NCBI GenBank assembly: GCA_032622095.1
Contig: CP136062.1
Location: 230,592,578-230,656,577 of the forward strand
Direction: 5' to 3'
DNA: 64,000 bases
DNA from: Siphonodentalium dalli
Lineage: Eukaryota; Mollusca; Scaphopoda; Gadilida; Siphonodentaliidae
Under the pieces are notes generated by a model, which was not told where the DNA came from, did not search any database, and saw only the letters and a program-made list of their open reading frames with translations. How positions within the stretch are numbered: the first letter of the stretch is position 1; each line of letters begins with the position of its first letter. Positions 1 to 64,000 of this stretch are shown piece by piece. A program made the translations under genes and the position numbers.

Positions 1-843
1 CACATAGACAAATCGCGAGCCCGTGCGGCTACTCCTTCGCCTTTCAACTGCCACTGCAGTGGGGATGGATGGATTAATCGCGTGATAATTAATTGCGTTA
101 GTATATGAGGCATCGCCATTAAAGAGCGTTTATCTACTTGAATGCCAATACGGCATTTGACCACTGTCTCGGAAACTGGGAATATCGAGACGAAATTTCG
201 TACTTAGGGGCCCCAAGGGACGGGGGAGATTTTCATCGGGTCTGTTTGTCCGCCCGACGCGACATTGACCTTGAAACTGGTACCCGCAATTGGGCATTAT
301 CTCGGTCAATATACTTGAATGCAAATACGGCATTTGACCACTATCTCGGAAACTGGGGAAATCGATGTGAAGGGTCCCAAGGGATGGGGGAGATTGGTCA
401 GTTTGTAAGCCCGATGTGACCTTGACGACTTGACCTTGAAACGGGTACCCGCAAATGACATTGGGCGATATGTCGGCGGTGGCATCGACATGAAATTTGT
501 TATCTACTGTCAACTCGGGGACGGGAAATATTTTTCGTTGGGCCAGTTTGTCCACCCCATGACCTTGACCTTGAAACGGGTACCGCAAATGATCTTGGAC
601 GATATGTCTGACATCGACGTGGAATTTGTTATGTCAACTCGGGACGGGGAATAATTCGTTGGGTCATTGTCCACCGAACGTGACCTTGACCTTGAAACGG
701 GTACCAGCAAATGAGCTTGGGGGGTATTTCGGGCATCAATACGCTGTTGGCGTGCCTGTACGGGGTGACTTTGGAAAAACAAAAATTAATGGATGGAACA
801 AAGCCTTGTGACCAATCCAGCCAGTGGCGGGCAAATCTGCTAG
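1..843 (+). mobile_element. Helitron-like non-autonomous element, left end outside window
   Basis: The 3' end is a short GC stem (GCC-AGT-GGC at about 831-839) followed by CTAG at 840-843 and then T, the usual Helitron 3' terminus. The interior holds four diverged direct repeats around the motif ACCTTGAAACGGGTACC (near 268, 431, 568 and 688). It also shares a block at about 110-250 (AAAGAGCG, GGGGGAGATTTTCATCGG) with the next element, so the two are one family. No Rep or helicase coding sequence is visible. The start lies before the window. Confidence 0.55.
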
Positions 844-1647
844 TCTACTATATATTTTGAGAAATACGTATGTAAATATATATGTGTATAAATATATATA
901 TTTGTACTTTATATAATCGAAAACGGCTGGACCGATTGGGCTCAAACTTCCCATCTACGGGTAAAAACACACGGGAATGGTCGTCGCGGCGTTTTGGAGA
1001 AGCTCCGAGCACCCGTTCTCCACTCTCAGTTACAAAAAACGGCACTGTGGGGTTAATCGCGTTGATTGTTAAAGAGCGTTCGCATCCGCAGTGTCGTTGA
1101 TAAAGAGCGTCTATATACACGACGAGTATACATACGGCTCCATTGACCGTCTCGAGGCGAAATTTCGTTCTTAATTTCGTACTTAGGGCTTCCTAGGAAC
1201 GGGGGAGATTTTCATCGGTGTCAGTTTTTTTCCGCTCGAGGTGATCTTCACCTTGAAACGGGTACACACAAATGATATATATGTGTGTGTCCTTTATAGA
1301 CTCGAACCGATTGAGCTCAAACTTGCTACCTACGGGAAGTGTCATGGACGGGTTAAATTGTGACCCCGACCTGACCTTGACCTTGATAATGATCAATTCA
1401 AGGTAAAATCGGGTAAAATTTAAAAACAAAAAATTAAATTAAAAAACTAAAAAGGCACAATTAACTCATTGAAAAACAAAAAATTAAATTAAAAAAAATA
1501 TTTAAAACATTTATTAGAAAAGCCAGTAAATTAAAAAGGCACAATTAACTCATTGAAAAACAAAAAATTAATTCAAGAAATTAATTCAAAAAATTAAAAA
1601 TTGTCATGTTTCTGACGATTGCCGCAAGTGGCGGGCTAACCTGCTAG
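844..1647 (+). mobile_element. Helitron-like non-autonomous element, second in a head-to-tail series
   Basis: It starts TCTACTATATATTTTG immediately after the CTAG of the preceding element and ends CTAG at 1644-1647. Just before the end is a small hairpin (CCGC-AAGTG-GCGG, about 1622-1634). TC at the 5' end and hairpin plus CTRR at the 3' end are the defining termini of Helitrons. The interior carries ACCTTGACCTTGA repeats and A/T-rich duplicated stretches (about 1425-1600). No transposase is present. Confidence 0.6.
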
Positions 1648-2198
1648 TCTACTATATATTTTGGAACTGATGTCTGTATGTGTGTATGTATGTATGTATG
1701 TATATATTTATGTATGTATGTATGTATGTGTGTTATAGACTCGAAATCTACTAGACCGATCCGACTCAAATTCGGTATGTGGGCCTACTTTGATCCGGGG
1801 AACAATACGGGCGGGTCCAATTTCACGTGCGACCGTGTCCTTGAACTTGACATCGCTCAAATACGCTCATATAGGCATGTTCTGGACCTCGACCGATCCG
1901 ACTCAAATTTGGTATGTGGCCTACTTTGATCCAGCGAACAATATGTGCGGGTCCAATTTCACGTACAATCGTGTCCTTGACCTTGACATCGCTAATGTTC
2001 GTTCATATGGGCATGTTTTTGGACCTCGACCGATTCGACTCAAATTTGGTATGTTGGCCTACTTTGATCCAGGGAACAATATGGGCGGGTCCAATATCAC
2101 GTGCGACTGTGTCCTTGACCTTGACGTTAACCTCGCTCATATACGCTCATGTAGGCATGTTTCTGGATCGCCCGGACGAAATCGGGCACATCAGCTAG
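1648..2198 (+). mobile_element. Helitron-like non-autonomous element, third in series
   Basis: The first 16 bases, TCTACTATATATTTTG, are identical to the start of the previous element. The 3' end has the stem GCCCG-loop-CGGGC (about 2170-2187) and then CTAG at 2195-2198 followed by T. Near the 5' end is a GTAT microsatellite (about 1677-1730). The interior is three diverged direct repeats of about 120 bp built on the motif CGACTCAAATTTGGTATGT (about 1742, 1884 and 2030). It is 551 bp and non-coding. Confidence 0.6.
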
Positions 2199-2612
2199 TA
2201 CTTTATATTTCCGATACACTATGTTCAATTTGAAGTAGCCATTCTGCTTGCAACAAATGAACTTGGCAATGTTGATGGATTGCACATCCCGTGACTTCGT
2301 CTATCTCCGTAATTGAAAAACAGAAAACACTCGAGTAAACGCACTGATCGCGTCGCTCAATTAGACCAATTCCTATCCTTGCGATTGACGGTTTGGTCGC
2401 GTCGCTCACGACGCCGTGTGAATACTTTAGTGATAATATGTGTGTCTTAATCGAGCGTTGACGCTGAAGTCGCGACGCTCGCATCGCCGTCTGATTAGCC
2501 CTGACAGGGCAATTCAATTAATTTGACTAATGAACCTACAGTCCCTTGTGAAGACGCAAAACAAACGAGAAGATCGACCCCTAAAATAATTTGGCGCCAT
2601 TGACCCAGAAAT
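2199..2612. other. Non-genic interval
   Basis: I see no splice-flanked coding segment or clear repeat structure, only scattered GTCGCG/GCTCGC motifs that lead into the CGCAT repeats to the right. Confidence 0.4.
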
Positions 2613-2672
2613 CGCGCCGCTCGCATCGCATCGCATCGCATCGCTCGCATCACTCGCATCGCTCGCGTCGCC
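2613..2672 (+). repeat. CGCAT / CGCTCGCAT microsatellite
   Basis: Imperfect tandem runs of CGCAT and CGCTCGCAT. It ends where a ~127-bp tandem duplication begins. Confidence 0.7.
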
Positions 2673-2977
2673 GTATGTAAAGGCCTTTAGGGTTAAAATA
2701 GAATCGTGACAATAGTATCTGATGACTCTTGAAAAAGCCAGACATTGTATAATTTGTAGCTATACGATATCTGTATATTCGATAAGTCGTTGTTCGCGTC
2801 GCCGTATGTAAAGGCCTTTAGGGTTAACCCTTTACCCAACAAACCGGCCAAAACCGGCCAAATAAAGCTTCAACAGCCTAAAATATCTTCGGTCTGTCTC
2901 AATAGAACCATACAAATATGGATATCATTGGAACCGGCTCCTTGACCACATTGTGATAGTTACAGTTATGCCCTGTG

Positions 2978-3044
2978 CCAATGCATTCTCTTATATATGC
3001 GAGTCGACCATAGGTCGCCTCGCATATATAAGAGAATGCATTGG
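2978..3044. repeat. 67-nt near-perfect hairpin
   Basis: Arms of 32 nt beginning CCAATGCATTCTCTTATA close on a 3-nt loop with one mismatch. The same hairpin recurs at 3127-3193, 6503-6569, 14659-14717 (arms shortened), 14938-15004, 27237-27303 and 27333-27399. Confidence 0.9.
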
Positions 3045-3126
3045 CCTAAAAAAAAACTTTTTTTAACACTTTTTACCATTTTTTTATTACATTCTTTAAC
3101 AATTTTATAATTTTTAATGTGTTAAG

Positions 3127-3193
3127 CCAATGCATTCTCTTATATATGCGAGGCGACCTATGGTCGACTCGCATATATAAGAGAATGCATTGG
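3127..3193. repeat. 67-nt near-perfect hairpin, partner of 2978-3044
   Basis: Same 32-nt arms, in the opposite orientation relative to the element centre. It is bounded outside by GGCACAGGG, the inverse of CCCTGTGCC outside its partner. Confidence 0.9.
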
Positions 3194-3319
3194 CACAGGG
3201 CCCTTCTGTTGGGTAAAGGGTTAAAATAGAATCGTGACAATAGTATCTGATGACTCTTGAAAAAGCCAGACATTGTATAATTTGTAGCTATACGATATAT
3301 GTATATTCGATAAGTCGTA

Positions 3320-4290
3320 TAACGGTCTACTCGAGTGGGAACGAGTCACAAAGTCTGTAACGTGATTATAACAAATCGTTGATACTTCGTAGCGTTTCGT
3401 CCGGCATGTATGGTCTATATATAAACCCAAAGTATGTTAATACTAAACGAATATCCGGTTAGCTGCATGCATACGAACGACAGCATTCACGTGCGTGTGA
3501 TCAATCCATCACGTTATCATTCATTCACCTTTTTTAAATCGCAAATTTGAATAATGAGATGGATGTTCAATTAATTTCAATTAAAAACCATTCATAATAG
3601 ATATGTACACAATATTTCGAACTTGTTATGGATTCATATTTCAGATGAGATTCGCAATCCAATTAATTGATTAATTGATCAGTCTCAGATACAAATAAAA
3701 CACGCGAAACTCATCATAACTCCTTAAGTGCTACGCATATTTACTACACAGAAGATCAGCTTTTAGTGACATCTTGGTCCGCGACTTTGACATATATCGG
3801 GAACGACAGTGGTCCCTCCATATCGCACGCATATTGATAATGACACTGATTGTTTTAAATTATGTTCAATTCTATGCTTCGTTGACAGTTTCAGCTATAT
3901 ATATATATACATGTACCGGCATTTGTTTTGGCAGCGTGGAAGTCCAGGAACTATACTAGTGGATGAATGTTCTCGAAAATTTGAGTTAGCAAAAGCAAAA
4001 ACACTATTGAAAAAAATATTAAATGGTTTCATCTGGGAGAACTGACTGACAGCGAGTGGGTAAATACTCCTGATTCGTGTGAACGTACACGTACGTTGTT
4101 CGTTGTCTGTTTTACGATGAGAAACAAACATTTTCCCATATCATAATACGTGAAAATTACTTTCCCATTCAGTCTGGTTTGGCGATACCTTCCGGTTTGG
4201 TGATACCACGAATACGGGGGTGATGACATTGGCGAATACACACCGTGTCCAAAACTGAATGCGAACCTATTCTCACAGGGCAGGTGCGGC
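3320..4290. other. Non-genic interval
   Basis: AT-rich. Several open stretches of 60-80 codons exist on both strands, but none has recognisable domains or convincing splice signals. Confidence 0.4.
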
Positions 4291-4398
4291 CCCGTGTTCG
4301 TGCGCTCGGCGAAGGTTGGACACTCTGCAACCCATTTGTACAACAACATAATTGGCCACATGGAAGTCGGCCTCATATATAACAGAACCATTGTTTAA
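4291..4398 (+). CDS. Possible orphan 3' coding exon, unrecognised
   Basis: The segment around 4280-4380 is markedly more GC-rich than its surroundings. On the plus strand an acceptor-like tract ending TTCTCACAG (about 4270-4278) is followed by an open frame containing CGPVFVRSAKVGHS and ending YNRTIV at a TAA just after 4395. I do not recognise a family, and the opposite strand is open too. Coordinates are approximate. It may simply be a repeat fragment, so treat it as a weak candidate only. Confidence 0.15.
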   Translation, partial: PVFVRSAKVGHSATHLYNNIIGHMEVGLIYNRTIV

Positions 4399-4556
4399 AT
4401 CATCCTTTATGTATGTTATTATATTAAATATGAAACTGATAATAATGACAAAATAACATAATAAATGATAATACAATACATTTAAACGTCGATATCGTCA
4501 GTGGTGGGTGCTGAAATCTCCGCGATCCTTGGGAGCAGCTGCATGGCTTGTGAACA

Positions 4557-5660
4557 AATCTGAAATGTTTCCGGTAAAGTGCTGAACTGCTGAAGTGGGA
4601 TGCACGTAGGTCAAATGGTTTTCTCTCCATGTATCTGCTGTTCATGGCCCATCGATTACGTGTCATTTGCGTCACCTACACCTGAATATCTCCGTTAAAA
4701 ATCAGTTAAACTGCGTTCGGTGAATTCTGCTGAACTGTTCCCGGTAAAGTGATGAACGGGATTTTGAACTGCTGAAGTGGGGTGCACGTAGTTCAAATGG
4801 TTTGCTCTCCATGTATATGTTCATGGCCCATCGATTACAAGTCATTTGCATCACCTACACCCGAATAACTCCGTTAAAAGTCAGTTAAACTGACTTTTGG
4901 AGATTCTGCTGAACTGCTCCAGATAAAGTGCTGAACGGGATTTTGAACTTCTGATCTGGGGTGAAGGTTAGTGAAGTCGTGTTTTCTTCCTGTATTTCCT
5001 TATGGACCATCGATAAAAAGACTTTTGCACAACATATTCCAGTCTTTATTCGTTAAAAATCGGTTAAACTGCGTTCGTGAATTCTGCTGAACTGTTCCCG
5101 GTAAAGTGCTGAACGTGATTTTGAACCGCTGAACTGGGGTGGAGGTCGGTCAATTGGTGTTCTAACTGTGTATTTAGTTAAGGCGCATCGATCATAAGTC
5201 ATTTGCATATACGCTACTACTATACACGACTAACTTCATTACAAGTTAGTTAAACTGCGTTCGAGGAATCTGCTGAACTGCTCGATATGAACTGCTGAAC
5301 GGGATTTTGAACTACTGAACTGGGGTGGACGTCGGCCAAATAGTTTTCCCTCTCTGTATCGGATTATGGCCCATCGATTGCAAGTCATTTGCACAACCTA
5401 AACTCATTGCACTCCGTTATAATTGAGTTAAACTGCGTTCGCGATAATCTGCTGAACTGAAGTACTGTTGAACGGAATTTTGAACTGCTGGGCGGGCATG
5501 GCGGGCGGACAAAATGTGTCCACTTCCTGTGTTAGCATATAAAACTTATATTACGTGTCATTTACGCAACGTGCTACCAACTATCGTCGTTATATTTGAG
5601 TTAAACTGAAATCGGAAAATCTGCTGATTAGCATTTTAGGTGGTAACCTGCTGATCAGCG
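4557..5660 (+). repeat. Diverged satellite, ~180-bp unit, about 6 copies
   Basis: The motif TCTGCTGAACTG recurs near 4725, 4905, 5084, 5269 and 5449, with a decayed copy near 5620. Each is followed by GTAAAGTGCTGAACGGGATT-like sequence, then CCCATCGATTAC and AGTTAAACTGCGTTCG. The partial first unit starts near 4557. Copies differ by point changes and small indels, so the array is old. No coding potential. Confidence 0.8.
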
Positions 5661-6049
5661 TTTTAGGTACACCCTCAATAAATACTGTCACCATCGCATT
5701 CCATTGTTGTTGACTGATGACCATACATGGTGTTGCTTACCAGTTGTACCATACCTTTAGAAGATAGGTAGGGATAGCTCTAGATTGAATTAATTTGGCC
5801 TACTGATCGCCTGGGGGACATATACAGTGACACGTGTATAAATGACCGTAGCTGCAGATGTGTTGGCCAACGATTTCTTCAGAAGGCAATTTAGACTAGT
5901 CTTTATAACGACGAAATATAACAAATCTATTTAATTTTTATCAGTTTTTGAGTACGATTCGCCATAAAATGTGAGGTCTTCACGCCTTGCACGGTCACCA
6001 TCGCATTTTACAATTGACTGCCACAACTGGACAATAACTTAAACTTACG
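5661..6049. other. Non-genic interval
   Basis: Contains only a short duplicated phrase (GTCACCATCGCATT at about 5688 and again at about 5994). No gene signal. Confidence 0.4.
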
Positions 6050-6285
6050 TTAAAGGGGTACTGTACTCACACGTTATTTTGATTTATATTTTCTCTGCTT
6101 CGTAGAATAAGGTAACGAGATTTCCATTATTTGACTATATGACGAGTACCATCGAAGTAATGTTACAGATCGCAGATAAATCGGACTGCAAAAGTAGAAC
6201 ACTCATCATCGGGATATTTCTGTACAGTTTTCAGGCAAATGTATCAAATAACTGTTAGACTATATGCGTAATAGTCCCAGGATGT
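6050..6285 (-). mobile_element. Fragment of the TTAAAGGGGTACTGTA inverted-repeat element
   Basis: It starts TTAAAGGGGTACTGTACTCA at 6050. The segment to about 6285 matches, in inverse orientation, the right half of the complete element at 11954-12490, including CAAATGTATCAAATAAC near 6235. The other terminus is not found nearby, so it is a truncated copy. Confidence 0.6.
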
Positions 6286-6384
6286 GTGTTGTTATGGGAT
6301 ACGGCGCTCTGGTCGTTTGGGTTACATTAAGTGAGAACCGCATCGGGGGTTACACAATGTGCTCCGCCGACCACTGAATAACCA

Positions 6385-6580
6385 TGCAGGGAGTCCCACA
6401 CATATATAGAAGCATGTGTACTGAGTGTCGTCTGCTCGGTTTGTCTGGGGATCTGTATGCGTGAAATTATAAAATTGTTAAAGAATATAATAACAAATTA
6501 GGCCAATGCATTCTCTTATATATGCAAGGCGACCTATGTTCGACTCGCATATATAAGATAATGCATTGGCACAGGGTTAA
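6385..6580. mobile_element. Partial hairpin-family element
   Basis: Contains the family's central module (CAGGGAGTCCCACACATATA, then AGTGTCGTCTGCTC) at about 6388-6470 and one hairpin at 6503-6569 followed by GGCACAGGG. The same module order occurs at 14795-15013. The second hairpin is missing. Confidence 0.65.
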
Positions 6581-6684
6581 AAAATACCTCCGGTCTATAG
6601 AACACTGCACCGTATCCACCAATAACACACACCCGCTACATTTCTTAATTATGGTCTTGAATATACCCCGCTGTGCGGGGTGAC

Positions 6685-6760
6685 GTCACTAAATTCATCA
6701 TCTGGGGACCTCACAATGCACCATATCTAAGGCCTGTTCCCAATTCTTCTCTTTTAGTGC
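6685..6760. repeat. Half copy of the foldback repeat at 28297-28375
   Basis: GTGACGTCACTAAATTCATC, then GGGGACCTCA and GCACCATAT, matches one arm of the 28.3-kb palindrome and its flank in inverse orientation. Confidence 0.55.
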
Positions 6761-7709
6761 CACGATTGCTGAAGTTAAAACTCGATTCTGGTTACAAGTT
6801 AAAAGTGACCCAATAGGATACGGCGATTACAACGGTTTGTTTTGTTTATTGGCTATTGATGTTGTATATGTAACCATTATATGTAAGTATGTGTCTGACC
6901 AGGTAACACGACTATCAGGATAAGCGAACACCATACTAGATGGCGGAACAAGTCAGAGTAATGCTATTGCAGGTTGACCAATAAGGAATTTCAGTTAGTC
7001 AAAACAAAAAGGAGATTTAGTAGCCTGTCATTTGCATAAAAAATGGGTTTCGTAAATTTATTTGGGGATTTTGTGCCACATATTTTTTCTTAAAGCCAGT
7101 ATACTGGAGAAAATGGAAACCAATGTTGACAAGCTTCTTATCACTTAGTTGTCTTTAAAAATTGTGTTACCATAGCAATAGTGTGTGATTTCTGAGAATT
7201 ATGGAAAATTATTATATTTATGTTTATTTATAGTAGTTTAGTGATAACGATTTTGATTGATATAGTTATACAATCAATTGTACAATGTAGATGTGTATAT
7301 TCCCCATGACGGACCGCCAGTACTCACATCGAGGGTCAAGATCACAGTGAAAGGTCAAGGCCATTATACAAAAAAATATTTTTATCATTTTAGCATTGGC
7401 CCGGTCACATGTTTCGTACAATCTCTTATACGAACGAGCAATAACCCTATGGGTAGGTCATATATTTCAAAATAAAGGTTTTATTATCTTCATAATGTAA
7501 CAAAATATAATTAAGATGCAACAAGTTATGATAGGTTGATCATAAAGACAAATAGTAGGACGTAAAGTGATAAATAAATAATTTTTGACAATGACCTTGA
7601 ACTTTCACGGTGAGCATGACCATTGCGGTGAGTACTGGTGGTGCGTCATGGAGAATATGCATATCTATATATGATTATATAACTATAAATATCAACCAAA
7701 ATTTCTACC
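6761..7709. other. Non-genic interval
   Basis: AT-rich with no supported gene. About 6945-7010 shares a phrase (AAGTCAGAGTAATG, then GCAGGTT.ACCAA) with about 31160-31210, so a low-copy repeat is present. Confidence 0.4.
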
Positions 7710-7935
7710 GTTATCGGGGGCGGTGTCTGTATTTTTTGTTCAGAAGACTAGGTGGTTTGGTTCAGAAGCGCGGCTTACACAATTTTTCATGGCCCTGCAG
7801 GGGGCGGGGTCTGCACATTTTTTTCAGAACACTAGGCGGGGGTGGGTTGGTGGTTCAGCAGCCCGGCTTACACATTTTTCGTGAAGACATTTTTCTTAAT
7901 GGGACAACATGTATGAACTTAACTATTGTGGGGGG
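7710..7935 (+). repeat. Two-copy ~90-bp tandem repeat, G-rich
   Basis: GGGGGCGG.GTCTG, TTCAGAA.ACTAGG and CGGCTTACACA occur in the same order near 7713-7780 and again near 7799-7880. Continuous translation through it gives only low-complexity Gly/Leu/Phe protein, so it is non-coding. Confidence 0.65.
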
Positions 7936-8189
7936 GGGTTGAGTTCACCATCAGTTAGTAATGAGGGTGTGACACCAAAGGGTGATAAAAAGGGTCAGCT
8001 TGTCAAATGTTTGCATCTATCAATGCATATTGGCATGTAAAAGATAAAATTTAAATAGTTCTATTAAATCAAAAATTATTTATTCAACCTGATATAAATT
8101 AAAACATAACACAATAACAGATTCTTCAAAGAAATGTAAACTCTTCAAATAAAAATAGACTATTACAAAACAACAAAATAAAACATAAA

Positions 8190-8690
8190 GGTGTTTTTGA
8201 CCGATTTCAACGATATTCGGTATATGAGTCTAGGATGACCTCTAGATGGGAGCTGTACAATTTGAACGATTTTAGATTTAAAACATGGCCGCCGGCAGCC
8301 ATCTTGGATTTTGCTCTTTGTATCACAAAATCCTTTAGCACACCCTACAGAGCATATCCCACATCCGATTATCACGAAACTTCATATGTATCCTCGGGGT
8401 GACCACTAGATGGGTGCTTACCATTTTCCACGAATTCTGTTGAAACACATGGCTGACAGTGGTCATCTTGGATTTTACTCTTTGTATTACTAAATCCTTT
8501 AGCACAGCTTGCATGTGACATTTCTCATCCAATCGTCACCAAACTGCATATTGATCTTCGGGGTGATCTATAGATGGGAGCCTCCCTCTTTTCCGAAATT
8601 CGTTTAAAAAACATGGCCGCCTGCAGCCATCTTGGATTTCTAATATGAATCCTTCAGCACACCCTGCAGCCCAAATTTATGGGAGAATTG
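8190..8690 (+). repeat. Three-copy ~170-bp tandem repeat
   Basis: The phrases GGGTGACC..TAGATGGG, AACATGGC and CATCTTGGATTTT recur near 8235, 8397 and 8562, with CCTTTAGCACA between them. A related single fragment (GCGGCCATGTTGGACGCCAT) lies at about 18003. The open frames here are repeat artefacts. Confidence 0.75.
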
Positions 8691-9817
8691 TTTTGAAAAG
8701 TAGGAATGCTTCTATAATCATGATACCGAATATAGATCGGATAAGATCAGGAAAACTGAGAAAAATAGTATTTTGAAGCAGTTTCAATGGGTGGGTCCCT
8801 ATCCAAGAAATCGGAAAAAAATTAATTAGGGGGTGGTGGGTACCAAGAGGCCGGAAAAAATAAAATTGCGCCTAGTGTCCAATTCAATTAATTAATTCGT
8901 TTATCTTATCGACCCATAATACATAGGTATTAAGATAACATATAATACATTTATGAACATGACTTACATAATAAATATTCAAATTATATACATTAAAATA
9001 TATGAACAGTATTTACAATATAAATAATATACCTGTTTGCCAAAGCTGCTGTTCGCTGACGCTATATACTATGGTGACATATGATTGATCCACACAAAGT
9101 GCATAGACACTTTCATTTATATTTACTACCATTTTCGGTATCTACCCAAGCTTGTCCGAGTTTATACGTTCACGATCGATTATTTTAAATAAGTCGCACA
9201 ATTTCCGTATGTCTGTTAAATTGTTCTAGTTAAGTATTTCGCTCATTGTAATAGTATTTTGTTTTATGTTAGTAAATTTTGATAGTAATCGCTGTCGCTC
9301 GGGTGATAGTCTCTCGCATTCGTAAATTTGTTTCCTGACCCCCCTCCCCCGTGCTAAGAATGTAATCTCTTCACTTGTGTAATTATAGGCTGATGATGTC
9401 TACCTTTTTATATAGGGAGTTTGTGGTCACTAACATGGAGTTGTATAAAATTAATCCTTTTTTTTTAAAGATACTGTGTTTGTTAAGTATATCTAAGACA
9501 TAATCACTTTTAAACAATCTATATGTTCTGAGTTTATTTTTATGGCCATTTCGTTTAGAGTAATCAAATGTGGATCTCTTGAATTCTTTCACATTATGAA
9601 TCCCTCTGTGTATTATACATGTTAACGTTTCCTCTTTTACAGGTGCAGGGATGATAACAATTATCTGGTATCTATCAATTTGGTGCGTTGTGCTGTCAAC
9701 CATTCTGTAAATGACACACATTGCAATGAATGTTGGAGGGGCATGGTACGGCCCATTCTCAGCTATGATCTTAGGGCAAACAAAATGATATGCTGCAGTA
9801 CATGAATATACCATGCC
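8691..9817. other. Interval with an unassigned minus-strand open frame
   Basis: A 143-codon frame runs on the minus strand from 9814 to 9383. It has no recognisable domain, its ATG abuts the hAT target site, and its base composition matches the non-coding surroundings. I do not call it a gene. Confidence 0.35.
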
Positions 9818-11062
9818 CAGGGATGTGGCTAGAGGGTCTCCGCTGGGGGGATGTCCACCTTAGGAATTTCCAACTGCAACCCCCCCCCCCTTGAGTCGGA
9901 ATCACACCAACACAACTTTTTGCATAATTCCATTTGCACCCCCCCCCCCCCTTGGGTCGGAATCACACCAACACAACTTTTTTGCATAATTCCATTTACA
10001 CCCCCCCCCTTGACTCGGAATCGCACCAACACAACTTTTTGCATAATTCCATTTGCACCCGCCCCCTTGTACCTCATGCTCAGGCCTAATTTCCTATATA
10101 TTCATAAGCCATGCTTCTATTTTCCCAGTATGAGAACATTAAGATATTTTAACCTGAAAATTGCCCCCCAAAAAAACAACTAGTGATCTAATTCCAGACA
10201 AATGCACACAGCTGCCGACAACATACCAGGAAACACCGGGCCGACCATGGTTGTTTGGCCCGGTGTGAGAAAATTTTGAAAACTATATACAAGAAAATCG
10301 CAAATCCTAGCATCTAGACTGGCCTCAACTGAAGCTTTCCTAGTGTTGGAAATTTCAAACCTCATGCTCCCCCTCAGGTTGGAAAATTCTTCAACTGATG
10401 ACCATTTATGTCTACAAGTTTGACCAAATGTAGTAAAATATTGTTTTACTGAACTAATTAGCAGTTTTGTATTGGCCATGTGGATGGGGCAATGACACAC
10501 CGGGTCGACCATGGTTCGGCCCGGTGTGCGAAAATTTTGAAATCTGAACAAGAAAATCGCAAAATCCTAACATCCAGACTAGCCTCAAGCCTTCCTACTG
10601 TTGGAAATTTCAAACCCTACACCCCCACTTAGGTTGGAAAATTTCCAACTGATGACAATTCCAATGACAATGTTGACCAATTGTATGACAATATTGTTTT
10701 CTTAAATTAACTAGAAGTTTTTGACTGGCCACGGGGGAGGGACCAGGACACACGCTTTCCAAGTGTTGGAAATTTCCAACCTGTCACCCCCTTAAGGTTG
10801 GAAAATTTCCAACTGATGTCCATTTCTGTCAAAAAATTTTACCAAAAATAGGAACATATGCAAATATTGGTCGAAAACAATAAATTCCCCCCAATAAATT
10901 GTTTTATAATCAAACTACAAGAACATTTTCAACCTATTGTTGGTGTGAAATTTCGTTGTGGCAGGTATGAAATTTCCAACTATTGAAAATATAGCTCTCT
11001 GCTGGGGGGGTGAGACACCCCCCCCCCCCCCACACCCCCCCCTCCCTCTAGCCACATCCCTG
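9818..11062. mobile_element. hAT-like non-autonomous transposon (MITE) with 8-bp TSD
   Basis: The terminal inverted repeats are CAGGGATGTGGCTAGAGGG (9818-9836) and its exact complement (11044-11062). The target duplications are identical, ACCATGCC, at 9810-9817 and 11063-11070. A CAGGG start and an 8-bp TSD are hAT hallmarks. The left subterminal region has four ~60-bp tandem units with C-runs (about 9865-10070). The rest has repeated GTTGGAAATTTCCAAC palindromes. It encodes no transposase; the ~123-codon frame at 10551-10180 lacks any domain I can identify. Older copies are at 29925-30918 and nested at about 36092-36690 and 33340-33783. Confidence 0.85.
9858..10075 (+). repeat. Four ~60-bp tandem units inside the hAT-like element
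   Basis: Each unit has a C-run, then TTG(A/G)(G/C)TCGGAATC and CACCAACACAACTTTTTGCA. The copies are nearly identical apart from C-run length. Confidence 0.85.
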
Positions 11063-11231
11063 ACCATGCCATGATGCGGACTGCATCATAATAAGGCGGT
11101 ACAATCCAGGCGTTTTACGGAAGTTTGGAAACCACATGGTTAAATCAATATCATTTATTCCACAGCGAGTCGTTTTAACTTTTAGTTCGACACTTTTGCA
11201 TGCTATCAATTTTCACATGTCACATATAATG

Positions 11232-11600
11232 GATTTTTGTTTTGTTTTAGTTTGAAGAGTCAATGTCGTATCTAAAATCGTGATAGAATGGGTCAGCTAA
11301 TGTTTTGAACACTTCTATATATTTGGTTGTAATGATGAAATCTGGTAAATTATTCCAGTGCTTGATTCCCCGCTGCTAGAAAACATAGTTTCCCACATTC
11401 TGTTCTGGTCAGGGCATTTGCAGATTATGATTATGACCTCTTGTTCTGTCGTAAAGTGCTTTCTGGAAATGCTGGCAACTGTCCGGGTTATATCGATTTT
11501 AACAAACTTAAAAGTTTCAATGAGGTCACATCTGAAGGATATGTACTTGACAGACATCAAATTAAGTTTTATCATCCGTTCACGGTAACTTATGTTAGTG
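11232..11600 (-). pseudogene. Degenerate C-terminal fragment of a non-LTR retrotransposon reverse transcriptase
   Basis: Reading the minus strand down from about 11595, one frame shows MIKLNLMSVKYISFRCDLIE followed by TFKFV. This resembles the conserved ERLKKL...RGDLIE.YKI segment near the end of CR1/Jockey-type LINE polymerases. After a frame change near 11375 the sequence continues KHWNNLPDFIITT and ends at a stop near 11249. That is the classic WN.LP tail of these proteins. It needs a frameshift and has no catalytic domain, so it is a dead relic. Confidence 0.55.
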
Positions 11601-11953
11601 CAACGAAGTTGGACAAGAATTTAACATTAATGAACATATCAATCATGTTGCATTGTCTGGTGTTGGTGTAATGCGCGTCTTTCCGAAACAGTATTCATCC
11701 ATCTGAATCAATGTAAAGATGTGCAGTCATTTTGTTGGCGCGATGGCATGAAATATGTAATCAGTGAGTGATAGTGAAATATGTAATGGCATTTTTATGA
11801 TATAATATGGGTTTCATATGATATAGATATATACTCAATGACAAATATGTTTTACCACCTATATATACTTAAATGTGCACCGCATACGCCCATCGAGCCC
11901 ACGATTACGGTATATAAACCTTAAAGGGGTACTATATATTGTAAAATAATTAA

Positions 11954-12490
11954 AGGGGTACTGTACGCTATTTTCTATAAATTCCCGGTGATAACAACGA
12001 TCTAATATCGATAATATATAGAAAACTAAGTAATTTGAGTAGAAGATGTATTCTGTAAACTTTCAGGTTAATAGGTTATCTTAAAATCAAAGTTAATAAT
12101 TCGATATAAATTTAATTTACGGCTGGAGCCATAAATTAAATTACGAATATCCGCGTACAAGACGTAATCACATTAATTGAGGGATAGTGGATTGGTAAAC
12201 GCATGGCACACATGATCGTGTAAAACATTATGTTGATACGGGAGTAAACTCAAGCCACCCAGTGGCTAGTGACCATACAATAATTTAAATGAGTATATGG
12301 GACTAATATGCATATTATAAACTGTTATTTGATACATTTGCTTGAAATCTGTACAAAAGTTACTCAACAACGACAATTTGTATTTTCGCATTCCGGTTAC
12401 TTTGGCATCCGCAACATTACTTCGTACTCAATTTTTATTCGAACTCTGAGATTATAGAAACCAACAACAACATTTGAGTACAGTACCCCT
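11954..12490. mobile_element. TTAA-flanked inverted-repeat element, 537 bp
   Basis: TTAA at 11950-11953 and 12491-12494 flanks the inverted termini AGGGGTACTGTA / TACAGTACCCCT. A third copy of the terminus (TTAAAGGGGTACTATA) lies just outside, at about 11925. No coding capacity. The superfamily is unproven; TTAA would fit piggyBac-like elements. Confidence 0.65.
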
Positions 12491-12887
12491 TTAATACTGA
12501 ACTGACCACGAGAACAACATGATGATTTTATATTGATTAAATAACGGAGATAATCAGAACCCGGTCAACAACACATTTAAGGACAGTATAACGGGTGAAC
12601 CAAGCTTCATGCGGAATTCAGTCCCCTGCCACACAAGCTCCATGGAGAGTTCAGTCCCCTACTAAGCAATACTTACTGCTGGCAGCACATACGCAGAATG
12701 CGGAGATTGAGACTCTTACAATTCATTCTGCATTATTCTGAGGAACTGAACTGTCCATATTCATTTGACAAAACACTTCAATAAAATGTTAGATTTAGTT
12801 AAGAAAATACACATGCCGACAGCGGTCAGACATAGCGTAGCGGTGGGACTGAACTCTGTTTAACAGCTTGCGGCTGACTATTCCTTC

Positions 12888-13795
12888 TTTATACCAATGC
12901 TACTTTATACCAATGCTTCTTTATACCAATGCTACTTTATTATACCACTGCTACTTTATACCACTGCTACTTTATACCAATGCTTCTTTATACCAATGCT
13001 ACTTTATACCAATGCTACTTTATACCAATGCTACTTTATTATACCAATGCTACTTTATACCAATGCTACTTTATACCAATGCTATTTTATACCAATGATG
13101 CTTTATACCAATGCTACTTTATACCAATGTTACATTATACCAATGCTACTTTATACCAATGCTACTTTATACCAATGCTACTTTATACCAATGCTACTTT
13201 ATACCAATGCTACTTATACCAATGTTACATTATACCAATGCTACTTCATACCAATGCTACTTTATACCAATGCTACTTTATACCAATGCTACTTTATTAT
13301 ACCAGTGCTACTTTATACCAATGCTACTTTATACCAATGCTACTTTATACCAATGCTACTTTATACCAATGCTACTTTATACCAATGCTACTTTATACCA
13401 ATGCTACTTTATACTAATGCTACTTTATACCAATGTTACATTATACCAATGCTACTTCATACATATGCTACTTTATACCAATGCTACTTTATACCAATAC
13501 TACTTTATTATACCAGTGCTACTTTATACCAATGTTACATTATACCAATGCTACTTTATACCAATGCTATTTTATACCAATGCTACTTTATACCAATGCT
13601 ACTTTATACCAATGTTACATTATACCAATGCTACTTTATACCAATGCTACTGTATACCAATGCTACTTTATACCAATGCTACTTTATACCAATGCTACTT
13701 CATACCAATGCTACTTTATACCAATGCTACTTTATACCAATGCTACTTTATACCAATGTTACATTATACCAATGCTACTTTATACTAATGTTTAA
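12888..13795 (+). repeat. 16-bp minisatellite, about 56 copies
   Basis: The unit is TTTATACCAATGCTAC, with occasional 3-bp insertions (TTATTATACC), one-base variants (TGTTACAT, TGCTTCAT) and few indels. Because 16 is not a multiple of three, all three plus-strand frames translate to the same 16-residue repeat and stay open. The long open frames here (up to 316 codons) are therefore artefacts. Confidence 0.95.
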
Positions 13796-14215
13796 AACAC
13801 ACGAGAAAAGTATAACATATGTATATATATATATAATACATAACTAAATAATAGTTGAATGCATCTACTAATACCCAATATGACATGTGTCACATTGATA
13901 AAACAGCTTCAAGAAACGACCAGTGGCCGCGCAAGGTAATATAAATAGTCATGTATAATGGTAGTTTGGAAACCACAATTGCAGTGCATTATTTATATTT
14001 TTGTTGTGAATAGCATGTGATTTATGCAAAAGATCAAATGTCGATACACCCCAACACATGTGTAGACAATGTAGGTTATGATCATAAAGTATTGAAACCT
14101 TTTATTTCGTACTACTTCCACACCGGAAACATACCATGTATGTCTGATTGATATACACATGTACCACATCGTGAATTCCATTTTATTTATTTCCTGAACT
14201 AATCTTACAATGTGT
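13796..14215. other. Non-genic interval
   Basis: Only a short AT microsatellite (about 13820-13840) is visible. Confidence 0.4.
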
Positions 14216-14510
14216 CAACATTACAACCACCATGTGCATGGATAATAACTCTCCAACATTACAACCACCATGTACATGTCTAATATATCTCCCAACATTA
14301 CAACCACCATGTGCATGTATAATAGCTCTCCCAACATTACAACCACCATGTACATGTATAATAGCTCCCCCAACATTACAACCACCATATACATGTATAA
14401 TAGCTCCCCCAACATAACAACCACCATATACATGTATAATAGCTCCCCCAACATTACAACCACCATGTACATGTATAATAGCTCTTCCAATATTACAACC
14501 ACCATGTCTC
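14216..14510 (+). repeat. 39-bp minisatellite, about 7-8 copies
   Basis: The unit runs ACATTACAACCACCATGTAC, then ATGTATAATAGCTC and CCCA. The period of 39 is a multiple of three, so both strands are open in repeat frames. No sign of a real gene. Confidence 0.9.
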
Positions 14511-14605
14511 TAAAGTTTGCACGGCATTTTTCTGGGCAGCCATTTTCTCATGGAAAAGCCTATGGTATCAGACAATATGAACGGCAAGCATATCAAATGC
14601 ATATT

Positions 14606-15056
14606 TGTGACCCGCCATATCAAATCCAGTCGGAAGTCGGGATTTTTTTTACCCTGTGCCAATGCATTCTCTTATATATGCCATAGGTCGCCTGGCATAT
14701 ATAAGAGAATGCATTGGCCTAACAATTTTTTATCATTTTTTTTAAATAAATATTTCTGACAATTTTTAGGACATAAAATAAAAAACATCCATTACCCTGC
14801 AGGGAGCCCCACGCATATATAGAAGCATATAGAAGAGTGTCGTCTGCTCATGTTTGACTGGGGCTCTGTATGGTTGAAATTATAAAATTGTTAAAGAATA
14901 CATGAAAAAATTATTAAAATGGTAAAAAATTGTTAGGCCAATGCATTCTCTTATATATGCGAGGCGACCTATGGTCGACTCGCATATATAAGAGAATGCA
15001 TTGGCACAGGGTAAACAAATCCCGACTTCCGACTGGATTTGATATAGCGGGTCACA
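14606..15056. mobile_element. Foldback/MITE element with long inverted repeats and two hairpins
   Basis: The outer inverted repeats are TGTGACCCGCCATATCAAAT at 14607 and its near-complement ending at about 15054. They run through AGTCGGAAGTCGGGATTT and CCCTGTGCC into hairpins at 14659-14717 and 14938-15004. The centre (about 14795-14875) carries the CAGGGAG / CATATATAGAAGCAT / AGTGTCGTCTGCTC module shared with 6385-6470. No clear target duplication was found. Non-coding. Confidence 0.75.
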
Positions 15057-15130
15057 TTTATCAAAGCTAATGCAATAAGAAGTAACATTTCTGTAGTTCC
15101 ACAAGCAACGGTTCTACTAACACGTCTCTT

Positions 15131-15452
15131 TAAAGCACGGATGACCTTCGCACGTCGCCTTAAAGCATGGATGACCTTCGCACGTCGCCTTAAAGCATGG
15201 ATGGCCTTCGCATGTCGCCTTAAAGCATGGATGGCCTTCGCACGTCGCCTTAAAGCATGGATGGTCTTCGCACGTCGCCTTAAAGCATGGATGGCCTTCG
15301 CACGTCGCCTTAAAGCATGGATGGTCTTCGCACGTCGCCTTAAAGCATGGATGGCCTTCGCACGTCGCCTTAAAGCATGGATGGTCTTCGCACGTCGCCT
15401 TAAAGCATGGATGGCATTCGCACGTCGCCTTAAAGCATGGATGGCCTTCGCG
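15131..15452 (+). repeat. 30-bp minisatellite, about 11 copies
   Basis: The unit is TTAAAGCATGGATGGCCTTC plus GCACGTCGCC. The period is a multiple of three and there is no stop, so both strands are open: plus (AFARRLKAWM)n, minus (IHALRRRAKT)n. This is a repeat artefact, not a supported gene. Confidence 0.9.
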
Positions 15453-15779
15453 TTGGGCATTGCTGTTAAAATAGTCACATCCGTTAAAACCACCGTAAAT
15501 AGAAAGAATATTAAAATCTAGACAGACTTGTTTCTTATATCAATCATAAATATCGCGCAAATGGTATGTTATTGTTGAGTTTGTACACTTTGTTATGTAA
15601 ACAAAAGCCAAAAATGTTAAAGAAACTGGCTTTGTTTACAGCGAATGAACTTGACAATAACGTACTATTTGCGCGTTATTTGTGATTGTATAAAAAACGA
15701 AACATGTCTATATTTTAATATTCTTGTTTATGACTATTTTAACAGCATACCAACCGCGAAGGCCATCCGTGTCTTTATA
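15131..15779. mobile_element. Inverted-repeat element whose left terminus expanded into a 30-bp minisatellite
   Basis: The right end (about 15709-15779) reads TGACTATTTTAACAGCAT, then GCGAAGGCCATCCGTG. The left inner arm (about 15440-15480) is its inverse: GGATGGCCTTCGC, then GCTGTTAAAATAGTCA. The element also has a large inner palindrome (about 15508-15725, including CGCGCAAATGGTA and ACTATTTGCGCG). The leftmost 300 bp are tandem copies of the TIR's outer segment. Confidence 0.65.
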
Positions 15780-16452
15780 ATACCTGTATATGATTTATTC
15801 TTGTGACATAATTGAATGCTATATACACAAGCAAATTTCTATACCATTGCTACTAATAGAACCATAGATTTTACTTCTCTACATGTGGTTAGCTGTGGTA
15901 CAGATGGATTTAAAGATACTAAATCCGAATTAACGCTCGCAATTTACTATTTCCTTGGCTTCGGGGGTAAAATATATTTGATTCGAGTCGAGGAATCCAC
16001 CCATCACAGCTCAGAGTGATCAGATATCGATGTTTGAAATCTAGTATTTTTAATTTTAGGTGGCCCAATATAGACAGTCAACGAGAAGAATTTCTTTGAC
16101 AAAATTGCGGGTAAAGATGGACAACTCTAAAATGAAGTGGCTTTTTGTGTCAGATATTAGACAAACCGGCAAAATTTCCTTGAACAAAATGTTGATAAAT
16201 AACAGGTTTTGTGTAATTTTATACTATAATTGATTGTGCTTTTCATTATTTTTGGGCAATTATTAGATTCTGATAACTGAAGCGGCATTTCAAAAAATGT
16301 TGTTGTTGTTGGAATGTGATGATATGGGGACCATCGAATCAGATTGAGTACCTTTAATAAGTATGTTTACATTCGGTTTCTGGCACATTGTAGCTTTCTA
16401 TACAGAAATGCCTATAAAATAATGCCTGGTAAATGTGCGAGTGTATATGAAC
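15780..16452 (-). other. 3' flank / possible 3' UTR of the CTLD exon
   Basis: AT-rich. On the minus strand an ATTAAA hexamer (complement of 16353-16358) lies about 95 nt after the stop codon at 16453 and could be the polyadenylation signal. Nothing else is supported. Confidence 0.35.
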
Positions 16453-16664
16453 CTACACCTCGATCTCGCATACAAAATAAACATTTTTGCTGGTACACCC
16501 TTCGTGTTCATAAAAGCAGCCCGTGGTGATGTATATACAGTCCTTGGAGTTGTCCCAGCCCGGCGCTGAACCATCCCAGTGGTACCATGGTAACGGCTGG
16601 TCATCATATGTTCTGAAGTTGCCTGCAGATGAAGCTTTGCTGTCTATCCACGTTTCATAACAAC
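16453..16664 (-). CDS. Terminal exon encoding the C-terminal half of a C-type-lectin-like domain
   Basis: On the minus strand a branch-like TACTAAT and TTATTATTCCAG precede a 212-nt exon that enters in phase 1 (first two bases complete a codon). It encodes 69 residues and a TAG stop. Visible CTLD features, in order: CYETWID; GNFRTYDDQPLPWYHW; DGSAPGW; DCIYI (second conserved Cys); GCFYEHEGC (third); YFVCEIEV (final Cys, then stop). Canonical EPN and WND calcium/sugar motifs are absent (APGWDN and YEHEGC instead), so classical calcium-dependent sugar binding is doubtful. The first half of the fold must come from an upstream exon I could not find. The TSR exons at 31752-54256 end in phase 1, so splicing from them would keep frame and create a Gly codon. 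GAG|GTGTAG could instead be a donor. Co-membership with the TSR gene is inference. Confidence 0.6.
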
Positions 16665-16792
16665 CTGGAATAATAATTAGTACTTAGTTTTAAATAGCGC
16701 TTAATCCACAATGCAACGTGACCCTACCCATATTATTCCATCCGGCGATAGGTCACAGTAAAATACCAAATTATTGTGTCCATCATCTGATG

Positions 16793-16877
16793 AGGATGCA
16801 ATCACAGCTGTAACCTATATAATATGTGTGTGTATCATGAGGAGGATGCAATCACAGCTGTAACCTATATAATATAA
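16793..16877 (+). repeat. Short tandem duplication (~42 bp x2)
   Basis: GATGCAATCACAGCTGTAAC plus CTATATAATAT occurs twice, at about 16794 and about 16846, in the intron just upstream of the CTLD exon. Confidence 0.8.
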
Positions 16878-16936
16878 TCATGGATACTGATAAGATCCAT
16901 CAACACCGCGTCGTGTTATCTTTTAACGGGTAGGGT

Positions 16937-17088
16937 TCTCTATTCCGAAGGTTCATTATTCCGAAGGTTCGCTATTCCGAAGGTTCATTGTTCCGAAGGT
17001 TCCCTATTCCGAAGGTTCATTATTCCGAATGTTCGCTATTCCGAAGGTTCATTATTCCGAAAGTTCGCTATTCCGAAGGTTTTCTATT
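16937..17088 (+). repeat. 16-bp minisatellite, about 9-10 copies
   Basis: The unit is TATTCCGAAGGTTC(A/G)(T/C), alternating ...TTCATTATTCC and ...TTCGCTATTCC, so the true period may be 32 bp. Confidence 0.9.
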
Positions 17089-17469
17089 CTGGACATATTT
17101 AACCAGAAATGAATCAAAAGTTGCACCCCCACAAAAAAACACACGAGGAATGAAAAATACTATTATGCTAGTATTCACATATAGTACATTTATACACCCC
17201 GTTGAAATTGCCAGATTGTCCCAGATATCAGTTATTAATAGCAAGAAGACAGTATCAGTTTATCGTTTATTATGGACAGTTGAAAACACGATGACTGTAT
17301 GACTGAAATAAACTACATGTAGGAGATACAGTCTGTCCGAACTGGCAATCTGTATATGAAAGAAACATCAAAATTAAAGGCCCAATTAATTTTGGAACCC
17401 CCAGATCACATATATAAAATATATACCATTTGAAATAGGAAGCTCTCTAACATTGTATTATCAATATAA

Positions 17470-17700
17470 ACTGAGTGGTTCGAAGCAGTCACAATACGAG
17501 GGACCTTGCTCAAGTGTCACACATTGACTCGAGATTTGAACAGCGTATGATCCCATAATTGCGCGTAGCTCAATGCGGCCAAACCACTGCTGTGTGAAAC
17601 ACACAGTAGACCACCAGTGGGCCGAGAACTCATATCGACGTGTAGACAGCGAAGACAAGTCCGACACGCTAACCACTGGACCTCCATTCGGAATGTATGG
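17470..17700 (-). mobile_element. tRNA-derived SINE-like sequence, decayed
   Basis: On the minus strand from about 17690: GGTCCAGTGGTTAGCGTGTC (A-box-like, tRNA head), a degraded B-box (GTCGATATGAGTTCTCGG), and then a body that includes ACTTGAGCAAGGTCCCT, a phrase typical of animal SINE central domains. No intact tRNA fold. Boundaries are approximate. Confidence 0.45.
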
Positions 17701-18931
17701 AGAAAATATTAAATATGATATATCTCTTTCCAGCAACGAATATACATCACTTGAATATGTTTTTAAATGTACATATACATCACAGCTGCATAGTATGATG
17801 TTCTAAAAAATAGCGACATTATTAGTAAGTGGGGAAAAGGTGACAGACGATCATTTCAACTGGTCATGACACATTTTCATGAAACTTATTATTCCAAGAT
17901 TGAGCTAAATCTTCAAACTTATAGATTTAGCAGAAAGCTAGAGCACTTATATAGTGCAAGTGTTTGGTTCCTTTTGCTGGAAAAGAATTTTTCAATTTTC
18001 AAGCGGCCATGTTGGACGCCATCTTGAATACAAAAAATCCACAAGGCTGATTTTACCTGATTTTGGATATGTTCACAGGGTGTTATGCTGCATGGAATGA
18101 CACCAAATTGAGCCACACTAAAGTGAAACTACACTCGAACGAGTAAATCATCGTGCGTATAATATCACACTATTGTAGCTGTCTGGGGGGGGGGGGTATC
18201 ATTTTCCATAAGGATTCAACTAGAGTTTTCATTTATTTTTAGTTTTAATTCATTTTCATAAGGATTCATCTACAATTTCGTTTTAAGAATTTCTTTTTGT
18301 CTGTTCAAATAGTCACCTAATTCTGATATATGAATTGTCTCCCTTTGAGACGCAACAGTAACAAGATTGTTTTGCAAATCTAGAGGCATAACGAGCCGAA
18401 ACATAATGTGGCATAGATCAGTATAGCACAAAATCATCAACTAAATTATGGTGATCCCATCGAAATAGTTCGGCAACTATTCAATCCCTTGTCCAGTCGA
18501 TTTCCAAAAATGTCAAAATAAATGTCTAAATTTTAATTTTTGCATAAAATAAAATATATTGTTTTTGGGGGTTACGTTCTAAAACCGCTTAATCCTGCTT
18601 CCATTTAGCAATTTGTGACATGAGAACGGGAAGCAATTTGTTTTATAATATTTAGCCTCTTTAAACAGTTTAAGCGATGACATTAGCTACATATTTTATT
18701 TATCCATCGCACAAAACTTGCCTTTTGTGAGGTAAATATGTCATTTTCCTCAGTTAAACATTCGTTACTTCGATGACGCCATTACATTTATTAGGTCAAG
18801 CAAACCAATTAGTATTCATGACGTGTGAAAACAGGAGTGCAGAGATATCCTCCCCTTTCTCATGTAATCAATAAATTAAAGCACCACCTTCATTGCGTGG
18901 GAAATTTATATGACGGATAAGTTTTAAGCGT
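17701..18931. other. Non-genic interval
   Basis: A single fragment of the 8.2-kb repeat (GCGGCCATGTTGGACGCCAT, about 18003) and a short G-run (18185-18196). No gene signal. Confidence 0.4.
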
Positions 18932-19144
18932 AAGGCCCGTTCCAAACGACGGGTTTTGTCGACTCGAATCTAATTGTATTAAATCCGTCGGTGATGCGAC
19001 TGCGGTCAATTTTGTTTAAGACGGACGCATCTTCGTCGCGTCGAATCTAATACATTGGTCGATTTAATTAAAGGTGGCTTCCCGGTTACCGTCACAAAAT
19101 TGTCGCGCGTAGATATAGAGGCCTACATGTAAATATACCGGTAT

Positions 19145-19194
19145 GCTATACATATATATATATATATATACATATACTAAAATACAGTATACAT

Positions 19195-19230
<36 letters not shown>
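19145..19230. repeat. (TA)n microsatellites
   Basis: Runs of TA at 19153-19170 and about 19197-19230. They account for the Tyr/Ile-rich open frame on the minus strand. Confidence 0.9.
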
Positions 19231-19234
<4 letters not shown>

Positions 19235-19389
19235 ATAGCAGCGCGAATATATGTGCACATGTATATGAGGATGCATATAGTACACATAGTTATATAATAT
19301 ACTATAATAGGCGCTACAAATAAATGCTATATCGTGCAACCAATTGCCATATATGTGTATACCATGCATATAAATACAGGTATACAAGA

Positions 19390-19890
19390 ATTATTATAAT
19401 TCAGAGACTACCACCCCTACCCCTTATAATAAGGAATACCGGAATATATTAATTATTATAAATCATAGGCTACCACCAATATCCTTTATAATAAGGAATA
19501 CCGGCATCTATGAATTATTATAAATCATAGGCTACCATCCCTACCCTTATAATAATTAATACCGGTTTATATGAATTATTACAAATCTGAGGCTACCCCC
19601 CCTACCCCTTATAATAAGAAATACAGGAATATATTAATTATTATAAATAAGAGGTTACCACCCCTATACCCCTCATAATAAGTAATGCCGGTATATATGA
19701 TTTATTATAAATCAGTGGTACCACCCGTACCCCTTATAATAAGTAATCCGGTATATATTAATTATTATACACTAGAGACTACCACCCCTATTCCTTACAA
19801 TAAGGAATATCGGTATATATTAATTATTATAAATCAGTTTCTACAACCCCTACCCCTTATACCGGTATAAATGAATTATTATACATCATT
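19390..19890 (+). repeat. 62-bp minisatellite, about 8 copies
   Basis: Each unit has GAATTATTATAAATCA, GGCTACCACCCCTACCCC, TTATAATAAG and AATACCGG. Copies are about 85-90% alike by eye. Confidence 0.85.
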
Positions 19891-20167
19891 GATACTATAT
19901 CCATTATAAGATGTGAGTCAGTGACATGCCATTTTCGTTGAGAAATCAAACTACCAAAATAATTACAATTTGCACAATGTTACCCAAGCAATGCTATAGA
20001 TATATATTTCTTTAATACCAAAGAGAGCGTGCGACAAATGACGTCATATGGGTATTTCCGCAGATAAGGGGAACCCCTTCATTATTATACCATTATCATA
20101 TCATTATCATATCATTTGCATTCGTTACTTCGGCATCTATCGGCTCTATCGGCTCTATCGGTTACAT

Positions 20168-20530
20168 GTATTAGATTCGAGTCGTCAAAAATCCGTCGTT
20201 TGAAACCAAGACGGATTTCAGACGCATATCAGACGAAGATTCGTCTGAATTGGACGGAGATTCGTCTGTGATGCGTCTGACACGGATCTAATTGTTTCAA
20301 ACATCGCATTTTTGACGCATTTAAGACAATTGTGGGTCTGGTATTAGATTCGAGTCGTCAAAAATCCGTCGTTTGAAACCAAGACGGATTTCAGACGCAT
20401 CACAGACGAAGATTCGTCTGAATTGGACGGAGATTCGTCTGTGATGCGTCTGACACGGATCTAATTGTTTCAAACATCGCATTTTTGACGCATTTAATAC
20501 AATTGTGGGTCAGGTATTAGATTCGAGTCG
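20168..20530 (+). repeat. ~177-bp direct duplication with internal palindromes
   Basis: ATTAGATTCGAGTCGTCAAA through CATTTAAGACAATTGTGGGT occurs at about 20171 and again at about 20343, nearly identical. A third start, at about 20517, is the right terminus of the enclosing element. Within each copy, AGACGAAGATTCGTCTGAA and CAGACGCATC / GATGCGTCTG are self-complementary. Confidence 0.85.
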
Positions 20531-20609
20531 ACAAAAATCCGTCGTTTGGAACGGGCATTAGATGATAAACGGAAAGGAGATATATGCCGTCCGACAAGTC
20601 CTCAATGTC

Positions 20610-23600
20610 ACTATAAACCTACTATGTGATACGTATGATGTTCGTTGATCCTGTCATGTGTGTTACATGGGGCCTGTACTATAAACCTACTATGTGTGAT
20701 GTGTGATGTTCGCTGACCCTATCAGATGTGTTACATGGGGCCTGTAATATAAACCTACTATGTGTGATGTTCGCTGACCCTATCAGATGTGTTACATGGG
20801 GCCTGTAATATAAACCTACTATGTGTGATGTGTGATGTTCGCTGACCCTATCAGATGTGTTACATGGGGCCTGTAATATAAACCTACTATGTGTGATGTT
20901 CGCTGACCCTATCAGATGTGTTACATGGGGCCTGTAATATAAACATACTATGTGTGATGTGTGATGTTCGCTGACCCTATCAGGTGTGTTACATGGGGCC
21001 TGTAATATAAACCTACTATGTGTGATATGTGATGTTCGCTGACCCTATCAGATGTGTTACATGGGGCCTGTAATATAAACATACTATGTGTGATGTGTGA
21101 TGTTCGCTGACCCTATCAGGTGTGTTACATGGGGCATGTAATATTAACCTACTATGTGTGATATGTGATGTTCGCTGACCCTATCAGATGTGTTACATGG
21201 GGCCTGTAATATAAACCTACTATGTGTGACGTGTGATGTTCGCTGACCCTATCAGGTGTGTTACATGGGGCCTGTAATATAAACCTACTATGTGTGATGT
21301 GTGATGTTCGCTGACCCTATCAGGTGTGTTACATGGGGCCTGTAATATAAACCTACTATGTGTGATGTTCGCTGACCCTATCAGATGTGTTACATGGGGC
21401 CTGTAATATAAACATACTATGTGTTATGTGTGATGTTCACTGACCCTATCAGATGTGTCGCATGGGGCCTGTAATATAAACCTACTATGTGTGATGTGTG
21501 ATGTTCGCTGACCCTATCAGATGTGTCACATGGGGCCTGTAATATAAACATACTATGTGTGATGTTCGCTGACCCTATCAGATGTGTTACATGGGGCCTG
21601 TAATATAAACATACTATGTGTGATGTTAGCTGACCCTATCAGATGTGTCACATGGGGCCTGTACTATAAACATACTATGTGTGATGTGTGATGGTCTCTG
21701 ACCCTATCAGATGTGTTACATGGGGCCTGTAATATAAACCTACTATGTGTGATGTTCGCTGACCCTATCAGATGTGTTACATGGGGCCTGTAATATAAAC
21801 CTACTATGTGTGATGTTCACTGACCCGGACAGATGTGTCACATGGGGCCTGTACCATAAACCTACTATGTGTGATGTTCGCTGACCCTGGCAGATGTGTC
21901 ACATGGGGCCTGTAATATAAACCTACTATGTGTGATGTGTGATGTGTGATGTTAGCTAACCCTATCAGATGTGTTACATGGGGCCTGTAATATAAACCTA
22001 CTATGTGTGATGTTCACTGACCCGGACAGATGTGTCACATGGGGCCTGTACCATAAACCTACTATGTGTGATGTTCGCTGACCCTGGCAGATGTGTCACA
22101 TGGGGCCTGTAATATAAACCTACTATGTGTGATGTGTGATGTCCGCTGACCCTATCAGATGTGTTACATGGGGCCTGTAATATAAACCTACTATGTGTGA
22201 TATGTGATGTTCGCTGACCCTATCAGATGTATCACATGGCGCCTGTAATATAAACCTACTATGTGTGATATGTGATGTTCGCTGACCCTATCAGATGTGT
22301 TACATGGGGCCTGTAATATAAACCTACTATGTGTGATGTTCGCTGACCCTATCAGATGTGTTACATGGCGCCTGTAATATAAACCTACTATGTGTGATGT
22401 GTGATGTTCGCTGACCCTATCAGATGTGTTACATGGGGCCTGTACCATAAACCTACTATGTGTGATGTTCGCTGACCATATCAGATGTGTTACATGGGGC
22501 CTGTAATATAAACCTACTATGTGTGATGTTCGCTGACCCTATCAGATGTGTTACATGGGGCCTGTACCATAAACCTACTATGTGTGATGTTCGCTGACCA
22601 TATCAGATGTGTTACATGGGGCCTGTAATATAAACCTACTATGTGTGATGTTCGCTGACCCTATCAGATGTGTTACATGGGGCCTGTAATATAAACCTAC
22701 TATGTGTGATGTGTGATGTCCGCTGACCCTATCAGATGTGTTACATGGGGCCTGTAATATAAACCTACTATGTGTGATGTTCGCTGACCCTATCAGATGT
22801 GTTACATGGGGCCTGTACCATAAACCTACTATGTGTGATGTTCGCTGACCATATCAGATGTGTTACATGGGGCCTGTAATATAAACCTACTATGTGTGAT
22901 GTTCGCTGACCCTATCAGATGTGTTACATGGGGCCTGTCATATAAACCTACTATGTGTGATGTGTGATGTTCGCTGACCCCATCAGATGTGTTACATGGG
23001 GCCTGTAATATAAACCTAATATGTGTGATGTTCGCTGACCCTATCAGATGTGTTACATGGGCCTGTAATATAAACCTACTATGTGATATGTGTGATGTTC
23101 GCTGACCCTATCAGATGTGTTACATGGGCCTGTAATATAAACCTACTATGTGATATGTGTGATGTTCGCTGACCCTATCAGATGTGTTACATGGGGCCTG
23201 TAATATAAACCTACTATGTGTGATGTGTGATGTTCGCTGACCCTGGCAGATGTGTCACATGGGTCTGTAATATAAATCTAATATGTGTGATGTGTGATGT
23301 GTGATGTTCGCTGACCCTGTCAGGTGTGTTACATGGGACCTGTACTATACACCTACTATGTGTGATGTTCCCTGATCCTGGCAGATGTCTCACAGGGGGC
23401 CTGTAATATAAACCTACTATGTGTGATGTGTGATGTTCGCTGACCCTATCAGATGTGTCTCATGGGGCCTGTAATATAAACCTACTATGTGTGATGTGTG
23501 ATGTTCGCTGACACTGGCAGATGTGTCACATGGGGCCTGTAATATAAACCTACTATGTGTGATGTGTGATTTTCGCTGACCCTGTCAGGTGTGTTACATG

Positions 23601-25475
23601 GGGCTGTAATATAAACCTACTATGTGTTATGTGTGATGTTCGCTGACCCTATCATATGTGTCACATGGGGCCTGTAATATAAACCTACTATGAGTGATGT
23701 TCGCTGACCCTATCAGATGTGTTACATGGGGCCTGTAATATAAACCTACTATGTGTGATGTTCGCTGACCCTATCAGATGTGTCACATGGGGCCTGTAAT
23801 ATAAACATACTATGTGTGATGTGTGATGTTCGCTGACCCATCAGATGTGTTACATGGGGCCTGTAATATAAACATACTATGTGTGATGTTCGCTGACCCT
23901 ATCAGATGTGTTACATGGGCCTGTAATATAAACCTACTATGTGTGATGTTCGCTGACCCTATCAGATGTGTTACATGGGGCCTGTACCATAAACCTACTA
24001 TGTGTGATGTTCGCTGACCATATCAGATGTGTTACATGGGGCCTGTAATATAAACCTACTATGTGTGATATGTGATGTTCGCTGACCCTATCAGGTGTGT
24101 TACATGGGCCTGTAATATAAACCTACTATGTTTGATGTTCGCTGACCCCTATCAGATGTGTTACATGGGGCCTGTAATATAAACCTACTATGTGTGATGT
24201 TCGCTGACCATATCAGATGTGTTACATGGGGCCTGTAATATAAACCTACTATGTGTGATGTTCGCTGACCCTATCAGATGTGTCACATGGGGCCTGTAAT
24301 ATAAACCTACTATGTGTGATGTTCGCTGACCCTATCAGATGTGTTACATGGGGCCTGTAATATAAACCTACTATGTGTGATGTTCGCTGACCCTATCAGA
24401 TGTGTCACATGGGGCCTGTAATATAAACCTACTATGTGTGATGTGTGATGTTCGCTGACCCTATCAGATGTGTCACATGGGCCTGTAATATAAACCTACT
24501 ATGTGTGATGTGTGATGTTCGCTGACCCTGGCAGATGTGTCACATGGGGCCTGTAATATAAACCTACTATGTGTGATGTGTGATGTTCGCTGACCCTGGC
24601 AGATGTGCTACATGGGGCCTGTAATATCAACCTACTATGTGTTATGTGTGATGTTCGCTGACCCTGTCAGGTGTGTTACATGGGGCCTGTAATATGAACC
24701 TACTATGTGTGATGTTCCCTGATCCTGGCAGGTGTGTCACATGGGGCCTGTAATATAAACATACTATGTGTGATGTTCGCTGACCCTATCAGATGTGTTA
24801 CATGGGGCCTGTAATATAAACCTACTATGTGTGATGTGTGATGTTAGCTGACCCTATCAGATGTGTTACATGGGGCCTGTAATATAAACCTACAATGTGT
24901 GATGTGTGATGTTCGCTGACCCTATCAGATGTGTTACATGGGGCCTGTAATATAAACCTACTATGTGTGATGAGTGATGTTCGCTGACCCGGACAGATAT
25001 GTCACATGGGGCCTGTAATATAAACCTACTATGTGTGATGTGTGATGTTAGCTGACCCTGTCAGATGTGTTACATGGGGCCTGTAATATAAACCTACTAT
25101 GTGTGATGTGTGATGTTAGCTGACCCTGTCAGATGTGTTACATGGGGCCTGTAATATAAACCTACTATGTGTGATGTGTGATGTTAGCTGACCCTGTCAG
25201 ATATGTCACATGGGGCCTGTAATATAAACCTACTATGTGTGATGTGTGATGTTAGCTGACCCTGTCAGATGTGTTACATGGGGCCTGTAATATAAACCTA
25301 CTATGAGTGATGTGTGATGTTAGCTGACCCTATCAGATGTGTTACATGGGGCCTGTAATATAAACCTACTATGAGTGATGTTCGCTGACCCTATCAGATG
25401 TGTTACATGGGGCCTGTAATATAAACCTACTATGTGTGATGTTCGCTGACCCTGGCAGATGTGTTACATGGGGTC
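20610..25475 (+). repeat. Large satellite, 60-70-bp unit, about 74 copies
   Basis: The unit contains GTTCGCTGACCCTATCAGAT, GTGTTACATGGGGCCTGTAA and TATAAACCTACTATGTG, followed by one, two or three TGTGATG heptamers. That heptamer number accounts for the ~61, ~68 and ~75-bp unit lengths. Variants (CTGGCAG, GGACAG, TGTCACATG, GTACCATAAAC) recur in groups, which points to block duplication. No coding evidence. It sits between the CTLD exon and the TSR exons, so it would be intronic if they belong to one gene. Confidence 0.95.
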
Positions 25476-25925
25476 TGTACTATAGAGTTATAGTATTGGC
25501 CCCTGGTCAGACACCCCTTACATGACAACAACACATCAATAAAGATGTTCAGTTATGGGGTGAATGAGACCGTTGAGACGATCCCTCGATCTGTTCGACC
25601 ATCCCGGACACGTCGCGCCCAACTACTATGAGAGTTCTACAAAGGTGAAACAAGAGAGCTTCCCATACATATTCACTAGTAGGAAGAGCTTACGGTTGCG
25701 GAAGCACAAGTCATTTGCAGAAATAGTTTAATGAGTTTAACAGCGCTTGCCTTTATACCATATCACACTGGAAAATATTCATTATTTTGCCGTTAACAAG
25801 AACATATTTGTTTGAATCAGAATATGGGCAATTTAACACCATAAGTGTGCGCGGAAATCAATATTAGGGTGAACACAGCTAGTATATATATGTTGTTGTC
25901 GCAGGCGATCGGCTCAGTAGCTGAT
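25476..25925. other. Non-genic interval
   Basis: No gene or repeat structure was identified. Confidence 0.4.
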
Positions 25926-25929
25926 TAGT

Positions 25930-26110
25930 AGAACATATCCAGGGGGGTCAGGAAAAAAAATTACGGATACCAGGTGGAAATTTTGTGTTTTTCACTTTTG
26001 GGGACCCACTACCCCGGGAGCGTAAGTTTTTTCCACCCAGTTCTGGGACACCCACCCGGGACCGTATGTTTTTTTCCACACAGGTCTGGGACACCCACCC
26101 CCAAAATTGA
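25930..26110. repeat. Short degenerate tandem repeat (~55-60 bp, about 3 copies)
   Basis: GGGACCCACTACCCCGGGA, CTGGGACACCCACCCGGGA and CTGGGACACCCACCCCCAA recur, each followed or preceded by TTTTTTCCAC. Confidence 0.6.
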
Positions 26111-26461
26111 TGAAAATCTTGTAAATTCAACTAAATAAGTGTTGTTGGCAGGGTAAGGGTCTCTCATTGTGTCTGCACCGGAACTGAGAGAACGCTGATC
26201 AAGTACACACACACAAAATAAACAAACAAAGCACATGTCTGAAAAATATGCCAACAAAACTAGTGACAAAACCTTTAAAAACCCAAAATATTTATGGTTA
26301 TAAAGGTAAAATACCCATTTTGACAGGACAGTTGTGTCCCTTATAGCAATAGGTTAAAATATGTGCATGTGTAAGGTAAAAAACACCATCAATTTGATTG
26401 AATAAACACAAATTTGATTTTTGAGACAATGCAATGTTTTTTTTGGATTGCACATCTACTT

Positions 26462-26545
26462 GATTGGGTGGGATTCGAACCCTGGCCCATGGTGGCGAGC
26501 GTGCCTTGCGACTCAAAGTCCGACGTCAATACCACACAGCCAGAT
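26462..26545 (-). mobile_element. tRNA-derived SINE head or tRNA pseudogene
   Basis: On the minus strand: GCTGTGTGGTATTGACGTCG (A-box region), then GGACTTTGAGTCGC, a long variable region, and GGGTTCGAATCCC, an exact B-box/T-arm, at about 26470-26482. The stem pairing of a functional tRNA is incomplete (acceptor ends do not pair well) and no anticodon loop is clear. I therefore read it as a SINE head or pseudogene. Confidence 0.5.
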
Positions 26546-26900
26546 CCGAAGCCACAGCAACTAGTTTGTACGGCTGGCTCAACCAATTTTCGTGGCTGGT
26601 TATCTTGCTAAAGGTTGTTCCACACCGGGCGCGCGCGAGCGATTATAACGGCCGTTTTCTAACGTCCGTAGCCGTTCAAAGCGCGCGATTTTTATGTCCG
26701 CACCGCAAGCGACCGACTCGCTGACCACGAGGCGATTATAGCAGTGATTTTATGCTTCGTCGAATTGTCCGCTTTGTTGCAAACCAGCGAGATAATTGGA
26801 CGGCTCTCAAATAGGTGTTTATACGACCGTTATTTTCTATTTGATGACGGCACACTGATTTGTCGCCGCGATAATGGAGGACTTTAGCGAGAGGCTAATA
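26546..26900. other. GC-rich non-coding interval
   Basis: 26620-26720 is rich in GCGCGC and CGATTATA(A/G)C motifs that recur in mixed orientation, probably a MITE remnant with no partner terminus seen. No exon. Confidence 0.35.
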
Positions 26901-26904
26901 ATCG

Positions 26905-27030
26905 AAGTACAACGCATGTGTGTCTGTATGGCACATGTGTGTCTGTATGACTGTGTGTGTCTGTATGACTGTATGTATGTATGTATGCATGTAGGCCATG
27001 TGTGTCTGTATGACTGTATGTCTCTATGAC
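26905..27030 (+). repeat. GTGTGTCTGTATGACTGTATG microsatellite region
   Basis: Mixed repeats of TGTGTCTGTATG, ACTGTATG and GTAT. Confidence 0.8.
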
Positions 27031-27236
27031 CAAATAATTAAACCATTTATTTTTGTTATTTTTCGTGACTGAAATTCCACCTTGATTACTATATTCAGTT
27101 TATTCCTTGTAAAGAACTAAAATCATGGACCGTATAATCTGACCCCTGACATATCTGCTAATAAATATTTGATTGACAGTCGTGGAAATATCCATTGGTC
27201 ACCTAATAGACACCTTGCGGCATTAAAGATCATGTG

Positions 27237-27399
27237 TCAGTGCATTCTCTTATGTATGAAAGTCTCCAATAGGGAGCCTCGCATATATAAGAGAATACAC
27301 TGGCGTACATGGTGAAGGTAAATATTGTTAGGCCAATGCATTCTCGTATATATGGGAGGCGCCAGATGGGAGACTCGTATATATAAGAGAATGCATTGG
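27237..27399. mobile_element. Hairpin-pair element, diverged copy
   Basis: Two 67-nt hairpins (27237-27303 and 27333-27399) separated by 29 nt including TTGTTAGG, with CACAGG outside the second. Arms have more mismatches than at 3 kb and 15 kb, so this copy is older. AGGAAGCTCCAGTCATG follows at about 27420 and also follows the half-hairpin at about 29110. Confidence 0.75.
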
Positions 27400-27481
27400 C
27401 ACAGGTTTCTCGCAAAAATCAGGAAGCTCCAGTCATGAAAGGTTATATGTTGTGAATACAGGCGGAATGCATATGGATATA

Positions 27482-28045
27482 ATGTTGTTTACTAGTTTGA
27501 TGTGTGTGGATATATAGTCCTGGTTACTTACTAGTTTGGTGTGTGTGGATATATAGTCCTTGTTACTTACTAGTTTGATGTGTGTGGATATATAGTCCTT
27601 GTTACTTACTAGTTTGGTGTGTGATGATATATAGTCCTGGTTACTTACTAGTTTGGTGTGTGTGGATATATAGTCCTTGTTACTTACTAGTTTGGTGTGT
27701 GATGATATATAGTCCTTGTTACTTACTAGTTTGGTGTGTGATGATATATAGTCCTTGTTACTTACTAGTTTGGTGTGTGTGGATATATAGTCCTGGTTAC
27801 TTACTAGTTTGATGTGTGTGGATATAATAGTCCTTGTTACTTACTAGTTTGATGTGTGTGGATATATAGTCCTTGTTACTTACTAGTTTGGTGTGTGAGG
27901 ATATATAGTCTGGTTACTTACTAGTTTGGTGTGTGATGATATATAGTCCTTGTTACTTACTAGTTTGGTGTGTGTGTGGATATATAGTCCTGGTTACTTA
28001 CTAGTTTGGTGTGTGTGGATATATAGTCCTGGTTACTTACTTCCA
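27482..28045 (+). repeat. 39-bp minisatellite, about 14 copies
   Basis: The unit is TATATAGTCCTTGTTACTTA plus CTAGTTTGGTGTGTGTGGA, with variants GATGTGTG, GTGTGATGA and T/G in CCT(T/G)G. The period is 13 codons, which keeps one frame open. Confidence 0.95.
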
Positions 28046-28296
28046 CTGTTGTGCACGATGTCTTTAAACTTTGTGAATGCTGCATTGTTATCCACTGTCC
28101 ATTACATGCCCTCCGTCACCGGCACAAGTACTCCTGTGAATTTACCCAGTGTTTATTCGTTTTATATAACTTATAACACAGGTTATTGGCTGAGTTCCAG
28201 GTATATCCTGCACGTGACTGACATTTTACATCTGCAAACGAAAACAAAATGTTATGGGAGAATCAGGCCTCAAAATATGGTGCTGGACATTTACAG
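28046..28296. other. Non-genic interval
   Basis: An open frame runs on from the 39-bp repeat through the palindrome to 28519. Its length comes from the repeat, and it has no recognised domain. Confidence 0.4.
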
Positions 28297-28375
28297 AATG
28301 AGGTCCCCAGAGGGTGAATTTAGTGACGCGCACAGAGGGCTAGCGTCACCAAATTCACCCTCTGTGGACCTCATT
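28297..28375. repeat. 33-bp-arm palindrome (foldback repeat)
   Basis: Arms at 28297-28329 and 28343-28375 match at 31 of 33 positions with a 13-nt spacer; core GAGGTCC.CAGAGGGTGAA. Half of it recurs at 6685-6760. Confidence 0.85.
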
Positions 28376-28959
28376 GTGCATGGCCTCATCTGCTGTGGGA
28401 GACCTATAGACACAAGTTTTAAGTTCCGAGATGGTGAAGATGGTGATATGTACTCATTGGACACATCGATTGTGTATTTTGTCGTCTGCCAATTTGGGGA
28501 TATAGAGAAACTAAACTAAATTCCAAACAAATAGCATAATATACAAATGACACAATTCAACATAGAAGTGGTAACATATGGACAGATAATATATGGGAAC
28601 GGCGATCAGACAACAAGCCCGAGGGCTTTTATGAAGTAGTCATCCATGCATTTTGCCACATGCCCCGTCCCCAATGAGTGAGCGATGGAGTTCAGAAGAA
28701 GTGGAAATAATGATTTTCGAAGAATAGAAGATATATACATGTATAAGAGAATCTGAGTTATTAATTCCAAATTGTATTGGTGTTGTCCCACCCATGGGTG
28801 CAGTAAAATAAAAGTTAGTTTCATGCAAGTTGGAGATATGTACTTACGCGTGATATATAAAGCACGAACAAGTAACTAAATACACTTTTTGATCTAAACG
28901 GTCCTTATTTGTCCGTTGGCAATATGGTGGAGCAACAATTCTCTGTTAACTAAGCCTTT
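28376..28959. other. Non-genic interval
   Basis: No supported gene. Two overlapping minus-strand frames of 60-70 codons (28606-28828) have no domain or splice context. Confidence 0.35.
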
Positions 28960-28964
28960 CATTA

Positions 28965-29125
28965 CCCATAGAGAACCCCAGCAGACTGCATCAGACGACA
29001 CTATAGTGCATGCTTCCATCTGTGTGATGCTCCCTATGGGTTAACATTAAAGGGGAAACTCGCATATGTAAGAGAATGCTTCGGCACAGGGCTTTTGCAA
29101 ACTGTCAGGAAGCTCCAGTCATGGA
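28965..29125 (-). mobile_element. Half copy of the hairpin-family element
   Basis: The central module (inverse of AGTGTCGTCTG and GGAAGCATG) lies at about 28985-29035. It is followed by half a hairpin (CTCGCATATGTAAGAGAATG, 29059-29078) and GGCACAGGG. Confidence 0.6.
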
Positions 29126-29144
29126 AGGGCTAATAACTTATTAA

Positions 29145-29905
29145 GAGTTAAGATGTGTTTTCACTGTGGATTGTGATTCGGGATGGTTCACACCATTGAG
29201 AATTTCCTGGGTGGGTTAACATCATTGAGAATTTCCTGGGTGGTTTCACATCATTAAGCATTTCCTAGGTGTGTTCACACTATTGAGCAATTCATATAGT
29301 CAAACCTGGCCACCGTGATAAATAATATAAACAAAGTCAATTTAATCTGTTTTGACAGAGAGAATATTTGTCTACAATTGTCTAAAAATGTATATATTAT
29401 TTGGGTAGATTGACATTTTACTGTTGTTCATATCGTTGACCATTTCCTGGGTGGTTGACATCACTGAGCATTTCCTGGGTGGGTTCACTTCATTGAGCCT
29501 TTCGTGTGTGGGTTAACAACATTTCCTTTTGTCAAACCTGGCCACCGTGATAGATAACATATACAAAGTTAGTTTAATCTGTTTTGATAGAGAGAATATT
29601 TGTCTACAAAACTTATTGTCTACAAATGTATATATTATTTGGGTATAATGACAGTATAAAATGCTCAACCATTTGTATAGAAAATTCGTATCCCACTAGC
29701 AAGATGGCTACTAAAATAGCGAACGGGATGCACCAATTCCATCTCCTAGATATGACTTAGTTCATAAGCTGTACCACGACGGTCATGTTGGACACCATTT
29801 TTAATTGTATGAATTGCTCCAAGATTTGAACATCACACTCACCTAGCAATTAAAGCACGTACCGTCCAGAATCACAATCCACAGAGAAAACACTTTAATT
29901 GTGAA
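29145..29905. mobile_element. Inverted-repeat element with an internal ~240-bp duplication
   Basis: The left end GTGTTTTCACTGTGGATTGT GATTC (about 29153-29177) and its inverse GAATCACAATCCACAGAGAA AACAC (about 29869-29893) form termini. Inside, a block with repeated CATTGAG.ATTTCCTGGGTG and then GTCAAACCTGGCCACCGTGA occurs twice (about 29185-29420 and 29430-29660). Ends and target duplication are not resolved. Confidence 0.5.
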
Positions 29906-29924
29906 TGTGTACGTACCCTAAAAT

Positions 29925-30918
29925 CAGATACCTGGCGACAGGGGGTTGGGGGTGTCTGACCCCCCCCCCCCCCCCCCCCACAACTTTGATAAAAAAACAG
30001 TTTGAAATTTCATACCTGCCAAAATATTAGTTGGAAATTTCACACCAACAATAGGTTGAAAACGTTCTTGTAGTCTGATTTTCAAACAATTTATTGGGGG
30101 GAATTATTTGTTTTTGGATCAATATTTGTATATTTTCCTATTTTTGTCAAAAATTGTACTGAAATAGTCATCAGTTGGAAATTTTCCTATCTTAGGGGAG
30201 GCTGACAGGTTTGAAATTTCCAACACTTAGAAAGCTTGTGTCCTGGTCCCTCCCCCGTGGCCAGTAAAAACTGCTATAGTTAATTTCCAACTCTAGGAAA
30301 GCTTTAGGCTAGTTTATATGCTAGGATTTTGCGATTTTCTTGTTCAGATTTCAAAATGTTCGTACAACGGGCCGAACCATGGTGTGTCTTTGTCCCTCCC
30401 CCGTGGTCAATACAAAACTGCTATTTAGGTTAACAAAACAATATTTTACTACATTTGGTCAAACTAACTTGTGGACTGAATGGTCATCAGTTGGATAATA
30501 TTCCAACCTGAAGGGGAGTATGAGGTTTGAAATTTCCAACACTATAGGAAAGCTTCATCTGGCAGTTGAGGCCAGTCTAGATGCTAGGATTTGAGATTTT
30601 CTTCAAAATATTATCATAACTATGGTCAGCCCGGTGTGTCCTGGTCTCTTGCCCGTAGCCGTGTGCATCTGTCTGGAGTTAGACCACTAGATGTCAGGAT
30701 TTGTTAATTTGTTCAGGTTAAAATATCTTAAATGTTCTCATATCGGGAATAGTTTATAAATATATAGAATATTAGGCCTGAGCACTGATGTGCAAGGGGG
30801 TGTGCAAATGGAATTATGCAAAACTTGTGTTTGGTCTGATTCTGATTCAAGGGGGGTTGCAGTTGGAATTTCGCATGGTGGAAACCCCTCCAACGGAGAC
30901 CCTCTAGCCACGTTCTAC
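29925..30918. mobile_element. Older, inverted copy of the hAT-like element
   Basis: Relative to 9818-11062 it lies in the opposite orientation. It begins with a degenerate terminus (CAGATACCTGGCGACAGGG), a long C-run and TTGGAAATTTCACACCAACA. It ends with GGAGACCCTCTAGCCACGTT at about 30895-30914. The four-unit subterminal repeat is reduced to one. No clear TSD remains. Confidence 0.7.
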
Positions 30919-31735
30919 TGGACAATATATTAATCAGTAGTGGCGTGGATTGATATGTGAACGAAAATGAAGAATCGTGCCGTCTGCGAATGATCAATCG
31001 CGATCAAGTAGTTTCTGATGATACATCCCTGTTGGTGATTTATTCACAACATGCACTACTGTACACATATCTCCCAGCTACAGTTGGAATCATCAATATA
31101 ATGTGGTTTCAGGGCAAGCGCACGACACCTATATAGTACACTAACATTACCAAAACCAAGTCAGAGTAATGCATGGCAGGTTTACCAAGAAGGCCCTTAG
31201 TTAGTAAAAGATGGTTTTAGTAAAAAGAAAAACGGGTTAAAACACATTCGTCATTTTAGTTAACCCATAAAATATTGGTTGTGCAAAAATGTAATGGTTG
31301 CCAAGAACACGAAGATGTCAAGAACAAGAGGAGCGTGTCTGCAAATAACATTAAAGAAGGGGTAAATAATTTGTTCAGGGTCCCAGTCACTTGCAGACAT
31401 AATTAAGGTTCATGGTGTTCTTGGCATAAATTAGAGGCAGTCAGAGCAAGGTCCAGAAGCGGTTTTAAAACAATTTGGAAAAGATATTTGGAACGCATAG
31501 GTCAAATAAAGAATTAATAAACCAGAAGTATATATAGAACAATTTAAAATTTAAACGATAAATGGTACAAATGTATAAAGTTAGAATTTTGAAATCCACA
31601 GACCACATAACTAAAAATCAGAAAACAAATTTAAAAAGACAGATTTTAAATCAATAAGAATCTTCATTTTCCACTATTTTATTGAATTTGGTAAAGACAT
31701 ACATGTGGTAAAGACATATATCCTAACAAGGGAAA
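30919..31735. other. Non-genic interval (intronic if the TSR-CTLD link holds)
   Basis: AT-rich. 31150-31210 shares a short repeat with about 6945-7010. No exon signal. Confidence 0.4.
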
Positions 31736-31751
31736 ATAATTATTATGAAAC

Positions 31752-31922
31752 CTGGACATGTCTCCATCGTGCATGCGACGTTCTGGGATGTACTTCCGGC
31801 ACAAGTAGCTCCGCCGGCGCCTGGTGACGGATTTGTGCACGTTCGTGTCTGTGGCTTGGTTCCTACTCCGCACGTGACAGAACAGCTTCCGGAGTCCGCC
31901 CAGCTCGTCCAGCCACCGTTCA
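31752..31922 (-). CDS. TSR (thrombospondin type 1 repeat) exon, last of the array in transcript order
   Basis: 171 nt, acceptor TTTGAAG and donor GTTTC, phase 1 at both ends. It encodes one TSR module: NGGWTSWADSGSCSVTC, then GVGTKPQTRTCTN, PSPGAGGATCAG and QNVACTMETCPG. Six cysteines are in TSR spacing. WTSW is a W-x-x-W C-mannosylation motif and CSVTC fits the C-x-x-S/T-C O-fucosylation motif; such modules work extracellularly in adhesion, matrix or defence proteins. It differs from the core copies at several residues (KPQ, GAGG, TMETCP). Its 5' intron flank is closest to that of 52426-52596, not its immediate neighbour. No stop or frameshift. It is one exon of a larger gene whose start is not in view. 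Confidence 0.85.
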
Positions 31923-33288
31923 CTTCAAACGAGAAACAGTTTGCAACATCAAATGATTTTCGACATAGCGGACCCTTCGATCTACCCATATAAATATTTG
32001 TTCCATGTGTTTAATGCGATGAAGACCTCATATACTCACACTGATCACCCTATAATCCCCGTTGCGGTTAAACACTGAGTAAATACCAAAGCGGATAGTT
32101 ACGCGCGACCACTAAGTTTGTTTAGCGCGCTATTTTGCTTTTAATTTTGCTTTTTATAGGCATAATTCCCGATTCAAATTGTGTTTGATGGACCCAACAT
32201 TTAACATTTGTTGACAGATGGAAGAATACGGCTCAATTTTGTCACAAAATGACCGATAGATGGTACGTTTCAAATTGAAGCAAATTTGAATAATGTTGAA
32301 AACGTTCCATTAATATAGATATCTTACAAGCTACATATATATTTCCAGCAATATTTGCTGAATTGATATAAGAAAAAAAACTAATAATTCTGATGACACT
32401 CCCAATTGTTCGAGTAAACCCCGTTACCGGCCCGATTGAAGCCTGCACCTGCATGGGTTTACTGTAGCCCGCCACGCGCGGGTTTATTGCCACGCGGTTT
32501 ACTTGACCGTAGGATGGTAAGTTTGGAAAGACTTAATTATTCGAGTTACTGGATTGATATTCAGGGAACTCAGTTTTAAAACACGTCAATAGATGATTAT
32601 GTCAGATAACTAGCTTCATACATGAAATCAATATCTCGATCAGTGCACATTTCGATGGATGAAAGTCGAATTAACCTTGAAATAAGGAATGCGCTCGACT
32701 AAGATTAAGTTTTTCCGAAGAATGGTTCTCCAAATTATCCCCGGACTTCTGTCACAGCCTACACAATCGTTCCCCCATATGTTAGGGGCCATTTTCTAAC
32801 ACAACTATTAAATGCACCACTTGAAACTAATTAAACCAACCTTGTTGTGAAAAATTAAATCATATATGCGCGTCCGCTTCGTGTTTTGCTGGGGCCCACA
32901 GCGGAGTTTACTTGCCCGCAGCGGGGATTATAGGATGACCATCGTGATACTTCAATTACTAAAACCATTTAAATAAAGAGAACGCCGTTCTATTGTCGAA
33001 GCACCCAGATTCGTTTGTAGCAGGTCGCATTCTTTGAATCTCTTAGCGACGAGAATTAACTTTCCTAGATTGCGGAACATGGTGGTAATTAGACCCTTTG
33101 GCGACGTATTCCCCCCCCCCCACCCGCCCCTCCCATCCGCTGAGACTTAGATCGTTCCTCGGCAGCTATCAATCCAATACAAGTTTGAGGGACTGCGTGT
33201 TGAAATAGTTAAGGCATATTCAGTTTTCCCTCAATCCGTACCGGCCAGATAAACAAAATAGATCGTTTCTGGTGGAACACTGTTCTTA

Positions 33289-34089
33289 GGGCGCGTACAC
33301 ATGAAGCTGCAAGAAAATATCTGCAAGAAAATATCACTTAGGTTGGAAAATTTACATCTGATGACAATTCCAATGACAACGTTGACCAAATGTATGACAA
33401 TATTGTTTTCTTAAATTAACTAGCAGTTTTTGACTTTTGACTCAGGCTGGCCACGGGGGAGGGACCAGGACACAAGCTTTCAAAGTGTTGGAAATTTCAA
33501 ACCTGTCACCCCACTGAGGTTGGAAAGTTTCCAACTGATGACCATTTCAGACCAAAATATTTACCAAAAATAGGAAAATATGCAAATATTGGTCCAAAAA
33601 CAATTAATTCCCCCAAGAATTGTTTTGAAAATCAAACTACAAGAACATTTTCAACCTATTGTTGGTGTGAAATTTCCAACTAATGTTTTGGCAGGTATGA
33701 AATGTCCAACTGTTGAAATTATTGACCAAAGTTGGGGGTTATCGAGACACACCAAGCCCCCCCCCCTCTCGCCACGTCTCTGTATACACGTATATACATG
33801 AATATATAATACATCAGCGGTTCTGACAACCAATGTAAAATGGAAATACGTAGTATGTTGAAACAGACGATACTATTGATGGATCATAACTCGAGTGCTT
33901 GAATTGTTACGATCATATCCCTGCGAGATTAGTTAACGGATACCGATGGCCACCTATCAAGGTGAACACATATCACCAATTGGCGATAAAATATCAGCGA
34001 GGATATTCTCCGGTATTATTTATTTCATTGGTCAAGTAAGTCACATGGGGCATACCTGATATTTTCTTGCTGGCCATGTGTACGCGCCC
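33289..34089. mobile_element. PIF/Harbinger-like MITE in TSR intron, internally deleted copy
   Basis: Termini GGGCGCGTACACATG (33289) and CATGTGTACGCGCCC (ending 34089), with AAGAAAATATC following inside. It is flanked by TTA (33286-33288) and TTG (34090-34092). Units without the element read TTCTTATTGTTGTGAGG, so the TSD is TTA with one later change. A 3-bp TWA duplication is typical of PIF/Harbinger. It is 801 bp and lacks about 320 bp that its partner at 35878-36999 has. A hAT-like fragment (about 33340-33783) is nested inside. Confidence 0.75.
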
Positions 34090-34351
34090 TTGTTGTTGTG
34101 AGGAGGCGGGTATACTTAGATATAAAACATTTAGTCTCATATTAACCAAAGACACTAAACGTGGGAATTATATTAAATCAGGACTGATGTTCATCAGATT
34201 TATTCTTGATTTCAAACTTATTATAATACATGTTTTGTGGATAACTTAATATATTAAAACATAGAAACTTCATCCCTGAATGACCGATGATTAACTGGAT
34301 CCACATTGATACATATTTATCGCTAGCAAAGAAACATTATTATTATCAAAC

Positions 34352-34522
34352 CTGGACATGCGCCCATGTTGCATGCGATGTTCTGTGTTGTACTTCCGGC
34401 ACAAGTCGCTCCACCGTTGCTAGGCGACGGATTTGTGCACGTTCGTGTCTGTGATTTGGTTCCTACACCGCACGTGACAGAACAGCTTCCGGAGTCCGCC
34501 CAGCTCGTCCAACCACCGTTCA
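34352..34522 (-). CDS. TSR exon
   Basis: 171 nt, phase 1-1, acceptor CTCTCTCGTTTGAAG, donor GTTTGATAA. It encodes the array's most common module: NGGWTSWADSGSCSVTC, GVGTKSQTRTCTN, PSPSNGGATCAG, QNIACNMGACPG. The protein is identical to the copy at 46713-46883. All six cysteines, W-x-x-W and CSVTC are intact. Confidence 0.85.
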
Positions 34523-35877
34523 CTTCAAACGAGAGAGTGTTCAACATCAAATGATTTTCTATATAGTGGACTCTTCGATATACCCATGTAAATATATGCT
34601 CCATGGGTTAATGCGATGAAGACCTCATATAATGATGCTGGTCATCCTATAATCCACGTTGCGGACAAACACTCAATATAAACTGCTGCGGACAAGTCAC
34701 CCGACGACCGCTAAGTTTTTTTTAGCGCGCCAATTCCTTATTCAAATGGTGTTTGGTGGGCCCAACATCTAACAATTGATGACAAATGGAAGAATACGGC
34801 TCACACAATGATCGATGGATGGTGAGAATAAACATTCCATATTTCAATATTGTGTGATTTCGAATATTACGTTACAAATTGAAGCAAATTTGAATATTGT
34901 TGAAAACGTTCCATTAATATAGATATCATAGGAAGTCACATCTTCATTTCCAGCAATATTTGCGGAATGTATGTAAGAATCTAAGAATAATTCTGATGGC
35001 ACTCCCAATTGTTCGAGTAAAGCCCGTCACGGGCACGATTGAAGCTTGAGGAGGGCTTTACAGCCGCCACCACGGGTTGACTTAATCGTAGTATACACGG
35101 TAAGTTTGGAAAGACTGAATTACTCGGGTTACTGGATTGATATTCAGGGAGCTTTCTTTTAAAACACGTCAATAGATGATTATGTCAGATAACTAGCTTA
35201 ACACGTGTAACCAATATTTCGATTAGTGCAAATTTCGATGGATGAAAGTCGAATTAACCTTGAAATAAGGAATGCGCTCGACTAAGATTAAGTTTTTCTG
35301 AAGAATGGTTCTCTAAATTATCCCCGGATTTCTGTCACAGCCTACACAATCGTTTCCCCATATTTTAGGGGCCATTTTCTAACACAACTATTAAATGCAC
35401 CACATGAAACTAATTAAACCAACCTTGTTGTGAAAAATTAAATCATATATGCGCGTCCGCTTCGTGTTTTGCTGGGGCCCACAGCGGAGTTTATTTGCCC
35501 GCAGCGGGGATTATAGGATGACCAGCGTGATACTTCAATTACTGAATTCAGTTAAATAAAGAGAACGCCGATCTATTGTCGAAGCACCCAGATTCGTTTG
35601 TAGCAGGTCGCATTCTTTGAATCTCTTTATAGCGACGAGAATTAACTTTCCTAGATTGTGTAACATGGTGGTAATTTGAGCATTCGGTGACGCACTTACC
35701 CCCCCCCCCCCCCCGCCCCTCCCATCCGCTGAGACTTAGATCGTTCCTCGGCAGCTATCAATCCAATACAAGTTTGAGGGACTGCGTGTTGAAATAGTTA
35801 AGGCATATTCAGTTTTCCCTCAATCCGTTCCGGCCTGATAAACAAAATAGATCGTTTCTGGTGGAACACTGTTCTTA

Positions 35878-36999
35878 GGGCGCGTACACATGCAGCTGCA
35901 AGAAAATATCTGCAAGAAAATATCAGGTACAATTGTACTCTGATATTTTCTTGCTGCAAAGATTACGCCCGTGAGAAAGCGGCGGGTTAGTTGACGTTGA
36001 TTGAGCTCAATGTGACTAGTGTTAGTCGTGTTTTTTGAAGTGAATTACTGCGGACAAACAACCTATAGTCCATATCGAATATTCATAGAGTTATATCAGT
36101 GCTCTTAGGCCTAATATTAGACCATGGTTCGGCCAGGCCCGGTGTGCGAAAAGTTTGTAATCTGAACAAGAAAATCGCAAAATCCTACCATCTAGACTAG
36201 CCTCAATCATTCCTAGAGTTGGAAATTTCAAACCTGACACCCCACTTAGGTTGGGAAATTTACATCTGATGACAATTCCAATGACAATGTTGACCAAATG
36301 TATGACAATATTGTTTTCTTAAATTAACTAGCAGTTTTTGACTTTTGACTCAGGCTGGCCACGGGGGAGGGACCAGGACAAAAGCTTTCAAAGTGTTGGA
36401 AATTTCCAACCTGTCACCCCACTGAGGTTGGAAAGTTTCCAACTGATGACCATTTCAGACCAAAATATTTACCAAAAATAGGAAAATATGCAAATATTGG
36501 TCCAAAAACAATTAATTCCCCCAAGAATTGTTTTGAAAATCAAACTACAAGAACATTTTCAACCTATTGTTGGTGTGAAATTTCCAACTAATGTTTTGGC
36601 AGGTATGAAATGTCCAACTTTTGAAATTATTGACCAAAGTTGGGGGTTATCGAGACACACCAAGCCCCCCCCCCCCTCTCGCCACGTCTCTGTATACACG
36701 TATATACATGTATATATAATACATCAGCGGTTCTGACAACCAATGTAAAATGGAAATACGTAGTATGTTGAAACAGACGGTACTATTGATGGATCATAAC
36801 TCGAGTGCTTGAATTGTTACGATCATATCCCTGCGAGATTAGTTAACGGATACCGATGGCCACCTATCAAGGTGAACACATATCACCAATTGGCGATAAA
36901 ATATCAGCGCGGATATTCTCCGGTATTATTTATTTCATTGGTCAAGTAAGTCACATGGGGCATACCTGATATTTTCTTGCTGGCCATGTGTACGCGCCC
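35878..36999. mobile_element. PIF/Harbinger-like MITE in TSR intron, fuller copy with nested hAT fragment
   Basis: Same termini and same TTA/TTG flanks as 33289-34089, so it was inserted once and then duplicated with the unit. It is 1,122 bp. About 35890-35960 forms a strong hairpin (CAAGAAAATATC / GATATTTTCTTG around GGTACAATTGTACT). About 36092-36690 is a truncated hAT-like element ending CCTCTCGCCACGTCTCTG. Confidence 0.75.
36092..36690. mobile_element. Truncated hAT-like element nested in the Harbinger-like MITE
   Basis: It runs from GTGCTCTTAGGCCTAATATT, which matches an internal point of 9818-11062, through GTTGGAAATTTCCAAC motifs to a C-run and the right terminus CCTCTCGCCACGTCTCTG. 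The left terminus is absent. Confidence 0.65.
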
Positions 37000-37260
37000 T
37001 TGTTGTTGTGAGGAGGCGGGTATACTTAGATATAACACATTTAGTCTCATATTAACCAAAGACACTAAACGTGGGAATTATATTAAATCAGGACTGATGT
37101 TCATCAGATTTATTCTTAATTTCAAACTTATTATAATACATGTTTTGTGGATAACTTAATATATTAAAACATAGAAACTTCATCCCTGAAGAGCGATGAT
37201 TAACTGGATCCACATTGATACATATTTATCACTAATAAAGAAACATTATTATTATCAAAC

Positions 37261-37431
37261 CTGGACATGCGCCCATGTTACATGCGATGTTCTGTGATGT
37301 ACTTCCAGTACAAGTCGCTCCACCGTTGCTAGGCGACGGATTTGTGCACGTTCGTGCCTGTGATTTGGTTCCTACACCGCACGTGACAGAACAGCTTCCG
37401 GAGTCCGCCCAGCTCGTCCAGCCACCGTTCA
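37261..37431 (-). CDS. TSR exon
   Basis: 171 nt, phase 1-1, intact splice sites. Differences from the common module: SQARTC instead of SQTRTC, ATCTG instead of ATCAG, and STSQN instead of STTQN. The cysteine pattern is complete. Confidence 0.85.
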
Positions 37432-37841
37432 CTTCAAACGAGAGAGTGTTCAACATGAAATGATTTTCTATATAGTGGACCCTTCGATCTACACATGTAA
37501 ATATATGATCCATGGGTTAATGCGATGAAGACCTCATATAATGACGCTGGTCATCCTATAATCCACGTTGTGGGCAAACACTCATTATAAACTGCTGCGG
37601 GCAAGTCACGCGACGACCGCTAAGTTTTTTTTAGCGCGCTAATTCCGGATTCAGATGGTGTTTGATGTACCCAACATCTAGCAATTGTTGACAAATGGAA
37701 GAATACGGCTCACACAATGATCGATGGATGAGGAGAATAAACATTCCATATTTCAATATTGTGTGATTTCGAATATTACGTTTCAAATTGAAGCAAATTT
37801 GAATATTGTTGAAAACGTTCCATTTTTTAATATAGATATCT

Positions 37842-38217
37842 ATGGAATCCTATTAGGGCCACTTGCTAATGGCGCTTTCGGCGCGATGCGCCGAAAGCGC
37901 CGAAAGCGACAAAAAGTGTGCCGTTACGGCGCACTATTTGTCGCTTTCGGCGCACTTTTTGTCGCTTTCTGCGCGCGCGCCGAAAGCGACAAAATGTGCG
38001 ATATTAGCGCATGTTTCGGCGCGTTACTAATGGCGCACTTTTTGTCGCTTTCGGCGCGCGCCGAAAGCGCCATTAGGTATACTATTAGGTCCACTCCCTA
38101 ATGGCGCGCGCCGGAAGCGACAAAAAGTGCGCCATTAGGGTATGTTTCGGCGCACGCCGAAAGCGACAAAAAGTGCGCCGAAAGCGCCATTAGCAAGTGG
38201 CCCTAATAGGATTCCAT
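37842..38217. mobile_element. Foldback MITE with 8-bp TSD, rich in CGAAAGCGAC motifs
   Basis: Inverted termini of over 40 bp begin ATGGAATCCTATTAGGG (37842) and end in the exact complement at 38217. The flanks AGATATCT and AGATAACA approximate an 8-bp duplication of AGATATCA, which is single in the other units. The interior repeats GCGCCGAAAGCGAC and AAAAAGTGCGCC in both orientations, so nearly the whole 376 bp can fold. Non-coding. A relative lies at about 53225-53400. Confidence 0.8.
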
Positions 38218-39433
38218 AGATAACATAGGAAGTCACATCTTCATTTCCAGCAATATGTGCGGAATATATGTAAGAATCTAAGAATAATTCTGATGGCACT
38301 CCCAATTGTTCGAGTAAAGCCCGTCACGGGCCCCATTGAAGCTTGAGGAGGGCTTTACAGCCGCCACCACGGGTTGACTTAATCGTAGTACGGTAAGTTT
38401 GGAAAGACTGAATTACTCGGGTTACTGGATTGATATTCAGGGAGCTCACTTTTAAAACACGTCAATAGATGATTATGTGAGATAACTAGCTTCATACATG
38501 AAATCAATATCTCGATCAGTGCAAATTTCGATGGAGGAAAGTCGAATTAACCTTGAAATAAGGAATGCGCTCGACTAAGTTTAAGTTTTTCTGAAGAATG
38601 GTTCTCTAAATTATCCCCGGACTTCTGCCACGGCCTACACAATCGTTTCCCCATATTTTAGGGGCCATTTTCTAACACAACTATTAAATGCACCACTTGA
38701 AACTAATTAAACCAACCTTGTTGTGAAAAATTAAATCATATATGCGCGTCCGCTTCGTGTTTTGCTGGGGCCCACAGCGGAGTTTACTTGCCCGCAGTGG
38801 GGATTATAGGATGACAAGCGTGATACTGCAATTACTGAAATTATTTAAATAAAGAGAACGCCGTTCTATTGTCGAAGCACCCAGATTCGTTTGGAGCAGG
38901 TCGCATTCTTTGAATCTCTTAGCGACGAGAATTAACTTCCCTAGATTGTGTAACATGGTGGTAATTTGAGCCTTCGGTGACGCACTTACCCACACCCCTA
39001 CCCCCCCCCCCTCCACCCCCACCGCCCTCCCATTCGCTGAGTCTTAGATCGTTTCTCGGCAGCTGACAATCCATACAAGTTTGAGGGACTGCATGGTGAA
39101 ATAGTTAAGGCATATTCATTTTATCCGTACCGGCCAGATAAACAAAATAAATCGTTTCTGGTGGAATAATGTTCTTATTTTTGTGAGGAGGCGGGTATTT
39201 AGAAATGAAACATTTAGTCTCATATTAAGCAAAGACACTAAACGTGGGAATTATATTAAATCAGGACTGATGTTCATCAGATTTATTCTTAATTTCAAAC
39301 TAATTATAATACAAGTTTTGTGGATAACTTAATATATTAAAACATAGAAACTTCATCCCTGAAGAGCGATGATTAACTGGATCCACATTGATACATATTT
39401 ATCACTAGCAAAGAAACATTATTATTATCAAAC

Positions 39434-39604
39434 CTGGACATGCGCCCATGTTGCATGCGATGTTCTGTGTTGTACTTCCAGCACAAGTCGCTCCACCGTT
39501 GCTAGGCGAAGGATTTGTGCACGTTCGTGTCTGTGATTTGGTTCCTTCTCCGCACGTGACAGAACAGCTTCCGGAGTCCGCCCAGCTCGTCCAACCACCG
39601 TTCA
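39434..39604 (-). CDS. TSR exon, recent duplicate pair
   Basis: 171 nt, phase 1-1. The module is as the common form except GEGTKSQ for GVGTKSQ. Its protein is identical to the copy 1,627 bp to the right. Splice sites and six cysteines are intact. Confidence 0.85.
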
Positions 39605-41060
39605 CTTCAAACGAGAGAGTGTTCAACATGAAATGATTTTCTATATAGTGGACCCTTCGATCTACCCATGTAAATATAAGCTCCATGGGTTAATGCGATG
39701 AAGACCTCATATAATGACGCTGGTCATCCTATAATCCACGTTGAAGGCAAACACTCAATATAAACTGCTGCGGACAAGTCACGCGACGACCGCTAAGTTT
39801 GTTTAGCGCGCTATTTTGCTTTTAATATTGCATTTACCGGCATAATTCCGGATTCAAATGGTGTTTGATGGACCCAACATTTAACAATTGTTGACAGATG
39901 GAAGAATACGGCTCAATTTTGCCACAAAATGACCGATGGATGGTACGAATAAACAATCCATATTTCAATATTGCCCGTTACGGGCCCGATTGAAGCCTGC
40001 ACCGGGGTTTACTGCCGCCCGCCACGGGGTTTACTTAACCGTAGTCTGGTAAGTTTGGAAAGACTTAATTATTCGGGTTACTTTTAAAACACGTCAATAG
40101 ATTATTTTGCCAGATAGCTTGCTTCATACATGAAACCAATATCTCGATTAGTGCAAATTTCGATGGATGAAAGTCGAATTGACCTTGAAATAAGGAATGG
40201 GCTCGACTAAGTTTAAGTTTTTCTGAAGAATGGTCCTCTAAATTATCCCCGGACTTCTGCCACGGCCTACACAATCGTTTCCCCATATTTTAGGGGCCAT
40301 TTTCTAACACAACTATTAAATGCACCACTTGAAACTAATTAAACCAACCTTGTTGTGAAAAATTAAATCATATATGCGCGTCCGCTTCGTGTTTTGCTGG
40401 GGCCCACAGCGGAGTTTACTTGCCCGCAGAGGGGATTATAGGATGACAAGCGTGATACTGCAATTACTGAAATCATTTAAATAAAGAGAACGCCTTTCTA
40501 TTGTCGAAGCACCCAGATTCGTTTGGAGCAGGTCGCATTCTTTGGATCTCTTAGCGACGAGAATTAACTTCCCTAGATTGTGTAACATGGTGGTAATTTG
40601 AGCCTTCGGTGACGCACTTACCCACACCCCTACCCCCCCCCCCCCACACCGCCCTCCCATTCGCTGAGTCTTAGATCGTTTCTCGGCAGCTGACAATCCA
40701 TACAAGTTTGAGGGACTGCATGGTGAAATAGTTAAGGCATATTCATTTTATCCGTACCGGCCAGATAAACAAAATAAATCGTTTCTGGTGGAATAATGTT
40801 CTTATTTTTGTGAGGAGGCGGGTATTTAGAAATGAAACATTTAGTCTCATATTAAGCAAAGACACTAAACGTGGGAATTATATTAAATCAGGACTGATGT
40901 TCATCAGATTTATTCTTAATTTCAAACTAATTATAATACAAGTTTTGTGGATAACTTAATATATTAGAACATAGAAACTTCATCCCTGAAGAGCGATGAT
41001 TAACTGGATCCACATTGATACATATTTATCACTAGCAAAGAAACATTATTATTATCAAAC

Positions 41061-41231
41061 CTGGACATGCGCCCATGTTGCATGCGATGTTCTGTGTTGT
41101 ACTTCCAGCACAAGTCGCTCCACCGTTGCTAGGCGAAGGATTTGTGCACGTTCGTGTCTGTGATTTGGTTCCTTCTCCGCACGTGACAGAACAGCTTCCG
41201 GAGTCCGCCCAGCTCGTCCAACCACCGTTCA
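41061..41231 (-). CDS. TSR exon, recent duplicate pair
   Basis: 171 nt, phase 1-1, same translation as 39434-39604, including the Val-to-Glu change after CSVTCG. It lies in the second copy of the recent duplication. Confidence 0.85.
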
Positions 41232-42619
41232 CTTCAAACGAGAGAGTGTTCAACATGAAATGATTTTCTATATAGTGGACCCTTCGATCTACCCATGTAA
41301 ATATAAGCTCCATGGGTTAATGCGATGAAGACCTCATATAATGACGCTGGTCATTCTATAATCCACGTTGAAGGCAAACACTCAATATAAACTGATGCGG
41401 ACAAGTCACGCGACGACCGCTAAGTTTGTTTAGCGCGCTATTTTGCTTTTAATATTGCATTTACCGGCATAATTCCGGATTCAAATGGTGTTTGATGGAC
41501 CCAACATTTAACAATTGTTGACAGATGGAAGAATACGGCTCAATTTTGCCACCAAATGACCGATGGATGGTACGAATAAACAATCCATATTTCAATATTG
41601 CCCGTTACGGGCCCGATTGAAGCCTGCACCGGGGTTTACTGCCGCCCGCCACGGGGTTTACTTAACCGTAGTCTGGTAAGTTTGGAAAGACTTAATTATT
41701 CGGGTTACTTTTAAAACACGTCAATAGATTATTTTGCCAGATAGCTTGCTTCATACATGAAACCAATATCTCGATTAGTGCAAATTTCGATGGATGAAAG
41801 TCGAATTGACCTTGAAATAAGGAATGGGCTCGACTAAGTTTAAGTTTTTCTGAAGAATGGTCCTCTAAATTATCCCCGGACTTCTGCCACGGCCTACACA
41901 ATCGTTTCCCCATATTTTAGGGGCCGTTTTCTAACACAACTATTAAATGCACCACTTGAAACTAATTAAACCAACCTTGTTGTGAAAAATTAAATCATAT
42001 ATGCGCGTCCGCTTCGTGTTTTGCTGGGGCCCACATCGGAGTTTATTTGCCCGCCGCGGGGATTATAGGATGACCAGCGTGATACTTCAATTACTGAAAT
42101 CATTTAAATAAAGAGAACGCCGTTCTATTGTCGAAGCATCAAGACTCGTTTAGAGCAGGTCGCATTCTTTGAATCTCTTAGCGACGAGAATTAACTTCCC
42201 TAGATTGTGTAACATGGTGGTAATTTGAGCCTTCGGTGACGCACTTACCCCCCCCCCCCCCCCCGGCCGCCCTCCCGTTCGCTGAGTCTTAGATCGTTTC
42301 TCGGCAGCTAACAATCCAATACAAGTTTGAGGGACTGCATGGTGAAATAGTTACGGCATCTTCATTTTCCCTCAATGCGGACCGGCCAGATAAAAAAATA
42401 TATATCGTTTCTGGTGGAATATTTTCTTATTGTTGTGAGGAGGCGGGTATTTAGATATAAAACATTTAGTCTCATATTAACCAAAGACACTAAACGTGGG
42501 AATTATATTAAATCAGGACTGATGTTCATCAGATTTATTCTTGATTTCAAACTTATTATAATACATGTTTTGTGGATAACTTAATATATTAAAACATTGA
42601 AATTTCATCCCTGAATGAC

Positions 42620-42751
42620 ATATTCTTTAAATCGTTTGACCGGAGGGAATTAGAGTTAAAGTACTTTCCCCTAGCGGTGAAAGACGAATCGCCGAATGCG
42701 GCGCTTCTCGTTGGCGAGATGTGTATTGTCATCTGCGTTGATTCCGTCTTA
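42620..42751 (-). pseudogene. Possible retrotransposon polymerase tail
   Basis: The minus strand reads ISPTRSAAFGDSSFTARG, then KYFNSNSLRSNDLKN. This recalls the RTR..FGDRAFS..GP..WNSLP..LR pattern at the end of LINE polymerases. The key WN.LP is degraded, and the sequence is cut by the Harbinger-like MITE at its upstream side. Weak assignment. Confidence 0.3.
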
Positions 42752-43904
42752 GGGTGGATACACACATGCATGTAATGTCTGTATGTAAAATGCATGTATT
42801 TTACATGGCCACACCAATAATTGACAAAATTAATCACCTGCGCGCGAGAGGTCAATTTCACCAGTGAGTAGTTATAAGCCATTATCAAACAAACTGCCAT
42901 CAAGAAATTTCAGGCCAGTCATAAACATGTCTTCTTTCGTGCATGGATGCCGAAATGAGTAATTCTTGTCTGATATATGTGCTGTTTTTCACGAGTTATA
43001 ATTCATTTCGATTGCAAATATTCATTATAGCGCAAAAATAATATATATATATATTTATATATATGTTTCTCAAGCCAAAGGTTGAACAAGCTCCTAACTG
43101 TCACAAGCTTTAATTATAACATTTTCGACCATAATCCATGATTGGGGGAGGGGCTGGTTCTCGAGAGCTTCCAATAACTATGGGAGTTAATTGAATGTGT
43201 CAGCCGGGATTATCTGGGCAAGAATTACAATATAATGTTTTACTTAAATATTCTATAGTTGTAAATTTTGCGTATACATGTATAACAGTATAACACAAGA
43301 GAGGAAAGGTGACGTAGTTGGGAACTCGTAGCTAGGCAACCCTTTCGCCGAATGAAGACAAACAGCAACACCATGCATTCAAATTTAAAGCTGTATAATA
43401 TGTTCATAATTATATGAATAGCATAAATTGCTGCATATTAGATTAATCACTCGTAGAAAACAGACACGACAGACATGACTACGATATTTATAAAGCAGGG
43501 TGTCAGGACTCAGGGTGCTGGATGCACTGACACCCCCGTCGAGGAAATGTGCAATGGTGATTTCGGTAGCTTCTGGGATAATATAGCTCCCCGTGCATGT
43601 TGGGGGTCATACCCCCCTGCGTTGGGGAAAGAGGCCATCACTGGTATTAACATCAATAGAAGACTGACAATGATTTAAACAGAACGTCGACCATTTGAGT
43701 TATCGCGCTAATAATTATTTTAAGCGCCTGACGACTTTGTCCCAGTCAACGGCTCTTCGGCGGTTCAGAGTTTAACTCACTGTGGTCAAACACAGTCGCA
43801 ATGATTGGGTTGTCAGCGGACACATATTACACGGTGTGTATGATCCATGTAAAACGCCAAATACACGATATTTACAGAGATTACATGCATGTGTGTATCC
43901 ACCC
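42752..43904. mobile_element. PIF/Harbinger-like MITE, second family
   Basis: Inverted termini GGGTGGATACACACATGC / GCATGTGTGTATCCACCC, extending to about 25 bp, flanked by TTA at 42749-42751 and 43905-43907. The terminal GGG and TTA duplication fit PIF/Harbinger. It is 1,153 bp. The longest internal frame (43475-43678) has no transposase features. Confidence 0.75.
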
Positions 43905-44329
43905 TTAGGGTGTGGACCGCCTAAATTTTTACGGTCTACGAGGCGTTAATACGTATATATACGTGTATATATCCGCATTGCAATGAATCTTATAGCTCTT
44001 TCATGAATTAAATCGATACATGTCTTTGTATGGGACATGTTGAAATACATGTCAAATATTAGCTCAATTGTTGACACCGATTTAGAGAGAATGTATAGGG
44101 AGTGGTTTGTGTGCATGAAATAATGTTGCCAGTGATAAGCCGACACTGAGGTACGGTACCGATCGACAGATCTGGTAGGGATCGGACGGTATAAGTTGTT
44201 ACTTGGCATTGGTTTGGTGTCACAGGTTTCCATAGGTGTTTTATCCTACGGGTTTTTATCTATGGTTTTTCCTGGCCGGCCACGTACCGTAGTAACATTA
44301 TGGTTCATGTTGTTTTTTATTGTGAAATC

Positions 44330-45040
44330 CATGATGATTGTATAATATGATTGTATATATATATTGGAAATATTATGTTTCATAACTCAGTATTACATGT
44401 AGGGTAATATATTGTAGTGTGTTAAGACTCGAATAGTCTTTCTAAAGTAGATCCGATCTGGTCGTATGCAACATATATTTTCATATAACATCAGTTGCAT
44501 ATACAGTGTATCTTGTTATCTGCATGGCGTGTAATTGGAATACGAATTACCATAGGAATTACTTGTGCATATATGGAAATTTGAGATTCGTAAATTTGTC
44601 CAGATGAAACCGAGTAACCGTGGTTATTCACAATGGTGTAAACGGGTATATATTATGCTCACTGTCAGTACAGTGTGATTGTATAATATGATTGTATCTA
44701 TATATTGGATATATTATGTTTCATAAATCAGTATTACATGTAGAGTAATATATTGTAGTGTGTTAAGACTCGAATAGTCTTTCTAAAGTAGATCCTGTAT
44801 GCAACATATATTATCATAATAGCATCAGTTGTATGTTGAAGTGCAGAGTATCCACTGAATCTACGGTGTATCTTGTTATCTGCATGGTATGTAATTGGAA
44901 TACGAATTACCATTGGATTTACTTGTGGATATATGGAAATTTGAGATTCGTAAATTGTTCCAGGTGGAACCGAGTAACCGTGGTTATTCACAATGGTATA
45001 AACGGGTCTATATTATGCTCACTGTCATTACATGCAGTGT
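44330..45040 (+). repeat. ~350-bp tandem duplication
   Basis: GATTGTATAATATGATTGTA through CCGTGGTTATTCACAATGG and GCTCACTGTCA occurs at about 44334-44672 and about 44678-45030, with few differences. Confidence 0.85.
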
Positions 45041-45236
45041 CGTGTTCGAACAAATCAAGTTGGGTTTTTTGATCGTATGCACAGAGGCAGATGGGATATC
45101 AGTGTATTCTAGGATTGTATGGATGCTTATTGATACATATCGGCGATAGATATATGTATTGGCTGTATATTATATTTGTTTCAATTAATGGAGAATTTAT
45201 ATACATATTACCGGTAATTCAAATATAATTATAAGT

Positions 45237-46140
45237 AATGCAGACTGACATTATACTGCCCATGCAGTGTTTGCTTGTCCGAACGTTCAGTGATGTTCTG
45301 GAGTTTGCGCCGATGCAAACGGATGCTTGGCTCCATAATTAGATGCAGTCATCTCTCAATGCATACTATATGGCTATTTATTCTATTGTATGTATTTCCA
45401 GTGGACTGAAATATGGAATATTTGGATATTTGAGCATTGAGAATTGTGAATAATTAAAAGTTCGAACCGATGCAATGCGATTTTTGGAGGAATATTTTGT
45501 AGAATACTACAGTAAACGTTGTTTTGGGTCCATAAACACAATCGTGTAAACTGGACAAAACTATATTCTCACTGTTAGTACAGTGTCATGTTGGAACCAG
45601 TGATGTTTGGTTTTCTGACCGTGTGCTCAGTGGCCGACGGGCGATTGGTGTATTATAAACAAAGTCTTGTTCGATGCCTATCGATACATATGTGTGTATA
45701 TGTGTTTATATATGTATGTATACGTATATATGTGTATATATATGCTATGTGTTGTATTGTTTCCAATTTTGGCGAATTATATGCATATTAATTAAATTAG
45801 AATTATAGGTAATGCAGACCGACGCTATATACCGCCCATGCAGTGTACGGTTTCCGAACGTTCAGTGATGTTCTGGAGTTTGCGCAGACGCCAACGGATA
45901 TTTTGGTTCCATGCATAATTCGATGCAGTCATCTCTCAATGGTTAATAGATGGCTATTTGTTCCATTTTATGTATTTCTAGTGGACTGACATGTGGAATA
46001 TTTGGATATTTGAGCATTGAGATTTGTGAATGATTAAATGTTAGAACCGATGAAAATCGGTTTTTGGTGGACTGTTTTGTGAAATACTACAGTAAAAGTG
46101 GACTTGATGCCATAAATATCCATACATGTTTCCGATGGAA
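45237..46140 (+). repeat. ~575-bp direct repeat, two copies plus partial units
   Basis: TAATGCAGAC.GAC, CCCATGCAGTGT, GAACGTTCAGTGATGTTCTG, GATGCAGTCATCTCTCAATG, ATATTTGGATATTTGAGCAT and AATACTACAGTAAA occur in the same order from 45237 and from 45811. Shorter relatives (TTCAGTGATGTT..., CTGCGCAGATGCA) follow at about 46330 and 46418. Confidence 0.8.
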
Positions 46141-46712
46141 TAGGAAAATTGCGTATATATTGGTGACTAATTAAACACTGTCATTATAGTGACGCGTTGT
46201 AACTGCATTGCGAATTCGATGAGATTTCATGTCAGTTCGCGGTGGGGCACTGCAACGTGATGCACGGCCCGGGTAGTGTGCGTGATAGATTATCAGGCCG
46301 CACTGTCATTCAAAGTGCGAGGTTTAAAACATTCAGTGATGTTCCTCCATCTGCGCAGATGCAGGTGAGCGTGTACACAATGATATAATTTTCTATCTCG
46401 GGTGTGATTTAGAATATTCAGTGATGTTGGGCCATCTGCGCAGATGCAAATGGTCGATGTAATTGTGATAGATGTCCTTGTTTGTTTATATGGTTGTGAT
46501 GGAATGTTTTTGTGCATGTGTATTGGAATGATTATGTGTAGTTGGTGAGAATAAATATGGTCCGCGTGACGATGCAACGCGCTATCCTATATGGGTGTTG
46601 TTGTTCTTGGGTATATTCGGGATGAAGGATGGAACGCGTTTTAGGCGACCGATGATTAACTGGATCACCACTGATACATATTTATCCCTAGCAAACATTA
46701 TTATTATCAAAC

Positions 46713-46883
46713 CTGGACATGCGCCCATGTTACATGCGATGTTCTGTGTTGTACTTCCAGCACAAGTCGCTCCACCGTTGCTAGGCGACGGATTTGTGCA
46801 CGTTCGTGTCTGTGATTTGGTTCCTACTCCGCACGTGACAGAACAGCTTCCGGAGTCCGCCCAGCTCGTCCAGCCACCGTTCA
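46713..46883 (-). CDS. TSR exon
   Basis: 171 nt, phase 1-1, common-form module identical in protein to 34352-34522. It is bordered on its 3' side by the ~4-kb extra segment. Splice sites are intact. Confidence 0.85.
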
Positions 46884-47869
46884 CTTCAAACGAGAGAGTG
46901 TTCAACATGAAATGATTTTCTATTTAGTGGACCCTTCGATATACACATGTAAATATATGATCCATGGGTTAATGCGATGAAGACCTCATATAATGACGCT
47001 GGTCATCCTATAATCCACGTTGTGGGCAAACACTCAATATAAACTTCTGCGGGCAAGTCACGCGACGACCGCTAAGTTTTTTTTAGCGCGCTAATTCCGG
47101 ATTCAAATGGTGTTTGGTGTACCCAACATCCAACAATTGATGACAAATGGAAAAATACGGCTTAATTGTGTCACACAATGATCGATGAATGGTGAGAATA
47201 AACATTCCATATTTCAATATTGTGTGATTTCGAATATTACGATTCAAATTGAAGCAAATTTGAATATTGTTGAAAACATTCCATTAATATAGATATCATA
47301 AGAAGTCACATCTTCATTTCCAGCAATATTTGCGGAATATATGTAAGAACCTAAGAATCATTCTGATGGCACTCCCAATTGTTCGAGTAAAGCCCGTCAC
47401 GGGCCCCAATGAAGCTTGAGGAGGGCTTTACAGCCACCGCCACGGGTTGACTTAATCGTAGTACTGTAAGTCTGGAAAGACTGAATTACTCGGGTTACTG
47501 GATTGATATTCAGGGAGCTCACTTTTAAAACACGTCAATAGATGATTATGTCAGATAACTAGCTTCATACATGAAATCAATATCTCGATCAGTGCAAATT
47601 TCGATGGATGAAAGTCGAATTAATCTTGAAATAAGGAATGCGCTCGACTAAGTTTAAGTTTTTCTGAAGAATGGTTCTCTAAATTATCCCCGGACTTCTG
47701 CCACGGCCTACACAATCGTTTCCCCATATTTTAGGGGCCATTTTCTAACACAACTATTAGATGCACCACTTGAAACTAATTAAACCAACCTTGTTGTGAA
47801 AAATTAAATCATATATGCGCGCCCGCTTCGTGTTTTACTGACGCCCACAGCGGAGTTTACTTGCCCGCA

Positions 47870-48666
47870 CACTCTTATGACTAATGTGTAGGTTTTCTAC
47901 ACAAAATGTGTAGCCCTGCTACACAATCATTATTCAATTTTGATCTTAAACATATTTGTGTAGTATATGTGTAGTTTCATATTCGTACACAAATTGTGTA
48001 ATTTATTTTACACATAAATGGGTAAATTTTTACACATTTATACACAAATGTGTGTATAAAATCAACACATATCCCTTACACATTTTGTGTAGGTTCTTAC
48101 ACATACAGTTCGTAGACAAGAAATGCAAGTTCAGTAGTCCGACCTGTGGGTATAGTATTAAAGATATATGCAGATTTATATGTTAAAACTTTCATGGCGC
48201 ATAGTCGTATGTAGTATTTTGTTCTGTACTGTGAGTTTTTGCTTTGAATGAACAAACCAGGGTCGAGGCGTGATTGTATAATATTAGTATTATTACAACA
48301 ATCATAACAAGAGTCTAAGGGCAGTAATCGCCATGAAAGTTTTAACAAATAAATCCTCATATACTATTAATACTAAACCCACAAATTGGAATTCTGAACT
48401 TACATCCTTGTCTACGATCGCTGTAGATTGTATTCCAAAAAATATACCCAAACAATATGGCCGTCACGAAGCAGACTATGAAACTGAATGCACCGCAATG
48501 CGCATGCTCTACGTTCTTACACAATTGTGTGTAACAAAATATACACATTATGTGTAGAACGGCACTTGGTCAATGTATTTGTATGTAAAACTACACATTG
48601 CTATGTGTATTAACCGGGTTTACACATTTGATGTGTAATCGTTTCTACACATTAGTTATAAGAGTG
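47870..48666. mobile_element. Inverted-repeat element made of ACACA-ATGTGT palindromes
   Basis: Termini CACTCTTATGACTAATG (47870) and its near-complement ending AAGAGTG at 48666. Other units read CCCGCAGTGGGGATTATAGG without it; only CA is duplicated at the junctions. Subterminal regions hold many CTACACAAAATGTGTAG-like palindromes. A second, inner inverted repeat pairs about 48112-48200 with about 48330-48415 (GTTAAAACTTTCATGGCG). Non-coding, superfamily unknown. Confidence 0.75.
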
Positions 48667-49301
48667 CAGTGTGGATTATAGGATGACAAGCGTGATACTG
48701 CAATTACTGAAATCATTTAAATAAAGAGAACGCCGTTCTATTGTCGAAGCACCCAGATTCGTTTGGAGCAGGTCGCATTCTTTGAATCTCTTAGCGACGA
48801 GAATTAACTTCCCTAGATTGTGTAACATGGTGGTAATTTGAGCCTTCGGTGACGCACTTACCCACACCCCCACCCCCCCCCCCCCCCACCGCCCTCCCAT
48901 TCGCTGAGTCTTAGATCGTGTCTCGGCAGCTGACAATCCATACAAGTTTGAGGGACTGCATGGTGAAATAGTTAAGACATATTCATTTTATCCGTACCGG
49001 CCAGATAAACAAAACAGATCGTTTCTGGTGGAATGCTCTTCTTATTGTTGTGAGGAGGCGGGTATTTAGATATAAAAAAATTAGTCTGATATTAACCAAA
49101 GACACTAAACGTGGGAATTATATTAAATCAGGACTGATGTTCATCAGATTTATTCTTAATTTCAAACTAATTATAATACATGTTTTGTGGACAAATTAAT
49201 ATATTAAAACATAGAAACTTCATCCCTGAATGACCGATGATTAACTGGATCCACACTGATACATATTTATCCCTAGCAAAGAAACATTATTATTATCAAA
49301 C

Positions 49302-49472
49302 CTGGACATGCGCCCATGTTGCATGCGGTGTTCTGTGTTGTACTTCCGGCACAAGTCGCTCCACCGTTGCTAGGCGACGGATTTGTGCACGTTCGTATCT
49401 GTGATTTGGTTCCTACACCGCACGTGACAGAACAGCTTCCGGAGTCCGCCCAGCTCGTCCAATCACCGTTCA
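49302..49472 (-). CDS. TSR exon with Gly-to-Asp and two Thr/Ile changes
   Basis: 171 nt, phase 1-1. Changes from the common module: NGDWTSW for NGGWTSW, SQIRTC for SQTRTC, and QNTACN for QNIACN. Cysteines, W-x-x-W and CSVTC are unchanged, so it should still fold. Confidence 0.85.
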
Positions 49473-51092
49473 CTTCAAACGAGAGAGTGTTCAACATCAA
49501 GTGATTTTCTATATAGTGGACCCTTCGATATACCCATGTAAATATATGATCCATGGATGAATGCGATGAAGACCTCATATAATGACGCTGGTCATCCTAT
49601 AATCCACGTTGCGGACAAACACTCAATATAAACTGCTGCGGACAAGTCACGCGACGACCGCTAAGTTTGTTTAGCGCGCTAATTCCGGATTCAAATGGTG
49701 TTTGATGGACCCAACATCTAACAATTGTTGACAAATGGAAGAATAAGGCTCAATTGTGTCACACAATGATCGATGGATTGTGAGAATAAACATTCCATAT
49801 TTCAATATTGCGTGATTTCGAATATTACGATTCAAATTGAAGCAAATTTGAATATTGTTGAAAACATTCCATTAATATAGATATCATAAGAAGTCACATC
49901 TTCATTTCCAGCAATATTTGCAGAATATATGTAAGAGCCTAAGAATAATTCTGATGGCACTCCCAATTGTTCGAGTAAAGCCCGTCACGGGCCCGATTGA
50001 AGCTTGAGGATAGCTTTACAGCCACCGCCACGGGTTGGCTTAATCGTAGTACGGTAAGTTTGGAAAGACTTAATTACTATGGTTACTGGATTGATATTCA
50101 AGGAGCTTACTTTTAAAACACGTCAATAGATGATTATGTCAGATAACTAGCTTCATACATGAAATCATTATCTCGATCAGTGCAAATTTCGATGGATGTA
50201 AGTCGAATTAATCTTGAAATAAGGAATGCGCTCAACTAAGACTAAGTTTTTCTGAATAATGGTTCTCTAAGTTATCCCCGGACTTCCTTTCACAGCCTAC
50301 ACAATCGTTTCCCCATATTTTAGGGGCCATTTTCTCTTCACAACTATTAGATGCACCACTTGAAACTAATTAAACCAACCTTGTTGTGAAAAATTAAATC
50401 ATATATGCGCGCCCGCTTCGTGTTTTGCCGGTGCCCACAGATGAGTTTACTTGCCCGCAGCGGGGATTATAGGATGACCGGTGTGATTCTTCAATTACTG
50501 TAATCATTTAAATAAAGATAACCCCGATCTATTATCGAAGTATGAAGACTCGTTTAGAGCCAGGTCACATTCTTTGAATCTCTTAGCGCGACGGGAACTA
50601 ACTTTCTTAGAGCGCGGAACAGGGTGGTAATTTGACCCTATCGGTGACACACTTACCCCCCTCCCCGGCCCTCACATCCACTATGTCTTAGTTCGTTCCT
50701 CGGCAGCTAACAATCCAATACAAGTTTGAGGGACTGCATGGTGAAATAGTTACGGCATCTTCACTTTTCCCCAATAAGTACCGGCCAGATAAACAAAATA
50801 TATCGTTTCTGGTGGAATATTTTGTTCTTATTGTTGTGAGGAGGCGGGTATACTTACGTAGATATAAAACATTTAGTCTCATATTAACCAAAGACACTAA
50901 ACGTGGGAATTATATTAAATCAGGACTGATGTTCATCAGATTTATTCTTGATTTCAAACTTATTATAATACAAGTTTTGTGGATAACTTAATATATTAAA
51001 CATGGAAACTTCATCACTGAATGACCGATGATTAACTGGATCCACACCGATACATATTTATCGCTAGCAAAGAAACATTATTATTATCAAAC

Positions 51093-51263
51093 CTGGACAT
51101 GCGCCCATGTTGCATGCGATGTTCTGTGTTGTACTTCCGGTACAAGTCGCTCCACCGTTGCTAGGCGACGGATTTGTGCACGCTCGTGTCTGTGATTTGG
51201 TTCCTACTCCGCACGTGACAGAACAGCTTCCGGAGTCCGCCCAGCTCGTCCAGCCACCGTTCA
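51093..51263 (-). CDS. TSR exon with shortened upstream intron
   Basis: 171 nt, phase 1-1, acceptor TGTTTCTCGTTTGAAG. Changes: TRACTN for TRTCTN and ATCTG for ATCAG. About 440 bp present beside other exons of the CAGTTT acceptor type is missing right upstream (plus strand 51276 joins directly to AATTCTGATGACACTCCC). The acceptor itself is kept. Confidence 0.85.
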
Positions 51264-52425
51264 CTTCAAACGAGAAACAGTTCTGAATAATTCTGATGAC
51301 ACTCCCAATTGTTCCAGTAAAACCCGTTACCGGCCCGATTGAAACCTGCACTGGGGTTTACTGCCGCCCAGCCACGGGGTTTACTTATAACCGTAGTAAT
51401 GTAAGTTTGGAAAGACTTAATTATTCGGGTTACTGGATTGATATTCAGGGAGCTTACTTTTAAAACACGCCAATAGATGATGTCAGATAACTAGCTTCAT
51501 AAATGAAATCAATATCTCGATCAGTGCAAATTTCGATGGATGAAAGTCGAATTAACAAATGAAATAAGGAATGCGCTCGACTAAGATTAAGTTTTTCGGA
51601 AGAATGGTTCTCTAAATTATCCCCGGAATTCTGTCACAGCCTACACAATCAGTTCCCCATATTTTAGGGGCCATTTTCTAACACAACTATTAAATGCACC
51701 ACTTGAAACTAACTAAACCAAACTTGTTGTGGAAAATTAAATCATATGCGCCCCCCCCCCCTCCCGCTTCGTGTTTTACTGACGCCCACATCGGAGTGTA
51801 CTTGCCCGCAGCGGGGATTATAGGCATGATTCTTCAATTACTGAAATCATTTAAATAAAGATAACCCCGTTCTATTGTCGAAGCATCGAGACTCGTTTAG
51901 AGCCAGGTCACATTCTTTGAATCTCTTAGCGCGACGGGAACTAACTTTCTTAGAGCGCGGAACATGATGGTAATTTGACTCTTCGGTGACACACTTACCG
52001 CCCCGCCCTCCCATCCACTATGTCTTAGTTCGTTTCTCGGCAGCTAACAATCCAATACAAGTTTGAGGGACTGCATGGTGAAATAGTTACGGCATCTTCA
52101 TTTTCCACCAATACGTATACCAGCCAGATAAACAAAATATATCGTTTCTGGTGGAATACTGTTCTTATTGTTGTGAGGAGGCGGGTATACTTAGATATAA
52201 AACATTTAGTCTCATATTAACCAAAGACACTAAACGTGAGAAATATATTAAATCAGGACTGATATTCATCAGATTTATTCTTAATTTCAAACTTATTATA
52301 ATACAAGTCTTGTGGATAACTTTATATATTAAAACATAGAAACTTCATCCCTCAATGATCGATGACTAACTGGATCCACATCGTTCATATTTATCGCTGG
52401 CAAGGAAAAATTATTATTATCAAAC

Positions 52426-52596
52426 CTGGACATGCGCCCATGTTACATGCGATGTTCTGGGTTGTACTTCCGGCACAAATCGCTCCGCCGTTGCTAGGCG
52501 ACGGATTTGTGCACGTTCGTGTCTGTGATTTGGTTCCTACTCCGCACGTGACAGAACAGCTTCCGGAGTCCGCCCAGCTCGTCCATCCACCGTTCA
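52426..52596 (-). CDS. TSR exon
   Basis: 171 nt, phase 1-1, common form except AICAG for ATCAG. The 5' intron flank (GTTTGCAACATCAAATGATT, then ACCCATATAAATAT on the plus strand) is shared with the exon at 31752-31922, at the far end of the array. Confidence 0.85.
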
Positions 52597-53224
52597 CTTC
52601 AAACGAGAAACAGTTTGCAACATCAAATGATTTTCTACATAGCGGACCCTTCGATCTACCCATATAAATATATGTTCCATGTGTTAATGCGACGAAGACC
52701 TCATATACTCACGCTGGTCATCCTATAATACCCGGTGCGGACGAACACTGAGTAAATACCACTGCGGATAGTTACGCGACGACCGCTAAGTTTGTTTAGC
52801 GCGCTATTTTGCTTTTAATTTTGCTTTTATAGGCATAATTCCCGATTCAAATTGTGTTTGATCATTTGATGAACCCAACATTTAACAATTGTTGACAGAT
52901 GGAAGAATACGGCTCAATTTTGTCACAAAATGACCGATAGATGGTAAGAATAAACATTCCATATTTCAATATTGCGTGATTCGAATATTACGTTTCAAAT
53001 TGAAGCAAATTTGAATAATGTTGAAAACGTTCCATTAATATAGATATCTTACAAGCTACATATATATTTCCAGCAATATTTGCTGAATTTATATAAGAAA
53101 AAAACGAATAATTATGATGACACTCCCAATTGTTCGAGTAAAACCCGTTACCGGCCCGATTGAAGCCTGCACCGGGGTTTACAGCCGGCCGCCACGGGGT
53201 TGACTGCCGCCTGCCACGGGGTGC

Positions 53225-53400
53225 ACATTTGGTCTCTTTCGGCGGACGCCGAAACATGCGATAATGGCACACTTTTTGTCGCTTTCGGTGCGCGCGCCGA
53301 AACACCGAAAGTGACAAAATGTGGGCCGTAACGGCGCACTTTTTGTCGCTTTCGGCGCATTCGGCGCGTTACAAATGGCGCACTTTTTGTCGCTTTTTAA
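53225..53400. mobile_element. Fragment of the CGAAAGCGAC foldback family
   Basis: CACTTTTTGTCGCTTTCGG, GCGCGCGCCGAAAC and GGCGCACTTTTTGTCGCTTT recur as in 37842-38217, without the ATGGAATCC termini. Confidence 0.7.
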
Positions 53401-54085
53401 CACCAACATGCATCATAATTCTCAACTAAGAGATAGAGTTATTCCCCTTCCATTGATAATAATAAACTGGCAGTACGCACAAACACGATCGAAATTAAGC
53501 ACAGAACACACGTCGGTATCTTGACAAGAACAACAAGTTAACAGTTTATTCGACCAGATAAGTTGATAATACAATGTGTTGGATCTTCCTATTTCAAACG
53601 GTATAAAATATGGAATACACGTATGTTGTAAATAATGTGAGTTGGTGATTCGAAAAATAAGTGGGACTTTAATGGGTTTAAAGCCAAAAATATCTGAGGA
53701 CTATTTGGAGGAGTGTTTCTTTTGAGCTGTGGAATAAATAGTGTTGAGACCTCTTTAATCTCATACGTGCTCGGAAAATTGTCCCCCCCCCCCCCCGCGG
53801 TATATGTGCCGTTTACTCAAAATTTAAAATGATGTGCCAACAGTCAACTGTCAATAAAATTCCAACACAAGGGGGTGCAAATGGTATTAGGATTTTGTTC
53901 TGGCAGTTCAAAATTTCAATATGGATGCCCGCGCCTCCAATTGAGACTATCTACCCAAGTCACGTCCCTGGCGATTTTTTTTTACTGTCCGTACACTGTT
54001 AGAATATACCGCGAAGTCGACGGTAAATTATGGCGGAATATAAACGGTAAATTGACGGTAAATGATAAGCGGAATACAAACAAAC
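53401..54085. other. Intron between the two most upstream TSR exons
   Basis: No unit landmarks are seen, so similarity to the tandem units ends near 53.4 kb. A C-run lies at 53785-53798. About 53865-53970 has AAGGGGGTGCAAATGG-type phrases resembling the hAT-like family. Confidence 0.4.
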
Positions 54086-54256
54086 CTGGACATGGGCTCA
54101 TTGTGCATTCGACGACACGTTCCAAACCTCCAGAACAAGATAGTCCTCCGTTGCTAGGTAACGGATTCGTGCAGGACCGCCCCTGCCTAACACTTCCAGA
54201 AGCACAAGTAACAGAACAGCTTTCTGTGTCAGCCCATGCTGCCCATCCTCCGTCCA
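54086..54256 (-). CDS. Diverged TSR exon, most upstream in the window
   Basis: 171 nt with the same length and phase 1-1, acceptor TTTTGTTTCAAG, donor GTTTGTTTG. It encodes DGGWAAWADTESCSVTC, ASGSVRQGRSCTN, PLPSNGGLSCSG, LERVVECTMSPCPG. All six cysteines, a WAAW motif and CSVTC are kept, but about half of the other residues differ from the array. Surrounding introns are unrelated to the duplicated units. It is therefore an older neighbour and the likely outgroup of the expansion. Confidence 0.85.
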
Positions 54257-54311
54257 CTTGAAACAAAATACGAAGCACATGTAAAAGTCGGTACTCATCA
54301 GTGGAGCGCAT

Positions 54312-54445
54312 GATGTCTACACTAAAAAAACAGCTCCAAATTTGGTTCCCAGAAGAACCAAATATCAACATCGAACCAAACAGTTTGGTTCTACACTGCT
54401 TTGGTTCCACCTGGAACCAAATCCTAAGTTTGGTTCTCCAAAGAA
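54312..54445. repeat. Cluster of TTTGGTTC / GAACCAAA palindromes
   Basis: TTTGGTTCCCAGAAGAACCA, GAACCAAACAGTTTGGTTC and TTTGGTTCCACCTGGAACCA, then TTTGGTTCTCCAAAGAAC, lie in 110 bp, starting after CTACACTAAAAAAACAG. It is probably a small foldback element, 55 bp upstream of the acceptor of the TSR exon at 54256. Confidence 0.7.
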
Positions 54446-54537
54446 CTCACGGCCTGGCTTATATGTCCTAATAATAAAATTAACAATATGTCCACGCATT
54501 TGGGGTTAAGATGATGTGGGTATAAGACTAAATCAAG
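54446..54537. other. Unique sequence before the satellite
   Basis: About 90 bp with no feature, between the palindrome cluster and the 35-bp array. Confidence 0.4.
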
Positions 54538-57500
54538 CGGGATTCCATTTAAATACCAAAGCATACATCATACATGTCTGGACTCATCATTTAAATACCA
54601 ATGCATACATCATACATGTCTGGACTCATCATTTAAATACCAATGCATACATGTCTGCACTCATCATTTAAATACCAATGCATACATGTCTGCACTCATC
54701 ATTTAAATACCAATGCATTCATGTCTGGACTCATCATTTAAATACCAATGCATACATGTCTGCACTCATCATTTAAATACCAATGCATACATGTCTGGAC
54801 TCATCATTTAAATACCAATGCATACATGTCTGCACTCATCATTTAAATACCAATGCATACATGTCTCGACTCATCATTTAAATACCAATGCATACATGTC
54901 TGGACTCATCATTTAAATACCAATGCATACATGTCTGCACTCATCATTTAAATACCAACGCATACATGTCTGGACTCATCATTTAAATACCAATGCATAC
55001 ATGTCTGGACTCATCATTTAAATACCAATGCATACATGTCTGGACTCATCATTTAAATACCAATGCATACATGTCTGCACTCATCATTTAAATACCAATA
55101 CATGCATGTCTGGACTCATCATTTAAATACCAATGCATTCATGTCTGGACTCATCATTTAAATACCAATGCATACATGTCTGCACTCATCATTTAAATAC
55201 CAATACATGCATGTCTGCACTCATCATTTAAATACCAATGCATACATGTCTGCACTCATCATTTAAATACCAATGCATACATGTATGGACTCATCATTTA
55301 AATACCAATGCATACATGTCTGGACTCATCATTTAAATACCAATGCATACATGTCTCGACTCATCATTTAAATACCAATGCATACATGTCTGGACTCATC
55401 ATTTAAATACCAATGCATACATGTCTCGACTCATCATTTAAATACCAATGCATACATGTCTGGACTCATCATTTAAATACCAATGCATACATGTCTGGAC
55501 TCATCATTTAAATACCAATGCATACATGTCTGCACTCATCATTTAAATACCAATGCATATATGTCTGGACTCATCATTTAAATACCAATGCATTCATGTC
55601 TGCACTCATCATTTAAATACCAATGCATACATGTCTGCACTCATCATTTAAATACCAATGCATACATGTCTGCACTCATCATTTAAATACCAATGCATAC
55701 ATGTCTGGACTCATCATTTAAATACCAATGCATACATGTCTGCACTCATCATTTAAATACCAATGCATACATGTCTGGACTCATCATACCAATGCATACA
55801 TGTCTGCACTCATCATTTAAATACCAATGCATACATGTCTGGACTCATCATTTAAATACCAATGCATACATGTCTGCACTCATCATTTAAATACCAATGC
55901 ATACATGTCTGGACTCATCATACCAATGCATACATGTCTGCACTCATCATTTAAATACCAATGCATACATGTCTGGACTCATCATTTAAATACCAATGCA
56001 TACATGTCTGCACTCATCATTTAAATACCAATGCATACATGTCTGGACTCATCATTTAAATACCAATGCATACATGTCTGCACTCATCATTTAAATACCA
56101 ATGCATACATGTCTGGACTCATCATTTAAATACCAATGCATATATGTCTGGACTCATCATTTAAATACCAATCCATACATGTCTGGACTCATCATTTAAA
56201 TACCAATGCATACATGTCTGGACTCATCATTTAAATACCAATGCATACATGTCTGGACTCATCGTTTAAATACCAATGCATACATGTCTGGACTCATCAT
56301 TTAAATACCAATGCATACATGTCTGGACTCATCGTTTAAATACCAATGCATACATGTCTGGACTCATCATTTAAATACCAATGCATACATGTCTGGACTC
56401 ATCATTTAAATACCAATGCATACATGTCTGGACTCATCATTTAAATACCAATGCATACATGTCTGGACTCAGCATTTAAATACCAATGCATACATGTCTG
56501 GACTCATCATTTAAATACCAATGCTCACATGTCTGGACTCATCATTTAAATACTAATGCATACATGTCTGCACTCATCATTTAAATTCCAATGCATACAT
56601 GTCTGCACTCATCATTTAAATACCAATGCATTCATGTCTGCACTCATCATTTAAATACCAATGCATACATGTCTGGACTCATCATTTAAATACCAATGCA
56701 TACATGTCTGCACTCATCATTTAAATACCAATGCATTCATGTCTGGGCTCATCATTTAAATACCAATGCATACATGTCTGGACTCATCATTTAAATACCA
56801 ATGCATACATGTCTGGACTCATCATTTAAATACCAATGCATACATGTCTGGACTCATCATTTAAATACCAATGCATTCATGTCTGGACTCATCATTTAAA
56901 TACCAATGCATACATGTCTCGACTCATCATTTAAATACCAATGCATACATGTCTGCACTCATCATTTAAATACCAATGCATACATGTCTGGACTCATCAT
57001 TTAAATACCAATGCATACATGTCTGGACTCATCGTTTAAATACCAATGCATACATGTCTGGAATCATCATTTAAATACCAATGCATACATGTCTGCACTC
57101 ATCATTTAAATACCAATGCATTCATGTCTGGGCTCATCATTTAAATACCAATGCATACATGTCTCGACTCATCATTTAAATACCAATGCATACATGTCTG
57201 GACTCATCATTTAAATACCAATGCATACATGTCTGGACTCATCATTTAAATACCAATGCATTCATGTCTGGACTCATCATTTAAATACCAATGCATACAT
57301 GTCTCGACTCATCATTTAAATACCAATGCATACATGTCTGGACTCATCGTTTAAATACCAATGCATACATGTCTGGACTCATCATTTAAATACCATGCAT
57401 ACATATCTGCATTCATCATTTAAATACCAATGCATACATGTATGGAATCATCATTTAAATACCAATGCATACATGTCTGGACTCATCGTTTAAATACCAA

Positions 57501-60500
57501 TGCATACATGTCTGCACTCATCATTTAAATACCAATGCATACATGTCTGCACTCATCATTTAAATACCAATGCATACATGTCTGGACTCATCATTTAAAT
57601 ACCAATGCATACATGTCTGCACTCATCATTTAAATACCAATGCATACATGTCTGGACTCATCATACCAATGCATACATGTCTGCACTCATCATTTAAATA
57701 CCAATGCATACATGTCTGGACTCATCATTTAAATACCAATGCATACATGTCTGCACTCATCATTTAAATACCAATGCATACATGTCTGGACTCATCATAC
57801 CAATGCATACATGTCTGCACTCATCATTTTAATACCAATGCATACATGTCTGGACTCATCATACCAATGCATACATGTCTGCACTCATCATTTAAATACC
57901 AATGCATACATGTCTGGACTCATCATTTAAATACCAATGCATACATGTCTGCACTCATCATTTAAATACCAATGCATACATGTCTGGACTCATCATTTAA
58001 ATACCAATGCATACATGTCTGCACTCATCATTTAAATACCAATGCATACATGTCTGGACTCATCATACCAATGCATACATGTCTGCACTCATCATTTAAA
58101 TACCAATGCATACATGTCTGGACTCATCATTTAAATACCAATGCATACATGTCTGCACTCATCATTTAAATACAAATGCATACATGTCTGCACTCATCAT
58201 TTAAATACCAATGCATACATGTCTGGACTCATCATACCAATGCATACATGTCTGCACTCATCATTTAAATACCAATGCATACATGTCTGGACTCATCATT
58301 TAAATACCAATGCATTCATGTCTGCACTCATCATTTAAATACCAATACATACATGTCTGCACTCATCATTTAAATACCAATGCATACATGTCTGCACTCA
58401 TCATTTAAATACCAATGCATACATGTCTGGACTCATCATTTAAATACCAATGCATACATGTCTGCACTCATCATTTAAATACCAATGCATACATGTCTGG
58501 ACTCATCATACCAATGCATACATGTCTGCACTCATCATTTAAATACCAATGCATACATGTCTGGACTCATCATTTAAATACCAATGCATACATGTCTGCA
58601 CTCATCATTTAAATACCAATGCATACATGTCTGGACTCATCATACCAATGCATACATGTCTGCACTCATCATTTAAATACCAATGCATACATGTCTGGAC
58701 TCATCATTTAAATACCAATGCATACATGTCTGCACTCATCATTTAAATACCAATGCATACATGTCTGGACTCATCATTTAAATACCAATGCATACATGTC
58801 TGCACTCATCATTTAAATACCAATGCATACATGTCTGGACTCATCATTTAAATACCAATGCATATATGTCTGGACTCATCATTTAAATACCAATCCATAC
58901 ATGTCTGGACTCATCATTTAAATACCAATGCATACATGTCTGGACTCATCATTTAAATACCAATGCATACATGTCTGGACTCATCGTTTAAATACCAATG
59001 CATACATGTCTGGACTCATCATTTAAATACCAATGCATACATGTCTGGACTCATCATTTAAATACCAATGCATACATGTCTGGACTCATCATTTAAATAC
59101 CAATGCATACATGTCTGGACTCAGCATTTAAATACCAATGCATACATGTCTGGACTCATCATTTAAATACCAATGCTCACATGTCTGGACTCATCATTTA
59201 AATACCAATGCATACATGTCTGCACTCATCATTTAAATTCCAATGCATACATGTCTGCACTCATCATTTAAATACCAATGAATTCATGTCTGCACTCATC
59301 ATTTAAATACCAATGCATACATGTCTGGACTCATCATTTAAATACCAATGCATACATGTCTGCACTCATCATTTAAATACCAATGCATTCATGTCTGGGC
59401 TCATCATTTAAATACCAATGCATACATGTCTCGACTCATCATTTAAATACCAATGCATACATGTCTGGACTCATCATTTAAATACCAATGCATACATGTC
59501 TGGACTCATCATTTAAATACCAATGCATTCATGTCTGGACTCATCATTTAAATACCAATGCATACATGTCTCGACTCATCATTTAAATACCATGCATACA
59601 TGTCTGCACTCATCATTTAAATACCAATGCATACATGTATGGAATCATCATTTAAATACCAATGCATACATGTCTGGACTCATCATTTAAATACCAATGC
59701 ATACATGTCTGCACTCATCATTTAAATACCAATGCATTCATGTCTGGGCTCATCATTTAAATACCAATGCATACATGTCTCGACTCATCATTTAAATACC
59801 AATGCATACATGTCTGGACTCATCATTTAAATACCAATGCATACATGTCTCGACTCATCATTTAAATACCAATGCATACATGTCTGGACTCATCATTTAA
59901 ATACCAATGCATACATGTCTGGACTCATCATTTAAATACCAATGCATTCATGTCTGGACTCATCATTTAAATACCAATGCATACATGTCTCGACTCATCA
60001 TTTAAATACCAATGCATACATGTCTGCACTCATCATTTAAATACCAATGCATACATGTCTGGACTCATCATTTAAATACCAATGCATACATGTCTGGACT
60101 CATCGTTTAAATACCAATGCATACATGTCTGGAATCATCATTTAAATACCAATGCATACATGTCTGGACTCATCGTTTAAATACCAATGCATACATGTCT
60201 GGACTCATCGTTTAAATACCAATGCATACATGTCTGGACTCATCATTTAAATACCATGCATACATGTCTGCACTCATCATTTAAATACCAATGCATACAT
60301 GTATGGAATCATCATTTAAATACCAATGCATACATGTCTGGACTCATCGTTTAAATACCAATGCATACATGTCTGCACTCATCATTTAAATACCAATGCA
60401 TACATGTCTGCACTCATCATTTAAATACCAATGCATACATGTCTGGACTCATCATTTAAATACCAATGCATATATGTCTGCACTCATCATTTAAATACCA

Positions 60501-63500
60501 ATGCATACATGTCTGGACTCATCATACCAATGCATACATGTCTGCACTCATCATTTAAATACCAATGCATACATGTCTGGACTCATCATTTAAATACCAA
60601 TGCATACATGTCTGCACTCATCATTTAAATACCAATGCATACATGTCTGGACTCATCATACCAATGCATACATGTCTGCACTCATCATTTAAATACCAAT
60701 GCATACATGTCTGGACTCATCATTTAAATACCAATGCATACATGTCTGCACTCATCATTTAAATACCAATGCATACATGTCTGGACTCATCATTTAAATA
60801 CCAATGCATACATGTCTGCACTCATCATTTAAATACCAATGCATACATGTCTGGACTCATCATTTAAATACCAATGCATATATGTCTGGACTCATCATTT
60901 AAATACCAATCCATACATGTCTGGACTCATCATTTAAATACCAATGCATACATGTCTGGACTCATCATTTAAATACCAATGCATACATGTCTGGACTCAT
61001 CGTTTAAATACCAATGCATACATGTCTGGACTCATCATTTAAATACCAATGCATACATGTCTGGACTCATCATTTAAATACCAATGCATACATGTCTGGA
61101 CTCAGCATTTAAATACCAATGCATACATGTCTGGACTCATCATTTAAATACCAATGCTCACATGTCTGGACTCATCATTTAAATACCAATGCATACATGT
61201 CTGCACTCATCATTTAAATTCCAATGCATACATGTCTGCACTCATCATTTAAATACCAATGCATTCATGTCTGCACTCATCATTTAAATACCAATGCATA
61301 CATGTCTGGACTCATCATTTAAATACCAATGCATACATGTCTGCACTCATCATTTAAATACCAATGCATTCATGTCTGGGCTCATCATTTAAATACCAAT
61401 GCATACATGTCTCGACTCATCATTTAAATACCAATGCATACATGTCTGGACTCATCATTTAAATACCAATGCATACATGTCTGGACTCATCATTTAAATA
61501 CCAATGCATTCATGTCTGGACTCATCATTTAAATACCAATGCATACATGTCTCGACTCATCATTTAAATACCAATGCATACATGTCTGCACTCATCATTT
61601 AAATACCAATGCATACATGTCTGGACTCATCATTTAAATACCAATGCATACATTTCTGGACTCATCGTTTAAATACCAATGCATACATGTCTGGAATCAT
61701 CATTTAAATACCAATGCATACATGTCTGCACTCATCATTTAAATACCAATGCATTCATGTCTGGGCTCATCATTTAAATACCAATGCATACATGTCTCGA
61801 CTCATCATTTAAATACCAATGCATACATGTCTGGACTCATCATTTAAATACCAATGCATACATGTCTGGACTCATCATTTAAATACCAATGCATTCATGT
61901 CTGGACTCATCATTTAAATACCAATGCATACATGTCTCGACTCATCATTTAAATACCAATGCATACATGTCTGCACTCATCATTTAAATACCAATGCATA
62001 CATGTCTGGACTCATCATTTAAATACCAATGCATACATGTCTGGACTCATCGTTTAAATACCAATGCATACATGTCTGGACTCATCATTTAAATACCATG
62101 CATACATGTCTGCACTCATCATTTAAATACCAATGCATACATGTATGGAATCATCATTTAAATACCAATGCATACATGTCTGGACTCATCGTTTAAATAC
62201 CAATGCATACATGTCTGCACTCATCATTTAAATACCAATGCATACATGTCTGCACTCATCATTTAAATACCAATGCATACATGTCTGGACTCATCATACC
62301 AATGCATACATGTCTGCACTCATCATTTAAATACCAATGCATACATGTCTGGACTCATCATTTAAATACCAATGCATACATGTCTGCACTCATCATTTAA
62401 ATACCAATGCATACATGTCTGGACTCATCATACCAATGCATACATGTCTGCACTCATCATTTAAATACCAATGCATACATGTCTGGACTCATCATTTAAA
62501 TACCAATGCATACATGTCTGCACTCATCATTTAAATACCAATGCATACATGTCTGCACTCATCATTTAAATACCAATGCATACATGTCTGCACTCATCAT
62601 TTAAATACCAATGCATACATGTCTGGACTCATCATTTAAATACCAATGCATATATGTCTGGACTCATCATTTAAATACCAATGCATACATGTCTGGACTC
62701 ATCATTTAAATACCAATGCATACATGTCTGCACTCATCATTTAAATACCAATGCATACATGTCTGGACTCATCATACCAATGCATACATGTCTGGACTCA
62801 TCATTTAAATACCAATGCATACATGTCTGGACTCATCATTTAAATACCAATGCATACATGTCTGCACTCATCATTTAAATACCAATGCATACATGTCTGG
62901 ACTCATCATTTAAATACCAATGCATACATGTCTGGACTCATCATTTAAATACCAATGCATACATGTCTGGACTCATCATTTAAATACCAATGCATACATG
63001 TCTGCACTCATCATTTAAATACCAATGCATACATGTCTGGACTCATCGTTTAAATACCAATGCATACATGTCTGGACTCATCATTTAAATACCAATGCAT
63101 ACATGTCTGGACTCATCATTTAAATACCAATGCATATATGTCTGGACTCATCATTTAAATACCAATCCATACATGTCTGGACTCATCATTTAAATACCAA
63201 TGCATACATGTCTGGACTCATCATTTAAATACCAATGCATACATGTCTGGACTCATCGTTTAAATACCAATGCATACATGTCTGGACTCATCATTTAAAT
63301 TCCAATGCATACATGTCTGCACTCATCATTTAAATACCAATGCATTCATGTCTGCACTCATCATTTAAATACCAATGCATACATGTCTGGACTCATCATT
63401 TAAATACCAATGCATTCATGTCTGCACTCATCATTTAAATACCAATGCATTCATGTCTGGGCTCATCATTTAAATACCAATGCATACATGTCTCGACTCA

Positions 63501-64000
63501 TCATTTAAATACCAATGCATACATGTCTGGACTCATCATTTAAATACCAATGCATACATGTCTGGACTCATCATTTAAATACCAATGCATTCATGTCTGG
63601 ACTCATCATTTAAATACCAATGCATACATGTCTCGACTCATCATTTAAATACCAATGCATACATGTCTGGACTCATCATTTAAATACCAATGCATACATG
63701 TCTGGACTCATCATTTAAATACCAATGCATACATGTCTGGACTCATCGTTTAAATACCAATGCATACATGTCTGGACTCATCATTTAAATACCATGCATA
63801 CATGTCTGCACTCATCATTTAAATACCAATGCATACATGTCTGGAATCATCATTTGAATACCAATGCATACATGTCTGGACTCATCGTTTAAATACCAAT
63901 GCATACATGTCTGCACTCATCATTTAAATACCAATGCATATATGTCTGCACTCATCATTTAAATACCAATACATACATGTCTGGACTCATCATTTAAATA
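54538..64000 (+). repeat. 35-bp satellite with higher-order repeats, about 270 copies, runs off the window
   Basis: The unit is ATTTAAATACCAATGCATAC followed by ATGTCTGGACTCATC (35 bp), with G/C variants at TCTG(G/C)AC or TCTCGAC. A 29-bp form lacks TTAAAT. The first units carry an 8-bp insertion (CATACATCATACATG). Private variants recur in order at long distance, for example CAATCCATAC at 56169, 58891, 60907 and 63163, and GCTCAC at 56523, 59175 and 61156. This shows higher-order blocks of about 2.0-2.7 kb. Short open frames (65 codons) are artefacts. If the TSR gene continues upstream, this lies in its intron. Confidence 0.95.

Follow-up and report, generated by a model that had tools for sequence, protein, structure and literature searches.

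Organization of the locus

The DNA analysed here (the window, a stretch of 64,000 nucleotides from the mollusc Siphonodentalium dalli) carries ten TSR exons on its minus strand, followed on the same strand by two exons that correspond to the halves of a CTLD (Table 1). Each TSR exon is 171 nt long, starts in phase 1 (AG/TG, where the slash marks the exon boundary) and ends in phase 1 (CCA G/gt). With the Pfam model PF00090 (TSP_1, cut-off 21.6 bits), the common type of repeat scores 39.4 bits and the divergent first exon 31.5 bits. The make-up of the array points to a multiplication of its units, across 31752-54256, by recent and repeated tandem duplication. In terms of DNA identity, 8 of the 10 exons are 95-100% identical to the copy at 39434, and the flanking intron is 93-100% identical in several of them and not in others.

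Upstream of the array, on the minus strand of C2 and ~2 kb past the end of the window, there is a Pro/Thr-rich open stretch of low complexity, flanked on either side by plausible phase-1 splice sites, which could be a candidate mucin-like exon of the TSR gene. Large tandem arrays of short units are also found within or between the putative introns (54611-64000, 20612-25484 and 27489-28041), comprising ~270 copies of a 35-bp unit and ~75 copies of a 68-bp unit, while a 39-bp array stands at the donor of the first CTLD exon and is longer in the C5 copy. In the whole genome (2.2 Gb, 9 contigs), first-look searches returned ~1100 Lectin_C and ~1700 TSR candidates, suggesting that both families are large in this species.

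Table 1. Exons and frame changes of the window, and the two CTLD exons of the related C8 locus
Feature	Position	Strand	Basis
Terminal exon, C-terminal half of CTLD, TAG stop	16453..16664	-	Frame, CTLD profiles, paralogue-conserved acceptor
CTLD first-half exon, DVKCQSRAGYTWNSANNLCYKLYKTNKHWVNSQEY..	28041..28231	-	C5 homologue; acceptor TTTGCAG/AT (phase 1), donor GGAA/GTAAGT
Second 1-nt insertion relative to C5	28100 (approximate)	-	Pairwise alignment
First 1-nt insertion relative to C5	28134 (approximate)	-	Pairwise alignment; in-frame TGA follows after ..EYLCR
TSR exon, closest to CTLD	31752..31922	-	Phase and length; TSR type matches Pfam TSP_1
TSR exon	34352..34522	-	Phase and length
TSR exon	37261..37431	-	Phase and length
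TSR exon	39434..39604	-	Phase and length
TSR exon	41061..41231	-	Phase and length
TSR exon	46713..46883	-	Phase and length
TSR exon	49302..49472	-	Phase and length
TSR exon	51093..51263	-	Phase and length
TSR exon	52426..52596	-	Phase and length
Divergent TSR exon, the first of the window (55% amino acid identity to the common type)	54086..54256	-	Sequence comparison, Pfam
C8 CTLD first half	within C8:104202543-104202788	Same as TSRs	Phase 1
C8 CTLD second half	within C8:104188256-104188504	Same as TSRs	Phase 1

The terminal exon encodes half of a CTLD

The terminal exon runs from 16664 to 16453, and its 212 nt comprise two bases, 69 codons and a TAG stop, with a phase-1 start. The acceptor, the frame of this length and the stop that a preliminary description of this DNA had placed here are all seen, on the minus strand, the strand having been left unstated in that description. 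The acceptor side reads TACTAATTATTATTCCAG/GT; its CAG/GTTGT is common to the paralogues on C5, C1 and C3, with AG/GTTGT on C8. A branch-like TACTAAT had also been described, and the motif is indeed present, but only ~12 nt separate its second-last A from the AG, a short spacing for a branch point. The stop-to-stop frame over the exon spans 76 amino acids, ends in ..GCYETWIDSKASSAGNFRTYDDQPLPWYHWDGSAPGWDNSKDCIYITTGCFYEHEGCTSKNVYFVCEIEV before the stop, and contains no Met, so that, as previously noted, no ATG-initiated ORF reveals it. A split lectin domain can therefore escape both an ORF list built on ATG starts and a Pfam scan of single exons. Relative to its C5 paralogue, the exon shows a dN of 0.042 and a dS of 0.169 (dN/dS ~0.25, on few sites). 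The terminal exon thus looks to be under constraint, whereas a dead domain would be expected to lose such constraint over time.

A CTLD profile search, proposed in the preliminary description as a check on this exon, has found the expected similarity, even though Pfam gave no match for the exon alone (70 residues) at E values up to 1. A single-sequence search of the PDB yielded three weak matches, all of them surfactant lectins. When a narrow profile was used instead (the terminal exon plus its six nearest paralogues), CTLDs made up 43 of the 44 PDB matches, with a best E of 1e-5, and with a wider-relatives profile (149 sequences, best E 5.7e-33) all of the 60 matches listed were CTLD proteins. 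A family-free profile, built from other CTLDs of the same genome, scores the terminal-exon frame at E 5.8e-9; its control, a set of 20 shuffled windows, reached 0.02 at best. The reversed sequence, searched with a related CTLD profile, gave no match. These profiles identify 16664-16453 as the coding sequence for the C-terminal half of a CTLD. A chance open frame that happens to resemble a CTLD would fit the empty Pfam result for the exon alone, but this reading is refuted by the E values of the family-free and narrow profiles, together with the conserved splice site and the existence of paralogues on several chromosomes, and its probability is negligible.

The EPN and WND motifs are absent from the exon, in agreement with the preliminary description, and the columns in which the C7 relative has them read APG and YEH. 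These calcium-binding motifs (EPN or QPD, and WND) define only the sugar-binding subset of CTLDs. Compared with known CTLDs, extra Cys residues appear near the start and in the middle of the exon. For the double-loop fold with paired cysteines typical of CTLDs, structure prediction of this half alone gave only a low-confidence model (pLDDT 50.6, pTM 0.34), which was of too low a quality for a fold search.

The domain is split over two exons

The missing first half had been expected to require at least one more exon between 16.7 and 31.7 kb. Such an exon does exist, 11.4 kb upstream of the terminal exon and adjoining the 39-bp tandem array, but in the window it is out of frame. Over its first 33 residues it is 76% identical to a homologue on C5, which lies ~4.4 kb upstream of a copy of the terminal exon with 93% amino acid identity to that of the window. 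At C5, the first half is complete in one exon (DVECQSRAGYTWNSANNLCYKLYTTYEYWDNAHSTCADDGGHVMTVDNNLAFTKFTEIVHNSG) with a phase-1 donor. When the C5 halves are spliced in phase 1, they score 32.3 bits with Lectin_C (cut-off 22.6) and fill profile positions 4-106 of 107; the domain thus has two exons and lacks a middle one. The window exon pair, with X placed at the frame changes, remains below the Lectin_C gathering score (22.6 bits). The comparison places the N-terminal half of the CTLD at 28231-28041, with a phase-1 intron between the two coding exons.

First halves are present at the C5, C1, C3, C8 and C7 loci. The ORF at 16704-16814 ('TAVIASSSDDGHNNLVFYC') was considered as a middle CTLD exon and rejected, since no equivalent of this ORF exists at C5, where a single exon covers the entire first half. 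The alternative suggestion of an unusually short domain is unlikely in view of the complete two-exon domain of the C5 paralogue and the poor model of the half alone. Many CTLD matches across the genome begin at profile positions 37-40, a pattern that a split of this kind into two exons would produce.

Frame damage in the first half

The first-half exon measures 191 nt in the window vs. 189 nt at C5, and two 1-nt insertions and an in-frame TGA are found in it, while its relatives on C1 and C3 have an open frame. Both of its splice sites are intact. The W..A motif has lost its conserved Ala. Before the first insertion, the comparison with C5 gives a dN of 0.104 and a dS of 0.148 (few sites); amino acid change is thus much higher here than in the terminal exon, which fits a recently relaxed constraint. 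The two insertions and the TGA indicate that the CTLD of the window is probably a decaying pseudo-domain, unless the assembly is wrong at this point. With its first-half exon shifted in frame, the window copy as assembled does not encode an intact multi-TSR/CTLD protein. Decayed copies of the terminal exon have also been observed elsewhere: at C2:211890290-211890483 the frame is broken, and at C5:2465907-2466044 the first 24 residues and the acceptor are missing.

Possible linkage between the TSR array and the CTLD

A multi-TSR protein ending in a lectin-like fold had been proposed from the phases of the exons. The phases are as described: the terminal exon starts in phase 1 and 10 of 10 TSR exons end in phase 1. 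Nevertheless, every CTLD first half examined in this genome is entered in phase 1, and because this phase is generic to the sampled CTLD exons, compatibility of phase alone is weak evidence for a link with the TSRs. The recurrence of TSRs followed by a CTLD at two other loci is a stronger argument. On C8, the nearest TSR array elsewhere has ten exons that are 71-74% identical to those of the window; on the same strand, the first half of a CTLD follows 2 kb after the TSRs and the second half 14 kb further, all in phase 1. This C8 CTLD falls below the Pfam cut-off (15.8 bits). On C7, two TSRs are followed, 3 kb after the last of them, by the first half of a two-exon CTLD that scores 81 bits and retains EPN and WND, its internal intron being in phase 2 instead of phase 1. 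In the window, 3.5 kb separate the last TSR from the first half. The low C8 score and the intron phase of C7 count against the link. Both loci were picked from the nearest TSR relatives and overlapping match lists rather than from a full survey, and on C9, where the C7 TSR exon has a copy, no CTLD was found in the 10 kb sampled.

The link between the TSR exons and the CTLD, which rests on synteny, strand and phase, is consequently plausible and unproven. Of the proposal of a multi-TSR protein with a lectin-like end, the CTLD half and the recurrence at C8 and C7 stand in its favour, while the first half is broken in frame and the nearest CTLD relatives have no TSR in the upstream DNA sampled. 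A limited search of the open-access literature (e.g., PMC7663992, PMC10140915) found no description of a TSR-array protein with a C-terminal CTLD; such proteins may exist in the gene sets of other invertebrates.

Proposed gene product and alternative explanations

The explanation that we favour overall, with somewhat better than even confidence, is that the CTLD halves form the final two exons of a TSR x10-CTLD gene, and that the CTLD is decaying in the window copy. The gene would code for a secreted, extracellular-matrix-like protein, maybe with the Pro/Thr-rich exon ahead of the ten TSRs and the CTLD. In such a protein, the TSR array could form an extended rod or a binding surface, and a terminal CTLD devoid of EPN and WND might mediate protein contacts with a non-sugar or calcium-independent ligand. 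In the window copy, the transcript would end at the TGA shortly after the TSRs; this stop lies ~76 nt ahead of the final junction, a position that would be expected to trigger nonsense-mediated decay. Alternatively, the broken first-half exon might be skipped in frame.

The main competitor, a possible reading to which we give distinctly less credence, is that the CTLD exons form a separate two-exon gene, or a pseudogene copy derived from C5, and happen to follow the TSR gene on the same strand. In line with it, no TSR was found in the DNA sampled upstream of the nearest CTLD relatives (35 kb on C5, 20 kb on C3 and 20 kb on C1), and further decayed copies of the terminal exon lie on C2 (211.89 Mb) and C5 (2.466 Mb). 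The window also resembles C5 at the DNA level over ~16.3-31.3 kb, a stretch that ends short of the last TSR exon, and the CTLD block may therefore have been acquired as a whole. On the other hand, signal-peptide exon scans found no credible exon at 28.2-31.7 kb. Such scans identified none for the proposed joint gene of the window either, a point against the favoured reading; in C2, C3, C7 and C8 they were negative or unconvincing, with only a weak candidate at C5:3433982. The order of TSRs and then CTLD, with a similar spacing, at C8 and C7 also speaks against a separate CTLD gene.

The two insertions could instead be assembly or sequencing errors in a gene that encodes an intact TSR x10-CTLD protein. 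The intact terminal exon, with its low dN/dS, and the preserved splice sites on either side of the first-half exon would agree with this, but the insertions lie outside long homopolymers, and both the higher dN of the first half and the lost Ala are as expected under relaxed constraint; errors of this kind are therefore considered unlikely. Much less probable is that the last TSR splices directly to the terminal exon, leaving a half-CTLD tail. All the exons involved are in phase 1, so the frame would be kept, and the terminal exon appears constrained. However, this half would have neither the first helices nor the N-terminal conserved Cys, all five related loci have a first half, and the half-domain was not modelled with confidence, which makes a short functional domain unlikely. 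That the constrained terminal exon has been reused in such a form as a new Cys-rich C-terminal tail, with half of a lectin domain serving as a module, is more improbable still.

If the favoured reading holds, the intact C5, C8 and C7 copies and the broken window copy make up a natural series in which the joining of phase-1 modules to recently expanded TSR arrays, and their subsequent loss, can be studied.

Comparison with known systems

TSR and CTLD are both ordinary animal extracellular domains, and the window holds known modules, one of them in a decayed copy. Like known TSR arrays (PF00090), that of the window shows the WxxW and CSxTC pattern, here in ten phase 1-1 exons; it differs from them in that most repeats are very recent, near-identical copies and in that a CTLD follows downstream. 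The CTLD matches the known domains of Pfam PF00059 (Lectin_C), represented in the PDB by LY75/DEC-205, CD23, surfactant protein D and the mannose receptor family, in the order W, W, C, C, C and in the ..YFVCE end. In contrast to those domains, the window CTLD has no EPN/WND calcium and sugar motifs, and the first half of the window copy is broken in frame. The closest parallels lie within the same genome, at the C8 (~104.19-104.22 Mb) and C7 (~204.06-204.07 Mb) loci, where, as in the window, TSRs are followed on one strand by two CTLD exons, the first of which is entered in phase 1. Unlike the window, both have an open frame; the CTLD of C8 is divergent, while in that of C7 EPN and WND are retained and the internal intron is in phase 2.
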